From a bacterium (GTDB lineage: Bacteria; Sumerlaeota; Sumerlaeia; SLMS01; JAHLLQ01), in contig JAHLLQ010000003.1 of the NCBI GenBank assembly GCA_020444065.1, positions 258,979 to 322,978 of the forward strand: a DNA stretch of 64,000 bases. Direction: 5' to 3'. Below are positions 1 to 64,000 of this stretch, piece after piece. Every line of letters begins with the position of its first letter. Within the stretch, counting starts at the first letter, position 1. Below the pieces are notes generated by a model. That model was given only the letters and a program-made list of their open reading frames with translations, was not told the DNA's origin and made no database searches. The position numbers and the translations under genes were made by a program.

Positions 1-1080
1 GCGCCGATAGCGATAGTAGGCGGCGCAGGCGCCTTCGTTGGAGACCATCGGGGCGCCGAGGGGTTTGTCCGGCGTGCAGCGGGTTCCGAAGGCCGGGCAG
101 TCACAGGGCTTCAGAACGCCCTGCAGAACGAGGCCGCTCTGGCACTCGGTTTCGGCGGCCGGCGGGGCGGGGGAGAGGTCGAAGCGGCGTTCGGCATCGA
201 AGTGCTCGTAGTCGGGTGCCAGTTCGTAGCCGCTCTGCGGGATCGTGCCGATGCCGCGCCATTCGCGATCGCCGACGCGAAAGACTTCGCCCATGATGCG
301 AAGGGCGGTTTCGTTGGCTTCGGTTCGCACGACGCGATTGTAGGGGTTTTCGACCTCGGCGCGACCGGCCTCCAACTGGCGGACGGCCATCAGGATGCCC
401 TGCAGAATGTCGACGGGCTCGAATCCCGTGACGACGATCGGAACGTGGTACTTCTCGGCGATCGGGTAATACTCGCCCGTGCCCATGACGGTGCAGACGT
501 GCCCGGCGGCGAGGAAGGCCTGCACCCGATTCGTGGGTGAAGAAAGGATGGCCTCGATCGCCGGCGGAACGAGAACGTGCGAAACCAGGACGCTGAAATT
601 CGGGACGTCGAGCCGGGCCGCCTGGTACACGGCCATCGCATTGGCGGGTGCCGTTGTCTCGAATCCGACGGCGAAGAAGATGACTTCCTTGTCCGGATTG
701 GCGCGCGCAATCTTTACGGCATCGACGGGCGAGTAGACCATGCGCACGTCGGCCCCGGCGGCTTTCACGGCGAGGAGATCGGTCTCTGTGCCGGGAACTC
801 GCAACATGTCGCCAAAGGACGTGAGAATAACGTTGGGCCTGCGGGCGAGTTCGATCGCCGCGTCGATCTTGGCGATCGGCGTGACGCACACAGGACAGCC
901 GGGGCCGTGGACGAGCGTGATTCCGTCCGGCAGCAGTTCATCCACGCCGTACTTCACAATGGCATGCGTCTGGCCGCCGCAGATCTCCATCATTGTCCAC
1001 GGCTGCGTGACAGCCGCGGCGATTGCATCCGCATAGCGACGCGCCGCGTCGGCATCGCGGTACTCGTCCAGGTACTTCAC
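1..1080 (-). CDS. hypD: HypD, hydrogenase maturation scaffold (3' end cut by window)
   Basis: HypD carries the Fe-S scaffold on which, with HypC, the Fe(CN)2CO unit of [NiFe] hydrogenases is assembled. The minus-strand frame reads through 360 codons with no stop. It shows the family blocks [15 protein letters not shown] near the start, [37 protein letters not shown] and SHVLVPPA, and a cysteine-rich end with CDCPAFG. The start is a GTG whose GTGA overlaps the hypC stop, which points to translational coupling. HypD is usually about 365-380 aa, so only some 10-20 C-terminal residues should be missing. It is the third gene of hypF-hypC-hypD. Confidence 0.95.
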
Positions 1081-1331
1081 GTTTCTCCGTCCCTGATTTC
1101 TTCCAGTTCGCCCATTTGCTCGAGGTACTCGAAGACGCTGTTCGCTTCTTCCTCATCGATCGTGCGCAATGCGAAACCGACATGCACAATTACGTAATCT
1201 TCAACCTTCGCCTCGGGGGTGTATGCGAGCGAGATGTCCTTGACGATGCCGCCGAAACTGACCTTCGACATGCGCATCAGCGGATCGCTCTCGTCGATGC
1301 TAAGTACTTTTCCCGGAACTGCGAGACACAT
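1077..1331 (-). CDS. hypC: HypC/HybG-type hydrogenase assembly chaperone
   Basis: An 84-aa protein starting [12 protein letters not shown], the HypC signature in which the N-terminal Cys2 (after Met removal) binds the iron centre together with HypD. A GGAGGGA ribosome-binding site lies just upstream of this ATG. The open frame continues further upstream, but that part overlaps the hypF 3' end and lacks the conserved N-terminus, so ATG 1331 is chosen. The gene overlaps hypF by 32 nt and hypD by 4 nt. This tight packing indicates one F-C-D transcript and implies that a [NiFe] hydrogenase is encoded elsewhere in the genome. Confidence 0.95.
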
Positions 1332-3576
1332 CTCCGTCCCTCCTTTTTCTGCGCGCGGCGGCGGCGTAAACCTGACCAACGGCCAGGCCGCCGTCGTTTG
1401 GTGGCACGCGTTGGTGCCAGTACGGCGTGAACCCGTCGCGGCGCAGGCGCCCGATGGCGCCCTCCAGCAGCACGCGATTCTGGAAACACCCACCGGTTAG
1501 AATCACGCGCTCTTCACCGGCCATTTTCGCCACTCCGGCAATGACCTCAACCAATGTCTGGTGAAAACGGGCCGCGATTTCCGCGGCGGAAACGCCGGCG
1601 CGGCGATCCGAGAGAATGGCTTTCGCCATTGGGGCCCAGTCCGGTCCGTCCATTTCATAGGGCGATGCGGTGCCGAACGCGCGGGCGGCGAACTCGAGTT
1701 CCATGGCCGCTTGGCCCTCAAAAGTGGAAACCTGGCGAATGCCCGCGAGTGACGCCGCGGCATCGAACAGGCGGCCTGCGCTCGTAGTAATCGGCGCGTT
1801 CAGGCCGCGAGGAAGGGCCTGCACGAGGAGCTTCCACTCGGCTTCTTCGAATTGCTGCCGGAGGATTTCTTCATCGAATGCTGCATCGCCGAGCGCTTCA
1901 TACAGCAGGCCAAGCGCGCATCGTCGAGGCTCCCGCACGGCCTTCTCTCCACCGGGCAAGCGGAACGGGCGCAGGTGCGCAACGCGCTCGAAGTCGGCTT
2001 CGTCCGCCAGGAGGAATTCGCCGCCCCAGATTGTCCCATCGAGTCCGTAGCCCGTACCGTCCCAGGACACGCCGAGCACGCGGCCGGTCAGTTCGTTCTC
2101 CGCCATGCACGCCGCGACGTGCGCGAAGTGATGTTGGATTTCTTCCGGAACCGAGTCCGTTTCGCGGCCGAATCGCGAGGCCATGTAGTCCGGATGGCGA
2201 TCGATCGCCATCTGAGACGTTGGAACTTCGTAGAGTTGCTGGAAGTCCTCGACGCATTGTTTGAACGCACCGAACGAAACGACGTTTTCGAGATCGCCAC
2301 CGTGCGGACCAGTCATGATCTCTTCGCCAATGCCAAGCGCGATCGTGTTCTTCAGGTGCCCACCGAGCGCCATGATGTGGCTGCAATCAATCGGCGCACG
2401 CACGGGCAAAGGCGAATATCCACGCGATCGGCGCAGAACCACTTCTCTGCCCGCGGCGATGCGCACGACGCTGTCCTCGACAGGGCGAAGGATCGGGCGA
2501 TTGTGTACGAGGAAGAAATCGGCAACACCTTGCAGGCGTTGGATGGCTTCGCGTTCATCGGTGCAGATAGGCTCTTCGCTGATGTTGGCGCTTGTGGCGA
2601 CGAGGGGAATGCTCAGATCGTTCATGAGCAGGATGTGAAGGGGCGTGTAGGGCAGCATCGCTCCGATGGTGGGATTGCCGGGGGCAATTTCCCTGCTGGG
2701 TCCATCGAATCGATCGAGCAACACGATCGGCGCCTCGGGCGATTGCAGCGCGCGCGCTTCTTCGTCGTGCAGGTCGCAGGATGCGCGAATCGCATCGATG
2801 GATGGGAACATGACGGCGAAGGGTTTCTCCGAACGCCGTTTGCGCGTGCGCAGTTCCTGGATGGCCCGATCGTTCGTCGCGTCGCACATCAGATGGAACC
2901 CGCCGAGACCTTTCACTGCAACGATTCGGCCACTCGCCAACGCCTCCTCGGCCGGGCGCAATGCATCATCTTTTGATGCCAACTGGTTGCCATCTTTATC
3001 CCAGAGCGCGAGACTCGGGCCGCAGACAGGGCAGGCGTTGGGTTGCGCATGGAATCGCCGGTCGCGAGGGTCGGTGTATTCGCGTTGGCACTCGGGGCAC
3101 ATGGTGAAGCTGGACATCGAGGTATTGGCTCGATCGTAGGGCAACGCCGCGATGATGCTGAATCGCGGGCCGCAGTGAGTGCAGTTTGTGAACGGATAGC
3201 GGTATCGCCGATTCGCCGGGTCGAGAATCTCGGTGCGGCACAATTCGCACGTCGCAATATCGGCCAGCACGATGGCCGTCTTCGCGCCCGAATGATCGCT
3301 CTCGCGAATTTCGAAGTCGTCGAAGCCAATGGGGTCGAGTTCCGTGACCTCGAGGCCCGTGATGCGCGCGTTGGGGGGCAGTTCTGCAGAAAGTCGATGG
3401 CGGAAGTTCTTGAGTGAGTCGCCTGGGCCTTCGATCTCGAGCGTGACTCCGCGCGGGGAATTTACAACCCAGCCGCGGAGACCGATTTCCTCGGCCAGTC
3501 GAAAGACAAACGGTCGGAATCCGACGCCTTGCACGGCGCCGCGGATTTGAAACCGCCATCGACAGGTCTTATTCAT
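1300..3576 (-). CDS. hypF: HypF carbamoyltransferase for hydrogenase CN ligand synthesis
   Basis: HypF converts carbamoyl phosphate and ATP to a carbamoyl-adenylate and passes the carbamoyl group to HypE, for the cyanide ligands of [NiFe] hydrogenase. The 758 aa match the family length. Domains in order are acylphosphatase (RGAVQGVGFRPFVFRLA, about residues 12-28), two four-cysteine zinc fingers (C110/C113/C132/C135 and C160/C163/C182/C185), a YrdC/Sua5 domain (from about 212, VAVKGLGGFHLMCDA), and a Kae1-like C-terminal domain with HHFAHVAACM, SWDGTGYG and LTGGCFQNRVL. ATG 3576 is chosen. A GTG at 3600 would add eight residues, and neither start has a clear ribosome-binding site. Confidence 0.95.
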   Translation of the reverse strand: MNKTCRWRFQIRGAVQGVGFRPFVFRLAEEIGLRGWVVNSPRGVTLEIEGPGDSLKNFRHRLSAELPPNARITGLEVTELDPIGFDDFEIRESDHSGAKTAIVLADIATCELCRTEILDPANRRYRYPFTNCTHCGPRFSIIAALPYDRANTSMSSFTMCPECQREYTDPRDRRFHAQPNACPVCGPSLALWDKDGNQLASKDDALRPAEEALASGRIVAVKGLGGFHLMCDATNDRAIQELRTRKRRSEKPFAVMFPSIDAIRASCDLHDEEARALQSPEAPIVLLDRFDGPSREIAPGNPTIGAMLPYTPLHILLMNDLSIPLVATSANISEEPICTDEREAIQRLQGVADFFLVHNRPILRPVEDSVVRIAAGREVVLRRSRGYSPLPVRAPIDCSHIMALGGHLKNTIALGIGEEIMTGPHGGDLENVVSFGAFKQCVEDFQQLYEVPTSQMAIDRHPDYMASRFGRETDSVPEEIQHHFAHVAACMAENELTGRVLGVSWDGTGYGLDGTIWGGEFLLADEADFERVAHLRPFRLPGGEKAVREPRRCALGLLYEALGDAAFDEEILRQQFEEAEWKLLVQALPRGLNAPITTSAGRLFDAAASLAGIRQVSTFEGQAAMELEFAARAFGTASPYEMDGPDWAPMAKAILSDRRAGVSAAEIAARFHQTLVEVIAGVAKMAGEERVILTGGCFQNRVLLEGAIGRLRRDGFTPYWHQRVPPNDGGLAVGQVYAAAARRKRRDGDVSRSSGKST

Positions 3577-3661
3577 CGAAACGACCGAGCGTGGGGGCAC
3601 CTCGCAGGGTGCGAGATCGGCCCAACGCCCCTTCCTCCGCCGGGATTTCAGCCCTCTTGGG

Positions 3662-3694
3662 TTGACTCCTCAAGGCGAATCGGGGTTTTATACT
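3662..3694 (+). promoter_or_regulatory. possible promoter for the tandem exported-protein array
   Basis: TTGACT (3662-3667) and TATACT (3689-3694) lie about 70 nt before the first gene of the array. Both hexamers are close to the sigma-70 consensus, but the 21-nt spacer is too long for a standard promoter, so this is only a candidate. Confidence 0.22.
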
Positions 3695-3765
3695 CAATGA
3701 ATCCCGACATCGTGGCGGCGGCACTAGGGGCCGTTGTTGCTTTATTGTGAGGAGAGGAAACTCCC

Positions 3766-5751
3766 ATGAACCTTTTGCGTTCGCTCCGCGGACACGGGCT
3801 TGCCTGTGTCCTGGTTGTGCTTTGCATGTCCCTCGGCAGTCTCATCCAGGCAGCAGATCCACCCGCTCCATTCATGTACCAAGGCTATCTTGAGGTCGAC
3901 GGGGCCCCAGCCAACGGCGCCTTCGACTTCATCTTTGTGGCGTACGAGACGTCGTCCTCTACGACCCCTCTTGCGCCGGAATGTGTGGTTGGTGGCGTTC
4001 GGGTGACTGATGGAGTCTTCAACGTAGAATTGGATTTCGGGACCACAATCTGGGATCGCTTCGATCCATGGATCGAGATCGGCGTCCTGGAAACCACAAA
4101 GGATGCCGACCGCGCACCATACACGATGCTGTCTCCGCGCCAACACTTTCTTCCAACGCACACAGCATACAGCGCGCGCGATGCGCAGACGCTCAGTGGA
4201 TACGATTCCAGCGACCTTCGGAATGCCTCGTTGATCAATTCGGGGACGTTGAACACTTCGCGGTATTCGGCCTACTCCGATCTGACGGCAGAATCGAAGG
4301 TAAGTGCAGCTCCAGCCGCGGATACGATTCCGGTGGCCGATGGAACCGGAAAGCTCGATGCGGGATGGCTGCCATCGACTGCGTCTGGGAATCAGGTTGT
4401 CGTGACCGTCCCGAATCCCGGTGCATTAGGATACACAGCCGGATCGCCGGTAGCTTATGGCGCTGGGTCGGCGCAGTTGCCGAAGTTCGTCGCGCCGCTC
4501 GTTGGGCTGACAGATTTCGGACAGTCCTCGGTTTTCGAGTTGATTGCCGTCGACGAGTCGCGCGCGTTCTTCGCCTATCGTGACGAGTCGGATGGAAATA
4601 AGGGCAAGGCCTGTGTCGTGTCGGTCTCCGGAACTGCACTTTCATTCACAACGCCCGAGGTGTTCTCGAGTAATGCGATCACCGACATGCAGGCGGTTGT
4701 TCTGTCGCCTGCGAACAGCTCGAGCTTTCGCACCGCGATTGTCGCCTATACGGACTCTTCGATCGGAAACCATCTGCTGATGCGATCGATTCGATTTAAC
4801 AACGACGAGACGTATGTGCTTGGAACACCGATCACAGTTGTTGCCGCGGCGACGACAGAGTTTGAATTGGCGAACATGTCCAGGTCGCAGCCCGTTCTTG
4901 CGTATGCCGATCCGTTGGACTCCGACCACGGAAAGGTGAAGAGCTACACTTACTTCCAGGCGAGCGGGAACGTATCTCAGTATGCCTCTGGAACGTTCAA
5001 CAGCGCGGCAACCGATACGATCGCGATCCAGATGTATTCAGAGTACTCCGGGCTCCTGGCCTACAACGATGCCGCCACCGGCGACCCGGCGATGTTGACG
5101 ATTGGGCACAATTGGGGTTCTTCGACGATGAATGCTGGTACACCAGTGACCATGAGTTCCCTCGCCATGAGCGACATCGAATTCGTGCCCCTCGACTCCC
5201 AGATGATGATTCTGTGCGATTCACGAGAGGGCTACGATTCGGACACCATGTACCCCGTGAGAGTCACCGGAAACAGTATGTCCCTTGGCAACGAGACTGG
5301 CCGAAGCGGCATCGCTACCTATGCTCCGATCGATCACAGTCGCTTTGTGCGAGCATGCCAGGGGTCGAGCAGTGTCTACGTCGGCTGCTACGCGACGGAC
5401 GGAGCCAACATCATAACGACCGCGGAGACGGCAAGCTATGTGATGAGTACCGGGAATGACGCGCTCTCGATCGCGGTGCTTGGCGGGTCGCATGTGCTTC
5501 TCGCTTACAGTTCCGGGCCAGTCAAGTTCGCCCTTGGGCAATATGCTCCTCCGCTGGGGATCGTGAAGACATCTTCGACTTATGGCGCCCCGGTGGAAGT
5601 GATTGTCGCCGGCGTTGCCGATGGACTGAGCGATCTGGTTCCAGGCGCGACTTACTATATCAATTCGTCCGGCAATCTCACACGCGATGTCGGTTGGGCG
5701 AAGATGGGGCGAGCGATTTCGGAAACGGAGTTGATGATCGATATTGAATGA
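3766..5751 (+). CDS. exported tail-fibre-like beta protein, array copy 1
   Basis: This 661-aa protein starts with a signal peptide (about residues 1-29, hydrophobic LACVLVVLCMSLGSL). The mature N-terminus opens PPAPFMYQGYLEVDGAPANG, a domain common in exported proteins of PVC-like and related environmental bacteria. Residues about 125-175 (FLPTHTAY, LRNASLINSGTLNTSRYSAYSDL) resemble phage tail-fibre shaft segments. The middle repeats a pattern around FFAYRDESDGNKGKA, AYADPLDSDHGKVKSY and GLLAYNDAATGDPA, suggesting a beta-propeller. The C-terminal 65 aa (GLSDLVPGATYYINSSGNLT, ending ELMIDIE) resemble small beta domains of phage structural proteins. A GAGGAGAGG ribosome-binding site precedes the ATG. 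The function is unknown; a surface or secreted display role is inferred. Confidence 0.85.
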   Translation: MNLLRSLRGHGLACVLVVLCMSLGSLIQAADPPAPFMYQGYLEVDGAPANGAFDFIFVAYETSSSTTPLAPECVVGGVRVTDGVFNVELDFGTTIWDRFDPWIEIGVLETTKDADRAPYTMLSPRQHFLPTHTAYSARDAQTLSGYDSSDLRNASLINSGTLNTSRYSAYSDLTAESKVSAAPAADTIPVADGTGKLDAGWLPSTASGNQVVVTVPNPGALGYTAGSPVAYGAGSAQLPKFVAPLVGLTDFGQSSVFELIAVDESRAFFAYRDESDGNKGKACVVSVSGTALSFTTPEVFSSNAITDMQAVVLSPANSSSFRTAIVAYTDSSIGNHLLMRSIRFNNDETYVLGTPITVVAAATTEFELANMSRSQPVLAYADPLDSDHGKVKSYTYFQASGNVSQYASGTFNSAATDTIAIQMYSEYSGLLAYNDAATGDPAMLTIGHNWGSSTMNAGTPVTMSSLAMSDIEFVPLDSQMMILCDSREGYDSDTMYPVRVTGNSMSLGNETGRSGIATYAPIDHSRFVRACQGSSSVYVGCYATDGANIITTAETASYVMSTGNDALSIAVLGGSHVLLAYSSGPVKFALGQYAPPLGIVKTSSTYGAPVEVIVAGVADGLSDLVPGATYYINSSGNLTRDVGWAKMGRAISETELMIDIE

Positions 5752-5794
5752 CGGGCAATGAGTTGGCGGTCGATAGCAAAAAGGAGAAGGCGGT

Positions 5795-7786
5795 ATGTTT
5801 TCGAGAAACATCAAGACCTTAGCGTGTCTGACCTGCTTTGTTCTGCTGGCGGTCCTGCAATTGCCTGCGGCCGATCCGCCGGCGCCGTTCACGTACCAGG
5901 GATATCTCGAGGATGCCCGGGTCCCGGCGAATGGGACGTACGATCTGGCATTCATCCCGTACGAAACATCCATCAGCACCAAACCGGTCGCTTCGGAGTT
6001 CTATGCGGACGATACCGTCGTCACAGATGGTGTGTTCAATGTGACGCTGGACTTTGGCACTGCGGTCTGGGAATCCTACAATCCCTGGATTGAGATTATG
6101 GTCCGTCCAGGCTCAGTGTCAAATACCAGCCACGATCCGGCGACGTATACGGTCCTTTCTCCGCGACAGCCGTTCCTGCCAACGCATACGGCGCACCTCG
6201 CGAGGGATGCGCAGTCGGTTGAAGGGTACACGGCCGCCGAGTTGTTAAATGCAAACAACATCAATGCGGGGACATTGAACACTTCGCGCTACTCGGCGTT
6301 TAGCGATCTTCAGGCGGAAGGCGCTGTGATGACCTCACCGACGGCGAATAAGATTCCGCAGGCGGACTCTTCCGGAAAACTCGATGCAGGTTGGTTGCCG
6401 AGTGGAACCGGCGAGTCGACGATCGTGCGTTCCTACCCATCGAATACTGACTCCTTTGGGATCCAGGCAGGAATGCCGGTTTCGTTAGTTGGAGGGGCGC
6501 TCTATCGCGGGCGATACTGGACGCCTCGCGCAGAGACGATGAGTACTGCCTTTGCCACGTCGTCGGAGTTCGACATTGTGGGATTCAGCGGAAATCAGGC
6601 GCTGCTGGCCTATCGAGATGAGGGCGATTCCAACCAAGGTAAGTTGTGCGTTGTCACATTGTCAGGGGGCAATCTGGCCGTAGGGGATCCGGTCGTGTTT
6701 TCCACTGACGCCGTTGGATCGATTCGTCTGACCATTGCGCCGAAGGACCTGAATATTGGCTCTCCGATGTTCACGATCGCTTTCACAAACGAAAGCAGTT
6801 CCGGGGATCTGCAACTTTGTGGAGGAAAGGTTTCAAGTACCGGAACGATCACGCTGGGGACCCCCACGACGGTGGATGCCGGCCCCGTGACGGACTTCGA
6901 TGTGGAGTGTGCAGGAGCAAGGGACTTCGCCATTGCCTGGGCGGATCCAGGTTCATCGAACTATGGAAAGGTCGCGATGGCCTATCTTGCAACGCCGAGC
7001 TATGCTCACGACATTTCGACAAACCTGACTTTCAACTCGGCGGCAACATCGGTGATTGAGATGGGTGTGATCTCCGCGCAGCAGATTGCGATCGGTTTCA
7101 ATGATGCAGACTCCGGGGGCAACTTCGTGCTTCGCAAGGTGGCAATCACCGGATCCGATTTTGATCAGATTACACTCGGTACGAAATACGACCTTGGCGA
7201 TGCGGCGGATTGGTGTCTGCTTGCCCAAATCGACACGAATGTGTTCGGCATCTGGTGGTATCCCAGTGTCTCAAGCGCAGTTGTTGAATCGCTGACGATC
7301 ACCTCCGATGGGTTCATCGTAGGAACCGGAGATAATGTTGGGGGCAATGCTCATGCGATGGCCTCATTCGGTCGGGGGCGCTTTGTGACAGCATCGGAGG
7401 GCGTCAGTTCAGTGAGGCTCTATCCCTTCTACCTGATCAATAATCATGCGATGCAGGGCGATACCGCTCCGTCGTGGCTGCAAACGACGGGGAACACGCT
7501 GAGGATGGCCTCGATGGGCGAATCCAATGTCGTTCTGGTGCATAGCACGGGAGATGCGTATATTTCGTATGGTAATCTGGTCGCCCCGATGGGGATCGCT
7601 GTGACGTCGGGCTCCTCGGGCTCCTCGGTCGACGTAGTCGTGAAGGGGATAGTCGATATCTTTTCGAGTCTCTCTCCAGGTGCAAACTACTATGTCGATG
7701 TGACTGGGAACTTGACGATGGAACCAGGTTGGGCGCGCATCGGTCGCGCGCTTTCGGATTCCGAACTACTGCTCGATATTGAGTGA
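5795..7786 (+). CDS. exported tail-fibre-like beta protein, array copy 2
   Basis: A 663-aa paralogue of the gene 43 nt upstream. It has a signal peptide (ACLTCFVLLAVLQLPAAD), the PPAPFTYQGYLEDARVPANG domain, the LLNANNINAGTLNTSRYSAF shaft-like segment, a propeller-like middle (LLAYRDEGDSNQGKL, IAWADPGSSNYGKV) and the C-terminal SSLSPGANYYVDVTGNLT domain ending ELLLDIE. Like copy 1, it passes directly from the shaft to KIPQADSSGKLDAGWLPSG, without the His-rich insert seen in copies 3 and 4. The ribosome-binding site is AAGGAGAAGG. It is probably co-transcribed with its neighbours. The function is not recognised. Confidence 0.85.
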   Translation: MFSRNIKTLACLTCFVLLAVLQLPAADPPAPFTYQGYLEDARVPANGTYDLAFIPYETSISTKPVASEFYADDTVVTDGVFNVTLDFGTAVWESYNPWIEIMVRPGSVSNTSHDPATYTVLSPRQPFLPTHTAHLARDAQSVEGYTAAELLNANNINAGTLNTSRYSAFSDLQAEGAVMTSPTANKIPQADSSGKLDAGWLPSGTGESTIVRSYPSNTDSFGIQAGMPVSLVGGALYRGRYWTPRAETMSTAFATSSEFDIVGFSGNQALLAYRDEGDSNQGKLCVVTLSGGNLAVGDPVVFSTDAVGSIRLTIAPKDLNIGSPMFTIAFTNESSSGDLQLCGGKVSSTGTITLGTPTTVDAGPVTDFDVECAGARDFAIAWADPGSSNYGKVAMAYLATPSYAHDISTNLTFNSAATSVIEMGVISAQQIAIGFNDADSGGNFVLRKVAITGSDFDQITLGTKYDLGDAADWCLLAQIDTNVFGIWWYPSVSSAVVESLTITSDGFIVGTGDNVGGNAHAMASFGRGRFVTASEGVSSVRLYPFYLINNHAMQGDTAPSWLQTTGNTLRMASMGESNVVLVHSTGDAYISYGNLVAPMGIAVTSGSSGSSVDVVVKGIVDIFSSLSPGANYYVDVTGNLTMEPGWARIGRALSDSELLLDIE

Positions 7787-7793
7787 GGATAAC

Positions 7794-8102
7794 ATGATGA
7801 GAAACACGACCTTGAGCAAAGGAAGAATCATTAGTGCGTTGGTGGCACTGGTGGTTCTTGGGTTGGCAATTGCCGTGGCGCAAAGCGGCGGTCGGTACGA
7901 TCTGCTGCGCTCCGGACAGGGAGGCGGCGGGGGAGTGAACTCTACGGGAGGCCATTACAGCGTGAGCGGACTGGCCGGCCAGGCCGGCGCAGGCGGAGCA
8001 TTGACCGGTACATCCACCGAAGTGCGTGGCGGATTCTGGATTCCCGTCGTACCAACTCCTACACCCACGCCCAGCGCATACGATGGTTGGACCGTGCGCT
8101 GA
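7794..8102 (+). CDS. small exported glycine-rich protein with Pro-Thr tail
   Basis: A 102-aa protein placed between array copies 2 and 3. ATG 7794, or the adjacent ATG 7797, follows the GTGAGGAT site that overlaps the copy 2 stop. An N-terminal hydrophobic stretch (IISALVALVVLGLAIAVA) should act as signal peptide or anchor. The mature part contains SGGRYDLLRSGQGGGGG, STGGHYSVSGLAGQ and VRGGFWIP, a pattern found in many small exported proteins of environmental bacteria. It ends in a TPTPTP linker. Its position suggests export with the large paralogues, perhaps as a partner or as a remnant of a larger gene; this is inference. Confidence 0.7.
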   Translation: MMRNTTLSKGRIISALVALVVLGLAIAVAQSGGRYDLLRSGQGGGGGVNSTGGHYSVSGLAGQAGAGGALTGTSTEVRGGFWIPVVPTPTPTPSAYDGWTVR

Positions 8103-8128
8103 CGACTTCTCCATGGAGGAGAATAACG

Positions 8129-10180
8129 ATGAGGGTTTCCCGTCGTTGCGTACTGCTTTCTGTGGTCCTCTGGGTCACGTTTCCCGGTTGGGCGATTGAT
8201 CCACCTGCGCCGTTCACCTACCAAGGCTACCTGGAAGACAACGGAGCTCCTGCAACGGGTTCGTTCGATTTGGCATTCGCGCCATACGATGCAGAAATCG
8301 ACGGTGCGAGCGTCGGGCCGGTGTTCTATGCGGATGACACCGCCGTAGCGGATGGCATCTTCTGCATCACGATGGATTTCAAGTCGCAGATGTGGACGGA
8401 GTACAATCCGTGGGTCGAGATCATGGTGCGTCCGGGAATCTATCCGAACACAAATCACGATGTCGGAACGTACACGATTCTCTCCCCGCGCCAGCGCTTT
8501 TTCCCAACGCCGACGAGTTACATATCCCGCTGGTCGAGTTCGCTCGAGGGGTACTCGGCGGCACAGTTGCTCGATGCATCCAACATCAACGCCGGGACAT
8601 TGGATCCGGCGTATTACTCGGCGATTGATGACTTGGTTGTTGAGGGTCGCGTTGGCAGCGGCGCGAATCAAGTTGCCGTGGGGAACCACGATCATACAAA
8701 GGCCGACGTCACCGACCTGGAGCCAATTTCCGCAACGCCGGCGGCAGATACGATCCCATTAGCGGATGGCGCGGGAATAATCGATCCCGGCTGGCTTCCG
8801 TTTCAGAACGGCGATGCCGTCGTGCGAACATTCACGTGCGACGACGTGTACAGCATCGACGCCGGCGATCCGGTTCTACTGGTCGAGGGCGAGATTCACC
8901 CGGCGGAGTTTTGGGTGCCTTTCGTCGAAACGCAGGAACTGCTTGTCACGACGACGAGGTTTGGCCTCGGGGCCTTGGGGAGGGGAAAGGCGGTCATCGC
9001 CTATCGTGACGAGGCCGATGGGAACAAGGGGAAGGCCCGTTTGATTTCGATCGAGAACGGCGTCATGTCGATTGGGACGTCCCTCACGTTCAGTTCGTCG
9101 GACATCGATCAGATCCGCGTGATGTCGATGCTTCCGACTTATGCGAAGGGTTACTACCCACACTTCATCGTTGCTTATACGACAACGGGGAATCAGGCGC
9201 TGTACGTTCGGGGTGGCCAGCTTGTCGGCAGCAGCACGCTCAGTTTCGGCAGTTCAGTGCAAGCCCATGCAGGGCCGATCACGGAATACGATCTTGCGCC
9301 GATGATTACGGCGCGCTTCGTTCTCGCATACGCCGACCCGAACGATTCAGACTACGGCAAGATTCTGAGGTGTGGCTTCAATTACAACATGGAGACCATC
9401 TCGCTGTACGATGTGAATACATTCAATAGCGCTGCCACGTCGAAGATTGGCCTGGGTGGATTCTCGTACCAGTCGGTTGCAGCGTCCTTTATGGATGCCG
9501 GTTCGTCGAACAAGGCAGTGCTGCTTCCGATCCGTTGGGATTTGACGTACGACGAAACGATGTCGACCGGGTTGAAGATGCACTTGGGGTTCGTGGCCGA
9601 TAGCCTGAAACCCGTCCCGATCGATGGCGACAAGATGTTCCTGGAAATGCGGCCGACCGGTGAAGATGCGGACTACTTGGCAGGCTTCTGTGTCAACCAG
9701 GCCGGTGCATGGCCGGGCGATCGGTGGGGGTACAACAGTACCGATTCCGCCGTTGCCTACCTGAGTCCGAACAAGGTGGTGTCCGTCAGAAAGGACTCAA
9801 CCCAGATTCGAGTCGGCCCCACGGGGATGTACGAGAATCACATCCTCGAAGGGTCGACGCTTTACTACACAAGCGTGACGCCCGGGGGGCTCGATATCTG
9901 TGTTGTGGATGCAACGCACGTGATCATCGCCAACAGCGGCACATCCGTGAAGGTCAGTCGTGGGCGCTATGTTCCGCCGATTGGTATCGCCGTCACCGAT
10001 GGAGCTGTTGGTCAGCCCGTGGATGTCGCCGTGTCGGGAATTGTCAGTGGCTTGAGCGGCTTGACTCCCGGGGCGATCTACTACGCAGAGCCACGGCTCG
10101 GCACGCTGACCATTACGCCGGGTTGGGCGCGCATCGGTCGGGCGCTCTCGGAGACGGAGTTGTTGTTGGATATCGAGTAG
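8129..10180 (+). CDS. exported tail-fibre-like beta protein, array copy 3
   Basis: A 683-aa paralogue. ATG 8129 is chosen because GGAGGAG lies directly upstream and it gives a normal signal peptide (CVLLSVVLWVTFPGWA); the open frame extends 14 codons further into the preceding gene. It shares the PPAPFTYQGYLEDNGAPATG domain, the shaft segment (LLDASNINAGTLDPAYYSAI), the propeller-like middle and the C-terminal LSGLTPGAIYYAEP domain ending ELLLDIE. Unlike copies 1 and 2 it carries an insert with ANQVAVGNHDHTKADVTDL, a motif typical of phage tail-fibre and receptor-binding proteins, where such histidines can bind metal. The function is unknown. Confidence 0.85.
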   Translation: MRVSRRCVLLSVVLWVTFPGWAIDPPAPFTYQGYLEDNGAPATGSFDLAFAPYDAEIDGASVGPVFYADDTAVADGIFCITMDFKSQMWTEYNPWVEIMVRPGIYPNTNHDVGTYTILSPRQRFFPTPTSYISRWSSSLEGYSAAQLLDASNINAGTLDPAYYSAIDDLVVEGRVGSGANQVAVGNHDHTKADVTDLEPISATPAADTIPLADGAGIIDPGWLPFQNGDAVVRTFTCDDVYSIDAGDPVLLVEGEIHPAEFWVPFVETQELLVTTTRFGLGALGRGKAVIAYRDEADGNKGKARLISIENGVMSIGTSLTFSSSDIDQIRVMSMLPTYAKGYYPHFIVAYTTTGNQALYVRGGQLVGSSTLSFGSSVQAHAGPITEYDLAPMITARFVLAYADPNDSDYGKILRCGFNYNMETISLYDVNTFNSAATSKIGLGGFSYQSVAASFMDAGSSNKAVLLPIRWDLTYDETMSTGLKMHLGFVADSLKPVPIDGDKMFLEMRPTGEDADYLAGFCVNQAGAWPGDRWGYNSTDSAVAYLSPNKVVSVRKDSTQIRVGPTGMYENHILEGSTLYYTSVTPGGLDICVVDATHVIIANSGTSVKVSRGRYVPPIGIAVTDGAVGQPVDVAVSGIVSGLSGLTPGAIYYAEPRLGTLTITPGWARIGRALSETELLLDIE

Positions 10181-10242
10181 AGCTGGCACACAAGGCACTC
10201 AATGAGCCCATGGGGCAATCCCCCGGAGGAAGGAAGATCCAA

Positions 10243-12288
10243 ATGAAGATTCGTTCTCGATTCGTATCGCGTGCCTGTCCACTGGCATCCGCGATTCTGG
10301 TTGTCCTACTGATAAGCGCTGTCAGCGCTGCCCCGGAGAGTGCGCCCTTTGTGTATCAAGGATATCTGGAGGATGCCGGTTCGCCGGCGAATGGGACCTA
10401 CGATCTGGCGATGACACCGTACTTGACTCCAAACGATGGGAGTCCCGCGGCCGACACCTTCTACGCGGACGACACGGTGGTATCCGATGGCGTGTTTTCT
10501 GTTGAGCTCGATTTCAGCGGTAAGCTCTTCGAGATGGGCGATTTCCATGTGGAGTTCGCGGTTCGTCCGGGCTCAGTCGACAACGGAGATCGGGATCCCG
10601 CGACGTACACCACCCTGAGTCCACGGCAGGCATTCCTTCCGACGCACACGAGCTATCTCGCGCGCAACTCCATGGCGCTCAGCGGTTACACGGCCTCGGA
10701 TCTACGCAACGCATCCCTCATCAACGCGGGTACGTTGAATTCGGGTCGCTTCTCAGCCTATCTGGATCTGCAGGATGAGGGCAGGATCGGCGCGTCCTCC
10801 GGTCAGGTTGCCGCCGGAGATCACCTTCACACGAAGGCAGACTTGACGGACCTCGAACCCATCTCGACAACCCCGGCGGCGGGTACAATCCCCGTCGCCG
10901 ACGCCTCGGGGAAGTTGAATGCGGCGTGGCTGCCTTCTGCACCCGAGAGGGAACTCCCCAATCCATCCGCAGGCTCCATCAGCGCCGGCACAGCGGTCTC
11001 CTATTACGACGGCAGCATTCACGAAGCCAGCTTTGAGTTCCCTGCCATTACAAGTTCGGTGTTTGGCACCTCGACGGAGTTCGAAATCACTGCACTGGAC
11101 GACACGCATGCGCTGATCGCTTATCGAGACGAAGCAGACGGCAACAGGGGGAAGTTGCGCGTCATGACGATTGACGGCGAGACGATCACGCTGGGGGATC
11201 CCGTCGTCTTCTCTGATGATGCGGTGCAGTTGGTTCAGGTCACTGCGCTCTATCCTCACTTGTCATCGCTCTCGCGCTACTTCGTCGTTTCCTACACAAC
11301 CGTGGTCTCCGGCTTGGACCTGATTGCCCTGGGAGGCTCGGTTCATCCGGATCTCTCTATTGCAGTTGGGGCTCCTCTGACAGTCAGCAACGGGATCGTT
11401 ACGGAGTTCGACCTGGAGGGAAGCGGTGACAATACGGTAACGATCGCCTTTATCAATCCTCATGATTCAAACAGGCCAACACTCGAGCTCCTCTTCTTAT
11501 CAAATGCCACCCTGGGAGTTTTGGAATACTCATCACAGGTGGTGAGCACAGGATCCAGCAACGTGGTCGCACTCGCTTCGATCAGCGAGAATGATGTCCT
11601 TGTCGCTTATGATAACGGCAACAACTCCGGCAAGCTGACAGTTATTCACGCCTCTATGGAGATCGGAAACAACATTCAGATCGTCCTTGGTGCGAAGAAG
11701 AACCTTAACTCTGTGCCCACACGGATTCGGATGGCTCCGGTTGGGCAAAATCTCGTGGCTCTCGCCTACGAAAGAAGCGGTGTTTCCTACTCTTATCTCC
11801 ATTGTTTCCAAGTCAGCGGCGACCCCTTGGTCTCGCTCACGCGACAGACCTTCGGTACGGCCGCCGATCTGGTTCGCGTGGAGTCTGGCGTATTCGCCGC
11901 CGTTTCCCAGGACACAGACCTTATTACGACTGCATTCGATGCGTTTGAAGGAGACATTTTCGAAGGTCCTGAAACAACAATCGCAGCCGGCAGTGGCTAT
12001 TACTCCAGCATCACGTCGTTCGGAGGTCCGAACATTCTGGTCGCCTACAGTACTGGGTCGGCCAGCGTTGCTCTGTGTCGCTATGCGAAACCGATCGGAG
12101 TGGCGACTCAAACTTCCACCAACCCCGTCCCCACGCTGCTCGATGGCATTGCGAATGCCTACACGGGGCTCGCGCCAGGCGCGGACTACTACCTGGAATG
12201 GGCGACAGGTAACCTGACGCCGGATCGAGGTTGGGTGAAGGTGGGGCGCGCCGTTTCCGATACGGAGTTGCTATTGGATATCGAGTAG
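10243..12288 (+). CDS. exported tail-fibre-like beta protein, array copy 4
   Basis: A 681-aa paralogue and the last of the array. ATG 10243 is chosen because it follows GGAGGAAGGAAG and starts a signal peptide (LASAILVVLLISAVSA). The in-frame extension upstream lies inside copy 3 in another frame and is not coding. It has the APFVYQGYLEDAGSPANG domain, the RNASLINAGTLNSGRFSAYL shaft, the His insert (GQVAAGDHLHTKADLTDL) shared with copy 3, the propeller-like middle (ALIAYRDEADGNRGKLR) and the C-terminal TGLAPGADYYLEWATGNLT domain ending ELLLDIE. It converges on the lipoprotein gene that ends 10 nt away. Confidence 0.85.
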   Translation: MKIRSRFVSRACPLASAILVVLLISAVSAAPESAPFVYQGYLEDAGSPANGTYDLAMTPYLTPNDGSPAADTFYADDTVVSDGVFSVELDFSGKLFEMGDFHVEFAVRPGSVDNGDRDPATYTTLSPRQAFLPTHTSYLARNSMALSGYTASDLRNASLINAGTLNSGRFSAYLDLQDEGRIGASSGQVAAGDHLHTKADLTDLEPISTTPAAGTIPVADASGKLNAAWLPSAPERELPNPSAGSISAGTAVSYYDGSIHEASFEFPAITSSVFGTSTEFEITALDDTHALIAYRDEADGNRGKLRVMTIDGETITLGDPVVFSDDAVQLVQVTALYPHLSSLSRYFVVSYTTVVSGLDLIALGGSVHPDLSIAVGAPLTVSNGIVTEFDLEGSGDNTVTIAFINPHDSNRPTLELLFLSNATLGVLEYSSQVVSTGSSNVVALASISENDVLVAYDNGNNSGKLTVIHASMEIGNNIQIVLGAKKNLNSVPTRIRMAPVGQNLVALAYERSGVSYSYLHCFQVSGDPLVSLTRQTFGTAADLVRVESGVFAAVSQDTDLITTAFDAFEGDIFEGPETTIAAGSGYYSSITSFGGPNILVAYSTGSASVALCRYAKPIGVATQTSTNPVPTLLDGIANAYTGLAPGADYYLEWATGNLTPDRGWVKVGRAVSDTELLLDIE

Positions 12289-12297
12289 CGGACGAGC

Positions 12298-12675
12298 CTA
12301 CTTGATCTTGAAGTCGAAGTCTTTATCGCTATTGATCGTGCCCTTGCCGACGGAGTCGGGGATGTAGAAGAGTGTACCCATTCCGCCGCCGATCCAGGTG
12401 AAGTGCCCGCGCAGGCCAAGCGGCCCAATGCCGATCCCGCCGAGCGGCCAGAGATCCAGATTCAAAATCTCGCCCGGTTGTTGCTCGTTGTTCATGATGT
12501 CGATCTGCAGAACATCCCCGTCGTAACCGCGCAAGTCGGTGTAGCTGAGGTACCCGCCAAGCTTGCCCTCGTAGCGGAAGTGCTTCTGGAAGAGCCCCGG
12601 GCCCGTGCGTATCGACGTGCAGCCGGTCAGCAGGACCGCGGCTGCCAGAATGAATATGAAGTGCATACGTTTCAT
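12298..12675 (-). CDS. small lipoprotein, unknown function
   Basis: A 125-aa protein with a lipoprotein signal (MKRMHFIFILAAAVLLTGC; lipobox LTGC, Cys19). ATG 12675 has GGAGAG eight bases upstream, so it is preferred to the longer frame starting at 12723. The mature part is rich in glycine and aromatics (YEGKLGGYLSYTDLRGYDGD, GPLGLRGHFTWIGGGMGTLF). That could suit a small beta-rich protein tethered to a membrane. I do not recognise the family. It is transcribed towards the array, with almost no space between the two 3' ends. Confidence 0.7.
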   Translation of the reverse strand: MKRMHFIFILAAAVLLTGCTSIRTGPGLFQKHFRYEGKLGGYLSYTDLRGYDGDVLQIDIMNNEQQPGEILNLDLWPLGGIGIGPLGLRGHFTWIGGGMGTLFYIPDSVGKGTINSDKDFDFKIK

Positions 12676-13027
12676 AGGGGCTCTCCAACAATCTTTTGGG
12701 GCATCGGGCAGATACTTCACCATTCACTGGTGAGCCTATTGTCATGCGGTTTGGCCGTCCAGCCGGAAAGTGTGTCAATTATAGTATATTTGAGACCGAA
12801 ACGCGTTGACGATACCAGTCTGAGGGCGCTATTGCCCTGCATTGTCAGACCAGAGAAGGAGTTCTTGGCGCATCGCGACTGCGGGACATGGTGCGCTTGC
12901 CAGGAGGCGGAGGGACGCGAGGCAATTCGGGGCCGGGGGATCGGCTGTACCGAAGGATTCTTCATTTGATCACTGTCCAAGCGTCCGTATCTGACAATCA
13001 CACCCTCTACGGGGTCTGGAGCGGATC
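12676..13027. other. 352-bp divergent intergenic region
   Basis: This region lies between the small lipoprotein (minus) and the giant exported protein (plus). It contains no supportable gene. An AT-rich patch at about 12777-12791 includes TATAAT on the minus strand (12778-12783), but no good -35 hexamer lies at the proper distance. GGAGCGG just before 13028 is the likely ribosome-binding site of the giant gene. Confidence 0.5.
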
Positions 13028-16000
13028 ATGATACTCGAGCGTCTCGCTATGCGTGGCCGTGGGCAGTTTGCCGCGGCGATCTTCTGCTGCTTGTCGGTGG
13101 CGATCTTTTGTGGGCTTTCCACTCCAGGTCTTTCTTTCCTGCCGCCCATCACGATTCCTCCTCCGTCGCCGGAATACTATGGCTTCTTCGGAAATGCCGT
13201 CGGTCTGGACGATGTGGATGGCGACGGGGCCGGCGATTTCCTGATTAGTAGTTCGACCACCACGTATCTCTACTCAGGCGACACTCAGTCGATCATCACT
13301 GCGTTTCCAGGCGGCTACCGCGGTCTGACGAACGATGTGGACGGCGATGGTCTGCCGGAGGTGGTCGTTGATTCCAGTGGGACCCTGGAAGTTTATCGTC
13401 TGGATAGCACGTATGTTTATACGATCAGTGGAGTAAGCGGTTTCATGGCGTCGGGAATCGACGACGTGACGGGTGATGGAATCTCCGATCTCCTCTATTG
13501 GGATACTAGTAACCTGAACCTGATTTCCGGTGCTGATGGGTCGACGATCATCTGGATCGTTCCGCTTTCCTTTAACGGGATGATCGCGCCGATGGCCAAG
13601 GGAATCGACGATATTGATGGGGATGGTTGGAGTGACGTTCTCGTCCAGGATCCGGGCGCGACCGTGGGTGGCGTACAAAATGCCGGGCGGATTTTCTTCC
13701 TCTCTTCTCAGTCCGGACTCGAAATCCCGCGGCAGAATACCATCACGAATGAGGTTGATGCCTTCTATGGAATGTCGGCGACGCCGATCCCCGATGTAGA
13801 CGGGGACGGGATCGAGGACTTTGCGATTGGTGCGCCCGGAGTATATCCTGCGGGGCATGTGCATGTCGTCTCGGGAGCAACCGGCTGGGAGATCTCGCGT
13901 TTCCGCGAACTGCAGACCTCCTCCTTCTACATCAATGGAGATGGTGTTGAGGATGCTTGGGACTTGTACGGTCAGACCTACTCCCTGACAGGGCTGGGGA
14001 CTTCGATCTGTGTCTTGCCCGGCTTCGGCGGCCAGGGCATTGGCGGCTTTGTCGTCGGCGCGCCGACGGGTCCGGATACTTTCTATCAGTTTATCACCAA
14101 TATTGGCCTTCCCGGGGGCTACGGGCGGGCGATTGTATACGGCGGAAAACAGGCACAAATCTGCCAAAGCTTGCCGCCATACGGCGGAACTACCTGCACG
14201 GACGCGTACACATGGAGTGCCTTTGATCCTCCGGCACAGAATCCCATCATGGCTTCACCGGATCCGAATCCCTGGGGCGGACATCACGGACGGCGCTTTG
14301 GATGGGGTGTGACGGCCGTTCCGGATATTAACGGCGATGGAGCCTCGGAGGTTCTCGTCTCCGATCCGATGATCGGGCTCGAGGTTGGGCAGCCGGAATT
14401 GAGCGGACGAGCGTACTTGTATATGTCATATGCCTCTACGGACGTTTGGCCGACAGACATCGACTTCGGATCGGTAACTCCGGATGTGGTCCATGCCGAG
14501 CAGTTTGCCACGATTCGCAATCGCGGCACAGCCCCAATCGGATTCGACACTCCGGCCTACGCAATTACGGGCGCGGATTCGAGTTACTTCAGCGTATCGG
14601 ACGCCCCGTCGACAGATTCACTGGCGATTGGCGAGGCCCATCCCTTCAAGGTCTCATTTACGCCGACCGGACTGGATTTCGGTCCCAAGTCGGCCCAACT
14701 GGAAGTCTACACGATTCCGGCAGGCACAGCGGGCCCGGCCCTGGCAGGGCTCTACTCGTCCGTGAAGGTCTTCCCATCCATCTTGCAGGTCTTCGCCGAT
14801 ACGACGGTCGGCGAGGCATCCGACAGTCGTCAGTTCCGTCTCCAGAACTTCTCTCCCACGCCTTTGACGTTCACCGGCGACGCGGTCTCATTCCAGGGAG
14901 CCAATCCTGGCGACTTCCAGTTTGCTACGCCGCCGGATTTCTCGCCGCTGGCGCAGGATGAGATCCGCATCTTCCAGGTGCAGTTTGCACCGACAATGAT
15001 GGGTGATCGCCAGGCGATCCTGCGGTTTGAGACTTCGGATCCGTACGAGCCCCTCATCGAGGTCGACCTCAGTGGATACGGCGCCTGGGTAACTCCGCAG
15101 GCGATTGACTTCGGGAGCGTGGAGCCGGGAATGCATCCCGCCCAGACGATTACGATCACAAACTTCTCAACCGAAGTCATCAACTTCATGTGGCCGTTTA
15201 TCAGCATCGAAGGACCGGATACGGAGATGTTCCGCTTTGAGCGCGGTCCGCTGACGACGCCGCTGCATCCGGGCGAGTCGCGCGAGATTGGCGTTCACTT
15301 CGCTCCGACATTGGCTGGCGAGTTCTCGGCGCGCGTGCAGTTCTACACAGATTTCGCAGCAGAGCCCAGTCCATCCGTCAACCTCCAAGGGACATGTTCA
15401 TTCCTCCCGGATTACGCGATGTTGACGCACTTCCAGGCGGAGCCGACATCCGGCATTGATGTGCGAATCGGGTATTTCCACCCAGCGAATGCCTGGCACG
15501 ATGAGACGCTCTTCCCTGGCCTCACGATTCCGCCAGGCTACGAACTCGTGACTCCAGTCGAAGCGGATAGCCCGAGCGATTTCTTTGGGCTGTCGACGAG
15601 GCTGGACGGTTTCGAGTTCTCGATCTTCGAAATCGACGCAGACATCGGCAACACGGATGTTGCATACACCACGGATACCATCCTCTACAATGGGAACGAC
15701 CTTTGTATCGATGCCGATGGCACCATCGTCACGGCTGATTCCGAAGGGATTGTTCGGATCGACCCGGATACGCTTGAGCGTACACTGCTGATTCCATGGT
15801 TTGATCTGTATTTGGAGGGATACCCTCAGCCAGGCGTCGATGTGATTCGCACGGACTCGCTGGGGCGCATCTGGTTTTCGCGGTATGGCCTGTGGCGGTT
15901 CGATCCTTCGACATCCGATATCGATCATGCTTCGCAGCCCGGAGTAACCTCATTTGTACTGACTGCATCGAATGAGGCAATCATCCAACACGACTACGGG

Positions 16001-19000
16001 TTCTATTCGATCGATCCGGATACGCTTATAGAGACTTTGATCTACGAGCAGCCATACGCGAGCAGCGAACCACCCAATCTCCCCGAGAACATCCCGATGG
16101 CAATGATGCCGGACGGGCGAGTAGTGTGCATCGACACCTATGCGACTTACATGTACCGCGATAGGGTCCGCGCCTTCATTCTGGATCCGGACAGTTCCAG
16201 CGTTCAGATCAGCGGTTCCTCTCCGACGAGTAGCGTCCCGAGTGGCGTGAACGAGTATGCGATTTCGCTCGGCGCAGAATATCGTCCGGGGCTTTCGTTG
16301 CTCGATCCATTCACCGACTACACGTTTGCCGGAACGCAGATCAGTCTACCGTTCACGGCGACGGGGCTCGGCGGCGACGATGTCACGAGTGTCAGCCTCT
16401 ATGTGAAGGTCCCAGGGTCGACTTCGTTCGTTGATACCGGGTTGTTTGAGCTCGCCGATTCGGGCGTGTTCAACTACACGCTTGCCAATGGAAACGGCGA
16501 GTACCAATTCGCGACGGCGTCCTCGGATGCTTCCGGGCACACCGAGCCGACACCGACGATTGCTGAAGTCATCATTCTGGCGAACACAACTCTCGGCGGA
16601 GTCTTCGTCCAATCCACGGGCTCCTCGAATCAGTCCTACATCTTCCCCATGACCCCGGGCCAGGATGCCGTAATCTGGCTGGAGAGTGCGAATGCGGGCG
16701 GACAGTTCTCTGTTCAGCGTTCGACACCCCTGGTTCCTCCGACCGGTTTCTCTTCATACTCGCTCATTGATGAGTATCTGACTATCAACGAAGGCACGCC
16801 ATCCCTGGGGACGAGTTGGAATGCGACGATCTACTGGCAGATCGATCCTGCAAGCGACGACTTGCTGCCGGATCCGATCGAGTACGTCTATCAGTTCGAG
16901 GGAGGAAGTTTCCTTGCGCAATACCCCGTTGCCCTTGTCGACAACACGCTGACGATTGGTGGCGTAACGGACTTCAGCGAATGGTACGCTGGCTTCGATC
17001 CTCCGCCACCGCCGGCAAAGGCGATCATGCCGCTGCCTGCGGATGGAGCGACGTCGCAGTCCGTCGACCTGACGCTGTATTGGGTGAATGGTGGCGGGGC
17101 GGATTCCTTCGATATCTACTTTGGAACAACACCGAGTGTGAGCTATCTTGGGTCGTCATCGCTTGGCCGCTTCGATCTTCCGAGCACGTTGGATTACAGC
17201 ACGCCGTACTACTGGCGGATCGATTCCATTAACGGCGGTGGAGTAACCACCGGCGATCTGTGGACCTTCAGCACCGCGGCCGGCGATACACCTGCTAGGG
17301 CCTATTCGCCGAGCCCCTACATGGCGGAGACCGGCGTTCCGATCGACGCCGACTTGTATTGGCAATCCATCGATGCACCCGGAATGAACGCCTTTGACAA
17401 TGGCGGCTTCGAGTACGGCTCGTTCGACAACTGGACGGCGACTCAGGGACCGGAAACTGAATACCAGCCTTGGACGATTTCTACTTCGGGCACGACTTCG
17501 TATCCTTGTTCACCGACGGACGGGAGCTATTTTGCCCTCAATGGTTTCGATGGTGGGGCGGGGTTGACGTATGATTTGTATCGCGACTTCACAGTTCCTG
17601 CGGGAGTAACGTCCGTTTCAGTGAGTTGGGATGAGCGCTTCCAGTGGCAGAATTGGGGGACGCTTCCGCGCGAGTATGAAGTGACCCTCGAGCCAGCCGG
17701 CGGCGGAACGCCGATCGCCACGCTGACAACGTTCCAGCTTCCGGCAGGAACTTCGGACGATACCGGTTGGACAAACCAGTCCCACGATTTGTTGGCGATC
17801 GACCCGGCTGCGCCGGGAAGCAGCTACAGGCTGCACTTCCACGAATTCGTTCCCGAAGACTTCACGGGACCTGCGCAATTCAACCTGGACAACGTTGCGC
17901 TGAACGTGATGCTCAATTCCAATGTCACGTTCCACGTTCATCTCGACACGTTCCGCTCGCCTGCGTGGGTCAGTTCGCAGTCCGAAACGACTTACGACCC
18001 GGGCACGATGTCGCCTTCGGAAACGTACTTCTGGCGCATCGATGTGGAGGACAGCGTCGGATACACGATCGGCGATCCTTGGTTCTTTGAGACAGCGCCT
18101 CTACCCGATCCGGCGACGAATATCAGCCCGACAAGCGGCTCGCTCGGCATCTCGACGAATACAATGCTCTATTGGGGTACGGGTGCAAACACAGACGGCT
18201 TCGATGTGTTCTTCGGCGAGGCCGGCAGTCTTGCGCCGATGGGCTATCAGACCGAATCGTTCTATAACCCAGGCACGTTGGCGCCGCTGACGGACTATGA
18301 GTGGCGCATTGATTCAGTTGGCCCGGGAGGAACAACAACGGGCGACGTCTGGGGATTCCAGACGGGCGATATTCCACAGAAGGCCATCAATCCGGATCCA
18401 GCGGACGGAGCGACGACGGTTTCGGTTAACTCCACGCTGATCTGGGAAGATGGCGGTGGAGCCGATTTCTTCGATATTTACCTGGGCATTAATGGTCCGG
18501 AGTCTTTCTTTACCAGCACGAGTGAGACCTCCTACAATCTCGGCACGATGCCCTACGATGTGGATGTGAATTGGCGCGTCGATTCGTGGAACAGCATTGG
18601 GGTACGGACCGGCGACGCGTGGACGTATCATACGGAACCGCCGCCTCCACCGCCAAGCAAGGCGATTAGCCCGAGTCCTGCCGACGGCGCGACGTCGCAG
18701 TCGCGTGAACTCCTGCTGACTTGGCAGGATGGCGGGGGAGCAGACACGTTCGATATCTACTTCGGCGAGACGTTCCCGCCAATCTATCAAGGATCCAGCA
18801 TCATCGGGGAGTTCGATCCGGGCGTTCTGGACTTTGGGAAGACGTACTTCTGGCGCATCGATTCGATTAACGCCGGTGGTGTGACGACCGGCGATCCGTG
18901 GTCGTTCTCGACCGCAGCGAATGGCCCGCCATTAAAACCGACGGATCCCTATCCATACGTCGGCATGTCTTACGTCCCAGTCGATACGTCGATGTGGTGG

Positions 19001-22000
19001 CAATCCGTCGACGCGGCCTTCAGCCAGGAATTCGAGAACGGCGGATTCGAGACCGGGTGGTTTGACTACTGGACGCCGACAGCAAGTGAATCGAGCTACA
19101 ATTCTTGGACTGTCACGAGTTCGGCCGGCTTCTTCGTACCCGTCTATCCGATAGAGGGCAATTATCTGGCGACTTCAGACTTCGATGGAAATGCAAGCGA
19201 CACCTTCAACTTGTACCGGGACTTCACGGTTCCCGCCGACGCGGTTTCTGCAGAGATCTCTTGGGACGATCGCATTCAGTGGGACATGCTCGGTGGAACA
19301 CTCGAGCGACAGTACGATGTGTTGCTGGAGCCGGCTGGCGGTGGAGCGCCGATAGCGACGCTTTATTCGACGACGCTCGCGAATGGTCTCCCAACCTTCA
19401 GCGATACGGATTGGATGCCGCACACAGTAGACCTGATGGCGATTGATCCGGGAGCAGCAGGCACCAGCTATCGACTTAGTTTCCAGCTATATGTGCCGGA
19501 AAGCTATACTGGACCGGCAATGTATTTCCTCGACGATGTTCAGCTCACGGTGGAAGCAGCCGATGGTGCCACCTTCCACCTGTACATGGCAGAGGCACCC
19601 GCTCCGCCGGCATACGTAACCTCGCAGAGCGAGACACTCTACACGCCCTCTCCCTCTCTGAATCCTGGGACGACGTATCTCTGGCGCGTCGATGCGGAGA
19701 ATCCGTTCGGCTACGTAACGGGAGACGAATGGTACTTCACAACGTATCCGACTCCCGAGTCGGCATACAATCCGTCGCCATATGATGGACAAATCGATGT
19801 GAGCCCAACGTCCGGACTGTTCTGGTCCTACGGAGCCTACACGGATTCGTTCGATGTGTACTTCGGAACAAGCGAACCCTTGCCGCTTGTTTCGGATCAT
19901 CAATCCTGGAGCTACTACTACCCGCCGATGAATCCCCAGGAAACCTACCTGTGGCGGATTGATTCCAACGGCCCAGGCGGTACGACAACCGGTGCGACCT
20001 GGAGCTTCACGACGAGCGGTCCGCCGCAGCAGGCGATTAACCCGAGCCCCGCGGACTGGGCGACCTCGCAGCCGCGCGAACTTCTGCTGACCTGGCAGAA
20101 TGGCGGCGGAGCGACCTCCTACGATGTTTACTTTGGGGACACGTTCCCGCCGATTTATCGACAGAGTGTGAGCTTCGAGGAGTTCGACCCAGGACCGCTC
20201 GCGCTCGATACAACGTACTTCTGGCGCATCGATTCTGTGAGTTCAAGCGGCGTGACCACAGGCAACACGTGGAGGTTCTCGACGGTTGTTGTCGGTCCTC
20301 CGGTCAAGCCGACCGATCCCTATCCCTTCGACGGCATGGCCAGTGTGGCGGTGGACACGGACATGTGGTGGCAGTCCATCGACGCGGCGACCTCTCAGGA
20401 GTTTGAGAACGGTGGCTTCGAGAGCGGTTGGTTCGATTACTGGTATCAAAGTGTGAGTCCGGAATCCTCCTACAACTCCTGGGGCGTGAACTACGATGAA
20501 CCGAACGCGCCCGAGGGATACTACTACGCCACGAATGCATTCGACGGCGAAGCGAGCCAGACGCTCGATCTGTATCGAGAGTTCACTGTACCGCCAGATG
20601 CCACGGCGGTCGACCTGTCCTGGTCGGACCGCATCTCCTGGAGCTATCTGGCGGGAGCTCTCGAGCGCGAATATTATGTTTTCCTGGAGCCGGCTGGCGG
20701 CGGCGCACCGATCGCTGTCCTCTACTCGTTCTCGTTACCGAACTTCGTCGAGGACGACACAGGCTGGACAACTCACACAGTTGATCTGCTGTCGGTCGAT
20801 CCGGCGGCACCGGGAAGCAGCTATCGTTTGCACTTCCAGCAGGTGATTCCCGAGTTCTACACCGGCCCGGCGCAATACTACCTGGACGATGTGCGACTGG
20901 ACATCCAGCGGCCTAGCGACACGACATTCCACCTCTTCATGTCGGAGGTCCCGGATTCGCCGACATACGTCACGTCTCAAAGCGAGACGATCTACACGCC
21001 GTCGCCTTCGTTGAATCCGGGCTCTGCGTACTACTGGCGCGTGGATGCCGAGAATCCGTATGGCTACACGACAGGAGACCAGTGGCTCTTCAGCACGGCT
21101 CCACTTCCAGGCCAGGCCACGGTACCAAGTCCATGGGATGGCGAGACTGGCGTGAATCTCTCGTACACCCTGTGGTGGAATTGGCCGACCGACACGCAGA
21201 CGTTCGATATCTACTTCGGCACTTCGGATACCATGACTCTGGTTTCCACTCAGAATTACATCGGCTACACAACGCCGACGATGGATCCGAATACAACGTA
21301 CTTCTGGCGTGTCGACTCGATTGGTCCTGGTGGCCGCACAACCGGCATGCTCTGGAGCTTCACGACTGGAGCTCCACCGCAACCTGCCAGCAATCCATGG
21401 CCGCCCGACGGAGCGACCGGCATTCCCACCGATCTGACCTTGACGTGGACAGGCGATCCCGCCGCCACGGACTTCGAGGTCTGGCTGGATACGGTCGATC
21501 CGCCGACGCTCCCACCTTTGTACACGCCGACGCCGGATTGGTACGTGAGCGGTCTGGCGACGGATCAGACCTACTTCTGGCAGGTCAACAGTTGGGATGG
21601 TTCGCAATGGACCTACGGTCCCGTGTGGTCCTTCTCCACGATCAGCACGGGCGGTCCGCCCGAGATGTTCCTGGATCCCCTTAGCATGAATATCAACGTC
21701 GAGCCAGGAAACACGGGCCTCGAATCGTTGCTGATTGTCAACAACGCGCCTCCGGGATTTGACGATCTGACCTACAACATCACGACCTGGACAAACGACT
21801 TGATCGAGCAATCCGAAGTCGTCGGCAATCCGCTCGCCTCCTGGACCGGTACGGATCGTTATCGCGGCAATCTCTACTATGTTGACAGCGATACGTTGCT
21901 GACGGAGATCGAGTCCTGGCTGGACTACCAGTCCGGCGGTTTGAACTTCGTTGTTCTGGAGTCCACGGATCGGTACGGATCGTTCAACATGGTCCAGGAT

Positions 22001-23068
22001 GTCTGGGCCAGTCCCGCGACGCCGGGCGTGGGTTACCACTCCAGCGGTCCGATGAACGTGATGCTGCAAGCCGGGCACTACTATATGATCGGCGTCGGTT
22101 GGGGACTGGATACGGTGGCCTACTACGGCGATATGGACCCGGGTCCCCATTCGGTCAGCTTCGGACAACAAGTGACCGGCTGGTACGCGAACGAGTTCCC
22201 GATTCTGCATCCGGCTCCGGCCCAGGAGACGGTGACGAACTTCGTCCAGCGTCTGACGACCGGGCATTCCTGGCTGTCGATCGAGTCGGGGTCGATCGCT
22301 GCGCCGAGCGGCACTTTGCCGCCGACGGATGGTGGAACGATCAATGTCGTGGCCGATTCAACGGGCCTGCCCGATGGCATCTACGAAGGGCACCTGATGA
22401 TTGCCACAAACGATCCCGATCCGCCGACATCCGATGTGCTTGTTCTGATGATCGTGAACACGCCTCCGTCGGTGCAGAGCGTCGACCCGCCGACAAGCAC
22501 GACGGTGCAGGTGCCGACGCTCGAGCTCGTGTTCGAGTTCAGCGAGCCCGTGTTCGATCTGGACATCGGCGACCTGGGCGTGAGCGGCGACGCCGCCTCG
22601 GCAGCCGTCGTTCTTCCGCCGGTGCAGCTTGGTCCGACGACGTGGAGCTACACGATCGATGCGCTCGTGCCCGGGTGGCTCAGCGTTGAGCTCGGCATCG
22701 TGCCGGGCGGCATTGTGGACGATCTCGGCACGGAGCTCTCAGGACCGAACGTCTATGGCTACACCGTTCAGGATACTCCGAGCGGACTGCCCGGCGACGA
22801 GGATCACAACGGCGAGGTGACGCTGTTCGAACTGAACGCCGTGATCATTGCCTACCGTGGCCTGGGCCCGGCTCCGAGTAGCGCGGACATCGATCCGACC
22901 GACGGCACGATCTCGCTCGGCGAACTGAACGCGGTGGTACTGGCCTACCGAGGCCTGTGGCCGCCTTCCGGAATGCAGTCGAACATGGGGACGGCGACAC
23001 CAACTCCCGTGTCGACGCAACCCAGCACCCCAACCGCCACCCCGACGGTTACGCCCATCTTTCCGTGA
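13028..23068 (+). CDS. giant exported multidomain protein with dockerin-like C-terminus
   Basis: A 3,346-aa protein. A signal peptide (FAAAIFCCLSVAIFCGL) is followed by FG-GAP/integrin-like repeats with DVDGDG-type calcium loops (about 58-450). Next come three choice-of-anchor/ASH-like units (about 471-790, IDFGSVTPDVVHAEQF, IDFGSVEPGMHP), then an NHL-like read-out section (about 880-1080, GTIVTADSEGIVRIDPDTL). Fibronectin-III-like and MAM/carbohydrate-binding-like modules follow in long super-repeats (about 1327-2880). A BACON-like section (WLSIESGSIAAPSG), a bacterial Ig-like domain (about 3140-3240) and a two-part dockerin-like region (about 3254-3312, GDEDHNGEVTLFELNAVI and ISLGELNAVVLAYRG) precede a TPTP-rich tail. 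No catalytic domain is apparent. A secreted or cell-surface adhesive or scaffold role is inferred. Confidence 0.85.
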   Translation: MILERLAMRGRGQFAAAIFCCLSVAIFCGLSTPGLSFLPPITIPPPSPEYYGFFGNAVGLDDVDGDGAGDFLISSSTTTYLYSGDTQSIITAFPGGYRGLTNDVDGDGLPEVVVDSSGTLEVYRLDSTYVYTISGVSGFMASGIDDVTGDGISDLLYWDTSNLNLISGADGSTIIWIVPLSFNGMIAPMAKGIDDIDGDGWSDVLVQDPGATVGGVQNAGRIFFLSSQSGLEIPRQNTITNEVDAFYGMSATPIPDVDGDGIEDFAIGAPGVYPAGHVHVVSGATGWEISRFRELQTSSFYINGDGVEDAWDLYGQTYSLTGLGTSICVLPGFGGQGIGGFVVGAPTGPDTFYQFITNIGLPGGYGRAIVYGGKQAQICQSLPPYGGTTCTDAYTWSAFDPPAQNPIMASPDPNPWGGHHGRRFGWGVTAVPDINGDGASEVLVSDPMIGLEVGQPELSGRAYLYMSYASTDVWPTDIDFGSVTPDVVHAEQFATIRNRGTAPIGFDTPAYAITGADSSYFSVSDAPSTDSLAIGEAHPFKVSFTPTGLDFGPKSAQLEVYTIPAGTAGPALAGLYSSVKVFPSILQVFADTTVGEASDSRQFRLQNFSPTPLTFTGDAVSFQGANPGDFQFATPPDFSPLAQDEIRIFQVQFAPTMMGDRQAILRFETSDPYEPLIEVDLSGYGAWVTPQAIDFGSVEPGMHPAQTITITNFSTEVINFMWPFISIEGPDTEMFRFERGPLTTPLHPGESREIGVHFAPTLAGEFSARVQFYTDFAAEPSPSVNLQGTCSFLPDYAMLTHFQAEPTSGIDVRIGYFHPANAWHDETLFPGLTIPPGYELVTPVEADSPSDFFGLSTRLDGFEFSIFEIDADIGNTDVAYTTDTILYNGNDLCIDADGTIVTADSEGIVRIDPDTLERTLLIPWFDLYLEGYPQPGVDVIRTDSLGRIWFSRYGLWRFDPSTSDIDHASQPGVTSFVLTASNEAIIQHDYGFYSIDPDTLIETLIYEQPYASSEPPNLPENIPMAMMPDGRVVCIDTYATYMYRDRVRAFILDPDSSSVQISGSSPTSSVPSGVNEYAISLGAEYRPGLSLLDPFTDYTFAGTQISLPFTATGLGGDDVTSVSLYVKVPGSTSFVDTGLFELADSGVFNYTLANGNGEYQFATASSDASGHTEPTPTIAEVIILANTTLGGVFVQSTGSSNQSYIFPMTPGQDAVIWLESANAGGQFSVQRSTPLVPPTGFSSYSLIDEYLTINEGTPSLGTSWNATIYWQIDPASDDLLPDPIEYVYQFEGGSFLAQYPVALVDNTLTIGGVTDFSEWYAGFDPPPPPAKAIMPLPADGATSQSVDLTLYWVNGGGADSFDIYFGTTPSVSYLGSSSLGRFDLPSTLDYSTPYYWRIDSINGGGVTTGDLWTFSTAAGDTPARAYSPSPYMAETGVPIDADLYWQSIDAPGMNAFDNGGFEYGSFDNWTATQGPETEYQPWTISTSGTTSYPCSPTDGSYFALNGFDGGAGLTYDLYRDFTVPAGVTSVSVSWDERFQWQNWGTLPREYEVTLEPAGGGTPIATLTTFQLPAGTSDDTGWTNQSHDLLAIDPAAPGSSYRLHFHEFVPEDFTGPAQFNLDNVALNVMLNSNVTFHVHLDTFRSPAWVSSQSETTYDPGTMSPSETYFWRIDVEDSVGYTIGDPWFFETAPLPDPATNISPTSGSLGISTNTMLYWGTGANTDGFDVFFGEAGSLAPMGYQTESFYNPGTLAPLTDYEWRIDSVGPGGTTTGDVWGFQTGDIPQKAINPDPADGATTVSVNSTLIWEDGGGADFFDIYLGINGPESFFTSTSETSYNLGTMPYDVDVNWRVDSWNSIGVRTGDAWTYHTEPPPPPPSKAISPSPADGATSQSRELLLTWQDGGGADTFDIYFGETFPPIYQGSSIIGEFDPGVLDFGKTYFWRIDSINAGGVTTGDPWSFSTAANGPPLKPTDPYPYVGMSYVPVDTSMWWQSVDAAFSQEFENGGFETGWFDYWTPTASESSYNSWTVTSSAGFFVPVYPIEGNYLATSDFDGNASDTFNLYRDFTVPADAVSAEISWDDRIQWDMLGGTLERQYDVLLEPAGGGAPIATLYSTTLANGLPTFSDTDWMPHTVDLMAIDPGAAGTSYRLSFQLYVPESYTGPAMYFLDDVQLTVEAADGATFHLYMAEAPAPPAYVTSQSETLYTPSPSLNPGTTYLWRVDAENPFGYVTGDEWYFTTYPTPESAYNPSPYDGQIDVSPTSGLFWSYGAYTDSFDVYFGTSEPLPLVSDHQSWSYYYPPMNPQETYLWRIDSNGPGGTTTGATWSFTTSGPPQQAINPSPADWATSQPRELLLTWQNGGGATSYDVYFGDTFPPIYRQSVSFEEFDPGPLALDTTYFWRIDSVSSSGVTTGNTWRFSTVVVGPPVKPTDPYPFDGMASVAVDTDMWWQSIDAATSQEFENGGFESGWFDYWYQSVSPESSYNSWGVNYDEPNAPEGYYYATNAFDGEASQTLDLYREFTVPPDATAVDLSWSDRISWSYLAGALEREYYVFLEPAGGGAPIAVLYSFSLPNFVEDDTGWTTHTVDLLSVDPAAPGSSYRLHFQQVIPEFYTGPAQYYLDDVRLDIQRPSDTTFHLFMSEVPDSPTYVTSQSETIYTPSPSLNPGSAYYWRVDAENPYGYTTGDQWLFSTAPLPGQATVPSPWDGETGVNLSYTLWWNWPTDTQTFDIYFGTSDTMTLVSTQNYIGYTTPTMDPNTTYFWRVDSIGPGGRTTGMLWSFTTGAPPQPASNPWPPDGATGIPTDLTLTWTGDPAATDFEVWLDTVDPPTLPPLYTPTPDWYVSGLATDQTYFWQVNSWDGSQWTYGPVWSFSTISTGGPPEMFLDPLSMNINVEPGNTGLESLLIVNNAPPGFDDLTYNITTWTNDLIEQSEVVGNPLASWTGTDRYRGNLYYVDSDTLLTEIESWLDYQSGGLNFVVLESTDRYGSFNMVQDVWASPATPGVGYHSSGPMNVMLQAGHYYMIGVGWGLDTVAYYGDMDPGPHSVSFGQQVTGWYANEFPILHPAPAQETVTNFVQRLTTGHSWLSIESGSIAAPSGTLPPTDGGTINVVADSTGLPDGIYEGHLMIATNDPDPPTSDVLVLMIVNTPPSVQSVDPPTSTTVQVPTLELVFEFSEPVFDLDIGDLGVSGDAASAAVVLPPVQLGPTTWSYTIDALVPGWLSVELGIVPGGIVDDLGTELSGPNVYGYTVQDTPSGLPGDEDHNGEVTLFELNAVIIAYRGLGPAPSSADIDPTDGTISLGELNAVVLAYRGLWPPSGMQSNMGTATPTPVSTQPSTPTATPTVTPIFP
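17010..21650 (+). repeat. internal super-repeats in the giant gene
   Basis: A block of about 1,375 bp recurs three times, starting near 17010, 18650 and 20030. Each block holds an FN3-like module (ADGATSQS or DWATSQP, WRIDS, GVTTG), a MAM-like module (SQEFENGGFE, PAGGGAPIA) and a second FN3-like module (SFDVYFGTSE-like). Extra FN3-like modules lie at about 18370-18640 and 21380-21650. Blocks 2 and 3 are the most alike. This indicates growth of the gene by in-frame tandem duplication. Confidence 0.8.
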
Positions 23069-23116
23069 GAGTAGGGGCGGAACTCTGTGTGTAACCGATC
23101 ATCGTAATGTCCCACC

Positions 23117-23152
23117 CGAGAAACGGCCTTGCTTCGGCAGGGCCGTTTCTCG
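23117..23152 (+). terminator. 16-bp hairpin with UUCG loop after the giant gene
   Basis: CGAGAAACGGCCTTGC pairs with GCAGGGCCGTTTCTCG (one G-U pair) around a TTCG tetraloop. The stem is very stable but no T-run follows on the plus strand. It lies 49 nt after the giant gene's stop and 26 nt before the peptidase start, so it may end the upstream transcript, protect its 3' end, or structure the leader of the next operon. Confidence 0.6.
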
Positions 23153-23178
23153 TAGATGCGCTTGGACGAAGGAAGCCG

Positions 23179-23907
23179 ATGCAAGAAGAACTCCCTTTTC
23201 AAATTCAAGCCCAGCCGAATGAGACGACATGCGGTGCGACTTGTCTGCATGCCGTGTATCGCTACTTCGGTGACGACATCCCGTTGAACAACCTGGTGGA
23301 GGAAGTGCCCCAGCTCGAAGGTGGCGGCACTCTGGCCGCCTTCCTCGGGTGCCACGCGCTGAAGCGTGGATACCGGGCGCGAATCTATACCTACAATTTG
23401 AAGGCTTTCGATCCGACCTGGTTTTCGAAGGACGACGTGGATTTGCGCGAGCGGCTGAAGGCGCAGCTCGAATTCAAGCACAGCCGGAAGCTGCGCGTCG
23501 TGACGCGTGGTTATCGTGAGTTCCTGAAGCTCGGCGGCAAGATCCACTTCGAGGACCTTCGCACGTCGCTGATCCGCCGGTTCCTGAAGAAGGGCATTCC
23601 GATCATCACGGGGCTCAGCGCCACCTATCTGTATCGAATCCCCCGCGAGTTTGGGCCGAAGGCAGACTCGGACGATCTGCGCGGAGAACCCTCCGGGCAC
23701 TTCGTCGTGCTGTGCGGGTACGACTCGGCGACGCACGAGGTCGTCGTGGCCGATCCGCTGCGACCGAATCCGCCTTTCCAACGTCACGTCTATCGGATCG
23801 AAATCGAGCGCGTCATCTGCGCTATTCTGCTTGGCATCCTGACCGATGATGCCAATTTGCTGGTTCTGGAAGCTCCCCCCGGCGAAAGGAAATCCGCCCC
23901 TCAATGA
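23179..23907 (+). CDS. C39-like papain-fold cysteine peptidase, cassette gene 1
   Basis: A 242-aa cytosolic-looking protein with no signal peptide. It begins with QAQPNETTCGATCLHAVYRY, the peptidase C39 active-site block, where Cys18 is the likely nucleophile. The matching His (GHFVVLCGYD, H174) and Asp (VVVADPL, D192) lie at the spacing expected for the family. There is no ABC-transporter part, unlike bacteriocin-export C39 proteins. ATG 23179 follows GAAGGAAG; the open frame upstream runs through the hairpin and is not used. It overlaps the ATP-grasp gene by ATGA. The context suggests it cleaves or transfers a peptide or isopeptide made by the two ligases downstream (inference). Confidence 0.82.
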   Translation: MQEELPFQIQAQPNETTCGATCLHAVYRYFGDDIPLNNLVEEVPQLEGGGTLAAFLGCHALKRGYRARIYTYNLKAFDPTWFSKDDVDLRERLKAQLEFKHSRKLRVVTRGYREFLKLGGKIHFEDLRTSLIRRFLKKGIPIITGLSATYLYRIPREFGPKADSDDLRGEPSGHFVVLCGYDSATHEVVVADPLRPNPPFQRHVYRIEIERVICAILLGILTDDANLLVLEAPPGERKSAPQ

Positions 23908-25379
23908 GTAACCTGATCGTTGTGAACGATCCCAAGGACTGGCCTATCGATACCCCTGGCGTGCAAGTTGTCGCCGCCCGTGCGTACCTGACCGATCCTG
24001 CTTTTGCTCAACTCCGACAAGCCAAGGTCTTCAACCTGTGCCGTTCGTATCGCTACCAGGCGCTGGGTTACTACGTCTCGCTCCTGGCCGCGGCCCGCGG
24101 GCACAAGACGCTGCCGGCGGTGAACACGATTCAAGACCTCAAGTCGATGACCCTGATCCGATTCGTGTCTGAGGACCTGGAGCGGGAAATCAATCGCAGC
24201 CTGGCGCCGATTCAATCGAGCAAGTTCACGCTCAGCATCTATTTCGGAAAGAACGTTGCGAAGCGCTACGACCGCTTGAGCAGCCAACTGTTCCGCTACT
24301 TCCCGGCGCCGCTGATGCAGGCGCACTTCGTCAATGGCAAGGACGGTTGGGTGATGCAGAACATCGGCCCGATCGGCGCCAGTGAGATTCCCGCCGGGCA
24401 TCACGAGGTGGTGCTCGAGTTTGCGCGGGAGTACTTCGAGAAGCGTCCGTTGCCGAGCGGCGTCGACGTGCCGTCGGGGCGCTACAGCATGGCGATTCTA
24501 TTCAGCGGTGAGGAGGAAATGTCACCGTCGGATACGAAAGCCATCGCGCGATTCCAGCGCGCATTCGAGAAGCTGGACTTCGACGTCGAGATTATCACGC
24601 GCGACGATTACGGCCGGCTGGCAGAGTTCGATGCGCTCTTTATTCGCGATCTGACCGGCGTGAATCATCACTCGTATCGATTCGCGCGGCGGGCGAAAGC
24701 TGAGGGCCTCGTCGTCATTGACGACCCCGATTCGATCCTGCGTTGCACGAACAAGGTCTTCCTGGCGGAGTTGCTGACTCGCGCGAAAATCCCGACTCCG
24801 AAAACGGTGATCCTGCACCGGGACAACATCAACGAGATGGCCGACACGATCGGTCTTCCGTGCATTTTGAAGCAGCCCGACAGCTCTTTCTCCCAAGGCG
24901 TCGTAAAGGTCGACACCGAAGAGGAGTTGCAGGCTGAGGCAAAGCGTTTCCTGGAACGCTCGGAACTCGTGATCGCTCAGGAATTCCTGCCGACCGCCTT
25001 CGACTGGCGAATTGGCATATTGGATCGCCAGCCGTTGTATGTCTGCCGTTACCACATGGCGAGGTCGCATTGGCAGATCGTGAAGCGCGACGCCGGTGGA
25101 AAGGAGCGATGGGGCAAGTCGGAGACGATTCCACTCTGGCAGGCGCCTCCAAACGTCGTGCAGACGGCAGTGCGGGCGGCGAACCTGATTGGCGATGGGC
25201 TGTATGGTGTGGACCTGAAGGAATCGAACGGCAATTGCTACATCATCGAGATCAACGACAACCCGGACATCGTGGCGGGCTACGAGGATGCGGATTCGAA
25301 GGATCAACTGTACCAGCGATTCGCCGAGGTCTTCCTGAACCGCATCGAACGAAAGAAAGAACGGCGGGCCCATCGATGA
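23904..25379 (+). CDS. RimK-like ATP-grasp ligase with N-terminal RLAN-type domain
   Basis: A 491-aa protein with two parts. Residues 1 to about 190 match the RimK-like N-terminal domain (RLAN: KVFNLCRSYRYQALGYYVSL, then MQNIGPIGASEIP). Residues about 285-485 form an ATP-grasp fold with the nucleotide lysine in ILKQPDSSFSQGVVKV (K323) and the Mg-binding end IIEINDNPDIVAGYED. RimK relatives add amino acids to protein or peptide carboxylates with ATP. The specificity here cannot be read from sequence. It overlaps both neighbours by ATGA, so the three products are probably made in fixed ratio. Proteins with this architecture are generally annotated only as 'RimK family'. Confidence 0.88.
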   Translation: MSNLIVVNDPKDWPIDTPGVQVVAARAYLTDPAFAQLRQAKVFNLCRSYRYQALGYYVSLLAAARGHKTLPAVNTIQDLKSMTLIRFVSEDLEREINRSLAPIQSSKFTLSIYFGKNVAKRYDRLSSQLFRYFPAPLMQAHFVNGKDGWVMQNIGPIGASEIPAGHHEVVLEFAREYFEKRPLPSGVDVPSGRYSMAILFSGEEEMSPSDTKAIARFQRAFEKLDFDVEIITRDDYGRLAEFDALFIRDLTGVNHHSYRFARRAKAEGLVVIDDPDSILRCTNKVFLAELLTRAKIPTPKTVILHRDNINEMADTIGLPCILKQPDSSFSQGVVKVDTEEELQAEAKRFLERSELVIAQEFLPTAFDWRIGILDRQPLYVCRYHMARSHWQIVKRDAGGKERWGKSETIPLWQAPPNVVQTAVRAANLIGDGLYGVDLKESNGNCYIIEINDNPDIVAGYEDADSKDQLYQRFAEVFLNRIERKKERRAHR

Positions 25380-26599
25380 CATCCCCTCTTCATTTATTCG
25401 AAGGATTCGGCGTCGAGTTGGAGTACATGATCGTCGACTCAGAAACACTGTCGGTTCGCTCGATTGCGGACGAACTGCTGATGGCCGAGGCAGGGGAGTA
25501 CGTCAGCGATGTGGAACGCGGCGACCTGGATTGGTCGAACGAGTTGGCGCTGCATGTGATCGAGCTGAAAACCGCCGGGCCGGCTGCCGACTTGGGCGGG
25601 TTGGCGGGAAAATTCCAGCGCGATGTCGATGCTGCGAACGAGTTGCTGGCGCCGATGGGGGCGCGCCTGATGCCCGGCGCGATGCATCCGTGGATGGATC
25701 CGTTCACGGAGATGAAGCTGTGGCCACACGAGTACAGTCCAATCTACGAGGCGTACAATCGCATCTTCGATTGCCGCGGCCACGGTTGGGCGAATTTGCA
25801 GAGCACGCACATCAACCTGCCATTCTGCGGGGACGAGGAATTCGGTCGCCTGCATGCCGCGATTCGCGTTCTGCTGCCGATCCTTCCTGCGCTGGCGGCG
25901 AGTTCGCCTGTCTACAACGGAGCCGCCGGGCCCGGCCTGGATTGTCGGCTGAAGGTCTATCAAAGCAACCAGCGGCGGATTCCTTCGGTGGCCGGCGCAG
26001 TCATTCCTGAACCGGTCTTCACGCGTGGGGATTATGAGGAGCGCATTTTCGCACCGATGTTCCGGGACATCGCTCCGCATGATCCGGACAAGATTCTGCA
26101 GGGCGAATTCCTGAACAGCCGCGGCGCCATCGCGCGCTTCGGCCGCGGGTCGATCGAGATCCGTGTGCTGGACATCCAGGAATGCCCCGAGGCGGACTTG
26201 GCGGTGGTTGCCCTGATTGTGGAAGTGCTGCGCGCGCTCGTTGCCGAGACCTGGACCAGTGGCGAGGAGCAGCGCGGGTGGGAAGTCGGGGAGTTGGCTG
26301 AGATTCTCGCGCGTACAATAGAGAAGGCCGAGGAAGCCGTTCTGGACGATCCGTGGTACCTGGCCCTGTTTGGTTTTGCGGGGGAACGGGCGACGGCGGG
26401 GGAGCTGTGGCATCACCTGGCGGCGGATCTGCTGCCGGATGGTGAATCTCGCCGGGCGCTGGACCTGATCTTGACCCGCGGACCCCTCGCGAGGCGGATT
26501 CTGTGGGCGGTGGGCGGGGATTTCTCTCCCGGGCGCCTTGCTGCCGTTTATGGCGATTTATGCGATTGTTTGCGCGATGGACGCCTTTTTGGGGCCTAG
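25376..26599 (+). CDS. GCS2-type carboxylate-amine ligase (glutamate-cysteine ligase family)
   Basis: A 407-aa protein of the glutamine-synthetase-fold GCS2/YbdK family. It shows the acidic metal block GFGVELEYMIVD at the start, TAGPAADL, HPWMDP, GHGWANLQSTHINLPF (substrate loop), SSPVYNGAAGPGLDCRLKVY and a C-terminal IEIRVLDIQECP. These enzymes make gamma-glutamyl or other amide bonds with ATP. The start ATG 25376 overlaps the ATP-grasp stop (ATGA); the longer upstream frame lies within the preceding gene. Beside an ATP-grasp ligase and a C39-like peptidase, it probably builds a small peptide-like metabolite or a protein tag rather than ordinary glutathione (inference). Confidence 0.85.
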   Translation: MTSPLHLFEGFGVELEYMIVDSETLSVRSIADELLMAEAGEYVSDVERGDLDWSNELALHVIELKTAGPAADLGGLAGKFQRDVDAANELLAPMGARLMPGAMHPWMDPFTEMKLWPHEYSPIYEAYNRIFDCRGHGWANLQSTHINLPFCGDEEFGRLHAAIRVLLPILPALAASSPVYNGAAGPGLDCRLKVYQSNQRRIPSVAGAVIPEPVFTRGDYEERIFAPMFRDIAPHDPDKILQGEFLNSRGAIARFGRGSIEIRVLDIQECPEADLAVVALIVEVLRALVAETWTSGEEQRGWEVGELAEILARTIEKAEEAVLDDPWYLALFGFAGERATAGELWHHLAADLLPDGESRRALDLILTRGPLARRILWAVGGDFSPGRLAAVYGDLCDCLRDGRLFGA

Positions 26600-26794
26600 T
26601 CAGCCCCTATTCTGACAAAAGGTGCAGCGTTTTAGTCGTTTCTAACCCGGACTTTAAACATTATTTGAAAATTCTATTGACCGAGCGCCCCCAAATAGGC
26701 TTGGTGTCAGGCGACTTTTGCTTACGAGAAGGCAGAAGTTATTCACACAGCGGCACTCGCCGGAATGACGGGGGTGCAGGGGACGTTTTTCGAG

Positions 26795-28009
26795 ATGAAT
26801 CGAACTGGTCTACTGACACGAAAAAGCGATTCGCGCCGTTCTTCGGTGCTTTATCAGCTTTGGAAAGAAGGACCCATCTCTCGCGGCGCGCTCGCGGATC
26901 TGATGGGGCTGAATCTGCCAACGGTTTCCGCCGTCGTGCAGGAACTCATCAAGAGCGGTGAACTGATCGAGGAGGGCTTTGCCACCTCGACCGGCGGTCG
27001 CAAGGCTCAGTTGCTTGATGTGAACCCGAAGCAGGGCGGCGTGGTCGCGATCGAGTTCAGCTCGCGCGGCATCCTCTCGGCTTCGGCGGACATGAAGGGC
27101 CGCCTGCACAACCACGTGATCCGGCCGTTCAATCCTTCGCTCGGAAAGGAAGGAACGCTGCAGGCCATTATCGAGGCCATCGAGGACCAGAAGCAGTTCT
27201 TGAAAGAAGACGAAGGGCTGGAGATGGCCCGCATCGGCGTGGTGCTGTCCGGTTTGCTGGACGAGCAGAACGGCACTTCGATTTCCTTCCCGCGCTTCGA
27301 GGAGTGGCAGAACGTCAACGTCGTCGAGATCCTCGAGAAGAAATTCAAGGTACCCGTCGATTTGGCGAGCCACGTGATCGGGACGACGCTGGCGGAGAGC
27401 ATCTTCGGGCGATTCAGGGAGATGCGGAATTTCCTGTACGTGCATCTGGGCCCCGGACTGGCCGTCGGCATGGTCATCGATGGGCTGGTCTATCGCGGCA
27501 CCAAGGCGACCGTCGGCGAGTTCGGCCACATCACGATCGATGACAACGGGCCCATCTGCTACTGCGGCAACTACGGCTGCCTGGAGACGCTCGCGAGCGA
27601 CTGGGCGCTGGTGCAGCAGGCCGAGCAGGCCATCAAGGAAGGCGTGCAGTCCCACATCCCCGAGCACGTCGACGACTCCGGCGAGATCACGCCGTCGGCC
27701 GTCTTCCATGCCGCGGAGATGGGCGATCGCCTGGCCGGTAACATCATCGATAAGTCCGGCCACTACCTGGGCACGGCGCTGGCCGGCCTGGTGAATCTGC
27801 TGGCGCCGGAAGCGATCGTGTTCGGCGGTTCAATGGCCGAAGACGGCGAGCGTCTGATCAAGGCGATCCTGCACACCGTGAAGCGTCGCGCGCTGGAGCC
27901 CATGGAGCACGACATCCGCGTCGACCTCGGCACATTCGGGCTGCAGGCGGGCGTCGTCGGCGCGGTGGCCATTGCTCTGCATACGCACTACAGCTCCTAC
28001 GACGACTGA
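26795..28009 (+). CDS. ROK-family transcriptional regulator
   Basis: A 404-aa NagC/XylR-like protein. The N-terminus holds a winged helix (ISRGALADLMGLNLPTVSAVVQELIKSGEL). The ROK domain carries the zinc motif GHITIDDNGPICYCGNYGCLE. The usual sugar-kinase phosphate loop (DIGGTK-like) is replaced by AIEFSSRG, and VHLGPGLAVGMVIDG remains, so a sugar-sensing repressor rather than a kinase is likely. ATG 26795 follows AGGGGA and starts just before the helix-turn-helix. It stands alone between the ligase cassette and a terminator, so its targets cannot be read from context. Confidence 0.88.
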   Translation: MNRTGLLTRKSDSRRSSVLYQLWKEGPISRGALADLMGLNLPTVSAVVQELIKSGELIEEGFATSTGGRKAQLLDVNPKQGGVVAIEFSSRGILSASADMKGRLHNHVIRPFNPSLGKEGTLQAIIEAIEDQKQFLKEDEGLEMARIGVVLSGLLDEQNGTSISFPRFEEWQNVNVVEILEKKFKVPVDLASHVIGTTLAESIFGRFREMRNFLYVHLGPGLAVGMVIDGLVYRGTKATVGEFGHITIDDNGPICYCGNYGCLETLASDWALVQQAEQAIKEGVQSHIPEHVDDSGEITPSAVFHAAEMGDRLAGNIIDKSGHYLGTALAGLVNLLAPEAIVFGGSMAEDGERLIKAILHTVKRRALEPMEHDIRVDLGTFGLQAGVVGAVAIALHTHYSSYDD

Positions 28010-28034
28010 TTGCGCGCAACATAGCCGGAATAAC

Positions 28035-28068
28035 AACACCCCCTTCGCGACCGTGCGAAGGGGGTGTT
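28035..28068. terminator. bidirectional intrinsic terminator
   Basis: AACACCCCCTTCGC pairs perfectly with GCGAAGGGGGTGTT around a 6-nt loop, a 14-bp stem. TTGATTT follows on the plus strand and the minus strand also runs into a short T-containing tract. It sits between convergent genes (the ROK regulator and the split rdgC pair) and can serve both. Confidence 0.85.
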
Positions 28069-28092
28069 TGATTTGAGCGAATTCAGAAGCGA

Positions 28093-28602
28093 TCAGTCGA
28101 GTTCGCGCCAGCCGGTGACTTCCTCGCGCCATTGCTCAGGCTGCAGGCGGATGGGCAGGTAGATCTCGAAGAGCTCCAGCAGCAGAACATTCAAGTGCTG
28201 CAACGCCTGGATGCGCTGGTGCATGTACTCGTCCAGGTCGGGCAGCTTCGGAACGGGCACCTTGACAGATTTCAGGTCGAACGATTCCGCGTCCAGCGTA
28301 AACGTCCACGTGGCGTCCTGGGCGGTGAAGCTGAGCTTTGCGCGGTAGAGGCGTTTGCCTTCGCGCAGGGCGGCGCGGACTTCGGGGGCGGCGGCGGCTT
28401 CATCGCCGGCCAGCGTAATCTTCGTGGCTTCGCCCATGGAGGAGCCGAGAACCAGCGGTCCCTGGATGTCGATCGACAGGCCCGGTTCGCTGGGAGGGGC
28501 GGGGACGTTGTCATTGATAATGCGCACGGCCAGCCAGGTCAGGAAGTCCGGACCGAGCAGCGCATAGCGCTCCATCACTTCGAGTGCAGCGGGTTCAGCC
28601 AT
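28093..28602 (-). CDS. probable C-terminal half of a split RdgC
   Basis: A 169-aa protein. LGPDFLTWLAVR near the start, and APEVRAALREGKRLYRAKLS followed by WTFTLDAESFDLKSVKVP, fit the C-terminal part of RdgC (E. coli RdgC has [20 protein letters not shown], then CDDGSLKRLKF, at the equivalent place). RdgC is a ring-shaped DNA-binding protein that restrains RecA. The gene starts 6 nt after the stop of the N-terminal-half gene, with a GGAAGGAT ribosome-binding site inside that gene's last codons. The assignment rests on pattern similarity and adjacency. A related unknown family remains possible. Confidence 0.6.
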   Translation of the reverse strand: MAEPAALEVMERYALLGPDFLTWLAVRIINDNVPAPPSEPGLSIDIQGPLVLGSSMGEATKITLAGDEAAAAPEVRAALREGKRLYRAKLSFTAQDATWTFTLDAESFDLKSVKVPVPKLPDLDEYMHQRIQALQHLNVLLLELFEIYLPIRLQPEQWREEVTGWRELD

Positions 28603-28608
28603 GGTCCG

Positions 28609-29223
28609 TTATCCTTCCGCCAGGGCGGCGTTGGCGCGGTCGAAGTTCTCTTCCAGGCCTTGCGCAGCCATGTAGTCGAAGCCCATCAGCGCGGGGAATT
28701 GCGGCGAAAGGCGCACGTCGAAGGTGCTGGTGAAAAGGTCGGTGATGCGCTCGCACAGTGCGTTGCCGGTCGCGGCCAGGAAGACTTCGCCCGTGTTCAT
28801 GTCCCACACCAGCTCGGTGAACGCGACGGTGGGGGAGGTCTCCTTCAGCATCTGGATCGTCAGCTCTTCCTCGATGGCGAGGCGGTGCTGGCGGGTGATG
28901 CGCGAAAGGCTGCGCTCCTCGCGAATCTGCTCCATGCGCTGATCGCGGCGGGCGCGGAAAAGGACCTTGCTGAAAGACTTGCGGTCGCGCCGCACGGCCA
29001 GAAAGACAAGATGCCCGTCCACCAGGTCCTCCCAGGTGAAGCGCTCCTCGAGCGGCGCCCGCGGGTTGACCCAGCCGAAGGACTCCTTCTCGCCGCGGTC
29101 GGCATTGATGGGCTTGTAGGCATATCGCCGAATCGCCATCGTGGCCGTTCGAGCGAACGTCTCGGGCAGTTCCTTCTGCAGAACATATCGGCGAGCGGAA
29201 ATGGATCCGGTACGCAAGGGCAT
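28609..29223 (-). CDS. rdgC: RdgC-like recombination-associated protein, N-terminal half
   Basis: A 204-aa protein whose blocks follow RdgC in order: SISARRYVL, ESFGWVNPRAPLEERF, LVFLAVRRDRKSFSKVLFRA, LSRITRQHRLAIEEELTIQM, then TELVWDMNTGEVFLAATGNA and STFDVRLSPQFP. In E. coli the corresponding region is the first ~170 of 303 residues, ending near LPVVPL. Here it stops at GLEENFDRANAALAEG and a second gene continues. Known RdgC proteins form a dimeric ring around DNA and inhibit RecA. The two-gene form would form the ring from separate polypeptides (inference). Confidence 0.68.
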   Translation of the reverse strand: MPLRTGSISARRYVLQKELPETFARTATMAIRRYAYKPINADRGEKESFGWVNPRAPLEERFTWEDLVDGHLVFLAVRRDRKSFSKVLFRARRDQRMEQIREERSLSRITRQHRLAIEEELTIQMLKETSPTVAFTELVWDMNTGEVFLAATGNALCERITDLFTSTFDVRLSPQFPALMGFDYMAAQGLEENFDRANAALAEG

Positions 29224-29355
29224 GAGTCGAACCTGGTTCTGGGAGTCGGCGGCTACCGCCGCCAGGGGGGCTGCTTATGCCGGGCCGGGTGGGGGCTGGT
29301 CAAGGGATTGGTGGGGATTGGATCGACTCGGTGAATCCGTCGCGTTCGGCACGGC

Positions 29356-30054
29356 CTATTCCACGTCCAGCGTGGGCTCCGGGGCGTACTCCGGCAGGAA
29401 GCCGCCGGTGGCCTGGCGGAGGAATTCGTCGCGGTTGGCTTCGATTTCCGCTAGCCGGCTGTGCCGCTCCCACTCCGGGAAGGAGCGGGCGACCTTGGTG
29501 TACAGGCGGCGGGATTGGACGGCCACGGGGTGTTCGCTCGGGTGGGCCTCGTCGGACAGCCAGGAGAGCAGCGACACGGCCCAGTCGGGCTTGTGGGCCA
29601 GTTCGAAGCACACCACCGCCAGGTTGAACACGGCGGCCAGGAATTGCGGGTAGCTGGGCTCCTCGTCGGCTGTCGATTGGACCAGTGCGCGGGAATATGT
29701 CAGGGCGCGAGACTGCTCGCGGCGGACCATCACGGCGATCTCGATAAACTTCGTGAAGGTGAAATTCCGCAACGGCACGGACAGGTCGTTGTCCATGGCG
29801 ATTTCAATCGCGCGATCGATATGGTTGACGGCATCGGAGGTGCGGCGGCAGACCGCATTCATGGTCGCGAGGCTCGCCTCGCAGATCATGAGTGGCGTCT
29901 TGTCGTCCAGCTCCTCGGCCAGCACCATGGCGGCATGCATCTTCGGCAGGGCAGGTGTGATATCCGGGGGATGACTACGATGGCGGAAGAGCTTGTCCGC
30001 TTCGCGGATGAGCTCACTGATGCGGCGGCGTTTGTTCTGATCGTCGCGCGGCAT
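29356..30054 (-). CDS. TPR-like alpha-helical protein, unknown function
   Basis: A 232-aa soluble protein made largely of helices with loose TPR-like periodicity (LPKMHAAMVLAEELDDKTPL, AVNHIDRAIEIAMDNDL, FLAAVFNLAVVCFEL). It starts with a basic MPRDDQNKRRRISELIREAD. There is no signal peptide, membrane segment or catalytic motif. It ends about 130 nt before the rdgC-like gene on the same strand, so co-transcription is possible but not tight. I do not recognise a named family; a protein-interaction role is inferred from the fold only. Confidence 0.65.
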   Translation of the reverse strand: MPRDDQNKRRRISELIREADKLFRHRSHPPDITPALPKMHAAMVLAEELDDKTPLMICEASLATMNAVCRRTSDAVNHIDRAIEIAMDNDLSVPLRNFTFTKFIEIAVMVRREQSRALTYSRALVQSTADEEPSYPQFLAAVFNLAVVCFELAHKPDWAVSLLSWLSDEAHPSEHPVAVQSRRLYTKVARSFPEWERHSRLAEIEANRDEFLRQATGGFLPEYAPEPTLDVE

Positions 30055-30188
30055 GACCTTCGTGCTCCCCAGATTTCCTGACCCGGCGCCCGTGCCGCTT
30101 GGGCGAGATTTTGCTGGCCCGGCAGTGGACCGATCAGGCTAGTGTGGTCCCTACACTCTGTATACTTCATGCGCGAGGAAGGCCTTTC

Positions 30189-31139
30189 ATGTCAAACCCT
30201 ATACGGACACGGTGCTTAGTCACCGGAGGCGCCGGATTCATCGGCAGCCACCTGGTGGAACGTCTCGTGGCGGACGGACACTCCGTCGCCGTGCTGGACA
30301 GCTTCGTGACCGGAAAGCACGAAAATCTGGCGAACGTGCGCGATCGCATCGATCTGTTCGAAGGTCCGACGAACGATCCCGAGATTTGCCGCCGCGCTGT
30401 CGAAGGTGCCGAGCTCGTTTTTCATGAGGCCGCCATTCCGTCCGTTCCGCGTTCCGTGCGCGAGCCGATCGCCTGTCACGAAGCCAACGTGACGGGAACG
30501 GTCGTGTTGCTGGATGCCTGCCGCGAGGCTGGCGTTCGGCGCCTCGTGTATGCCGGCAGCTCGTCTGCCTATGGCGACCTGGCGGTGGAGAGCAAGAGTG
30601 AGGATCTGAAGCCCGAGCCGCTCTCGCCATACGCCGCAGCCAAGCTGGCCGGCGAGCACTACCTGCGCGCTTACCATGAAGTGCACGGACTCGAGACCGT
30701 GGTGCTGCGGTACTTCAACGTATTTGGCCCGCGCCAGGATCCGACGTCGGAGTACAGCGCCGTGATTCCGAAGTTCATCACCGCGATGCTGGAGGGCAAG
30801 CGCCCCACGATTTACGGCGACGGAACGCAGTCGCGCGATTTCACGTACATCGATAATGTCGTACACGCGAACTTGTTGGCGGCGACTTCCGAGACTGGAG
30901 TCGGCGGTGTGTTCAACGCGGCCTGCGGCGGCGCATACACCCTGCTCGATTTGATGACGCTGCTGAAGGAGCTGTTGGACTCGCCGATCGAGCCGATGTT
31001 CGAGCCGGCGCGCGCCGGCGATGTGAAGCACTCGCTCGCCGACATCTCCGCGGCTCGCAAGGCGCTGGGTTACGACGTGATCGTCGACTTCAAGGAAGGA
31101 CTGCGCCGCACGGCGGAGTACTACCGCGGGCTGCAGTAG
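30189..31139 (+). CDS. NAD-dependent sugar-nucleotide epimerase (SDR family)
   Basis: A 316-aa extended SDR enzyme of the UDP-glucose 4-epimerase / UDP-GlcNAc 4-epimerase group. It has the Rossmann motif CLVTGGAGFIGSHLVERL, the dinucleotide Asp in VAVLDSFVTGKHENL, the catalytic Ser region YAGSSSAYGD and the YxxxK pair in SPYAAAKLAGEHY. The C-terminal substrate part has FNVFGPRQDPTSEYSAV and RDFTYIDNVV. ATG 30189 follows GAGGAAGG and begins just before the Rossmann fold, so the longer frame from 30099 is rejected. It probably supplies a sugar for surface polysaccharide. The exact sugar is not decidable from sequence. Confidence 0.92.
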   Translation: MSNPIRTRCLVTGGAGFIGSHLVERLVADGHSVAVLDSFVTGKHENLANVRDRIDLFEGPTNDPEICRRAVEGAELVFHEAAIPSVPRSVREPIACHEANVTGTVVLLDACREAGVRRLVYAGSSSAYGDLAVESKSEDLKPEPLSPYAAAKLAGEHYLRAYHEVHGLETVVLRYFNVFGPRQDPTSEYSAVIPKFITAMLEGKRPTIYGDGTQSRDFTYIDNVVHANLLAATSETGVGGVFNAACGGAYTLLDLMTLLKELLDSPIEPMFEPARAGDVKHSLADISAARKALGYDVIVDFKEGLRRTAEYYRGLQ

Positions 31140-31148
31140 ACGAGGGAA

Positions 31149-31799
31149 GTGAACCCGACAGTCTACAGAACCAAGAACACCGCGGCGGGCGAGTACTTGC
31201 TCCGGTTGCTCGAGCGCGATCGATACATGATTGCGGCCGGGACGGTCTTTCATATGCAAGCCGGGATGTGGGCAAATTCCGTCGCTCAGTTTGAGAAGAG
31301 TCTCGCGGAGGATGGGCGTTCGATTGCGCTGCAACAGCAGGACCTGGCGCGCGAGTGGATTACCGTGCATGGTCCCGGTCGAACGCGTGACCAGGCCCGA
31401 AAGAATCTCGCGTTCGCAACGATGTACAACGAAGCGCGCTGCCAGGTTGTCGAGTCCCTCAGCGTTGACGGCGACTTTCGTTTCCCCGTGACCTTTCGCT
31501 TGGTGGAGAACTCTTACCTGTGCGAGGACGACGAGGATCGCGAGCGGTTTGGCGAATGGGCCGATCAACCCTACTTCACCTTGGATGTTTACGCGAGGTT
31601 CTACGATGCGAAGGCTGCGGGTGCGGGCGAGGTGGAGGAATTCCTTCGCCTCTCCGAACTGACGCCCGAACTGGCATTGTTTGAGAACGAGGCGGGCGGC
31701 GATCCAGCCTTCCATCTGGTCACGCTCGACGAGGCCTTCGACAAGTACATCGGCCCGACGCTGCACGTGCCGAGTTTCGAGGAACTCGACCGTCGGTGA
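31149..31799 (+). CDS. conserved-looking hypothetical protein, 216 aa
   Basis: A 216-aa protein without signal peptide or membrane segment that I do not recognise. It begins 9 nt after the epimerase gene. GTG 31149 is the first start after an in-frame stop, but its GAGGGA is only one base away, so ATG 31227 (MIAAGTVFHM) may be the true start. The sequence is acidic and mixed alpha/beta in appearance, with LVENSYLCEDDEDRERFGEW and EVEEFLRLSELTPELALFEN. The spacing suggests co-transcription with the epimerase; no function can be inferred from that. Confidence 0.55.
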   Translation: MNPTVYRTKNTAAGEYLLRLLERDRYMIAAGTVFHMQAGMWANSVAQFEKSLAEDGRSIALQQQDLAREWITVHGPGRTRDQARKNLAFATMYNEARCQVVESLSVDGDFRFPVTFRLVENSYLCEDDEDRERFGEWADQPYFTLDVYARFYDAKAAGAGEVEEFLRLSELTPELALFENEAGGDPAFHLVTLDEAFDKYIGPTLHVPSFEELDRR

Positions 31800-31936
31800 G
31801 TTGCCGGCAAAGCCTAGCGTTCCCCGGGCGCGCCGGCATCCTGCCGGAGAAATCCCCATCGAATCACAGTTTCTTCGTGCATTGCGCGGTGCGCGTGTAT
31901 TATCAATGGTTGTGGAACTCGCGAGGAGGGGTCCGC

Positions 31937-33013
31937 ATGCCACGACCGCGCCGCCGTTGGATTGTGTGGGGCTTTGCCGGCCTGCTGGTGTTTGCTGGCA
32001 TGCTGGCGGGCTTGTACTTCGCGATTGCCTCTCAGGCCCAGCGTGCCAGGCGCGCAAAACTCTCGGACGCCGAGTTCGCTGCCTATCGGGTATGGCGCAA
32101 CGAAGTCGTCGAAGTCAGCGGAGACGATCTGATTCCTCCGCCACTCTCCGATGAGACTGTGCAGCGTCTCCTGGATTTCGCCGAGGTTATTGTTCGAGAT
32201 AATCGGGATCTCGATCGCTGGGGATATCTGGACCTTCTAAGTCAGGCACGGCGGGGGACTCCTAACGAGAGAATCGATGAAGAGTCTCTGGCGTTCTTCG
32301 ATGATATGTTGGATGCCCTTCGGGCTCTTGTTCAACGACCTGATTATGAAATTCGTCTTCACCGTCTAAGCGTAGAAGGAGTGAGCATTATCAAGGACAC
32401 AGCACGGAATTTCATTCCCACGTGCCAATGGGCGAGAGCGGCCCACGAAATTCGTCAACATAACGGCCGGGCGGCACTCGATGAGATCGAAGTGCTTCTG
32501 CAGTTCGCGAAGGCCCATCCGTACAGCAGCATTCAGGAGAAGCGCCATGCAGCGCAGGCGGTGGAAGCGGCGCTGGATGCGATTGAAGAACTCGAAGCAG
32601 CCAACGATCAGCCGGAGATCGCCGAAGCGATCCGAGAGCTGCTACGCCGCCACGCCGAAGATGTTCGGAACCTCCATCTGGGCGTGACTCAAAGTGCGAA
32701 GGTCGAGGACGACATCGGGATCGTGCGCAGCGCCGCCGGCCGCGGATTCTCGATTCCAAGTTCCCACGCGGCGACGGGACCGCAGTGGCAGAAACTGGCC
32801 GAGGAGGCGTTCTTCTGGCATGGGGAATGGGAAGAGGAAAGACCGGATGCCAATGACTTCTTCTGGGAGGCCCGATCTCTGTACGAGCCCCACGTCTCAG
32901 GAGCTTTCCGGAACGGCACTTATGTTCTCGGCAAAGAGGGATGGGAAGTAGATTCCATTCTCGAGCGATACGAGCGAATGATGAACTCGCCCGTTCCGGC
33001 GAGTGGGAGTTGA
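31937..33013 (+). CDS. tandem single-TM paralogue 1
   Basis: A 358-aa membrane-anchored protein. The basic start MPRPRRRW is followed by one transmembrane segment (IVWGFAGLLVFAGMLAGLYF). The rest is a large, mostly helical, acidic domain (LSDETVQRLLDFAEVI, LDEIEVLLQFAKAHPYSS, ALDAIEELEAANDQPEIAEA, IRELLRRHAEDVRNLHLG) ending MMNSPVPASGS. By the positive-inside rule the large domain lies outside the cytoplasm. A GAGGAGGGG ribosome-binding site fixes ATG 31937. Its start and end are nearly identical in DNA to those of the next two genes. The family is not recognised. Confidence 0.78.
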   Translation: MPRPRRRWIVWGFAGLLVFAGMLAGLYFAIASQAQRARRAKLSDAEFAAYRVWRNEVVEVSGDDLIPPPLSDETVQRLLDFAEVIVRDNRDLDRWGYLDLLSQARRGTPNERIDEESLAFFDDMLDALRALVQRPDYEIRLHRLSVEGVSIIKDTARNFIPTCQWARAAHEIRQHNGRAALDEIEVLLQFAKAHPYSSIQEKRHAAQAVEAALDAIEELEAANDQPEIAEAIRELLRRHAEDVRNLHLGVTQSAKVEDDIGIVRSAAGRGFSIPSSHAATGPQWQKLAEEAFFWHGEWEEERPDANDFFWEARSLYEPHVSGAFRNGTYVLGKEGWEVDSILERYERMMNSPVPASGS

Positions 33014-33076
33014 GAGGACGCCGCATGCCACGACCGCGCCGCCGTTGGATTGTGTGGGGCCTTGCCGGCCTGCTGG
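32978..33076 (+). repeat. junction direct repeat, copy A (end of paralogue 1 / start of paralogue 2)
   Basis: About 99 bp that run from the MMNSPVPASGS codons through the stop, the 11-nt spacer and the first 17 or so codons of the next gene. They are almost identical to 34060-34158, and the second half matches 31931-31989 at the head of paralogue 1. Confidence 0.85.
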
Positions 33077-34095
33077 CGTTTGTTGGCATGATCGTCGTCC
33101 TGTACTTCGTCATTGACCACGGCAGCCGGCGCCTCATTGAGCGATCGATTCCTCCCTCCGAGCTGGAAGCGTACAGGAAGTGGTGCAGTGAGCCGATCAC
33201 CGTGGATCTGGAGGACTTCGCTCCAGTGGAGATTTCCGAGGAGACTCAGAGGTGCTTGTTTCGTCTCTACGGTGCGGCCAGAGACATCGACTGGACTGTC
33301 GGGTCTCGCTCTTCCCTTCTCCTGTCGCGTGCCCATGATGACAGGCCGGACTGCCCGATCGATCATGAAGCACAGAACAGTCTGAATGATCTGCGACTGG
33401 CCTTCAGAGAACTTGTTGAGCAGGCGGACTTTGACGCTTTCGCTCTGGACGGGATTGATTGGTGGCGAGATGACCTTGATGCGCTCCAAATCAATTGGGC
33501 GATTATAGCTCAGTGGAGTGAAGCGGAATACCACATTCGACACGGCAATGAGCGCGCTGCAATGGACGAGATAGAAGTCCTTCTCCAGTTTGCAAGGGCG
33601 GATGGTTTGGATCGGGAGAATGTCCTTATCCTCGTAAGTCGTTCCGTGAGCTTGGCTCTCGATGCGCTCGAGGAACTTGAACAGAGAACTGACGATCCAC
33701 GAATCTCCGATGCCATTCGGGGAATGCTCCAACGGCACGCAGATGATATTCTTGTTCCTCATCAAGAGAGTTCCGTCGATCCCCTGACTATCCAGAGTGT
33801 CCGAATGCTGGGATACTATGTTGCAGAGGGCGTGCCTGTAACAATACCAGCGCAAGCGACGGGGGAGGAATGGTCGACGCTGGCGGCGCAGGCCTTTCAC
33901 GATCATTTGGAGAAACAAAACGGAATAGGTAGAAGATCTTCATTCGTTTGGATGTCATCCGACAGCCGATCAGGACTCGCATTCACTTATGTGCAATGGC
34001 ACACCTCATTGAAGACTGCCCTCGCTGCAAACGAGTACCATCGCGAACGATATCGGAAGATGATGAACTCCCCCGTTCCGGCGAGTGGAAGTTGA
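33025..34095 (+). CDS. tandem single-TM paralogue 2
   Basis: A 356-aa paralogue starting 11 nt after paralogue 1, with GAGAGGA overlapping that gene's stop as the ribosome-binding site. It has the same MPRPRRRW start and TM segment (IVWGLAGLLAFVGMIVVLYF). The helical domain repeats the layout: PPSELEAYRKW, ISEETQRCLFRLYGAA, AMDEIEVLLQFARADG, ALDALEELEQRTDDPRISDA, IRGMLQRHADD. It ends MMNSPVPASGS as in paralogue 1. The central domain has diverged much more than the ends. The function is unknown. Confidence 0.78.
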   Translation: MPRPRRRWIVWGLAGLLAFVGMIVVLYFVIDHGSRRLIERSIPPSELEAYRKWCSEPITVDLEDFAPVEISEETQRCLFRLYGAARDIDWTVGSRSSLLLSRAHDDRPDCPIDHEAQNSLNDLRLAFRELVEQADFDAFALDGIDWWRDDLDALQINWAIIAQWSEAEYHIRHGNERAAMDEIEVLLQFARADGLDRENVLILVSRSVSLALDALEELEQRTDDPRISDAIRGMLQRHADDILVPHQESSVDPLTIQSVRMLGYYVAEGVPVTIPAQATGEEWSTLAAQAFHDHLEKQNGIGRRSSFVWMSSDSRSGLAFTYVQWHTSLKTALAANEYHRERYRKMMNSPVPASGS

Positions 34096-34158
34096 GAGGG
34101 GTCCGCATGCCACGACCGCGCCGCCGTTGGATTGTGTGGGGCTTTGTCAGCCTGCTGG
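34060..34158 (+). repeat. junction direct repeat, copy B (end of paralogue 2 / start of paralogue 3)
   Basis: The second copy of the junction repeat at 32978-33076, differing at only a handful of bases, mostly in the short spacer. The distance between copies (1,082 bp) equals one gene unit, as expected for tandem duplication. Confidence 0.85.
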
Positions 34159-35210
34159 TGTTTGCTGGCGCGTTGGTGGGGCTCTATTATGCATTGATCG
34201 CCGCTGCAGACTACAAAGCTCGGCACAAGATGACGCCCGTACAGTTGGCGGCTTACGAGAAGTGGTTGAATGAGCCCGTCGAGGTTGATCCAGCGTTCTT
34301 CGAATGGCCCGAGTCCTCTGATGAGACTCGTCGGCTTGTCTACGCGCTATACGAGGAGGCGGAGAAGTTGGACAAAGAACAAGCTAGAATATACATGGAC
34401 GAGATTACTGATCTGCAGCATGCTGATTCGGTTTCAGCGGTTGACCCGGAAATGCTCCGTTTCTTCGAGGACCTCCGACTGGATTTCGAGGCTCTCGTCC
34501 GACAACCTGACTACCAGAGCTCTGTTTGGGATCTGGAAATGCCCAATGGGGATTTCGTTTCTCCATATCTCCTCCGGCAGGCCTGCCGAGCCCAATGGGC
34601 AAAGGCCACAGATGATCTTGCCAATGCGGACTACGACGAGGCCATCGAGGAAGTGGATATTCTGCTTCTCTCCATCCATACGCAACACATCATGGGATTC
34701 GGTCCTCGATTGACCGCCTACTATCAGCTTGGAAGAACACTCGACATTCTTCAGGATCTGATTGAGGCCGCGAATGATCCGCGCATCGAAGCCGAAGTGC
34801 AGGTGATGCTTCGCCGTCACTCATCTAGGGTTCATGGAATCAGATTCAATGAAGAATTTGGAATGAGGGTAGAAGGCAGCATCTGTGACGTGCGTTGGGG
34901 GTTGCACCATGGCTACAGTGTCACAGTGCCGCAGAGCGCAACGGGGTGGGAGTGGAAACAACTCGAGATGAGAATCTGGAGCGAAGCGCTCAAAGGCTGC
35001 AAAGACCCGTTCGATCCGAGATCAAACTTGGAGTTCGATGAGTTCTTTACGACACCTCCGGATATCAAGGGGCTGGCTCATCCGGCTTCGAACTTCTTAT
35101 ACTGGGATTCACTCAATGAAGGAACCAAGGCCGCCTTCGAGAGAAGGCTCGCGCGATATGATGCAATGATGAATGGCCTGAGCAAGTCGGCAGGGGAGGG
35201 CGGGAGTTGA
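34107..35210 (+). CDS. tandem single-TM paralogue 3
   Basis: A 367-aa paralogue starting 11 nt after paralogue 2. It has the MPRPRRRW start, TM segment IVWGFVSLLVFAGALVGLYY and the same helical plan (MTPVQLAAYEKWLNEPVEVD, SSDETRRLVYALYEEAEKL, EAIEEVDILLLSIHTQHIM, LQDLIEAANDPRIEAEV). The C-terminus differs: MMNGLSKSAGEGGS instead of MMNSPVPASGS. It is the end of the array, followed by a repeat-filled gap. All three genes can be read from one transcript. The function is unknown; the extracytoplasmic domain suggests an envelope role. Confidence 0.78.
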   Translation: MPRPRRRWIVWGFVSLLVFAGALVGLYYALIAAADYKARHKMTPVQLAAYEKWLNEPVEVDPAFFEWPESSDETRRLVYALYEEAEKLDKEQARIYMDEITDLQHADSVSAVDPEMLRFFEDLRLDFEALVRQPDYQSSVWDLEMPNGDFVSPYLLRQACRAQWAKATDDLANADYDEAIEEVDILLLSIHTQHIMGFGPRLTAYYQLGRTLDILQDLIEAANDPRIEAEVQVMLRRHSSRVHGIRFNEEFGMRVEGSICDVRWGLHHGYSVTVPQSATGWEWKQLEMRIWSEALKGCKDPFDPRSNLEFDEFFTTPPDIKGLAHPASNFLYWDSLNEGTKAAFERRLARYDAMMNGLSKSAGEGGS

Positions 35211-35662
35211 CAGGGCGCTGTTTGTTTCGAAACTGTTTGCGCCCCCCGATGGTTGGGTCTGGATGATTGGCGTCCATTTCGTGCTGCATGCGGCAATGGT
35301 ACTTCTATGGCTTCCGCCAACTTCGCGCCCTGTTGCACACCTTCAGCGTGCAACTTATCCGGGCCCTGAGACCCAGGGCGGCGTCTCCTCCTTCGCCGAC
35401 TTCCGCCTTTGCTGAAGCGACGGCGGACACGCCGGCGGAGGAGTCGCTTGCCCTGGGCTGTCGAATGTTGAATCCCGTTGGGATTCGCTTGGCTTCTTGT
35501 GGCCTGACTATCTGCGGAGCCCGAAGGGCTCGAACATCCGATATCCTGGGGCAGAGCGCGCAGCGCGGCGCCCCAGGTTGCTTGTGCCTGAATCCCAAAG
35601 GGATTCAACACTCCCGTCCAAGCGCTCCACAATCGGCCAATTGGAAGCCGGCGATCCAGGGG
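35211..35662. repeat. gene-free gap with a palindrome-rich dispersed-type repeat
   Basis: No gene is supported in these 450 bp. Five short perfect inverted repeats lie in series: GCCCTG/CAGGGC (35363-35379), GAATCCC/GGGATTC (35470-35486), GAGCCC/GGGCTC (35517-35531), CCTGGGGC/GCCCCAGG (35545-35577) and again GAATCCC/GGGATTC (35590-35606). Between them, at about 35390-35445, is an imperfect inverted repeat built on TCCGC/GCGGA. Such stacked palindromes are typical of dispersed intergenic elements in environmental genomes, and RNA from here would fold into a chain of hairpins. Confidence 0.7.
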
Positions 35663-36127
35663 TTACTTGCGGAAGCGCACGATGCGCGTTTCGATAGACG
35701 ATTCGATCGTCTGGAATTCATCGAGCATCAGTGCGAGAGCTTCCTCTGTGTTGTACGATCCGGAGCCCGCGCCAATGATTGGAAAGGCGATCGAGCGAAA
35801 GCCGCGCTCCTCTGCGGCGCGCATGGCGTTGCGCACGGAACCGCGGATTGAGCGTTCCGATGCGAACCAGACGGCGTTGATGCCTGCCACGTGAATGATG
35901 GCGCGGTGGGGGAGTCGTCCCGCGCCGGTGACGACCGCGCCGCCGAGTGGGATCGGGCCGTGGCGCGCGACTTCGCGGAAGGGAGCGTACCCGGCGCGCC
36001 GTTTGATCGCGCCGGAAACACCCTGGGGCAGCAGCAACCACCACGGGATGATGTTGCGGTTCCACGCATTGACGATTGCCTCGACGTCCTGGTCGAGCAA
36101 ATCGCCATCGATGATGTCGGGAATCAT
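35663..36127 (-). CDS. macro-domain protein (ADP-ribose-binding type)
   Basis: A 154-aa single-domain macro protein. It has the family blocks IIDGDLLDQDVEAIVNAWN, GVSGAIKRRAG, GGAVVTGAGRLPHRAIIHVA and IAFPIIGAGSGSYN. Macro domains bind ADP-ribose or related nucleotides, and some remove ADP-ribose from proteins or O-acetyl-ADP-ribose. The NAWNRNIIPWW stretch, in place of the common NAAN, marks a subgroup. The gene starts 12 nt downstream of clpX on the same strand, so the two are probably one operon. A link between proteolysis and ADP-ribose signalling is suggestive but unproven. Confidence 0.88.
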   Translation of the reverse strand: MIPDIIDGDLLDQDVEAIVNAWNRNIIPWWLLLPQGVSGAIKRRAGYAPFREVARHGPIPLGGAVVTGAGRLPHRAIIHVAGINAVWFASERSIRGSVRNAMRAAEERGFRSIAFPIIGAGSGSYNTEEALALMLDEFQTIESSIETRIVRFRK

Positions 36128-36139
36128 GCAAGCCTCCCG

Positions 36140-37396
36140 TTACGCGGAGGCCTTCTTCTCTTCGGCGGTGAAGATCGGCTCGTCTTCGCCGCGGATCACT
36201 TCGGGCGTGATGCGGCAATGGGTGAACTGCTCGGACTTCGCGGGCAGATGGAACATGATATCGAGCATGACGCCTTCGAGGATTGCGCGCAGGCCGCGTG
36301 CGCCGGTGCCCATGTCGATGGCCAGGCGCGCGACTTCGTTCAGCGCGTCTTCGTCGAAGTCGAGCTTGATGCCGTCCATCTCGAACAGCTTCTCGTACTG
36401 GCGCGTCAGCGCGTTGCGCGGCTCGGTCAGGATCTGAACCAGTTCCTTCTCGCCCAGGTTGTCGAGCGTTGTGACGACCGGGAAGCGGCCGATGAATTCG
36501 GGAATCAGCCCGAACTTCAGCAAGTCTTCGTATGCAACGTTGCGCAGCACTTCGCCTTCGTTCACTTCGCGGCGCGACTTGACTTCCGCGCCGTAGCCCA
36601 TGGTGCGCTGCTCGGTGCGGCGGCGGATGATGTCGACCAGTCCGCTGAACGCGCCGCCCGCGATGAACAGGATGTTCGTCGTGTCCATGCGGATGTATTC
36701 CTGGTGCGGGTGCTTGCGGCCGCCGGTCGGCGGGATGTTCGCAATGGTGCCTTCCAGGATTTTCAGCAGCGCCTGCTGCACGCCTTCGCCGCTGACGTCG
36801 CGCGTGATGGAGACGTTTTCGGTGGTGCGGTGAATCTTGTCGATTTCGTCGATGTAGATGATGCCGCGCTGGGCGCGTTCGACGTCGCCGTCGGCGTTCT
36901 GCAGCAGACGAAGGAGGATGTTCTCCACGTCCTCGCCGACATAGCCGGCCTGCGTCAGCGTCGTCGCGTCGGCGATCGCGAACGGCACGTCGAGGACTTT
37001 GGCGAGCGTCTGGGCCAGCAGCGTTTTGCCGCACCCGGTCGGCCCGGCCATGATGATGTTCGACTTCTGAATCTCGATCGTGTCGTCCTGCTGGTTGGAC
37101 AGGATGCGCTTGTAGTGATTGTAGACCGCGACGGAGAGCACACGCTTGGTGCGGTCCTGCGAGATGACGTAGCTATCGAGCGCCTCGAAGATCTCCGCGG
37201 GCGGCGGCAGTTTCTTCAGCGACTCAACGGTCTGCTCCTCGGTGCGGACGACTTGCTCGCGGGCAAGTCGATCGCTGCAAGTGCCGACGCATTCGTCGCA
37301 AATATAGACGCTTCCCACGCCTTCGCGGGTCAGGCCCTTGAAGAGAGTGCGGACCTGGTGCTGGTCGCGACCGCAGAATGAACAACGCAAACGCAT
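36140..37396 (-). CDS. clpX: ClpX, ATP-dependent protease unfoldase subunit
   Basis: The 418-aa AAA+ unfoldase that feeds substrates to ClpP. An N-terminal zinc-binding domain (C5, C8, C33, C36) is followed by Walker A GPTGCGKT (118-125), the pore loop GYVG (151-154), Walker B IIYIDEID (179-186), the RKHP pore-2 loop ([11 protein letters not shown]) and sensor-2 GARGLRAI. The length is normal. clpP and tig, its common neighbours, are not here; a macro-domain gene follows instead. SmpB, which tags stalled products for ClpX, is encoded at 60.5 kb. Confidence 0.97.
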
Positions 37397-37626
37397 GTAC
37401 TACTCCCGAATTCGATAGTGCTCCCGGCCCGCAAAACTGGCGTTCACAGGCTTTCGGGGCGAAAATGCCCCGCCCCCGGTCCGCCATGCAACGAGAATCG
37501 GGCCAAGAGGGCTCCGTCGGCAACCCTGCGTTCGCCCCGCGGGCACAGAAACAGATTGAACGGTTGTCGGTGATCGGGGTAAGGAGAGGGCATCAAAGCG
37601 CTCAGCGCGGGGAGGAGGATTCCGAC

Positions 37627-38175
37627 GTGAGCACGCTGTATCCGTTCAACTTCCGTCGGGACGATGACCTGCCTTCCCAGGCCAGCCAGCCGTCAGAGCC
37701 CGTCCGCTACTCCGAGATCGAACCGATGTCGGAGGATTCCGCGCAGAGGCGCCAAGACGCAGAGGAGGGGGGCGAATGGCCGGTTTGGAAGAAGCACGTG
37801 ATCCGGGGAGCCTTGGCGCTGTTGGGCGTGGGGGTTGTTGTGGCGCTGATTATCCCGGCTTTTCTGAAGCCGCGGTCGATGTCTGTGAGAGACTCTTGCC
37901 AGGAGAATGTCGGCTGGATCCATTCGGCTGTTCAGCAATACATGAAGGATCATGATCTCAAAGATTGGTCCGAGGCGGTTCGGATTCTGGGGACTGATCG
38001 TGAGGACTGGGAGAAGCACTTGGTGGGGGTCGATTCGTATATACGCTATCCCCGCAAATGCCCCTGCGGTGGCGAGTACACCCTGAATCCGGAGCCCACA
38101 TGGCCGCCCGTGTTTTGCAGCTACCACACGGGCGAAAAGGCGTATTCTCCTCCGAGTGACTGGGGCGGGTCTTGA
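37627..38175 (+). CDS. single-TM protein with pseudopilin-like C-terminal domain
   Basis: A 182-aa protein. GTG 37627 is chosen because GGAGGAGG lies eight bases upstream; the frame upstream of it is not convincing. The first ~55 residues are hydrophilic, then comes one TM helix (GALALLGVGVVVALIIPAFL). The domain after it resembles pseudopilins: SCQENVGWIHSAVQQYMKDH, then YIRYPRKCPCGGEYTLNPEP and PVFCSYH, with paired cysteines. It lacks the prepilin GFTLIE leader. Residues SAQRRQDAEE are encoded by a dispersed repeat. Function unknown; it could be a signal- or pilus-related membrane protein. Confidence 0.62.
   Translation: MSTLYPFNFRRDDDLPSQASQPSEPVRYSEIEPMSEDSAQRRQDAEEGGEWPVWKKHVIRGALALLGVGVVVALIIPAFLKPRSMSVRDSCQENVGWIHSAVQQYMKDHDLKDWSEAVRILGTDREDWEKHLVGVDSYIRYPRKCPCGGEYTLNPEPTWPPVFCSYHTGEKAYSPPSDWGGS
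37740..37765 (+). repeat. 26-bp dispersed repeat inside a coding region
   Basis: This sequence, beginning CGCGCAGAGGCGCCAAGACG, is the inverted counterpart of 38185-38210 (25 of 26 bases match). It lies in frame in the single-TM protein gene and encodes part of its hydrophilic N-terminal region. Confidence 0.8.
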
Positions 38176-38184
38176 CAGAAGAAC

Positions 38185-38210
38185 CCTCTGCGTCTTTGCG
38201 CCTCTGCGCG
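38185..38210 (-). repeat. 26-bp dispersed repeat, inverted copy
   Basis: The plus strand begins CCTCTGCGTCTTTGCGCCTC; its reverse complement differs from 37740-37765 at one base. It lies just after the stop of the single-TM protein gene, so the two copies could pair in the mRNA and loop out most of the gene. Confidence 0.8.
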
Positions 38211-38212
38211 TT

Positions 38213-38296
38213 CGATTACGATTACGCCCACGAGCACGAAGGGCGGAACTCGCGGCCGAGTACGAGTTCGAGTACGTGGACGAGTACGAGCAGGAG
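38213..38296 (+). repeat. degenerate hexanucleotide tandem repeat
   Basis: GATTAC occurs twice at 38214-38225. From 38258 the sequence reads as hexamers GAGTAC, GAGTTC, GAGTAC, GTGGAC, GAGTAC, GAGCAG. The tract directly follows the 26-bp dispersed repeat and sits in the gap before the receiver-like gene, so both may belong to one composite element. Confidence 0.65.
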
Positions 38297-38386
38297 TCAT
38301 GTGAAAATCTTCACGGACTAGGTGGTTTCTCCGGGCGGGATTGGGCGTGTACGAATCCTGCTTTGTGGGGCGGCACGGAGATTCTC

Positions 38387-38770
38387 ATGGTTGTCTCGTA
38401 CGCCCCGGACCTGATGGTTCGCTCGAAACTCGACCTGTCCTCTCGCCATTACGGCGTGCCGGTCCAGCATGTGGTGACCGCGTCGGAGTTCCGACATGCG
38501 GTGGAAAAGGGCCAGCCCGTGCTGGTTCTGCTGGACCTGGACTATCCCGGTGTGGATATGTTGGAGCTTGTGCGCGAGGCACGTCGGCTGTCGCGGGCGC
38601 GGATCGTGGGGTTCTGCTCGCACGCGATGACGGATCTGATCCGGGCCGCCCGCCAGGCGGGGGCCGACACGGTTCTGCCCAACAGCACCTTCGTGGCCGG
38701 GATTCCGGGGCTGCTGGCTCCGCTTTCCGATTCGGCCCGCGAGGATGTGCGTCGGCAGCCGGAAACTTGA
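38387..38770 (+). CDS. receiver-like domain protein, atypical
   Basis: A 127-aa stand-alone domain with the plan of a response-regulator receiver. It has the phosphorylatable-Asp-like block PVLVLLDLDYPGVDMLELVR, an alternating helix/strand pattern and RAARQAGADTVLPNSTFVAG at the end. The conserved Lys of true receivers is missing (LPNS where a KP motif is usual), and the N-terminal acidic pair is not evident. It may therefore be a pseudo-receiver that binds a partner rather than being phosphorylated. GGAG upstream supports ATG 38387; the upstream extension runs through repeat DNA. No histidine kinase is nearby. Confidence 0.62.
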   Translation: MVVSYAPDLMVRSKLDLSSRHYGVPVQHVVTASEFRHAVEKGQPVLVLLDLDYPGVDMLELVREARRLSRARIVGFCSHAMTDLIRAARQAGADTVLPNSTFVAGIPGLLAPLSDSAREDVRRQPET

Positions 38771-38884
38771 CGCCTCGCCACTGGGATTGGCGCGGTGAAC
38801 GAGTCCTACCGCAGACGATTGCAGGGCCAGCCGGAGCCCGTCGATACGGGCGCCGATACGCTATTTGATGAGGACGACAACAGG

Positions 38885-39211
38885 ATGGGTAATCCCCACA
38901 GCCCCCGCCAGATGAAAGCCGCCGAAGTGCAGCAACTGCTCCAGTCCGAAGAGCCGCCGGTTCTGCTGGACGTGCGCGAGAAGCCGGAACTGATGATGTC
39001 CGGCTGGATCCCCGGATCGGTTCACATCCCGATGAGCCAGATCGTCGGCCGCGTCAGCGAGCTCGACCCGAAGCGCTTCACGGTGGTCTACTGCGCCAGC
39101 GGAATGCGCAGCTTCGATGTCGGGTTCTTACTGATTCAAAATGGTTTCGGCGGCGTCGCGAACCTGGTCGGCGGCATCCACGGCTGGCCCGGCCAAATCG
39201 AACGGGCTTGA
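38885..39211 (+). CDS. single-domain rhodanese-like sulfurtransferase
   Basis: A 108-aa rhodanese domain with LLDVREKPELMMSGWIPGSVHIPM and the active-site loop VVYCASGMRS, whose Cys would carry persulfide sulfur. It ends with NLVGGIHGWP, typical of the GlpE/PspE-like group. ATG 38885 has GAGGA ten bases upstream. A GTG at 38795 would add a 30-residue acidic extension and has no ribosome-binding site. It converges on guaA. The sulfur acceptor is unknown. Confidence 0.88.
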   Translation: MGNPHSPRQMKAAEVQQLLQSEEPPVLLDVREKPELMMSGWIPGSVHIPMSQIVGRVSELDPKRFTVVYCASGMRSFDVGFLLIQNGFGGVANLVGGIHGWPGQIERA

Positions 39212-39310
39212 TGGCGGTGGGGGATTGGCATGGGACGGATAGGACGTATCTGACCCATGGGACAGGTCATTGATTTCTAGCAACCAGTCACTAGCCACAA
39301 GCTACTAACA

Positions 39311-39327
39311 ACTCGCCACTCGCCACT
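39311..39327. repeat. short heptamer repeat between rhodanese and guaA
   Basis: Two copies of ACTCGCC and a partial third, preceded by other simple repeated words. The same heptamer family recurs at 56997-57024, so this is likely a dispersed simple repeat. Confidence 0.5.
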
Positions 39328-39336
39328 GCTTTTCTC

Positions 39337-40860
39337 TCACTCCCACTCGATCGTGCTGGGCGGCTTGCTGGAGATATCGTACACGACGCGGTTGATACCG
39401 GCGATTTCGTTGATGATGCGATTCGCCATCTTTGCCAATGTATCGTAGGGCAGGCGCGCCCAGTCGGCCGTCATGCCGTCGGTCGAAGTGACGGCGCGGA
39501 TGGCGATGACTTGTCCGTAGGTTCGTTCGTCGCCCATCACTCCCGTCGAGCGCACGGGCAGTAGCACGGCGAAGGCCTGCCACGATTGATCGTAGTAGAG
39601 ATCGTCGCTGTGCAATTCCTCCACGACGATGCGATCGGCGCGCCGCACGAGGTCGAGGCGTTCCTCGGTGATGTCGCCGAGAATACGCACCGCCAGTCCC
39701 GGCCCGGGGAACGGATGGCGCCAAAGCTGATCGCGCGGAATGCCGAGCTGCGCACCGACTTCGCGGACCTCGTCTTTGAAGAGTTCGCGCAACGGTTCGA
39801 TGATGCGGTTTTCTTTCATCAGGCCGAGGACTTCCGCCACGCGATTGTGATGCGTCTTGATCGTCGCGCTCGGGCCGTGTGTAGAAATGCTCTCGATAAC
39901 ATCGGGGTAAAGCGTGCCTTGCGCGAGTAGATCGGAATCGCCGATGTGCTCGCGAAGGACTTCGATGAAGACGCGGCCGATAATGCGGCGCTTTCCTTCC
40001 GGATCGCTTTCGCCGGCGAGGGCGTCGAGAAAACGCCCAGCTTCATCGAGTCTCTCAACGGGCACACCGAGTTTCGCGAAGTTCTCCATCACCTGCTCCG
40101 ACTCGTTCATGCGCAGCAAGCCGTTGTCGATGAAGAGACAGCGCAGGCGATCGCCGAGCGCGCGATGCAACAGCACCGCCATAACGGTGGAATCGACTCC
40201 ACCGGAGACGGCTGCCACCACATTGCGATCGCCCGTATCCGTGCGCAGCGACGCAATGTGGTCTTCGATCCAATCGCCCATTTGCCAATCGCGCGTTGCG
40301 TTGCAGATTTCGATCGCGAAGTTCTCCAGCATCTTCTCGCCGGCATCGGTGTGATGAACTTCGGGATGGAACTGCACGCCCCACCACGGGTTGTCGGCGT
40401 GACGCGTCGCGGCGAACTTGCAGTTGGCGCTGGACGCGAGCGGCTTCCAATCGCCGGGCAGATCGACAACCGAATCGCGATGGCTCATCCACACAACGGT
40501 TTCGCGAGAAACATCGTGGAATAGCGGATCCTCGCCAAGTACCTTCAGCGCCGTGCGTCCGTACTCGCCTGCTTCGCCGGGTTGAACCTGGCCGGCGGCG
40601 GCTTGCGCGAGTGCCTGCATTCCGTAACAGATGCCCAGCACAGGGACGCCGAGTTCAAGCAAATCGCGGTTGAGTTTCGGTGCGTCCTCGACATGCACAC
40701 TGGCGGGGCCGCCGGAAAGAATCAGACCGGCGGGCTTGAGGGCGACGACTTCTTCGGCGGAGGCGTTGCAGTTGACGATTTGTGCGGCGACGTTGAGGGA
40801 GCGGACTTTGCGGGCGATCAATTGGTTGTACTGCGAACCGAAATCGACAATGACGATCAC
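39337..40860 (-). CDS. guaA: GMP synthase (glutamine-hydrolysing)
   Basis: The 507-aa two-domain enzyme that converts XMP to GMP. The N-terminal class I amidotransferase has VLGICYGMQAL (nucleophile Cys) and WGVQFHPEVHHT (His-Glu). The ATP pyrophosphatase domain has the P-loop AAVSGGVDSTV, and the dimerisation domain ends SSKPPSTIEWE. The length is normal. It is transcribed away from the pyr/pur operon across a shared 460-bp gap. No guaB is seen in the window. Confidence 0.98.
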   Translation of the reverse strand: MIVIVDFGSQYNQLIARKVRSLNVAAQIVNCNASAEEVVALKPAGLILSGGPASVHVEDAPKLNRDLLELGVPVLGICYGMQALAQAAAGQVQPGEAGEYGRTALKVLGEDPLFHDVSRETVVWMSHRDSVVDLPGDWKPLASSANCKFAATRHADNPWWGVQFHPEVHHTDAGEKMLENFAIEICNATRDWQMGDWIEDHIASLRTDTGDRNVVAAVSGGVDSTVMAVLLHRALGDRLRCLFIDNGLLRMNESEQVMENFAKLGVPVERLDEAGRFLDALAGESDPEGKRRIIGRVFIEVLREHIGDSDLLAQGTLYPDVIESISTHGPSATIKTHHNRVAEVLGLMKENRIIEPLRELFKDEVREVGAQLGIPRDQLWRHPFPGPGLAVRILGDITEERLDLVRRADRIVVEELHSDDLYYDQSWQAFAVLLPVRSTGVMGDERTYGQVIAIRAVTSTDGMTADWARLPYDTLAKMANRIINEIAGINRVVYDISSKPPSTIEWE

Positions 40861-41319
40861 GACGTAACCCTCGCGGATGAAGATTCGCTCGAACGCGGAA
40901 ACGCGAAAACCCCTACGACGATTCCGCGAGGGAAAAAAGCGTTAAGACAGATTGAGAAGAATTGATTGCGGAGAAGCGGAAATGAACGTGATCAAGGCCG
41001 GACCCATCAGGCCAACCCTGACTCACTAGTCGTGTGCCGCTCCACACTGCAAGCGAAACGTTAGAAAATTATTCGTACTTGACAAGGCGCCCCGTCACGC
41101 GCTTCACGTCGCGCAAATTCACGCGCCGGAAACTGCGACTGCCATGCCGATGCAATATCGATCCCGAACGAAGGCCGGACCGAAAAAGTTGCCCTGCCCG
41201 CCTGTCATTGGGCGCGTGGGGGCGGTGTCCCCCGCGTTGTTTTCCGATTCGTTCGGCGCATTCGAGGCTCCCGTGTGGAGCCTCTTTCTTTGCCCTTTGA
41301 TGACAGAACGGAGGACCCG
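40861..41319. promoter_or_regulatory. divergent guaA / pyrR leader region
   Basis: No gene is supported here. TTGACA at 41079-41084 could be a -35 for the pyr/pur operon but has no good -10 partner. A stable hairpin (GGGGG/CCCCC core, 41213-41236) precedes the terminator-like hairpin at 41264. I cannot find the usual PyrR-binding consensus, so the leader architecture suggests attenuation without proving the mechanism. Confidence 0.4.
41264..41291 (+). terminator. intrinsic terminator / attenuator in the pyrR leader
   Basis: GAGGCTCC pairs perfectly with GGAGCCTC around CGTGT, followed by TTTCTTT. It lies 29 nt before the pyrR start and within the leader of the whole operon, the position where PyrR-controlled attenuators are found in other bacteria. 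Confidence 0.7.
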
Positions 41320-41862
41320 ATGACGACCACCACGGAACGTCGGCAAGTGCATTCCGCCGAAGAAATCGATGCGGCGATGACACGATTCGCCTCGGAGATT
41401 CGCGAGCGTTTCCTCGGCGATGGACCCGCGGCGATCGTTGGCATTCGCACGCGCGGGCTTGTGCTGGCGCGGCGGCTGCACGCGGCGCTCGAGCAGCAGA
41501 CCGGCGCCGAGATTCCCTTCGGCACGCTCGACATTACGCTGTACCGCGACGATCTTTCAACGCTCGGCGCGCAACCGATCGTTGGGCGAACGGACCTGGC
41601 CTTTCCGGTCGACGAGATGACGATCGTTCTTGTCGATGATGTGATCTACAGCGGCCGCACAACGCGCGCGGCGATTGACGCCTTACTTGCCTACGGGCGG
41701 CCATCGGCGATTCGGTTAGTCGTTCTGGCCGATCGTGGCCACCGCGAATATCCGATTCAGCCGGATGTTGTCGGCTTTGAAATTCCTACGACACGAGAGC
41801 AAATCGTTCGCGTCAATGTGCGCGAACTCGACGGCGCCGATGGCGTCGATCTGGTCAGTTGA
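41320..41862 (+). CDS. pyrR: PyrR, bifunctional pyr operon regulator / uracil phosphoribosyltransferase
   Basis: A 180-aa PRTase-fold protein. [21 protein letters not shown] is the PRPP loop and VIYSGRT is characteristic of Pyr[15 protein letters not shown] and DITLYRDDL are also typical. PyrR senses UMP and binds pyr mRNA leaders; many forms retain weak uracil phosphoribosyltransferase activity. ATG 41320 follows GGAGG; the longer frame starts inside the terminator hairpin. It heads the pyr/pur operon, and the hairpin just upstream supports autoregulation. Confidence 0.95.
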
Positions 41863-41879
41863 TCATGAAGGAGCGCACC

Positions 41880-42890
41880 ATGCCCGGTTCTCCCTCGTCC
41901 CCGCCCCTCGCGCCTGCGCCGGCCGAAACCGACGCGCCGCTCGCCGAATTCCGCCGATCCCACCTGCTTGGGCTGGAAGGCCTGAGTGCCGCGGAAATTC
42001 AACGTATTCTGCACGACGCCGCCGGTTTTAAGGATGTCTTCACGCGAACGGTCAAGAAACTGCCGACTCTGCAAGGCAAGACCGTCGTGAACTTGTTCTT
42101 CGAGAATTCCACGCGTACGCGAACCAGTTTCGAGGTCGCGGCGAAACGGCTCAGCGCCGACCTGATCAACTTCTCCGTTTCGACCAGCAGCGTCGCCAAG
42201 GGCGAGAGTCTTCTGGATACGGCAAAAACGATCAAGGCGCTGGGCGCGGACTTGATCGTCATGCGGCACAAGAGCAGCGGCGCGCCGCATTTTCTCGCGC
42301 GGCGATTACCCGGCGTGTCGATCATCAACGCCGGCGATGGTTGTCACGAGCACCCCACGCAGGGCTTGCTCGACATGTTCACGATTCTCGAGAAGAAGGA
42401 ACGTATCGAGGGCCTGACCGTTGCGATCGTCGGTGATATTCTGCATTCACGGGTGGCGCGCTCAAACGTGTGGGGACTGACGAAGCTTGGGGCCCGTGTG
42501 CGCCTGGTGGGGCCGCGGACGCTGATCCCGAGGGACTTCAACATCCCCGGGGTGGAATTGCACTACGACCTGCGCGAAGGGCTCGACGGCGCGGACGTGA
42601 TCAATGTCCTGCGCATCCAGCGTGAGCGCATGGAGGCGAATCTCTTCCCATCCATCCGCGAGTACCAACTGATGTATGGGATCACGGAGGAGCGGCTCGC
42701 GTGGGCGAAGCCGGACGCGATCCTGATGCACCCGGGGCCGGTCAATAGAGGCATCGAAGTCGATCAGTCGGTGGCAGATGGGCCGCGGTCGACGATTGAC
42801 GAACAAGTCACCAACGGCGTCGCCATTCGTATGGCGGTGCTCTACCTCTTGTCGGGATCGCTCGCATCCCAAAGGAGTCTGGACCGATGA
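41880..42890 (+). CDS. pyrB: aspartate carbamoyltransferase catalytic subunit
   Basis: 336 aa. It makes carbamoyl-aspartate, the second step to UMP. The carbamoyl-phosphate site [19 protein letters not shown], the [10 protein letters not shown] loop and [11 protein letters not shown] are present, and the catalytic Lys lies in VAKGES. ATG 41880 is preferred because AAGGAG sits six bases upstream; the in-frame TTG and ATG at 41859/41865 precede that site. There is a short Pro/Ala-rich N-terminal extension. No pyrI is present, so an unregulated trimer is likely. It overlaps pyrC by 4 nt. Confidence 0.97.
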
Positions 42891-44200
42891 GTCGATTGTT
42901 GATTCGTGGCGGTCGAGTGATCGACCCGGCGGAAAAGAGGGACGGAGTTTTTGATGTCCTCGTTGTGGATGGCGAGATTGCCGAAATCGGCACTGATATC
43001 AGTGCGTCTGTCGATGAAACGATCGAAGCGTCGGGAAAGGTCGTTTGCCCCGGGCTGATCGACATTCACGTGCATCTGCGCGAGCCCGGCCGAGAGGACA
43101 AGGAGACGATTGCCTCGGGAACGCGGGCTGCGGCGAGTGGCGGCTACACGACGATTTGCCCAATGCCCAACACAAACCCCGTGATCGATTCGTCGACCGG
43201 AGTGAACTACGTGCGCGCGGTAGCAGCGCGCGACGGCGTCGTTCGGGTTCTGCCAATCGCGGCTGTCACGCGTGGGCAGGAAGGCAAAGACATCACCGAG
43301 TTCGGTGATCTGGAGGCGCACGGCGCCATTGCCTTTAGTGACGATGGATATCCGGTGCACAATCCGGAAATCATGCGCCGTGCGCTCGAGTACACCGCAA
43401 TGCTCGGGCGTCCGATCATGGATCACGCGGAGCTGCCGGAGCTGGTCGGCGACGGCGTGATGCACCAGGGCGAGATGGCATCGCGCCTTGGGCTGCGAGG
43501 TATTCCCGCCGCGGCAGAGACCGCGTGCGTGGCGCGCGACATTGAGTTGGCCGCGGAAACCGGCGGGCACATTCACATCTGCCATGTTTCGACGGCGCGT
43601 GCGTGCGAGTTGATCGCCGAGGGCAAACGCCGCGGCGTTCGCGTGACGGCTGAGGCAACTCCGCACCACCTGGTTTTGACGGATGAAGCGATCGGCGAGT
43701 TCGACACAATGGCGCGCGTAGCGCCGCCGTTGCGCAGCGCCGACGATCGCGCCGCCATTCGCCAGGCCTTACGTGATGGGATCATCGACTGCATTGCAAC
43801 CGACCATGCACCCCACACAGACATCGAGAAGGATGCGCCATTCGATCAGGCAACTCCGGGCATGATCGCATTGGATTTCGCGTTCGTGTTGCTCTTTACC
43901 GAGTTGGTGAAGAAGGGCGAAGTGAACCTGGAAGATTTGATCGAGCGCATGACGATCGGGCCGGCCAAGGTGCTGGGCCTCAAGGCCGGAACGCTGGCGG
44001 TGGGTTCGGCCGCAGACATCGCGATCTTCGATCCCGAAGGAACAACGACGGTAACGCGCGAGCGTGTCTTCTCGAAATCGTTCAACACACCATTCCAAAA
44101 CCACACGTTCAGCGGCGCGATCACCCACACGATCGTCGGTGGAGACATCGTGTTTGCGGACGGACGGATTTTTGAGAAGATGGGAGTGGCGACGAGGTGA
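42887..44200 (+). CDS. pyrC: dihydroorotase (type I)
   Basis: 437 aa. It cyclises carbamoyl-aspartate to dihydroorotate. The metal-binding [17 protein letters not shown] at about residue 59, the later HHL ([11 protein letters not shown]) and the catalytic Asp in CIATDHAPH are all present. The length suits the bacterial class I enzyme. The start overlaps pyrB (ATGA) and the end overlaps pyrK (GTGA), consistent with coupled translation. Confidence 0.97.
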
Positions 44201-44877
44201 CGATTCCGACTGTCGCACAAGGCCTTCGTGAGGTTGCCCCCGGCGTGATGGAGTACACGCATCCTGCGCCGCAGATGGCTCGTGCTGCTCATCCGGGGCA
44301 GTTTTTCCTGGCGCGCCATACGCTGCAGGGCACCGATCCGTTTCTTCCCATTCCGATGGCAGCTTTGCCGACGCAAGATGGCGATGGGTTGCGATTGATT
44401 TGGGAGCGCGATGGGGCGCGAACGAAGCCGCTCGAGACCCAGGCTCAACTTGGCCACGTCGAAGTCGCCGGTCCGTTTGGGAATGGGTTTAAGGTTCATG
44501 AAGGAAGGCAGGCGCAGTTCGTTTATGAGGGAATCGGCGCGGTGACGCTGGCATCGTTGAAGAATCTAATCAATGCGCCCACCACACTTTCGGAGTTCGG
44601 AGATACCGCGGACTTCTGGAAAGAGGTGCTTTTCGACGATGTTCCAGTCGGAGAAGCGACCTCGAATGCTGCGATCTATGCCGCCGGAACGCACAAACTG
44701 CTCAAGCATCTGCTGGCGACGGTTCCCGCGGGAACGCCGATGCAATTTGCTTTCACAAACGCGCCGATGGCCTGCGGCGTCGGGACTTGCATCGCGTGCG
44801 CGGTGACGACGAACGCCGGGCGATACGCCCGAGTCTGTACGGAAGGACCTGTGTTCGATGTCAATCTCTTCCGCTGA
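44197..44877 (+). CDS. pyrK: divergent PyrK-like electron-transfer subunit
   Basis: 226 aa, starting at a GTG that overlaps the pyrC stop and ending 20 nt inside pyrD. The C-terminal [2Fe-2S] pattern of PyrK is intact: APMACGVGTCIACAV, then ARVCTEGPVFDV. The flavin half is unusual. The RPFS-type FAD motif is replaced by FLPIPMAAL, and the glycine-rich GGGIGIAPLL nucleotide motif by VYEGIGAVTLASL. PyrK normally carries electrons from PyrD to NAD+. Its place beside a class 1B pyrD makes this the partner, but with an altered or lost FAD/NAD site. Confidence 0.8.
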   Translation: MTIPTVAQGLREVAPGVMEYTHPAPQMARAAHPGQFFLARHTLQGTDPFLPIPMAALPTQDGDGLRLIWERDGARTKPLETQAQLGHVEVAGPFGNGFKVHEGRQAQFVYEGIGAVTLASLKNLINAPTTLSEFGDTADFWKEVLFDDVPVGEATSNAAIYAAGTHKLLKHLLATVPAGTPMQFAFTNAPMACGVGTCIACAVTTNAGRYARVCTEGPVFDVNLFR

Positions 44878-45814
44878 AACAGTCCCATCGCTTGCGGTGG
44901 ATCTTACGTCGATGAAGCTTGCAACGCCCGCCGTGCTTGCATCCGGCACGTGGGGCTACGGACCCGAGGGATCAGAGTTCGTCGACTACGCGCGCATCGG
45001 TGCCATCGCCGTCAAGGGCGTGACGCGGCAGCCGCGCGCCGGCAATCCGCCGCCGCGTCTGCGCAACATCCCATCGGGTGTGTTGAACTCGGTTGGGCTA
45101 GAGAACGTTGGAGTAGATGCGCTTCTTGCCGAGAAGTTGCCTGCTATCCGCGATATCGAGTGCAGCGTGATCGTGAACTTCGCAGGCGGCAATATCGCTG
45201 AGTATGGCGAAATTGCCGCGATGCTCGTCGATGGTGCGCGAGTCGATGCGCTGGAGGCGAACGTTTCGTGCCCGAACGTCGAGGCCGGCGGAAAAGCATT
45301 CGGTACAAATCCGGCGCAGGTTCGAGAGATTGCACGCGTTGTGAAGGACGCTGCGCCGAAGTTGCCGCTGTTCATGAAGTTGGCGCCCGGCGTGACCGAC
45401 ATCGTCGAGATCGTCGATGCGGCGATGGCAGGCGGCGCGGACGGTGTGACAATTGCGAACTGCTGGCTGGGCCTTTCGCTCGATGTGCGTCGGCGTCGAC
45501 CAATCTTCCGCAACATCGTTGCCGGAATGAGCGGCCCCGCCGTGAAGCCGTTGACCCTGCGCCTGGTGCATGAAGTGCACAAGGCAATGCCGGGCGTGCC
45601 AATCATCGGGCTCGGGGGAGTGAACTGCGGCGAAGATGTCGCAGAGTATTTGCTCGCTGGCGCATCCGCGGTGGGAATCGGCGCTGCATCGTTGGCGCAT
45701 CCTGGCGCGGCGATGCGGATCGTTGATGAGTTCGAGCAATTCCTGCGCGAGGAGAACATCGAGCGCGCGACCGACCTCGTCGGAGCGCTCGGGGAATGGG
45801 AGCCAACTTGCTGA
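44858..45814 (+). CDS. pyrD: dihydroorotate dehydrogenase, class 1B catalytic subunit
   Basis: 318 aa. It oxidises dihydroorotate to orotate with FMN. The class 1 active-site cysteine is in ALEANVSCPNVEAGG. FMN-site blocks include PAVLASGTWGYGPEG, NSVGLEN, FMKLAPGVTDI and IIGLGGVNCGEDVAEYLLAGASAVGIG. IANCWLGLSLD replaces the commoner NTxxG loop. It overlaps pyrK by 20 nt, the usual arrangement of a PyrD-PyrK complex. ATG 44858 gives the expected N-terminus. Confidence 0.96.
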   Translation: MSISSAETVPSLAVDLTSMKLATPAVLASGTWGYGPEGSEFVDYARIGAIAVKGVTRQPRAGNPPPRLRNIPSGVLNSVGLENVGVDALLAEKLPAIRDIECSVIVNFAGGNIAEYGEIAAMLVDGARVDALEANVSCPNVEAGGKAFGTNPAQVREIARVVKDAAPKLPLFMKLAPGVTDIVEIVDAAMAGGADGVTIANCWLGLSLDVRRRRPIFRNIVAGMSGPAVKPLTLRLVHEVHKAMPGVPIIGLGGVNCGEDVAEYLLAGASAVGIGAASLAHPGAAMRIVDEFEQFLREENIERATDLVGALGEWEPTC

Positions 45815-45832
45815 CACGCGAGGAGAACGACC

Positions 45833-46720
45833 ATGGCTGAATCCACGTTGCTACAATCGAGTCTGCCCGGAATCGCGCCCGCACACACTGGCAAGGTGCG
45901 CGACATGTACGATCTCGACACGGAGTTCCTGATGGTGACGACCGATCGCCTGAGCGCGTTCGACGTCGTCTTTCCATCGCCGATTCCTGGGAAGGGTCGC
46001 GTGCTGACCGCGCTGAGTGTGCATTGGTTCCAGACCCTCGGCGACATTGTGCCGAATCACTTGATCGAGCCGGCGACGCGCGAGTTTCTGGATGCGCTGA
46101 CACCGGACGCGGATGCGCTGCTCGGCCGATCGTTGCGTGTCGAGAAGTGCGAACCGATCAAGGCCGAGTGCATCGTGCGCGGCAGCCTGGAAGGAAGCGG
46201 CTGGAAAGAATACCGCCAACGCGGCGCGATCCAGGAACACGGTTTGCCGCCGGGCTTGAAGCTGCACGATCAACTGCCGGAGCCCATCTTCACGCCTTCC
46301 ACAAAGGCCGATGCCGGGCACGATGAAAACGTGACATTCGCACAGATGGCGGACATCGTGGGGCGCGAACTGGCGGAAACATTACGCGAAACCAGCATTC
46401 GGCTGTTCACCGCTGCGCGGGACCGACTGAAGGGTGTTGGGATCACGCTTGCTGACACAAAATTCGAGTTTGGTTTGCTGGATGGAGAAGTCCTCTTGAT
46501 TGACGAGGCCCTCACGCCGGATTCTTCTCGGTTTCTGATTCCGGGGGAGGATGGCAATCCGGTTTCGATGGATAAGCAATTCGTTCGTGACTGGGCCGAA
46601 CGCACCGATTGGAACAAGAAACCGCCCGCGCCGGAGCTTCCCGCGGATGTGATTGCACAGACCAGCGCTCGCTATCGCGAAATCGCCGAGCGCATTATTG
46701 GCAAGGAGTTGCCCGTATGA
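45833..46720 (+). CDS. purC: SAICAR synthase
   Basis: 295 aa. It ligates aspartate to CAIR in IMP synthesis. GKVRDMYDL, TDRLSAFDVVF, IKAECIVRGSLEGSGWKEY and the ATP/Mg region ADTKFEFGL with LLIDEALTPDSSRF are all typical of the longer PurC type. The start ATG 45833 follows GCGAGGAG. This is the first purine gene of the operon, 18 nt after pyrD, and marks the switch from pyrimidine to purine genes. Confidence 0.97.
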   Translation: MAESTLLQSSLPGIAPAHTGKVRDMYDLDTEFLMVTTDRLSAFDVVFPSPIPGKGRVLTALSVHWFQTLGDIVPNHLIEPATREFLDALTPDADALLGRSLRVEKCEPIKAECIVRGSLEGSGWKEYRQRGAIQEHGLPPGLKLHDQLPEPIFTPSTKADAGHDENVTFAQMADIVGRELAETLRETSIRLFTAARDRLKGVGITLADTKFEFGLLDGEVLLIDEALTPDSSRFLIPGEDGNPVSMDKQFVRDWAERTDWNKKPPAPELPADVIAQTSARYREIAERIIGKELPV

Positions 46721-46989
46721 GTTCTCGCTTCGATGCCGAAGTGATTGTGATGCCGAAGAAGGAAGTGGCCGATCCTCAGGGGCAGGCCATTGAAGGTGCA
46801 CTGTCGCGCCTGCAACTCACGGAGAATGGCGTGCAGTTCGAAGGAATTCACGTCGGACGCGTGTTCCGCTTTGCCGTGGACGCTGCAACGCGCGACGCCG
46901 CGGAGAAAGCCGTCGAGACGTTGGCCGATCGCGTGCTCGCCAATCCGAACGTCGAGGCGTTTCGGTTCACGCTGCAGGAGCAACTATGA
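46717..46989 (+). CDS. purS: PurS subunit of FGAM synthase
   Basis: 90 aa, overlapping purC by ATGA and purQ by ATGA. AEVIVMPKKEVADPQGQAI and the later EFAVDA/NPNVEAFRF-like pattern match PurS, the small dimer that bridges PurQ and PurL in the multi-subunit FGAM synthase. The frame upstream of 46717 lies inside purC and is not used. Confidence 0.95.
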   Translation: MSSRFDAEVIVMPKKEVADPQGQAIEGALSRLQLTENGVQFEGIHVGRVFRFAVDAATRDAAEKAVETLADRVLANPNVEAFRFTLQEQL

Positions 46990-47660
46990 AGGCAGGCATC
47001 GTTGTTTTTCCCGGATCGAATTGCGATCGCGATTGCCTGGACGCCAGCGAACGCATCATGGGCTGGCAGACAGTTGCGTGCTGGCACGGCGATGATCTTC
47101 CGCGCGATCTCGATCTTGTGATTTTGCCCGGCGGGTTCAGCCACGGAGATTACTTGCGCGCCGGGGCGCTGGCCGCGTTGGCTCCGGTGATGGAAGGCGT
47201 TCGTCGTCACGTCGATGAAGGGCGCCACGTGATCGGCATCTGCAACGGGTTTCAGATTCTCTGCGAATCTGGGCTTCTGCCGGGGGCATTGCTAATCAAT
47301 CGCGGACTCGTGTTTCGCTGCGAGGACGTTGACCTGAAAGTCGAACGTCGCGACACGGCATTCACGTCCGCCTGTCCCGATCGCATTCGGATGCCGATCG
47401 CTCATCGCGAAGGGCGCTACTTCGCGGATGCCGAAACGCTCGTGCGGATCGAAGGCGAAGGCCAGGTTCTATTCCGTTACGCCGGCAAGAATCCGAACGG
47501 CTCTCTGAACGATATCGCGGGCATCATGAACGACCGCGGCAATGTTTGCGGACTGATGCCGCACCCCGAGCGTGCGTGCGAAGCCATCCTGGGCGGAACG
47601 GAAGGACGGAGCGTGTTTGAGTCTCTCGCCAACATTCAAGAGGTATCGACGACTTGCTGA
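46986..47660 (+). CDS. purQ: PurQ glutaminase subunit of FGAM synthase
   Basis: 224-aa class I amidotransferase that supplies ammonia to PurL. The nucleophile Cys is in [11 protein letters not shown], the catalytic His-Glu in [11 protein letters not shown], and the N-terminus has [14 protein letters not shown]. It lies between purS and purL with 4- and 7-nt overlaps. The length is normal for stand-alone PurQ. Confidence 0.97.
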
Positions 47661-49888
47661 CAGCGACTGAAATCACACCGGAAATCGTCGCGACTCACGG
47701 GTTACGCCCGGAGGAGTACGACCACATCTGCGAGATCCTGGGCCGTACGCCCGGAATCGTGGAACTCGGGATCTTCTCCGTCATGTGGTCGGAGCATTGC
47801 GCTTACAAGCACTCGCGGCCTGTATTGAAGACGCTGCCGACACAGGGCGAGCGCGTTCTCGTCGGTCCTGGGGAAAACGCAGGAATCATTGATATTGGGG
47901 ACGGAGTCTGTGTGGCCTTCAAGATGGAGAGCCACAATCACCCTTCGGCCGTCGAACCGTATCAGGGTGCCGCAACGGGAGTCGGTGGAATCCTGCGCGA
48001 TATCTTCACGATGGGTGCGCGGCCGATTGCGATGTTGAACAATCTGCGTTTCGGGGAGCCCGATGATCCGAATATGCAGCACCTGATTGATGGCGTGATC
48101 GAGGGCATCGCCGGTTATGGCAATTGCGTCGGCGTACCGACCGTTGCGGGCGACATCGCATTCGATCCAGGATATGCCGGGAACATCCTCGTAAACGTGA
48201 TGTGCGTCGGTGTTGGGAAGTCCGAAGACATTGCGCGCGGCCAGGCTACTGGTGCTGGCAACGCGGTGCTGTACTTCGGGTCGCCAACCGGACGTGATGG
48301 CATTCACGGTGCCACGTTTGCCAGCGAAGAACTGAACGAAGAAGCCGTGGAGCGTCGCGGCGCCGTGCAGGTGGGCGACCCCTTCATGGGGAAGAAGATC
48401 CTGGAGGCGACGCTCGAATTGATCGAGCGCGGACTCGTCGTCGGCATCCAGGACATGGGTGCTGCGGGCTTGACATGTTCGACCTGCGAAATGGCGGGAC
48501 GTGCAGGGACCGGCATCGACATCGATCTCGACAAGGTCCCTCAGCGCGCTGCCGCGATGAGCGCGTATGAAATCATGCTCTCCGAAAGTCAGGAACGCAT
48601 GTTGGCCGTTTGCGAGCCGGCGAGAGTCTCAGAAGCGCTGGAGGTTTGCGAGCGTTGGGAATGTGGCGGCGTTGTGATCGGCGAAGTGACCGACAGCGGC
48701 CACATGGTTGTACGTCACCGTGGGGGTATCGTGGCCGACATCCCGGCCGCGCCGTTGACCGAGGAGGCGCCAGTCTATCATCCGGAATCTGACGATCCGA
48801 TTCTTCCACAGCCCGTTCCGACAATCCCGACCGTCGAGCGCGCCAGCGTCGGCAAGTGGTTGTTGCGGTTGCTCGCGTCGCCCACCGTGGCATCGAAGCG
48901 CTGGGCATGGCGGCGATACGACCACATGGTCCAGACGAACACCGTCGTCCGCCCCGGCGATGGGGATGCGGCGGTTCTGCGCGTTCGCGGCGAAGGGAAA
49001 CACGCGGACAAGTTCATTGCGGTGACCGGGGATGGCAACGCGCGTTGGGTGGCGCGTGATGCGCGACTGGGCGGACAGTTGGCCGTCAGTGAAGCGGCGC
49101 GCAATCTCGTCTGCGTGGGCGCAGAGCCGGTTGGGCTGACAAACTGTCTGAATTTTGGGTCACCGGAGAAGCCGAAGATCTTCGGCGCCTTCAAGAATTG
49201 CGTCGCCGGGATGGGCTATGCCTGCCGGCGCCTCAACGTTCCGGTCACCGGAGGAAATGTTTCGCTCTACAACGAGCACGATGGCATCGCCGTTCCGCCA
49301 ACGCCGATGATTGGTATGGTTGGCTTGATCGAAGATGCCGCCCACATCACGCGCAGTGGATTCCGCCAGAAGGGCGACAGTATTCTGCTGCTCGGCGCTC
49401 GGCCGCTTTCGATCGATGGATCCGAGTTTGCGAAGCTCACTCTCGGACCGGACATGCCCGGCAAGCCGCCGATCGGCGGTTCGATCGCGTTTGATCTGGA
49501 AGAGGAAGCGCGGCTGCAAGCAATCGTCCTGGAGGCGATCCGCGCAGGCCTGGTTCATTCCGCACATGATGTCACCGAAGGCGGACTGGCCGTTGCTTTG
49601 GCGGAGTGCTGTCTGAGCTCTCCACATCAACTCGGCGCGTGGATCGAACAGCCGAATTCAGTCGCTCCGGTCACGTGGTTCTTTGGCGAATTACCGCCGC
49701 GCATTATTCTGTCGGGCTCGAAAGAAAAGGTCGGCGATATTCAACGCATGGCCGACGAGGTCGGCGTTCCATGTGCTGTCATTGGCGAAGTCGCCGCCGA
49801 GGCGCTTCGTCTTGGCAAGCAGGCGGAAATCACGATCGATGAACTTCGCAGAGCCCACGAAACCAAGCCCTTCGAAGGATTGCGCTGA
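47654..49888 (+). CDS. purL: PurL, FGAM synthase synthetase subunit
   Basis: 744 aa, the short PurL that works with PurS and PurQ, making FGAM from FGAR and [42 protein letters not shown] and [20 protein letters not shown] are family signatures. The start is a TTG overlapping the purQ stop by 7 nt; the next in-frame ATG lies well inside the conserved N-terminus. The stop overlaps the purF start by 1 nt. Confidence 0.97.
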
Positions 49889-51390
49889 TGACAACTCGCA
49901 ACTCCGTCCCTACTTACTTGCACGAGCGCCCGACCGAAGAGTGTGGCGTGTGCGCAGTCGTCGGCCATCCCGAGGCCGCAAAGTTGACATGTCTCGGTCT
50001 GTATTCCCTGCAGCATCGAGGACAGGAAACCGCGGGCATCGTCTCCGCCTCGCGAAACGGCAATGGTTGCATCCGCCACTCGATTCATCGCGGCCTGGGC
50101 CTTGTTCGGGAGATTTTCACGGAAGAGGATCTTGCTCACCTGGAAGGTGAGGTTGCGATCGGCCACGTGAGGTACTCGACGACCGGGCAGCCGATTCCCG
50201 CGAACACCCAGCCGCTTGCATCGTCGCTTCGATTTGGCCCAGTGGCCCTCGCGCACAATGGAAACCTGACGAATGCGCGCGAGTTGCGTGAGGATCTGAA
50301 GCAGGCCGGGGCGATTTTCCAGACGACGATCGATTCTGAAGCGATTTTGCATCAACTGACACACGTTCGACATGCGGACATCGAGGAGTGCCTGGCCGAT
50401 GCGCTGCCGCTGGTCGAGGGCGCGTACTCGCTCGTGATGCTTCACAACGATGTTCTTTACGCTGTTCGCGATCCGCGAGGCTTCCGGCCGCTGGTTCTTG
50501 GCCAATTGCCGAACGGTGCGCACGTCGTTGCGAGTGAGACGATCGCGTTCGATCTGCTGGATGCAAAGCTGATCCGCGACGTGGAGCCAGGCGAAGTGAT
50601 TCGAATCGCGCCGGGCGAGGAGCCTGTCAGTCTGCCTTTGCTTGAGCGGAAAGAAACGGCTCACTGCATCTTTGAACTCGTCTACTTCTCGCGCCCGGAT
50701 TCGGTCGTGGACGGCCGGCACGTTCAAGAAGTGCGCGAGCGCCTGGGGGCTGAGCTCTGGCACGAGCAGCCCGCGGACGTCGATGTAGTGATGGGTGTCC
50801 CGGACAGTTCGACGGCCGCCGCGGTGGGTTACGCCCGCGCCGGGAAGATCCCGTATGAAATGGGGCTGATCCGGAATCACTACATTGGCCGCACCTTCAT
50901 CGAGCCGCATCAGATCATTCGCGATTTCCGCGCGAAGCTGAAATACAATCCCGTGCGATCGATCATCCAAGGAAAGCGCGTGGCCGTGATTGATGACTCG
51001 ATCGTGCGCGGCACGACGTGTTGCAAGATCGCGCGAATGCTGTACGACGCGGGCGCGAAGGAAGTGCACTTCCGCATTACCGCGCCGCCGTGGCGGCATG
51101 CGTGCTTCTACGGGATCGACACGCCGGACGAGCGTAAGCTGATGGCCAACAACGCAACGGTCGAGCAGATGCGCGACCAGATCGGCTGCGATTCGTTGCG
51201 ATTCCTGACGCCGGACGCGCTGACGCGCGCGGTTCGCGAGACCGAGGGTTGGTGCATGGCGTGCTTCACCGGCAAGTATCCGACGGTGCGGCCAGAGAAT
51301 CTGACGAAGGAGACGTTCGAGGAAGACGATCCGCGCACGCAGTGGCAACCGAACGGAAATACCTGTGCAAAGGAACATCATGTCGTCTAG
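49888..51390 (+). CDS. purF: amidophosphoribosyltransferase
   Basis: 500 aa, the first committed step of purine synthesis (PRPP + Gln). The Ntn glutaminase Cys is in TEECGVCAVVGH after a propeptide-like leader, followed by LQHRGQETAG and GHVRYSTTG. The PRTase loop is VAVIDDSIVRGTTC, and the late cysteines (CGWC-like EGWCMACF) suit the Fe-S type of PurF found in Bacillus. It starts 1 nt inside purL's stop and ends 11 nt inside purM. Confidence 0.97.
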   Translation: MTTRNSVPTYLHERPTEECGVCAVVGHPEAAKLTCLGLYSLQHRGQETAGIVSASRNGNGCIRHSIHRGLGLVREIFTEEDLAHLEGEVAIGHVRYSTTGQPIPANTQPLASSLRFGPVALAHNGNLTNARELREDLKQAGAIFQTTIDSEAILHQLTHVRHADIEECLADALPLVEGAYSLVMLHNDVLYAVRDPRGFRPLVLGQLPNGAHVVASETIAFDLLDAKLIRDVEPGEVIRIAPGEEPVSLPLLERKETAHCIFELVYFSRPDSVVDGRHVQEVRERLGAELWHEQPADVDVVMGVPDSSTAAAVGYARAGKIPYEMGLIRNHYIGRTFIEPHQIIRDFRAKLKYNPVRSIIQGKRVAVIDDSIVRGTTCCKIARMLYDAGAKEVHFRITAPPWRHACFYGIDTPDERKLMANNATVEQMRDQIGCDSLRFLTPDALTRAVRETEGWCMACFTGKYPTVRPENLTKETFEEDDPRTQWQPNGNTCAKEHHVV

Positions 51391-52369
51391 TAGCTACGAG
51401 AGCGCCGGCGTGAACATCGCGGCGTGCGACGCATGGCTGGATTCGCTGAAGCGCGACCTGCCGGGAATCGGCGGGTTTGCGGGACTGTTTCCGCTCGGAA
51501 ACATCATCGGCGGCATGAAGGAACCGTGCCTTGTTTCCGGCGCGGATGGCGTAGGAACGAAAGTGCTCGTGGCGCGCGCGGCGGGTGACCTTTCGACGAT
51601 CGGCATCGACTGTGTCGCGATGGTCGTGAACGACTTGATTTGTTGCGGAGCGACCCCGCTGTTCTTCCTCGACTATCTGGCGCTCGGGAAGTTCGAAAGC
51701 GGGGACGCAGACGCAATCTTGCGCGGCTTGCGCCACGGTTGCGATCTGGCGGGATGTACGTTGCTGGGCGGAGAGACGGCCGAGTTGCCAGGGCTCTTTC
51801 CAGCAGGCGATTTCGACGTCGCGGGTTTTGGCGTTGGCATCGTTGATCGTGCGGCTTTGGTTGACGGATCAAGAGTACGGGAAGGCCAGGTTGTGATTGG
51901 CCTGTCATCCTCTGGTATTCACTCCAATGGGTTGAGTCTCGCACGCAAGGTTTTGCCGGAATACGAGTCCGATGAGGACGTCGCGCGCGATTTGTTGACT
52001 CCAACAAGCATCTACGTTCGCGCGATTCAACGCGCCTTGCAGGCCGCTCCGATTTGCGGGATCGCTCACATCACCGGCGGGGGATTACCGGGCAACCTGG
52101 CGCGTGCGCTGCCAGAGAACGTGGATGTGCTACTTGATCCGGAGCAGTGGAAGCGGCCGGAGGTATTCGATCGTATCGAGCAACGTGGCGGAATCGATGC
52201 GCCGGAGATGTTCAAGACGTTCAACATGGGCATTGGAATGTGCCTTATTGTGGAAGCGGACGACGCAGAGCGATTGCTTCCGATCCTGCAGGAGGAGGCG
52301 CCCGCGCAAGTGATCGGTATCACGCTCGCGGGCACCGGGAGAGTCCACCTGAAGGGAGTCGATGGATGA
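51380..52369 (+). CDS. purM: AIR synthase (phosphoribosylformylglycinamidine cyclo-ligase)
   Basis: 329 aa. It closes the imidazole ring from FGAM. SGADGVGTKVLVA, DCVAMVVNDLICCGATPLFFLDYLA, LLGGETAELPG and GLSSSGIHSNGLSLAR match PurM. ATG 51380 has AAAGGA upstream and overlaps purF by 11 nt. It overlaps purE by ATGA. The order PurF-PurM then PurE follows the pathway. Confidence 0.97.
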   Translation: MSSSSYESAGVNIAACDAWLDSLKRDLPGIGGFAGLFPLGNIIGGMKEPCLVSGADGVGTKVLVARAAGDLSTIGIDCVAMVVNDLICCGATPLFFLDYLALGKFESGDADAILRGLRHGCDLAGCTLLGGETAELPGLFPAGDFDVAGFGVGIVDRAALVDGSRVREGQVVIGLSSSGIHSNGLSLARKVLPEYESDEDVARDLLTPTSIYVRAIQRALQAAPICGIAHITGGGLPGNLARALPENVDVLLDPEQWKRPEVFDRIEQRGGIDAPEMFKTFNMGIGMCLIVEADDAERLLPILQEEAPAQVIGITLAGTGRVHLKGVDG

Positions 52370-52875
52370 ACGGCTTCACCAACGCACGCGTTCTTGTGAT
52401 GATGGGGTCGAAGAGTGACTGGCCCGTCATGCAAGGTTGCACGGATCGTCTGAAGAGCCTCGGAATCCCTTATGTTGTTCACGTTGCCAGTGCGCATCGC
52501 ACGCCGGAGTACGTCGAGGAGCTGATCGCGAAGGCGGAAGCGAACAACGTGGAGCTCATCATCGCGGCCGCTGGAATGGCGGCGCATCTGGCTGGTGCAG
52601 TCGCCGCGCGGACGATTCTGCCCGTGATAGGGATTCCGATCGATGCGGCGCCGCTGAATGGCATCGATTCGCTGCTTTCCACGGTGCAGATGCCACCAAA
52701 CATGCCGGTTCTAACCGTCGGAATCGGCCGCGCCGGTGCGGTGAACGCCGCTGTTGCCGCTGCGCAGATTCTGTCGCGCAGCGACGAGGAGCTCCGCGCA
52801 CGCCTTCTCGCCGATCGAAAGGCCATGCGCGAAAACATCTTCCGCGACGACCAGGAATTGCCGCGCGATGAGTGA
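52366..52875 (+). CDS. purE: N5-CAIR mutase
   Basis: 169-aa class I PurE with VMMGSKSDWPVM, HVASAHRTPEYV and IAAAGMAAHLAGAVAA. The class I enzyme needs N5-CAIR from PurK, which is not in the window. The ATGA overlap with purM and the 8-nt overlap with pyrF keep it within the operon. The frame that extends upstream lies within purM and is not coding. Confidence 0.96.
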   Translation: MNGFTNARVLVMMGSKSDWPVMQGCTDRLKSLGIPYVVHVASAHRTPEYVEELIAKAEANNVELIIAAAGMAAHLAGAVAARTILPVIGIPIDAAPLNGIDSLLSTVQMPPNMPVLTVGIGRAGAVNAAVAAAQILSRSDEELRARLLADRKAMRENIFRDDQELPRDE

Positions 52876-53677
52876 TTTCGTCCCCGGTTTTGTCGAGCGC
52901 ATTCTCTCCTGCGCGGAGCGAAACGAAAGCCGTCTGTGCGTCGGGCTCGATCCCATCCCGGGTCACATGCCGGGTGGCTTTCCCGATAACGCCGGCGGAG
53001 TGCGCGCATTTCTTCAGCGAATCATCGAGGCGACCGCCGACCTGGTTTGCGCGTACAAACCCAACGCGGCTTTCTTCGAGCGCCTCGGTGCCGACGGGTT
53101 CGGGTTGCTGCAGGAACTTCGCGAGATGATTCCGTCCGCGATTCCAATGATCCTGGATGCAAAGCGCGGCGATATTGGCAGCACGGCGCGCGCCTATGCC
53201 GAGGCGGTCTTCGACGTCATCCGCGCGGATGCGGTGACCGTAAATCCGCTGCTTGGCAGCGACAGTGTCGCACCGTTCCTTGAGTACAAGGACCGCGGGG
53301 TGATCGTCTTGTGCCTGACCTCGAATCCAGGTGCAGACGATTTGCAGATTCCCGCAGGTTTGCCAGGACGTATCGCTTGCCTCGCGAACACTTGGGCGGA
53401 GACGAATCCGAATGTCGGCCTGGTGGTCGGAGCAACGCGGCCGGAGAAGCTGAAGGAAATCCGCACGCTTGCGCCCGAGCGTTTGATCCTCGCACCCGGC
53501 GTTGGTTCGCAAGGCGGCGATCTTGCAAGGACGATGCGGGCAGGTGGTGGCGGTCCCGGATTGATCATCAATGCATCGCGGTCGATTCTCTACGCCGGCT
53601 GCGGAAGTGATTTCGCCGACGCCGCACGCACAGAGGCCGACCGCCTGCGAAAGGCCATCAACGATGCCGGAGCTTGA
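52868..53677 (+). CDS. pyrF: orotidine 5'-phosphate decarboxylase (type 2)
   Basis: 269 aa, longer than the ~235-aa E. coli type. It has the PyrF type 2 pattern SRLCVGLDPIPGHMP, CAYKPNAAFFERLG and the catalytic ILDAKRGDIGSTARAYAEAV. It makes UMP from OMP. The chosen ATG 52868 overlaps purE by 8 nt. The gene returns the operon to pyrimidine synthesis and overlaps pyrE by 14 nt. Confidence 0.96.
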   Translation: MSDFVPGFVERILSCAERNESRLCVGLDPIPGHMPGGFPDNAGGVRAFLQRIIEATADLVCAYKPNAAFFERLGADGFGLLQELREMIPSAIPMILDAKRGDIGSTARAYAEAVFDVIRADAVTVNPLLGSDSVAPFLEYKDRGVIVLCLTSNPGADDLQIPAGLPGRIACLANTWAETNPNVGLVVGATRPEKLKEIRTLAPERLILAPGVGSQGGDLARTMRAGGGGPGLIINASRSILYAGCGSDFADAARTEADRLRKAINDAGA

Positions 53678-54287
53678 AGACAACACCGCCGCGTTGCCCG
53701 ACGCTGTGCACGACTTGATGCAAGAGAGCGGCGCGCTGACCCACGGGCATTTCGCACTCACTTCGGGAAGGCACTCCTCGGTTTATTTTCAGGCGATGCG
53801 CTTGCTCGAAAATCCCGCGTGGGCGGATCGACTAGCCGGGGAAGTGGCCGAGCGCTTGCCATCCGGCAAGATCGACGTTGTCTTTAGTCCTGCCGTAGGG
53901 GGAATTCCGTGGTGTGATGCGATGGCGCGGCAGGTGAAGGCGCTGCGTGCGTTCTTCGCCGAACGCGTGGACGGCAAGATGACGCTGCGCCGAGGCTTTG
54001 CGATCGAACCCGGGCAACGCGTGTTATTGTGCGAGGATGTCGTGACAACCGGCGGCAGCGTGCTGGAGCTCAAGGCAATCGCCGAGGCCGCCGGAGCCGA
54101 GGTTGTGGGAATCGCGCTCGTGCTCGATCGCTCAGGCGGAGTGTTCCGGCCCGGTGTGCCCGTCACCAGTTGGGCGGCACTGCAAATTCCAACCTGGTCG
54201 GCCGAGGAATGCCCCCTCTGCCGCGCAGGCCAACCAACGCAAAAGCCAGGTTCGCGGGGACTTACTGCCCCGCGGTCTTCTGGATGA
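53664..54287 (+). CDS. pyrE: orotate phosphoribosyltransferase
   Basis: 207 aa. It joins orotate to PRPP. The PRPP loop is VLLCEDVVTTGGSVLE and the start region GHFALTSGRHSSVYFQ is typical. The C-terminus has CPLCRAGQPTQKPGSRG, seen in the longer PyrE subgroup. ATG 53664 overlaps pyrF by 14 nt. It is the last gene of the operon and its final 26 nt overlap, on the other strand, the 3' end of the solute-binding protein gene. No terminator is visible between them. Confidence 0.96.
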   Translation: MPELEDNTAALPDAVHDLMQESGALTHGHFALTSGRHSSVYFQAMRLLENPAWADRLAGEVAERLPSGKIDVVFSPAVGGIPWCDAMARQVKALRAFFAERVDGKMTLRRGFAIEPGQRVLLCEDVVTTGGSVLELKAIAEAAGAEVVGIALVLDRSGGVFRPGVPVTSWAALQIPTWSAEECPLCRAGQPTQKPGSRGLTAPRSSG

Positions 54288-55638
54288 TCTTGCTCTTCTC
54301 GAGTGCTTTCGCCAGGCCTTCTTCCGTGGTGCGGCGGCCGTTCAGGACGCCTTCGATTTCGCGCTGGAAGATGGTGCGGACGTTGTCCCACCAGATGGGC
54401 TTCGGCTCGAACTGTGCCGTTTCCAACTGCTCGAACGCATTGCGGAAATTGGGGTTCTTCTCGAAGTACTCTTTCATCTTCGGTGCTTCGGCCGCGGACC
54501 GGCGCACGGGCATGTAGCCCGTGTCGATGGCCCACTTCACGGTGACATCCTGCTCGCAGAGGTACTTCAGGAATTCCCACGCGCCGCGCTGGACTTCTTC
54601 GGAGTTCTTGCCCATGCCGTTGAAGCCTTGGCGGAAGATGCCGACGTTTGTGCCCTGCGACAGCGTCTTGCCTTCTACTCCTTCCATCGCGGGCACGCCG
54701 TACGCGCGCCAGATGAACTTGTTGCCGACGCCAGAGTCGTTGTACGGGAACGCCGCTGTCGAGCCGATGTACATGCCGATCGTCCCCTGGCCGAACACAT
54801 TAGAGAGATAGTCGGACTCGATGTAACCGGACGCGTTTTCGCCAATCACCAGGTCGACCAGGAACTGCAGAGCTGCTTCGCCCTTCGCGCTGGTGAACGT
54901 GAAGTTCTTATTGTTCTCGTCCATGTAGTTGCCATCGGCCGCGAACAGCACCGTTGTGAAGGCTTCGATCATCGGGCGCGTGGCAAAGCCGTAGCGCACG
55001 ATCTCGCCGGCTTCGTTGCGCTTCGTCATGCGCTGGGCCAGATCCTTCATCTCATCCCAGGTCTTCGGCGGCTCGTCGTAGCCCACCTCGTTCATCAGGT
55101 CGTTGTTCACGAAAAGGACGTAGAGGGACTTGTTGAATGGGAGGGTCGCGAGGGTCATTTCGCCTTCCGGGTCCGGATGATAGAGATCACCCTCCTTCGT
55201 CAGGCGATACATGTTGTCGCGACGGAATGCCGGGAACAGATCGTTCAGGTCTTCTTCACCCCACGTCTCGTCCTGCTCGACAAAGGTCTGCACCGGCTGG
55301 AGGCATCCGAACCGCAGGAAGCGCGTCGTCCACGATTCGTACATCATGGAGGCCGCCGGCTGGCGACCGGCGTAAAGCGATGCGATCAGCTTCTGGTTCA
55401 GGCTCTGGTAGCTGCCCTGATAGATGGCCTTAACGACATACTTGTCCTGTTCGGCGTTGAAGGCATCGACGATTTCGTTCAGCGAGCGGGCCTGCTTGCC
55501 CGAAACCGCGTACCAGAATTCAACTTCGATCTTCCCGTCTTCACGGGTCTCGGCTTTTGCCTGCTCACAGGAAACAGTCAGCCCCGCCAGTGCGAGCAGC
55601 ACCAGGGCGATGGGCAGAATCATCAATCGGCGTTTCAT
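54262..55638 (-). CDS. ABC sugar-type extracellular solute-binding lipoprotein
   Basis: 458 aa with a lipoprotein-like signal (LMILPIALVLLALAGLTVSC). The mature part follows the UgpB/maltose-binding cluster B fold: VEFWYAVSGKQARSLNEIVDAF, AASMMYESWTTRF, LPFNKSLYVLFVNNDLMNEVG and GTIGMYIGSTAAFPY. It would capture a sugar or glycerol-phosphate for an ABC importer, but no permease or ATPase genes are adjacent. Its 3' end overlaps pyrE by 26 nt (convergent). The substrate is undetermined. Confidence 0.9.
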   Translation of the reverse strand: MKRRLMILPIALVLLALAGLTVSCEQAKAETREDGKIEVEFWYAVSGKQARSLNEIVDAFNAEQDKYVVKAIYQGSYQSLNQKLIASLYAGRQPAASMMYESWTTRFLRFGCLQPVQTFVEQDETWGEEDLNDLFPAFRRDNMYRLTKEGDLYHPDPEGEMTLATLPFNKSLYVLFVNNDLMNEVGYDEPPKTWDEMKDLAQRMTKRNEAGEIVRYGFATRPMIEAFTTVLFAADGNYMDENNKNFTFTSAKGEAALQFLVDLVIGENASGYIESDYLSNVFGQGTIGMYIGSTAAFPYNDSGVGNKFIWRAYGVPAMEGVEGKTLSQGTNVGIFRQGFNGMGKNSEEVQRGAWEFLKYLCEQDVTVKWAIDTGYMPVRRSAAEAPKMKEYFEKNPNFRNAFEQLETAQFEPKPIWWDNVRTIFQREIEGVLNGRRTTEEGLAKALEKSKIIQKTAGQ

Positions 55639-55843
55639 TTTCTTTGTCGAACTCCCTTTGGAACTCCCACTATCACGGAGTGATCAAAGGGCCTTGCCGG
55701 GGGGATGCCAAGTCAAATCTGAGGGAGATTACCGCGCGTTTTGGCTTTCGCGGTGGAATCTTCGGCCCAATCCGCGGCTCGGATTTCGCTTCCTATTCCA
55801 CGATCGGAAAATCACGCACCACGAAAGGCACTTTAGACGCGTC

Positions 55844-56431
55844 ATGCACCCTCTTCACGACTTAGCCCCTGGCCAGAATCCACCGGAACTGATCGATGTG
55901 CTGGTGGAAATCCCAAAGGGTTCCCGCAATAAGTACGAGCTCGACAAGGACACGGGCATGTTCCGGCTGGACCGGACGCTGTTCTCGCCGATGATTTATC
56001 CGGGCGATTATGGGCTGATTCCGCAGACGCATTACGACGACGGCGATCCGCTGGATGCCCTGATCATCTGTAATGAACCCACGTTCACCGGCTGCATTGT
56101 CGCCGCCCGGCCCGTCGGGATATTCCGCATGCTGGACAAGGGCGCCAACGACGACAAGATCGTCTGCGTTCCGGCTGGAAATCCTTATTTCGGTAAGTTC
56201 CGTGATCTCAAGGATGTACCGCCGCATTACCTGAAAGAAGTGGCTCACTTCTTCAGCGTTTACAAGGACCTGGAAGGCCACCGCACCTTGTCCCTGGGTT
56301 GGGAGGACGTTGGTCTGGCCCACGAGCAGATCATGCACGCCATCAAGCTGTACGCCGACATGCATCCGGAGCCGGCCGAGGAGACCCCCGAGGACCCGAT
56401 GGATTCCGAGGTGAGCGAGTCTCTGACTTAG
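55844..56431 (+). CDS. ppa: inorganic pyrophosphatase (family I)
   Basis: 195 aa. It hydrolyses PPi, including that released by the PRTases of the neighbouring operon. It shows EIPKGSRNKYELDKDTG, MIYPGDYGLIPQTHYDDGDPLDALI (the DxDPxD metal signature) and the late KEVAHFFSVYKDLEG. The ATG at 55844 gives the usual N-terminus; the longer open frame begins antisense to the solute-binding gene. No strong ribosome-binding site is visible. Confidence 0.95.
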   Translation: MHPLHDLAPGQNPPELIDVLVEIPKGSRNKYELDKDTGMFRLDRTLFSPMIYPGDYGLIPQTHYDDGDPLDALIICNEPTFTGCIVAARPVGIFRMLDKGANDDKIVCVPAGNPYFGKFRDLKDVPPHYLKEVAHFFSVYKDLEGHRTLSLGWEDVGLAHEQIMHAIKLYADMHPEPAEETPEDPMDSEVSESLT

Positions 56432-56541
56432 GCCGCAGAACCCTCCGGCCCGCGCCATACCGGAAGAAAACCGTTGAGCCGAAACCGGGGCGTTCCTACT
56501 TTGACATTCGTAGGATCGAAAGCCCACTACGGAGGTTCCCC

Positions 56542-56946
56542 ATGCCCCGTCGAATGATTTTGACGGCCCTGATTGCGTTGTCGGTTACGGCACTGACGGG
56601 CTGTAGCCTGACAATCGGTTCCTTCGGCCCCAGCGGTGCCGGGCCAGGTTTCGTTTACACCGAAGACACGGTGTACCCCGCGGCCAACGCCTCCAGCACC
56701 CAGTATACGCTGACGACCGATGATTTCGAGATCAAGTCCATGGTTATGGCCGAGGGCACCAGCTCCTCGATTCTCGGCCTGTTCACGACCGGCGATAACG
56801 GTTACGAAACTCTCCTCGCCGAGGCTCGCGACCAGGGATGCGACGACGTGATGAACGTCCGCGTCGATGTGCGTTACAGCAACATTCTCTTCATCTACCA
56901 GCGGGTCGACACGGTGCTGACCGGCTGGGGCGTGAAGTGGAAGTAA
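56542..56946 (+). CDS. TRL-like small lipoprotein
   Basis: 134-aa lipoprotein (MPRRMILTALIALSVTALTGC). The rest resembles the TRL family: GFVYTEDTVYP, SSSILGLFTTGDNGYETLLAEARDQG, and SNILFIYQRVDTVLTGWG. TRL-like proteins are small envelope lipoproteins of unknown role. GGAGG seven bases before ATG 56542 fixes the start. It stands 110 nt after ppa. Confidence 0.75.
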   Translation: MPRRMILTALIALSVTALTGCSLTIGSFGPSGAGPGFVYTEDTVYPAANASSTQYTLTTDDFEIKSMVMAEGTSSSILGLFTTGDNGYETLLAEARDQGCDDVMNVRVDVRYSNILFIYQRVDTVLTGWGVKWK

Positions 56947-56978
56947 CGCCTCAAGTTCGCTAGATTCGAATCACCAGT

Positions 56979-57024
56979 GGCGGGCGGCTCTCGGCCGCTC
57001 GCCACTCTCCACTCTCCACTCGTC
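56979..57024. repeat. hairpin plus heptamer repeat
   Basis: GGCGGGCGGC pairs with GCCGCTCGCC (one mismatch) around TCTCG at 56979-57003. It is followed by ACTCTCC twice and a third variant. Together these form a dispersed-type element between the TRL-like gene and the next lipoprotein gene, related to the heptamers at 39311-39327. Confidence 0.5.
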
Positions 57025-57031
57025 TCTTTCC

Positions 57032-57328
57032 ATGAAGCCACTCCGCATTCTTGCCACGATCCTCGTTTTGACTCTCGCCGCCGGCAGCATGTCCGCCTGC
57101 TCCTGGTACTCCACCAATCGATGCTACTTGTCGATTGGGCGGTATCGCGCGATGAAGCAGCTTTACCTTGAGACCGGCAGCTACCAGCGCGTCGAACAGG
57201 CCATGGAAGACTTGCAGTGGGCCGCCTGCGAGCGTCGGCAGTTCCGCTATCAACTCCAGAAGGACCTGTATCTGGACGATCTGAGCGAGGAAGTGGCGAC
57301 CGAGGAATTGCTGGGCCAGGCCCCCTGA
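57032..57328 (+). CDS. small lipoprotein, first gene of a short pair
   Basis: 98 aa with lipoprotein-type signal (LATILVLTLAAGSMSAC). The mature part is short and helical (RYRAMKQLYLETGSYQRVEQAMEDLQ). It precedes the TPR protein by 15 nt, so they are probably co-translated. The family is not recognised. The helical repeat looks like half of a TPR-like unit, so it may work with its neighbour. Confidence 0.68.
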   Translation: MKPLRILATILVLTLAAGSMSACSWYSTNRCYLSIGRYRAMKQLYLETGSYQRVEQAMEDLQWAACERRQFRYQLQKDLYLDDLSEEVATEELLGQAP

Positions 57329-57343
57329 CGCCGGAGCGCCCCG

Positions 57344-57682
57344 TTGGCTTACGTTCCAAGATTCCGGCATCTCTTCAAGATCCTCTTTCACATGAAGGAC
57401 TCCGCCGCCGCCGAGGGCCTGTTCCTCGAGGGTAGCATCGAGTTTGAGAACGGCGACGTCGAGACTGCGCGCCTGATGTTCTACTACGGCACGCGGCTCG
57501 ATCCGACACTGGCTGGGAACTTCTACAACCTTGCCGTGGCCGAGGAGAAGCTCCACGGTTCCGGTGCAAAGGCGATCGCGGCGTGGGAGAAGTATCTGGA
57601 CGTCGCCGAGCGCGATCCCCGCCAGTCGGATGAAGCGAAGGAGAAAGTGCGAGAGCACTTGAACAAGATCAGGCCCAAGTGA
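57344..57682 (+). CDS. TPR-domain protein
   Basis: 112 aa with a TTG start at 57344, GGAG eight bases upstream. Two TPR-like helical pairs are visible: AEGLFLEGSIEFENGDVETARLMF and NFYNLAVAEEKLHGSGAKAIAAWEKYLD. Such small TPR proteins usually bind partners. It follows the lipoprotein gene directly and precedes the prepilin-like gene by about 80 nt. Confidence 0.72.
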   Translation: MAYVPRFRHLFKILFHMKDSAAAEGLFLEGSIEFENGDVETARLMFYYGTRLDPTLAGNFYNLAVAEEKLHGSGAKAIAAWEKYLDVAERDPRQSDEAKEKVREHLNKIRPK

Positions 57683-57759
57683 TTCTCCGGTCTCCCTTGA
57701 TCTGAATGCCGCTGCTCTCGTACCTTCTCGCATCAGTTTGGGAAATGGGTTCCAGTCGA

Positions 57760-58344
57760 ATGAAACGATACCTCGGAAGCCGCCGCGGCTTCACGCTCAT
57801 TGAACTGCTCATCGTTGTGGCGATTATTGCCATTCTGGCGGCGATCGCGGTGCCGAACTTTCTCGAAGCACAAACACGCGCGAAGACGAGCCGTGTGAAG
57901 GCCGACATCCGCACGCTGGCGACTGCGATTGAATCCTACGGCGTCGATCACAATGCCTACCCGCCGCACAAGACCGGCGCGGGCGGAGAGATTGCCTATC
58001 CGGATCGCTACGTGCCGCTGACGACGCCGGTGGCGTATATCACGAGCATCCCGTCGCGCGATCCGTTCTACCAGGGCGACATTCTCGGCCAGGGCGGTTC
58101 GGAGCAGTGGGTGTCCTGGACGAACTTCAAGAGCTTCCCCGACACGCACGCGCTGGCGCCGGCGAAGGACACGCATCGCTGGATGTTGCGTAGCCGCGGG
58201 CCCGATGGCGAGAATGAGGCGAACGGCGTGCGCAACGACTTCATGACGGTGGGTCTTTCGGCTGCGCCATCGATGATCTACGATCCGACAAACGGCACCA
58301 TTTCCCGCGGCGACATCGTCAGGACTGCGATTGTTGTTCCCTGA
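57760..58344 (+). CDS. type IV prepilin / pseudopilin-like protein
   Basis: 194 aa with a class III signal: MKRYLGSRRG then FTLIELLIVVAIIAILAAIAV, cleaved after Gly10 and followed by the N-terminal pilin helix. The C-terminal domain is atypical, with DHNAYPPHK, SRDPFYQGD and WMLRSRGPDGEN, a pattern of prepilin-type proteins abundant in PVC-like bacteria. Start ATG 57760 gives the normal short leader; ATG 57745 would add five residues. No other pilus gene is adjacent. A secreted or surface fibre role is likely but unproved. Confidence 0.85.
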   Translation: MKRYLGSRRGFTLIELLIVVAIIAILAAIAVPNFLEAQTRAKTSRVKADIRTLATAIESYGVDHNAYPPHKTGAGGEIAYPDRYVPLTTPVAYITSIPSRDPFYQGDILGQGGSEQWVSWTNFKSFPDTHALAPAKDTHRWMLRSRGPDGENEANGVRNDFMTVGLSAAPSMIYDPTNGTISRGDIVRTAIVVP

Positions 58345-58356
58345 GGGAAGCGCAGA

Positions 58357-59169
58357 CTACCCGCTCTCTTCATTGCTCATCAGGATCTTCGCACCGGGTT
58401 TCACGGCGAAGAACTCGCACGCACTGCCGCGGTTGACGCCGACTTCAAGCCGGCCCGCGGAGTTCCAGTAGACGACCGCATCGCCCGGAGCCACGTCGCC
58501 GAACGTCCGGCGGATGCCCCGGATGGTCACACCGGCGATGGAGAATGTTGCGCTCTCTTCTCGGAGCCATTCCGGGACGTTGTCTTTTCGCAGATTCAGT
58601 GTCAGATTTCCGAAGTGATCAATCGCCAGCACCGCCAAACGCAGCGCGCCTTCGCCATCCGCCTCGGGCTGAGGGAACTCGAGTCGTTGAATCTCTTCGA
58701 TTGGTGTTCCAATTTCTTCGGCGGGCACACCTGCAGCGCGAAGTGCGGCCGCCGGCGCGAAGACGTCTCGTCCGTGAAACGTTGCGGAGTCCTGCGGCCG
58801 AATGTGTTGTCCGGGCTTCAGGGCAAATGCGTGAAAGGGTTCGCCGGTGCGCTGCAGGGCCGGCCACAGCAGACCATTATCCGGCGCGATCAGGGATCGG
58901 CCGCCGACTTCGACAGCGATGGCCTGTCGTTGGCTGCCGACACCCGGGTCGACGACCGCGCACACAACGGCGTTGTCGGGAAGGTAGGGGAGAGCGTCTT
59001 CCAGCACCAAGGCGCCCCACTGCACATTCTGGGGCGGCACGGCGTGCGTGAGATCAAAGATAGGCGATTCGGGGGAGAGTCGAAAAACAACGGCCTTCAT
59101 GATGCCCACAAAGGCATCCTGAAGGCCGAAATCTGTCAGAATAAATACCGGTCGCATCGTCTGGGGCAT
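58357..59169 (-). CDS. SAM hydroxide adenosyltransferase (SAM hydrolase)
   Basis: 270-aa protein of the fluorinase-like DUF62 family. It hydrolyses SAM to adenosine and methionine with hydroxide as nucleophile. It has ILTDFGLQDAFVGIMKAV, VVDPGVGSQRQAI, LIAPDNGLLWPA and FHGRDVFAPAAALR, which include the family's conserved Asp, Arg and His. The start may also be ATG 59157. It follows the PUR-domain gene by 45 nt on the same strand. Confidence 0.93.
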   Translation of the reverse strand: MPQTMRPVFILTDFGLQDAFVGIMKAVVFRLSPESPIFDLTHAVPPQNVQWGALVLEDALPYLPDNAVVCAVVDPGVGSQRQAIAVEVGGRSLIAPDNGLLWPALQRTGEPFHAFALKPGQHIRPQDSATFHGRDVFAPAAALRAAGVPAEEIGTPIEEIQRLEFPQPEADGEGALRLAVLAIDHFGNLTLNLRKDNVPEWLREESATFSIAGVTIRGIRRTFGDVAPGDAVVYWNSAGRLEVGVNRGSACEFFAVKPGAKILMSNEESG

Positions 59170-59214
59170 TAAGCCGTCAGGAGCATCTTGCAGTCAAGCG
59201 TCGGAGCGGTCTTC

Positions 59215-59508
59215 TTAGTGCGCGACCTCGGTCGGGGCGGCCATCTCCGCAGCCATCTCGTGGCGGGAGCGCTGAGCCTCGATTTCGTCTGCCAGGTAGG
59301 ATTCCATTTCCCGCAGGCAGTCGAACAGAATCTCGAAGTCTTCCTTCCAGACCATCACGCGATTCCGCAGCTTCTTGTCGCCATCCTTGCGGGTGCTCTC
59401 GCTGATGACGACGTACTTTTCTCCGTTCGTGTCCTTCTTCACGTCCAGATAATAGGTCCGCTTTCCCCCTCCGAACCTTCGAGTGAAGAGCTCTTCGTAA
59501 TTCGGCAT
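59215..59508 (-). CDS. PUR-domain (DUF3276) nucleic-acid-binding protein
   Basis: 97-aa single PUR repeat with RRFGGGKRTYYLDVKKDTNGE, VVISESTRKDGD and VMVWKEDFEILFDCLREMESYL. Bacterial PUR proteins such as the Borrelia one bind RNA and DNA and regulate gene expression. GAGGGGAA upstream fixes ATG 59508, after an unlikely 7-codon extension. It precedes the SAM hydrolase gene by 45 nt. Its own targets are unknown. Confidence 0.9.
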   Translation of the reverse strand: MPNYEELFTRRFGGGKRTYYLDVKKDTNGEKYVVISESTRKDGDKKLRNRVMVWKEDFEILFDCLREMESYLADEIEAQRSRHEMAAEMAAPTEVAH

Positions 59509-59831
59509 GACTATTCCCCTCGGATACAAATCTCAACTCCCACGTATGCGATACGAAGACCGCGCGAGTAGACCATCTCCCAAAGACACACCTTCCCTCG
59601 AATACTACGCGTGGACCAAGCACGAGCGGGGGTCCCAAAGTCTGTCAGGTACGCTGCAGACTTCCTCTCCGTGGGTTTGGAAATCAAGCCGATTTTCGTT
59701 AGGATCGCTGGAATTGCCATATTTGCATGCTTTGCCGCCCCAAGATCTGGACAACTCGGCGGATCGGTCCGATTGGTGCTTACCGTCCCCTAGAGGCCGG
59801 AGGCCCCAACACTTTGGTTCAGGAAGAATGT
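59509..59831. other. 322-bp divergent gap
   Basis: Between the PUR gene (minus) and the FMN reductase gene (plus). No gene is supported. AGGAAGAATG at 59821-59830 provides the ribosome-binding site of the reductase. I see no clear promoter or hairpin. Confidence 0.4.
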
Positions 59832-60413
59832 ATGGCACCCCCAATCAAGATCATTGGCCTGTGCGGCAGTCTCCGCCCCGGATCCTATGCCGCAAAAGCT
59901 CTGAAAATCGCGCTGGAGAGTGCCCGCCAGGCAGGGGCCGAGGTCGAGTACTTCGATCAGGTCGAAAATCCCCTCCCATTCTGCGACGGGCATCATCTCG
60001 ATGAGAACGACGCGAATGCCGTCGAATTGCGCGCTTTGATCAAGGCGGCCGACGGGGTGATCCTGGCCACGCCGGAGTATCACGGTTCGTGTTCCGGAGT
60101 GATGAAGAACACGCTGGACCTGCTGAGCTTCAACGAGATGGAGGGCAAGGTCTGTGGGCTTGTCAGCGTGCTGGGGGGGCAGGGGAGTTCGAACGCGCTG
60201 AATCATCTGCGGATCATTTGCCGATGGGTGCACGCATGGGTGGTTCCGCACCAGGCGGCGATCGGCGCGTCATACCAGGCATTTGCGGAAGACGGCAGCC
60301 TGAAGGACGAGAAACTCCAGCAGCGCGTCGAGCGCGTCGGCGTGGATGTCGTGAAGTACGCGCACATGTTGCGGGCCAATCCCGAGCTGGTGGAGTTTGA
60401 CGGCGACGAGTAG
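59832..60413 (+). CDS. NADPH-dependent FMN reductase-like protein
   Basis: 193-aa flavodoxin-fold reductase with the FMN phosphate loop IIGLCGSLRPGSYAAKAL and the later ILATPEYHGSCSGVMKNTLDLL. These proteins reduce FMN or quinones with NADPH. ATG 59832 follows AGGAAG. It stands alone, 66 nt ahead of smpB. Confidence 0.93.
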   Translation: MAPPIKIIGLCGSLRPGSYAAKALKIALESARQAGAEVEYFDQVENPLPFCDGHHLDENDANAVELRALIKAADGVILATPEYHGSCSGVMKNTLDLLSFNEMEGKVCGLVSVLGGQGSSNALNHLRIICRWVHAWVVPHQAAIGASYQAFAEDGSLKDEKLQQRVERVGVDVVKYAHMLRANPELVEFDGDE

Positions 60414-60479
60414 GCAGGGCGACTAACCCCTTGCAGGCGCGGCCGGTCCAGTGCTTGGCATCTCGGGGGAGACACACCA

Positions 60480-60947
60480 ATGGCAGAGAAGAAATCTCAG
60501 AATCGGGTGGTCGTGCAGAACAAGAAGGCACGCCACCTGTTTGAAATCACGGACCGCATCGAGGCGGGGATCGTGCTGGCGGGCAGCGAAGTGAAATCGT
60601 TGCGCGAGGGCAAGGGCTCCGTGGCGGAGGCCTACATCGTGCCGCGCGGCAACGAGATGTGGTTGGTGGGAATGCACATCACTCCCTACGAGAAAGCATC
60701 CGCATGGGTCGAACCGGCCGTGCGCGATCGGAAGCTGCTGCTGCATCGGCGCGAAATCGATCGGCTTGCCGGTGCCGTGTCGCAGAAAGGCATGACCCTG
60801 GTGCCGCTGAAGGTTTACTTCAGCGATCGCGGCCACGTGAAGATCGAGATCGGCCTGGCCCGCGGTAAAAAGGCTCCCGACAAGCGCCAGGATCTGAAGG
60901 AGCGCCAGATCAAGCGGGAACTCGAACGGGAGTACAAAGTCCGATGA
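60480..60947 (+). CDS. smpB: SmpB, tmRNA-binding protein
   Basis: 155 aa. It binds tmRNA and delivers it to stalled ribosomes; the tagged products are degraded by ClpXP (clpX is encoded at 36.1-37.4 kb). VVQNKKARHLFEITDRIEAG, AGSEVKSLREGKGSVAEAY and a basic C-terminal tail (LKERQIKRELEREYKVR) are typical. The start is ATG 60480 after GGGGAGA. It overlaps the next gene by ATGA. No tmRNA gene is found in the window. Confidence 0.97.
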   Translation: MAEKKSQNRVVVQNKKARHLFEITDRIEAGIVLAGSEVKSLREGKGSVAEAYIVPRGNEMWLVGMHITPYEKASAWVEPAVRDRKLLLHRREIDRLAGAVSQKGMTLVPLKVYFSDRGHVKIEIGLARGKKAPDKRQDLKERQIKRELEREYKVR

Positions 60948-62047
60948 AGCGCCTGGCGTTGTTATGTCTGCTGCTTTTCTGCGCGACGGCTCTGACCGCC
61001 GGCGATCCCGTGATCGAGCGCGCCGAACAGGAGACGCGCGATCAACGCCGGCCAGTTCTGATCTCCCATGGCGTGAATCCGAAAGCGCCGGACTTGATTG
61101 CTTTCCTCAAGAAGGGGTTTTCCGACGCGGCCATTCAGCGCGGTCTTCCCACGGAACCGATCGTGAAATCCGAAGTCGCAAACAAGGCCGTCGAAGAACT
61201 CGGTCTGACGCAGTCGGAGGCGGGCGTTCCGATTCTGATGCAGATTGCCGCGGGCGACTTGCCGCCGGGTGTGCTGGCGACGATTCGCCTCGATGTGGAA
61301 ATGATGCCGGTGCACGACGCCGATATTCTGGCAGCTCGTTACAGTCGGGGTCTGCGCAAGAACGCCGTCGTGGCACTTGGGCTGATCGGCGATCCGCAGG
61401 CCGCCGACACGATCCTGGAAGCGATGCGCGAGTACACGGACCCCCTGATGATTTCCGAGGGCGCGGTTTCGTTGGGCTTGCTGGGCGATTCGCGCGGGCT
61501 GCTGCCGCTTGTTGTGGCGACGCGCAATCCAGAGGATCCGGCGCTGGCGATGGTCTTCGCCCACGTGTATTACCTGACTGGGCGGAACTACGATATTACG
61601 AGCGTCTCGCCCATCGCCCGGCGCCGTGAAGCCGTCGAGCAGTTGCGCCAATGGTACGAGGCCGAGGGGACCAAGTTCGTCCCCGTTCGCGCGGAGATTC
61701 TGCGCCGACGCGATCGCGGATTGGAACGCACGGACCTGCCGCTTGAAACGTTGAGGGGCGCGCTGCGTGCGACTCGCGATTCCCAGAATTACGATCGCCG
61801 CTACGCCGGTCGCGAAAGATTGCGCAATCTCGGGCCGGGTATGGCACCGCAATTGCGCGAGATCTCGATGGATCCCTTGGAGGATCTGGACATTCGCCGC
61901 GCGGCGATGACGTACTACGCCGGTGCCGATCCCGAGAGAGCCCGCAAGGACATGAAGTACCTGGCTAAGAAGGATGAGAATTCCATCATCCGCGGGCAGG
62001 CGGAATCGCTGATGGAAGACATCGAACGCGCGCTGGAAGACGAATAG
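60944..62047 (+). CDS. exported HEAT-repeat protein
   Basis: 367 aa with a signal peptide (LALLCLLLFCATALTAG) and several HEAT-like repeats (NAVVALGLIGDPQAADTILEAM, EGAVSLGLLGDSRGLLPLVVA, DIRRAAMTYYAGADPERARKD). It overlaps smpB by ATGA, which suggests co-translation with a cytosolic protein despite its own export signal. It probably acts as a binding scaffold at the envelope. The specific role is unknown. Confidence 0.78.
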   Translation: MKRLALLCLLLFCATALTAGDPVIERAEQETRDQRRPVLISHGVNPKAPDLIAFLKKGFSDAAIQRGLPTEPIVKSEVANKAVEELGLTQSEAGVPILMQIAAGDLPPGVLATIRLDVEMMPVHDADILAARYSRGLRKNAVVALGLIGDPQAADTILEAMREYTDPLMISEGAVSLGLLGDSRGLLPLVVATRNPEDPALAMVFAHVYYLTGRNYDITSVSPIARRREAVEQLRQWYEAEGTKFVPVRAEILRRRDRGLERTDLPLETLRGALRATRDSQNYDRRYAGRERLRNLGPGMAPQLREISMDPLEDLDIRRAAMTYYAGADPERARKDMKYLAKKDENSIIRGQAESLMEDIERALEDE

Positions 62048-62060
62048 GAGTTCGCAACGC

Positions 62061-62600
62061 ATGACGCTCCCCGGACGACGAGGGTTTTCCTGGATACCAA
62101 TCGCAACGGCGCTGGGACTGGCGCTGATTATGATTTTCGTGTTTGTCGATTTCGATCGCGCAGTGGCTCCCGAACGGACGCCGAACAGTTACGTCCTGCC
62201 GCCTGGGTTCAGCGGACACGTCAAGATTCTGTACGAGGTCGAAGACGCCGAACCGCTCGCGATCGAGGACGGCTTTCGCGTGCTGCCGATCAACGCGAGC
62301 GGTTACCTGGAGACATCGAGCAAAATGCTGTACGGGCACGCCGAAGATCGCTTCCTGCGCCGCAAGCCCGAGGGGGGATTCGAGGAACTGACGCTTCAGG
62401 ATTTGAAGATCCGCAAGAATGGACTCGAAGGCGATCAGAAGGAGTACTTCGCGAGCGCGACGGAGGAATTGCCGAAGCGCGACGCCATGTTCCAAGCCCA
62501 GGGCCGAGTCGATGCCGACGGGGAAAACATCCTCGGGCATCCGTATGAAATCATGGTCTTCCGCGGCGACGACGAAGAAGGCATGCCGCAGCGAATGTAA
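62061..62600 (+). CDS. single-TM protein with DUF6843-like domain
   Basis: 179 aa. One N-terminal TM helix (IPIATALGLALIMIFVFV) is followed by a small domain with SYVLPPGFSGHVKILYEVE and GFRVLPINASGYLETSSK, which resembles DUF6843-type domains. It starts 14 nt after the HEAT-repeat gene, so the three genes smpB-HEAT-this form one unit. The function is unknown. Confidence 0.62.
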   Translation: MTLPGRRGFSWIPIATALGLALIMIFVFVDFDRAVAPERTPNSYVLPPGFSGHVKILYEVEDAEPLAIEDGFRVLPINASGYLETSSKMLYGHAEDRFLRRKPEGGFEELTLQDLKIRKNGLEGDQKEYFASATEELPKRDAMFQAQGRVDADGENILGHPYEIMVFRGDDEEGMPQRM

Positions 62601-62615
62601 GTTGCGGGGCGGCGG

Positions 62616-63443
62616 TTAGCCCTGATCCATCAACACATCGGTCATGTTGAAGACCTCGCCGCGCGAACCTTCGGCCAGGCGACGAGCCAGGAAATCGGCG
62701 GCAACCAACGCGCCTTCGGCATACACACGCCGACCGTCGACGCAGTGGTTCAGCCCGAGCCGCACACTGCCATTCGACGACTTGATGTCGTAGTAATGGT
62801 ACGCGTGGCCGGCCAAGTGCTCCGCCGGGACGTTCATGCGCGATGTCTGCTCCTCGGGCTCGCGGATCATCTCGATCTCGTCGACCTTGGCCGGCAGACC
62901 GAGGCGCGCGAAGTCCGCCACGAGTGCCTTGGCGGTGCCGCTCGTGTCCTTCTTGCCCTTCTGGTGCGACTCGACCACATGAAAGCCGTAGCCTTTCATG
63001 GCGCCTGGGAAGTTGTCCGCCAGGTTCGCCATCGCCGTCTGCAGTAACACGATCGGGATCGCCATGTTCGGCGCGATCACGGCGGACGCGTCGCTCGCCT
63101 GAACCAGCTTCACCGCCTCGTCGCGATCGAACCCGGTTGTTCCCATTACAAACGGAATCCCCGCCGATGCGAAGAAGCGCACGTTGTCTAGCGCGGCCGT
63201 TGGCTCGGTGAAATCCACCGCGATGGTGTTCGGCGGCAGTTCCAGGCTCTCGCGTGTGGATGGTCGACGGAGCTGGATCTCGCGACCGCTGACGACATGA
63301 ACGGCGTCATTGACCACCTCACCTGTCAGCGCAACATCGAGCAGTGTGAAGCGTTCCGCGGCCGCGGATTCGAGAGCCGCCAGGGCGACTTCGTTGGCCA
63401 TGCGGCCAGGTAGTCCGGAAAGAAGGAGATGGATCGCGCTCAT
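62616..63443 (-). CDS. dapB: dihydrodipicolinate reductase
   Basis: 275 aa. It reduces dihydrodipicolinate in lysine and meso-diaminopimelate synthesis. The nucleotide region is LSGLPGRMANEVALAAL, and FVMGTTGFDRDEA and VVESHQKGKKDTSGTAKAL form the catalytic block. ESHQxGKxDTSGTA resembles the plant-type DapB rather than the usual bacterial EHH motif. ATG 63443 follows GCGAGGTCC; the frame upstream extends into the terminator. Confidence 0.92.
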   Translation of the reverse strand: MSAIHLLLSGLPGRMANEVALAALESAAAERFTLLDVALTGEVVNDAVHVVSGREIQLRRPSTRESLELPPNTIAVDFTEPTAALDNVRFFASAGIPFVMGTTGFDRDEAVKLVQASDASAVIAPNMAIPIVLLQTAMANLADNFPGAMKGYGFHVVESHQKGKKDTSGTAKALVADFARLGLPAKVDEIEMIREPEEQTSRMNVPAEHLAGHAYHYYDIKSSNGSVRLGLNHCVDGRRVYAEGALVAADFLARRLAEGSRGEVFNMTDVLMDQG

Positions 63444-63463
63444 AAGGGACCTCGCAATAGAAA

Positions 63464-63490
63464 CCCCCGCCTGGATCACTCCGGCGGGGG
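63464..63490 (-). terminator. intrinsic terminator of tRNA-Thr
   Basis: CCCCCGCC pairs with GGCGGGGG as an 8-bp stem. On the minus strand TTTCTATT follows it. It lies 17 nt downstream of tRNA-Thr, before dapB on the same strand. Confidence 0.75.
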
Positions 63491-63507
63491 ACGGATTGTT
63501 GAAGGGG

Positions 63508-63583
63508 TGGAGCCGCCACACAGATTCGAACTGTGGACCCCATCCTTACCATGGATGTGCTCTACCGGCTGAGCTATGGCGGC
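63508..63583 (-). tRNA. tRNA-Thr (anticodon GGU), CCA encoded
   Basis: The 76-nt cloverleaf begins GCCGCCA and its acceptor stem pairs with TGGCGGC. The T loop reads GTTCGAATC. The anticodon stem CATCC/GGATG encloses ATGGTAA, giving anticodon GGT, which reads ACC and ACU. Discriminator T is followed by a genomically encoded CCA. It is read on the minus strand. Confidence 0.96.
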
Positions 63584-63734
63584 CCATCGCGGGTATCGCC
63601 CCCGCGAGGGCTCCTTACTTGGGAGAATGGCCCCCGGCGCGCAACCAGAAAAGTGGTCACCCCCCAAAAAAGGCAGGGCGCAGTTGGGGCGCACTGACCG
63701 CGGCCTGCCCGCAACACTTGTAAATTCCGTGTTC

Positions 63735-63753
63735 TATTTCAATTATTGAAATA
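63735..63753. promoter_or_regulatory. inverted repeat 1
   Basis: TATTTCAAT and ATTGAAATA around a central T, perfect over 19 bp. It shares the TTTCA half-site with the two sites downstream. Confidence 0.6.
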
Positions 63754-63772
63754 AGGCCCCCCAAAACCGGCG

Positions 63773-63808
63773 CCTTATTTCACAAAATCGCGATTTTGTG
63801 AAATAAGG
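63773..63808. promoter_or_regulatory. 36-bp perfect palindrome
   Basis: CCTTATTTCACAAAATCG and its perfect complement CGATTTTGTGAAATAAGG. The core TTTCAC to GTGAAA spans 26 bp, exactly as in the third site. Confidence 0.8.
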
Positions 63809-63870
63809 GCTTGAGATAAACACCAGTTGTCTCAAAAAATGAAATTCGAGGACACTTGAGATGACTTCTA

Positions 63871-63896
63871 TTTCACGATCTGGCCATTTTGTGAAA
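63871..63896. promoter_or_regulatory. inverted repeat 3, 26-bp TTTCAC/GTGAAA core
   Basis: TTTCAC and GTGAAA separated by 14 bp, spanning 26 bp in total. The inner part is less symmetric than in the palindrome at 63773, but the half-sites and length are the same. Confidence 0.6.
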
Positions 63897-63956
63897 CAAC
63901 CAGGGGGCTTTAGAGCGTTCATTCCAGCCTCCTTTCCCCCCAGCCCACCCGTTCGG

Positions 63957-64000
63957 ATGAACACCAAGCTGGAGAAACTGCTCTCCCAGGCCGACCTTGC
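63957..64000 (+). CDS. start of a truncated gene (MNTKLEKLLSQADLA)
   Basis: An ATG at 63957 opens the frame MNTKLEKLLSQADLA before the window ends. No strong ribosome-binding site is visible. It is the first gene after the inverted-repeat cluster, so it would be their natural target if it is real. The product cannot be named from 14 codons. Confidence 0.3.
   Translation, partial: MNTKLEKLLSQADL

Follow-up and report, generated by a model that had tools for sequence, protein, structure and literature searches.

A conserved three-gene cassette encoding two predicted ATP-dependent ligases and a papain-like enzyme in a Sumerlaeota bacterium

Three adjacent genes of a Sumerlaeota bacterium, here called A, B and C, are best read as one operon for two ATP-dependent ligases and a papain-like enzyme. 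They lie in a window of 64,000 nucleotides, the whole stretch of DNA analysed here. Because the trio recurs with unchanged gene order in a dozen phyla or more, the cassette very likely makes or edits one small peptide or peptide tag. For the more specific reading, in which a small glutamyl peptide is assembled by the two ligases and trimmed or transferred by the papain-like enzyme, we estimate a probability of about 0.5. The features are:

23179..23907, + strand: gene A, C39-like papain-fold cysteine peptidase/transferase, cytosolic, 242 aa (Pfam, homologues, structure model)
23904..25379, + strand: gene B, RLAN N-terminal domain (residues 25-170) followed by a RimK-like ATP-grasp domain (about residues 195-470), 491 aa (Pfam, PDB matches)
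25376..26599, + strand: gene C, divergent GCS2-family carboxylate-amine ligase, 407 aa (Pfam, conserved residues)
23117..23152, + strand: perfect 16-bp hairpin between the gene for a 3346-aa surface-type protein and the cassette (folding of the spacer)

The three ORFs are intact, span positions 23179-26599 and overlap by ATGA at 23904-23907 and at 25376-25379. A first-pass annotation, made from the sequence alone, had described three genes joined by two such overlaps and had assigned them to the C39-like, RLAN-RimK ATP-grasp and GCS2 families; coordinates and overlaps were recovered in the ORFs, and each protein scored above the Pfam cut-off of its family. The mechanical ORF of gene A opens at 23107, but we place the start at the Met at 23179, because the homologues begin there and because the longer ORF would run through the hairpin at 23117-23152. 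The 110-nt spacer that precedes the cassette folds with a minimum free energy of -43.2 kcal/mol (z -2.4). As the hairpin is not followed by a T-run, it is not a classic terminator; it is probably a transcript end or processing site dividing the unit of the giant upstream gene from that of the cassette. It is not a repeated genomic element, since a search with a 28-base pattern found it only once in the window's genome. No dedicated sigma-70 promoter for the cassette was found by consensus search, and a search for structured RNAs near it gave 0 Rfam matches in 20-30 kb. The upstream gene (13028-23068), which ends 110 bases before the cassette, encodes a 3346-aa secreted-type protein with FG-GAP repeats and several Ig-like domains (Pfam), and two EF-hand/dockerin-like repeats, GDEDHNGEVTLFELN and DIDPTDGTISLGELN, were recognized by eye at its C-terminus. 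Starting 166 bases past gene C, a gene at 26765-28009, outside the conserved cassette, codes for a ROK-family protein with a winged-helix N-terminus of the repressor type (Pfam).

The product of gene A matches Peptidase_C39_2 (52.4 bits; cut-off 24) and Peptidase_C39 (28.8 bits; cut-off 22), and Gln12, Cys18, His174 and Asp192 are each invariant in 89 of 89 homologues, which together mark it as a C39-like papain-fold enzyme. PDB matches to its structure model (pLDDT 82, pTM 0.84) include C39 domains as well as phytochelatin synthase and PeiR, a pseudomurein endoisopeptidase. The protein has neither a signal peptide nor a transporter part, as had been noted before, and its catalytic cysteine is residue 18; with 242 residues, no second domain and no fused ABC transporter, it is not a C39 bacteriocin-processing transporter. 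A C39-like protein distantly related to A occurs alone, with no ligase, in another family of Sumerlaeota (L224:3371-4126 and L225:3441-4217), next to a conserved gene for a protein of 233-237 aa on the opposite strand.

Gene B shows an N-terminal match to RLAN (159.8 bits; cut-off 25) and a match to RimK (36.2 bits; cut-off 21), and residues K284, K323, R369, D437, E449 and N451 are invariant (100/100), as expected of an RLAN-RimK ATP-grasp amidoligase with intact catalytic residues. Both by sequence and by fold, the PDB matches of its ATP-grasp half are RimK and LysX/ArgX, although in the structure model (pTM 0.56) the placement of the domains is less certain. Gene C, the sole GCS2 gene in the window's genome, matches GCS2 with 86.9 bits (cut-off 21), and E14, E16, E56, E63, K65, H145, R257, E261 and R263 are kept in 81-82 of 82 sequences; Pfam score and conserved acidic and Arg residues thus place it in the GCS2 superfamily.

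The association of the three genes was examined in several samples. In a first sample of 99 genomes, B was found in 16; wherever the contig permitted, A lay directly upstream and C directly downstream of B in all Sumerlaeota and in genome G089, and G055 was the only carrier of B lacking both. A scan with the B alignment, using one genome per species, gave more than 500 relatives, and the best 80 were taken as loci. Among the 99 loci carrying B that these and other loci make up, 84 also have A and C, a proportion biased upward because the 80 had been selected for their resemblance to the query; the remainder are mostly cut by contig ends or have a lone B. The order A-B-C was constant wherever checked, with the genes mostly less than 60 bases apart (median gaps of 7 and 8 bases). 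A less biased sample of 386 genomes (40 Sumerlaeota and 346 from outside the phylum) had B in 36 genomes, C in 26, all 26 with B, and A in 29, 26 of them with B. The Fisher p values, about 1e-32 for C with B and about 5e-29 for A with B, are uncorrected for genome relatedness and for that reason too small, but the carriers nonetheless span many families. In G267, A is present on a contig other than that of B and C. Free separation of the genes, which the first-pass annotation had named as evidence against a joint pathway, is therefore mostly not seen, since C never occurs without B in the 386 genomes and 84 of the 99 loci keep the order A-B-C; part of the survey points the other way, with B lacking C in 10 of the 36 genomes (two of the 10 being contig ends) and the distant A homologue found without ligases in three Sumerlaeota genomes of a single family.

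The arrangement occurs in at least a dozen phyla, with a mean pairwise identity of 50-55%; carriers are found in Sumerlaeota, Tectomicrobia, Desulfobulbaceae, Balneolia, Planctomycetota, Verrucomicrobiota, Gamma- and Betaproteobacteria, Hydrogenedentota, Nitrospiraceae, Vicinamibacteraceae, Krumholzibacteriia, Spirochaetes, Bacteroidetes and Myxococcales. The recurrence of one order in so many phyla excludes chance association, and pairs that are distant in one of the three proteins tend to be distant in the others as well (correlation of pairwise distances, r 0.58-0.76; at most 0.15 in shuffles). As for solitary forms of B, the RLAN-ATP-grasp gene of G202 is split in two frames (L156:7180-8713), that of its close relative G055 is intact, with no adjoining A or C, and a Pseudomonas aeruginosa plasmid carries B without partners, near a glutamate/aspartate transporter. 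Two other possibilities were discarded: a viral origin (0 relatives in viral contigs; phage matches reach only part of the ATP-grasp domain) and an anti-phage defence system (no PADLOC-DB match at E 0.01).

The proposed survey for conserved partners also brought out a frequent fourth gene, overlooked when the set was first described as A, B and C. Of the 99 loci, 56 contain an FGase-family gene (N-formylglutamate-amidohydrolase-like, PF05013), which almost always follows C immediately, at a median distance of 1 base, and its candidate metal-site residues E11-H12, H35, H122/H126 and E204 (numbered in the trimmed alignment) are kept in 51-52 of 52 sequences. A Legionella adelaidensis record lists a RimK family protein, a glutamate-cysteine ligase family protein and an N-formylglutamate amidohydrolase in a row. 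No FGase was found in the window's genome. Judged from their residues, none of the active sites of A, B, C and FGase looks degenerate. An MFS transporter gene adjoins the cassette in six loci (four Sumerlaeota, two Planctomycetota); the window's genome has no close MFS partner, only a relative of 28% identity on another contig.

A pathway can be proposed from these families, for which we infer the amide-bond chemistry, the order of the steps, glutamate as a building block and a small product. C would convert the side-chain or alpha carboxylate of a glutamate-like acid to an acyl phosphate and join it to an amine; B would add a second amino acid, also at the expense of ATP, assisted by RLAN in acceptor binding; and A, through its Gln-Cys-His-Asp set, would cut or transfer an amide linkage in what they make, a reaction comparable to that of phytochelatin synthase on glutathione. 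In loci that have them, the FGase-like protein may remove either a terminal residue or an N-acyl group, and the MFS protein may carry the product across the membrane. According to a passage in a 2015 paper on ATP-grasp enzymes that cites Iyer et al. 2009, ligases of unrelated folds paired in operons often perform successive ligations (PMC4431377). The first-pass reading stands as regards a co-inherited cassette of amidoligase type whose active sites are intact and whose papain-like enzyme is cytosolic; ligation itself is a prediction from sequence.

A papain-like amidase, joined in many loci by an amidohydrolase and in a few by a transporter, makes a small peptide-like product the best reading, and it is consistent with the family matches, the constant order, the co-inheritance with correlated distances, the invariant catalytic residues, the fold of A, related to phytochelatin synthase and C39, and the fold of B, nearest to RimK and LysX/ArgX; nor is there a conserved small ORF near the cassette that could serve as a ribosomal precursor. 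On the other side, few loci show the MFS link and the family is a common one, the window's genome has no FGase, and B, alone in several genomes, may have an independent role. Moreover, the enzymes that B most resembles in fold act on proteins: RimK poly-glutamylates ribosomal protein S6, and LysX/ArgX act on the carrier protein LysW, the residues added being glutamate or aminoadipate. This makes reversible protein tagging the main rival, if an unlikely one: B and C would write glutamate-type residues on a target or C-terminus in a RimK- or PafA-like manner, and A, with FGase in the loci that have it, would expose the site or erase the mark. The four-gene form, which pairs two ligases with two hydrolases, would suit such a cycle, and GCS2 and PafA share a glutamine-synthetase-like ligase fold; however, no conserved target or carrier gene adjoins the cassette in the 99 loci, MFS genes adjoin some cassettes, and the GCS2 enzymes of known activity use, to our knowledge, free amino acids.

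Two further readings are less likely. A thiol or metal-chelation pathway, in which C would make gamma-glutamyl-cysteine or a relative, B would act like glutathione synthetase and A as a phytochelatin-synthase-like transpeptidase, is suggested by the GCS2 family name, the ATP-grasp fold, the fold match of A to Alr0975 and the lack of any other GCS2 in the genome. We regard it as improbable, given that C is distant from the solved glutamate-cysteine ligases (best PDB profile E 0.08) and far under all NCBIfam cut-offs for such enzymes, and that the Phytochelatin match of A is insignificant (10.5 bits against a cut-off of 24.9; E 0.35). Graspetides are products of ATP-grasp ligases, and leader removal by C39 peptidases is known from many RiPP systems (PMC8939145); in a graspetide-like system B could cyclise or extend a precursor encoded elsewhere, from which A would take off the leader. 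This is more improbable still: across the loci no conserved small ORF was found within 700 bases of either side, and a graspetide locus with its precursor gene beside the ATP-grasp gene was rejected accordingly; A has no transporter, B finds its best domain match in RimK/LysX and not in the graspetide ligases, and a survey of graspetide loci makes no mention of GCS2 (PMC8939145).

The small glutamyl peptide remains our preferred product. The claim of an undescribed pathway has to be narrowed, since RLAN is a named domain and the operon class had already been predicted, while product and chemistry are undescribed as far as searched. We found no experimental paper on an A-B-C operon in the searchable literature, which does not cover the gene orders of Iyer et al. 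2009, and no substrate, product or phenotype in searchable papers. With somewhat less than even odds, the cassette represents a widespread pathway of two ligases and a papain-like transferase, a unit kept across a dozen or more phyla, whose glutamyl oligopeptide metabolite or protein tag would be new to any organism. That one order is retained at about 50% identity in Sumerlaeota, Planctomycetota, Verrucomicrobiota, Pseudomonadota, Bacteroidota, Spirochaetota and others implies that the cassette must be useful, and culturable carriers such as Thiobacillus thioparus, Rufibacter, Pontibacter and Blastopirellula marina open its role to bench testing.

Pfam defines RLAN by its occurrence fused to a RimK-like ATP-grasp, a definition that reportedly goes back to Iyer et al. 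2009; with RLAN named and GCS2 and C39 known, the cassette falls into a predicted class. In general composition it resembles the amidoligase neighbourhoods of that 2009 prediction, with an ATP-grasp enzyme, another ligase and a peptidase in one operon. B shares the ATP-grasp domain and the metal and ATP residues of RimK and LysX/ArgX, but has the additional RLAN domain and scores far below cut-off for LysX (77 against 276 bits), the RimK family (73.1 against 143.4) and the S6 ligase (18.9 against 331; NCBIfam). C shares the GCS2 domain, over 280 positions, with the GCS2/YbdK carboxylate-amine ligases, but falls far under the YbdK-type cut-off (TIGR02050, 54.9 against 176.4 bits) and has no close solved relative. 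A has the papain-like fold and the Gln-Cys-His-Asp set in common with Alr0975 and the C39 leader peptidases, but is only 11-18% identical to them, carries an insertion between Cys and His, lacks a transporter and, unlike them, has a family-specific conserved loop (R156-E157/D165-D166). Finally, in a sister branch of B, an RLAN-ATP-grasp ligase also adjoins a C39-like peptidase domain, in GNAT-C39 fusions encoded directly upstream of RLAN-RimK in Azospirillum (L129:5769-6995) and in G325 (L162:8833-10005), or a GNAT protein (L145); in contrast to the cassette, the C39 domain of these operons is fused to a GNAT acetyltransferase and 27% identical to A, GCS2 is absent, and B belongs to a separate branch.
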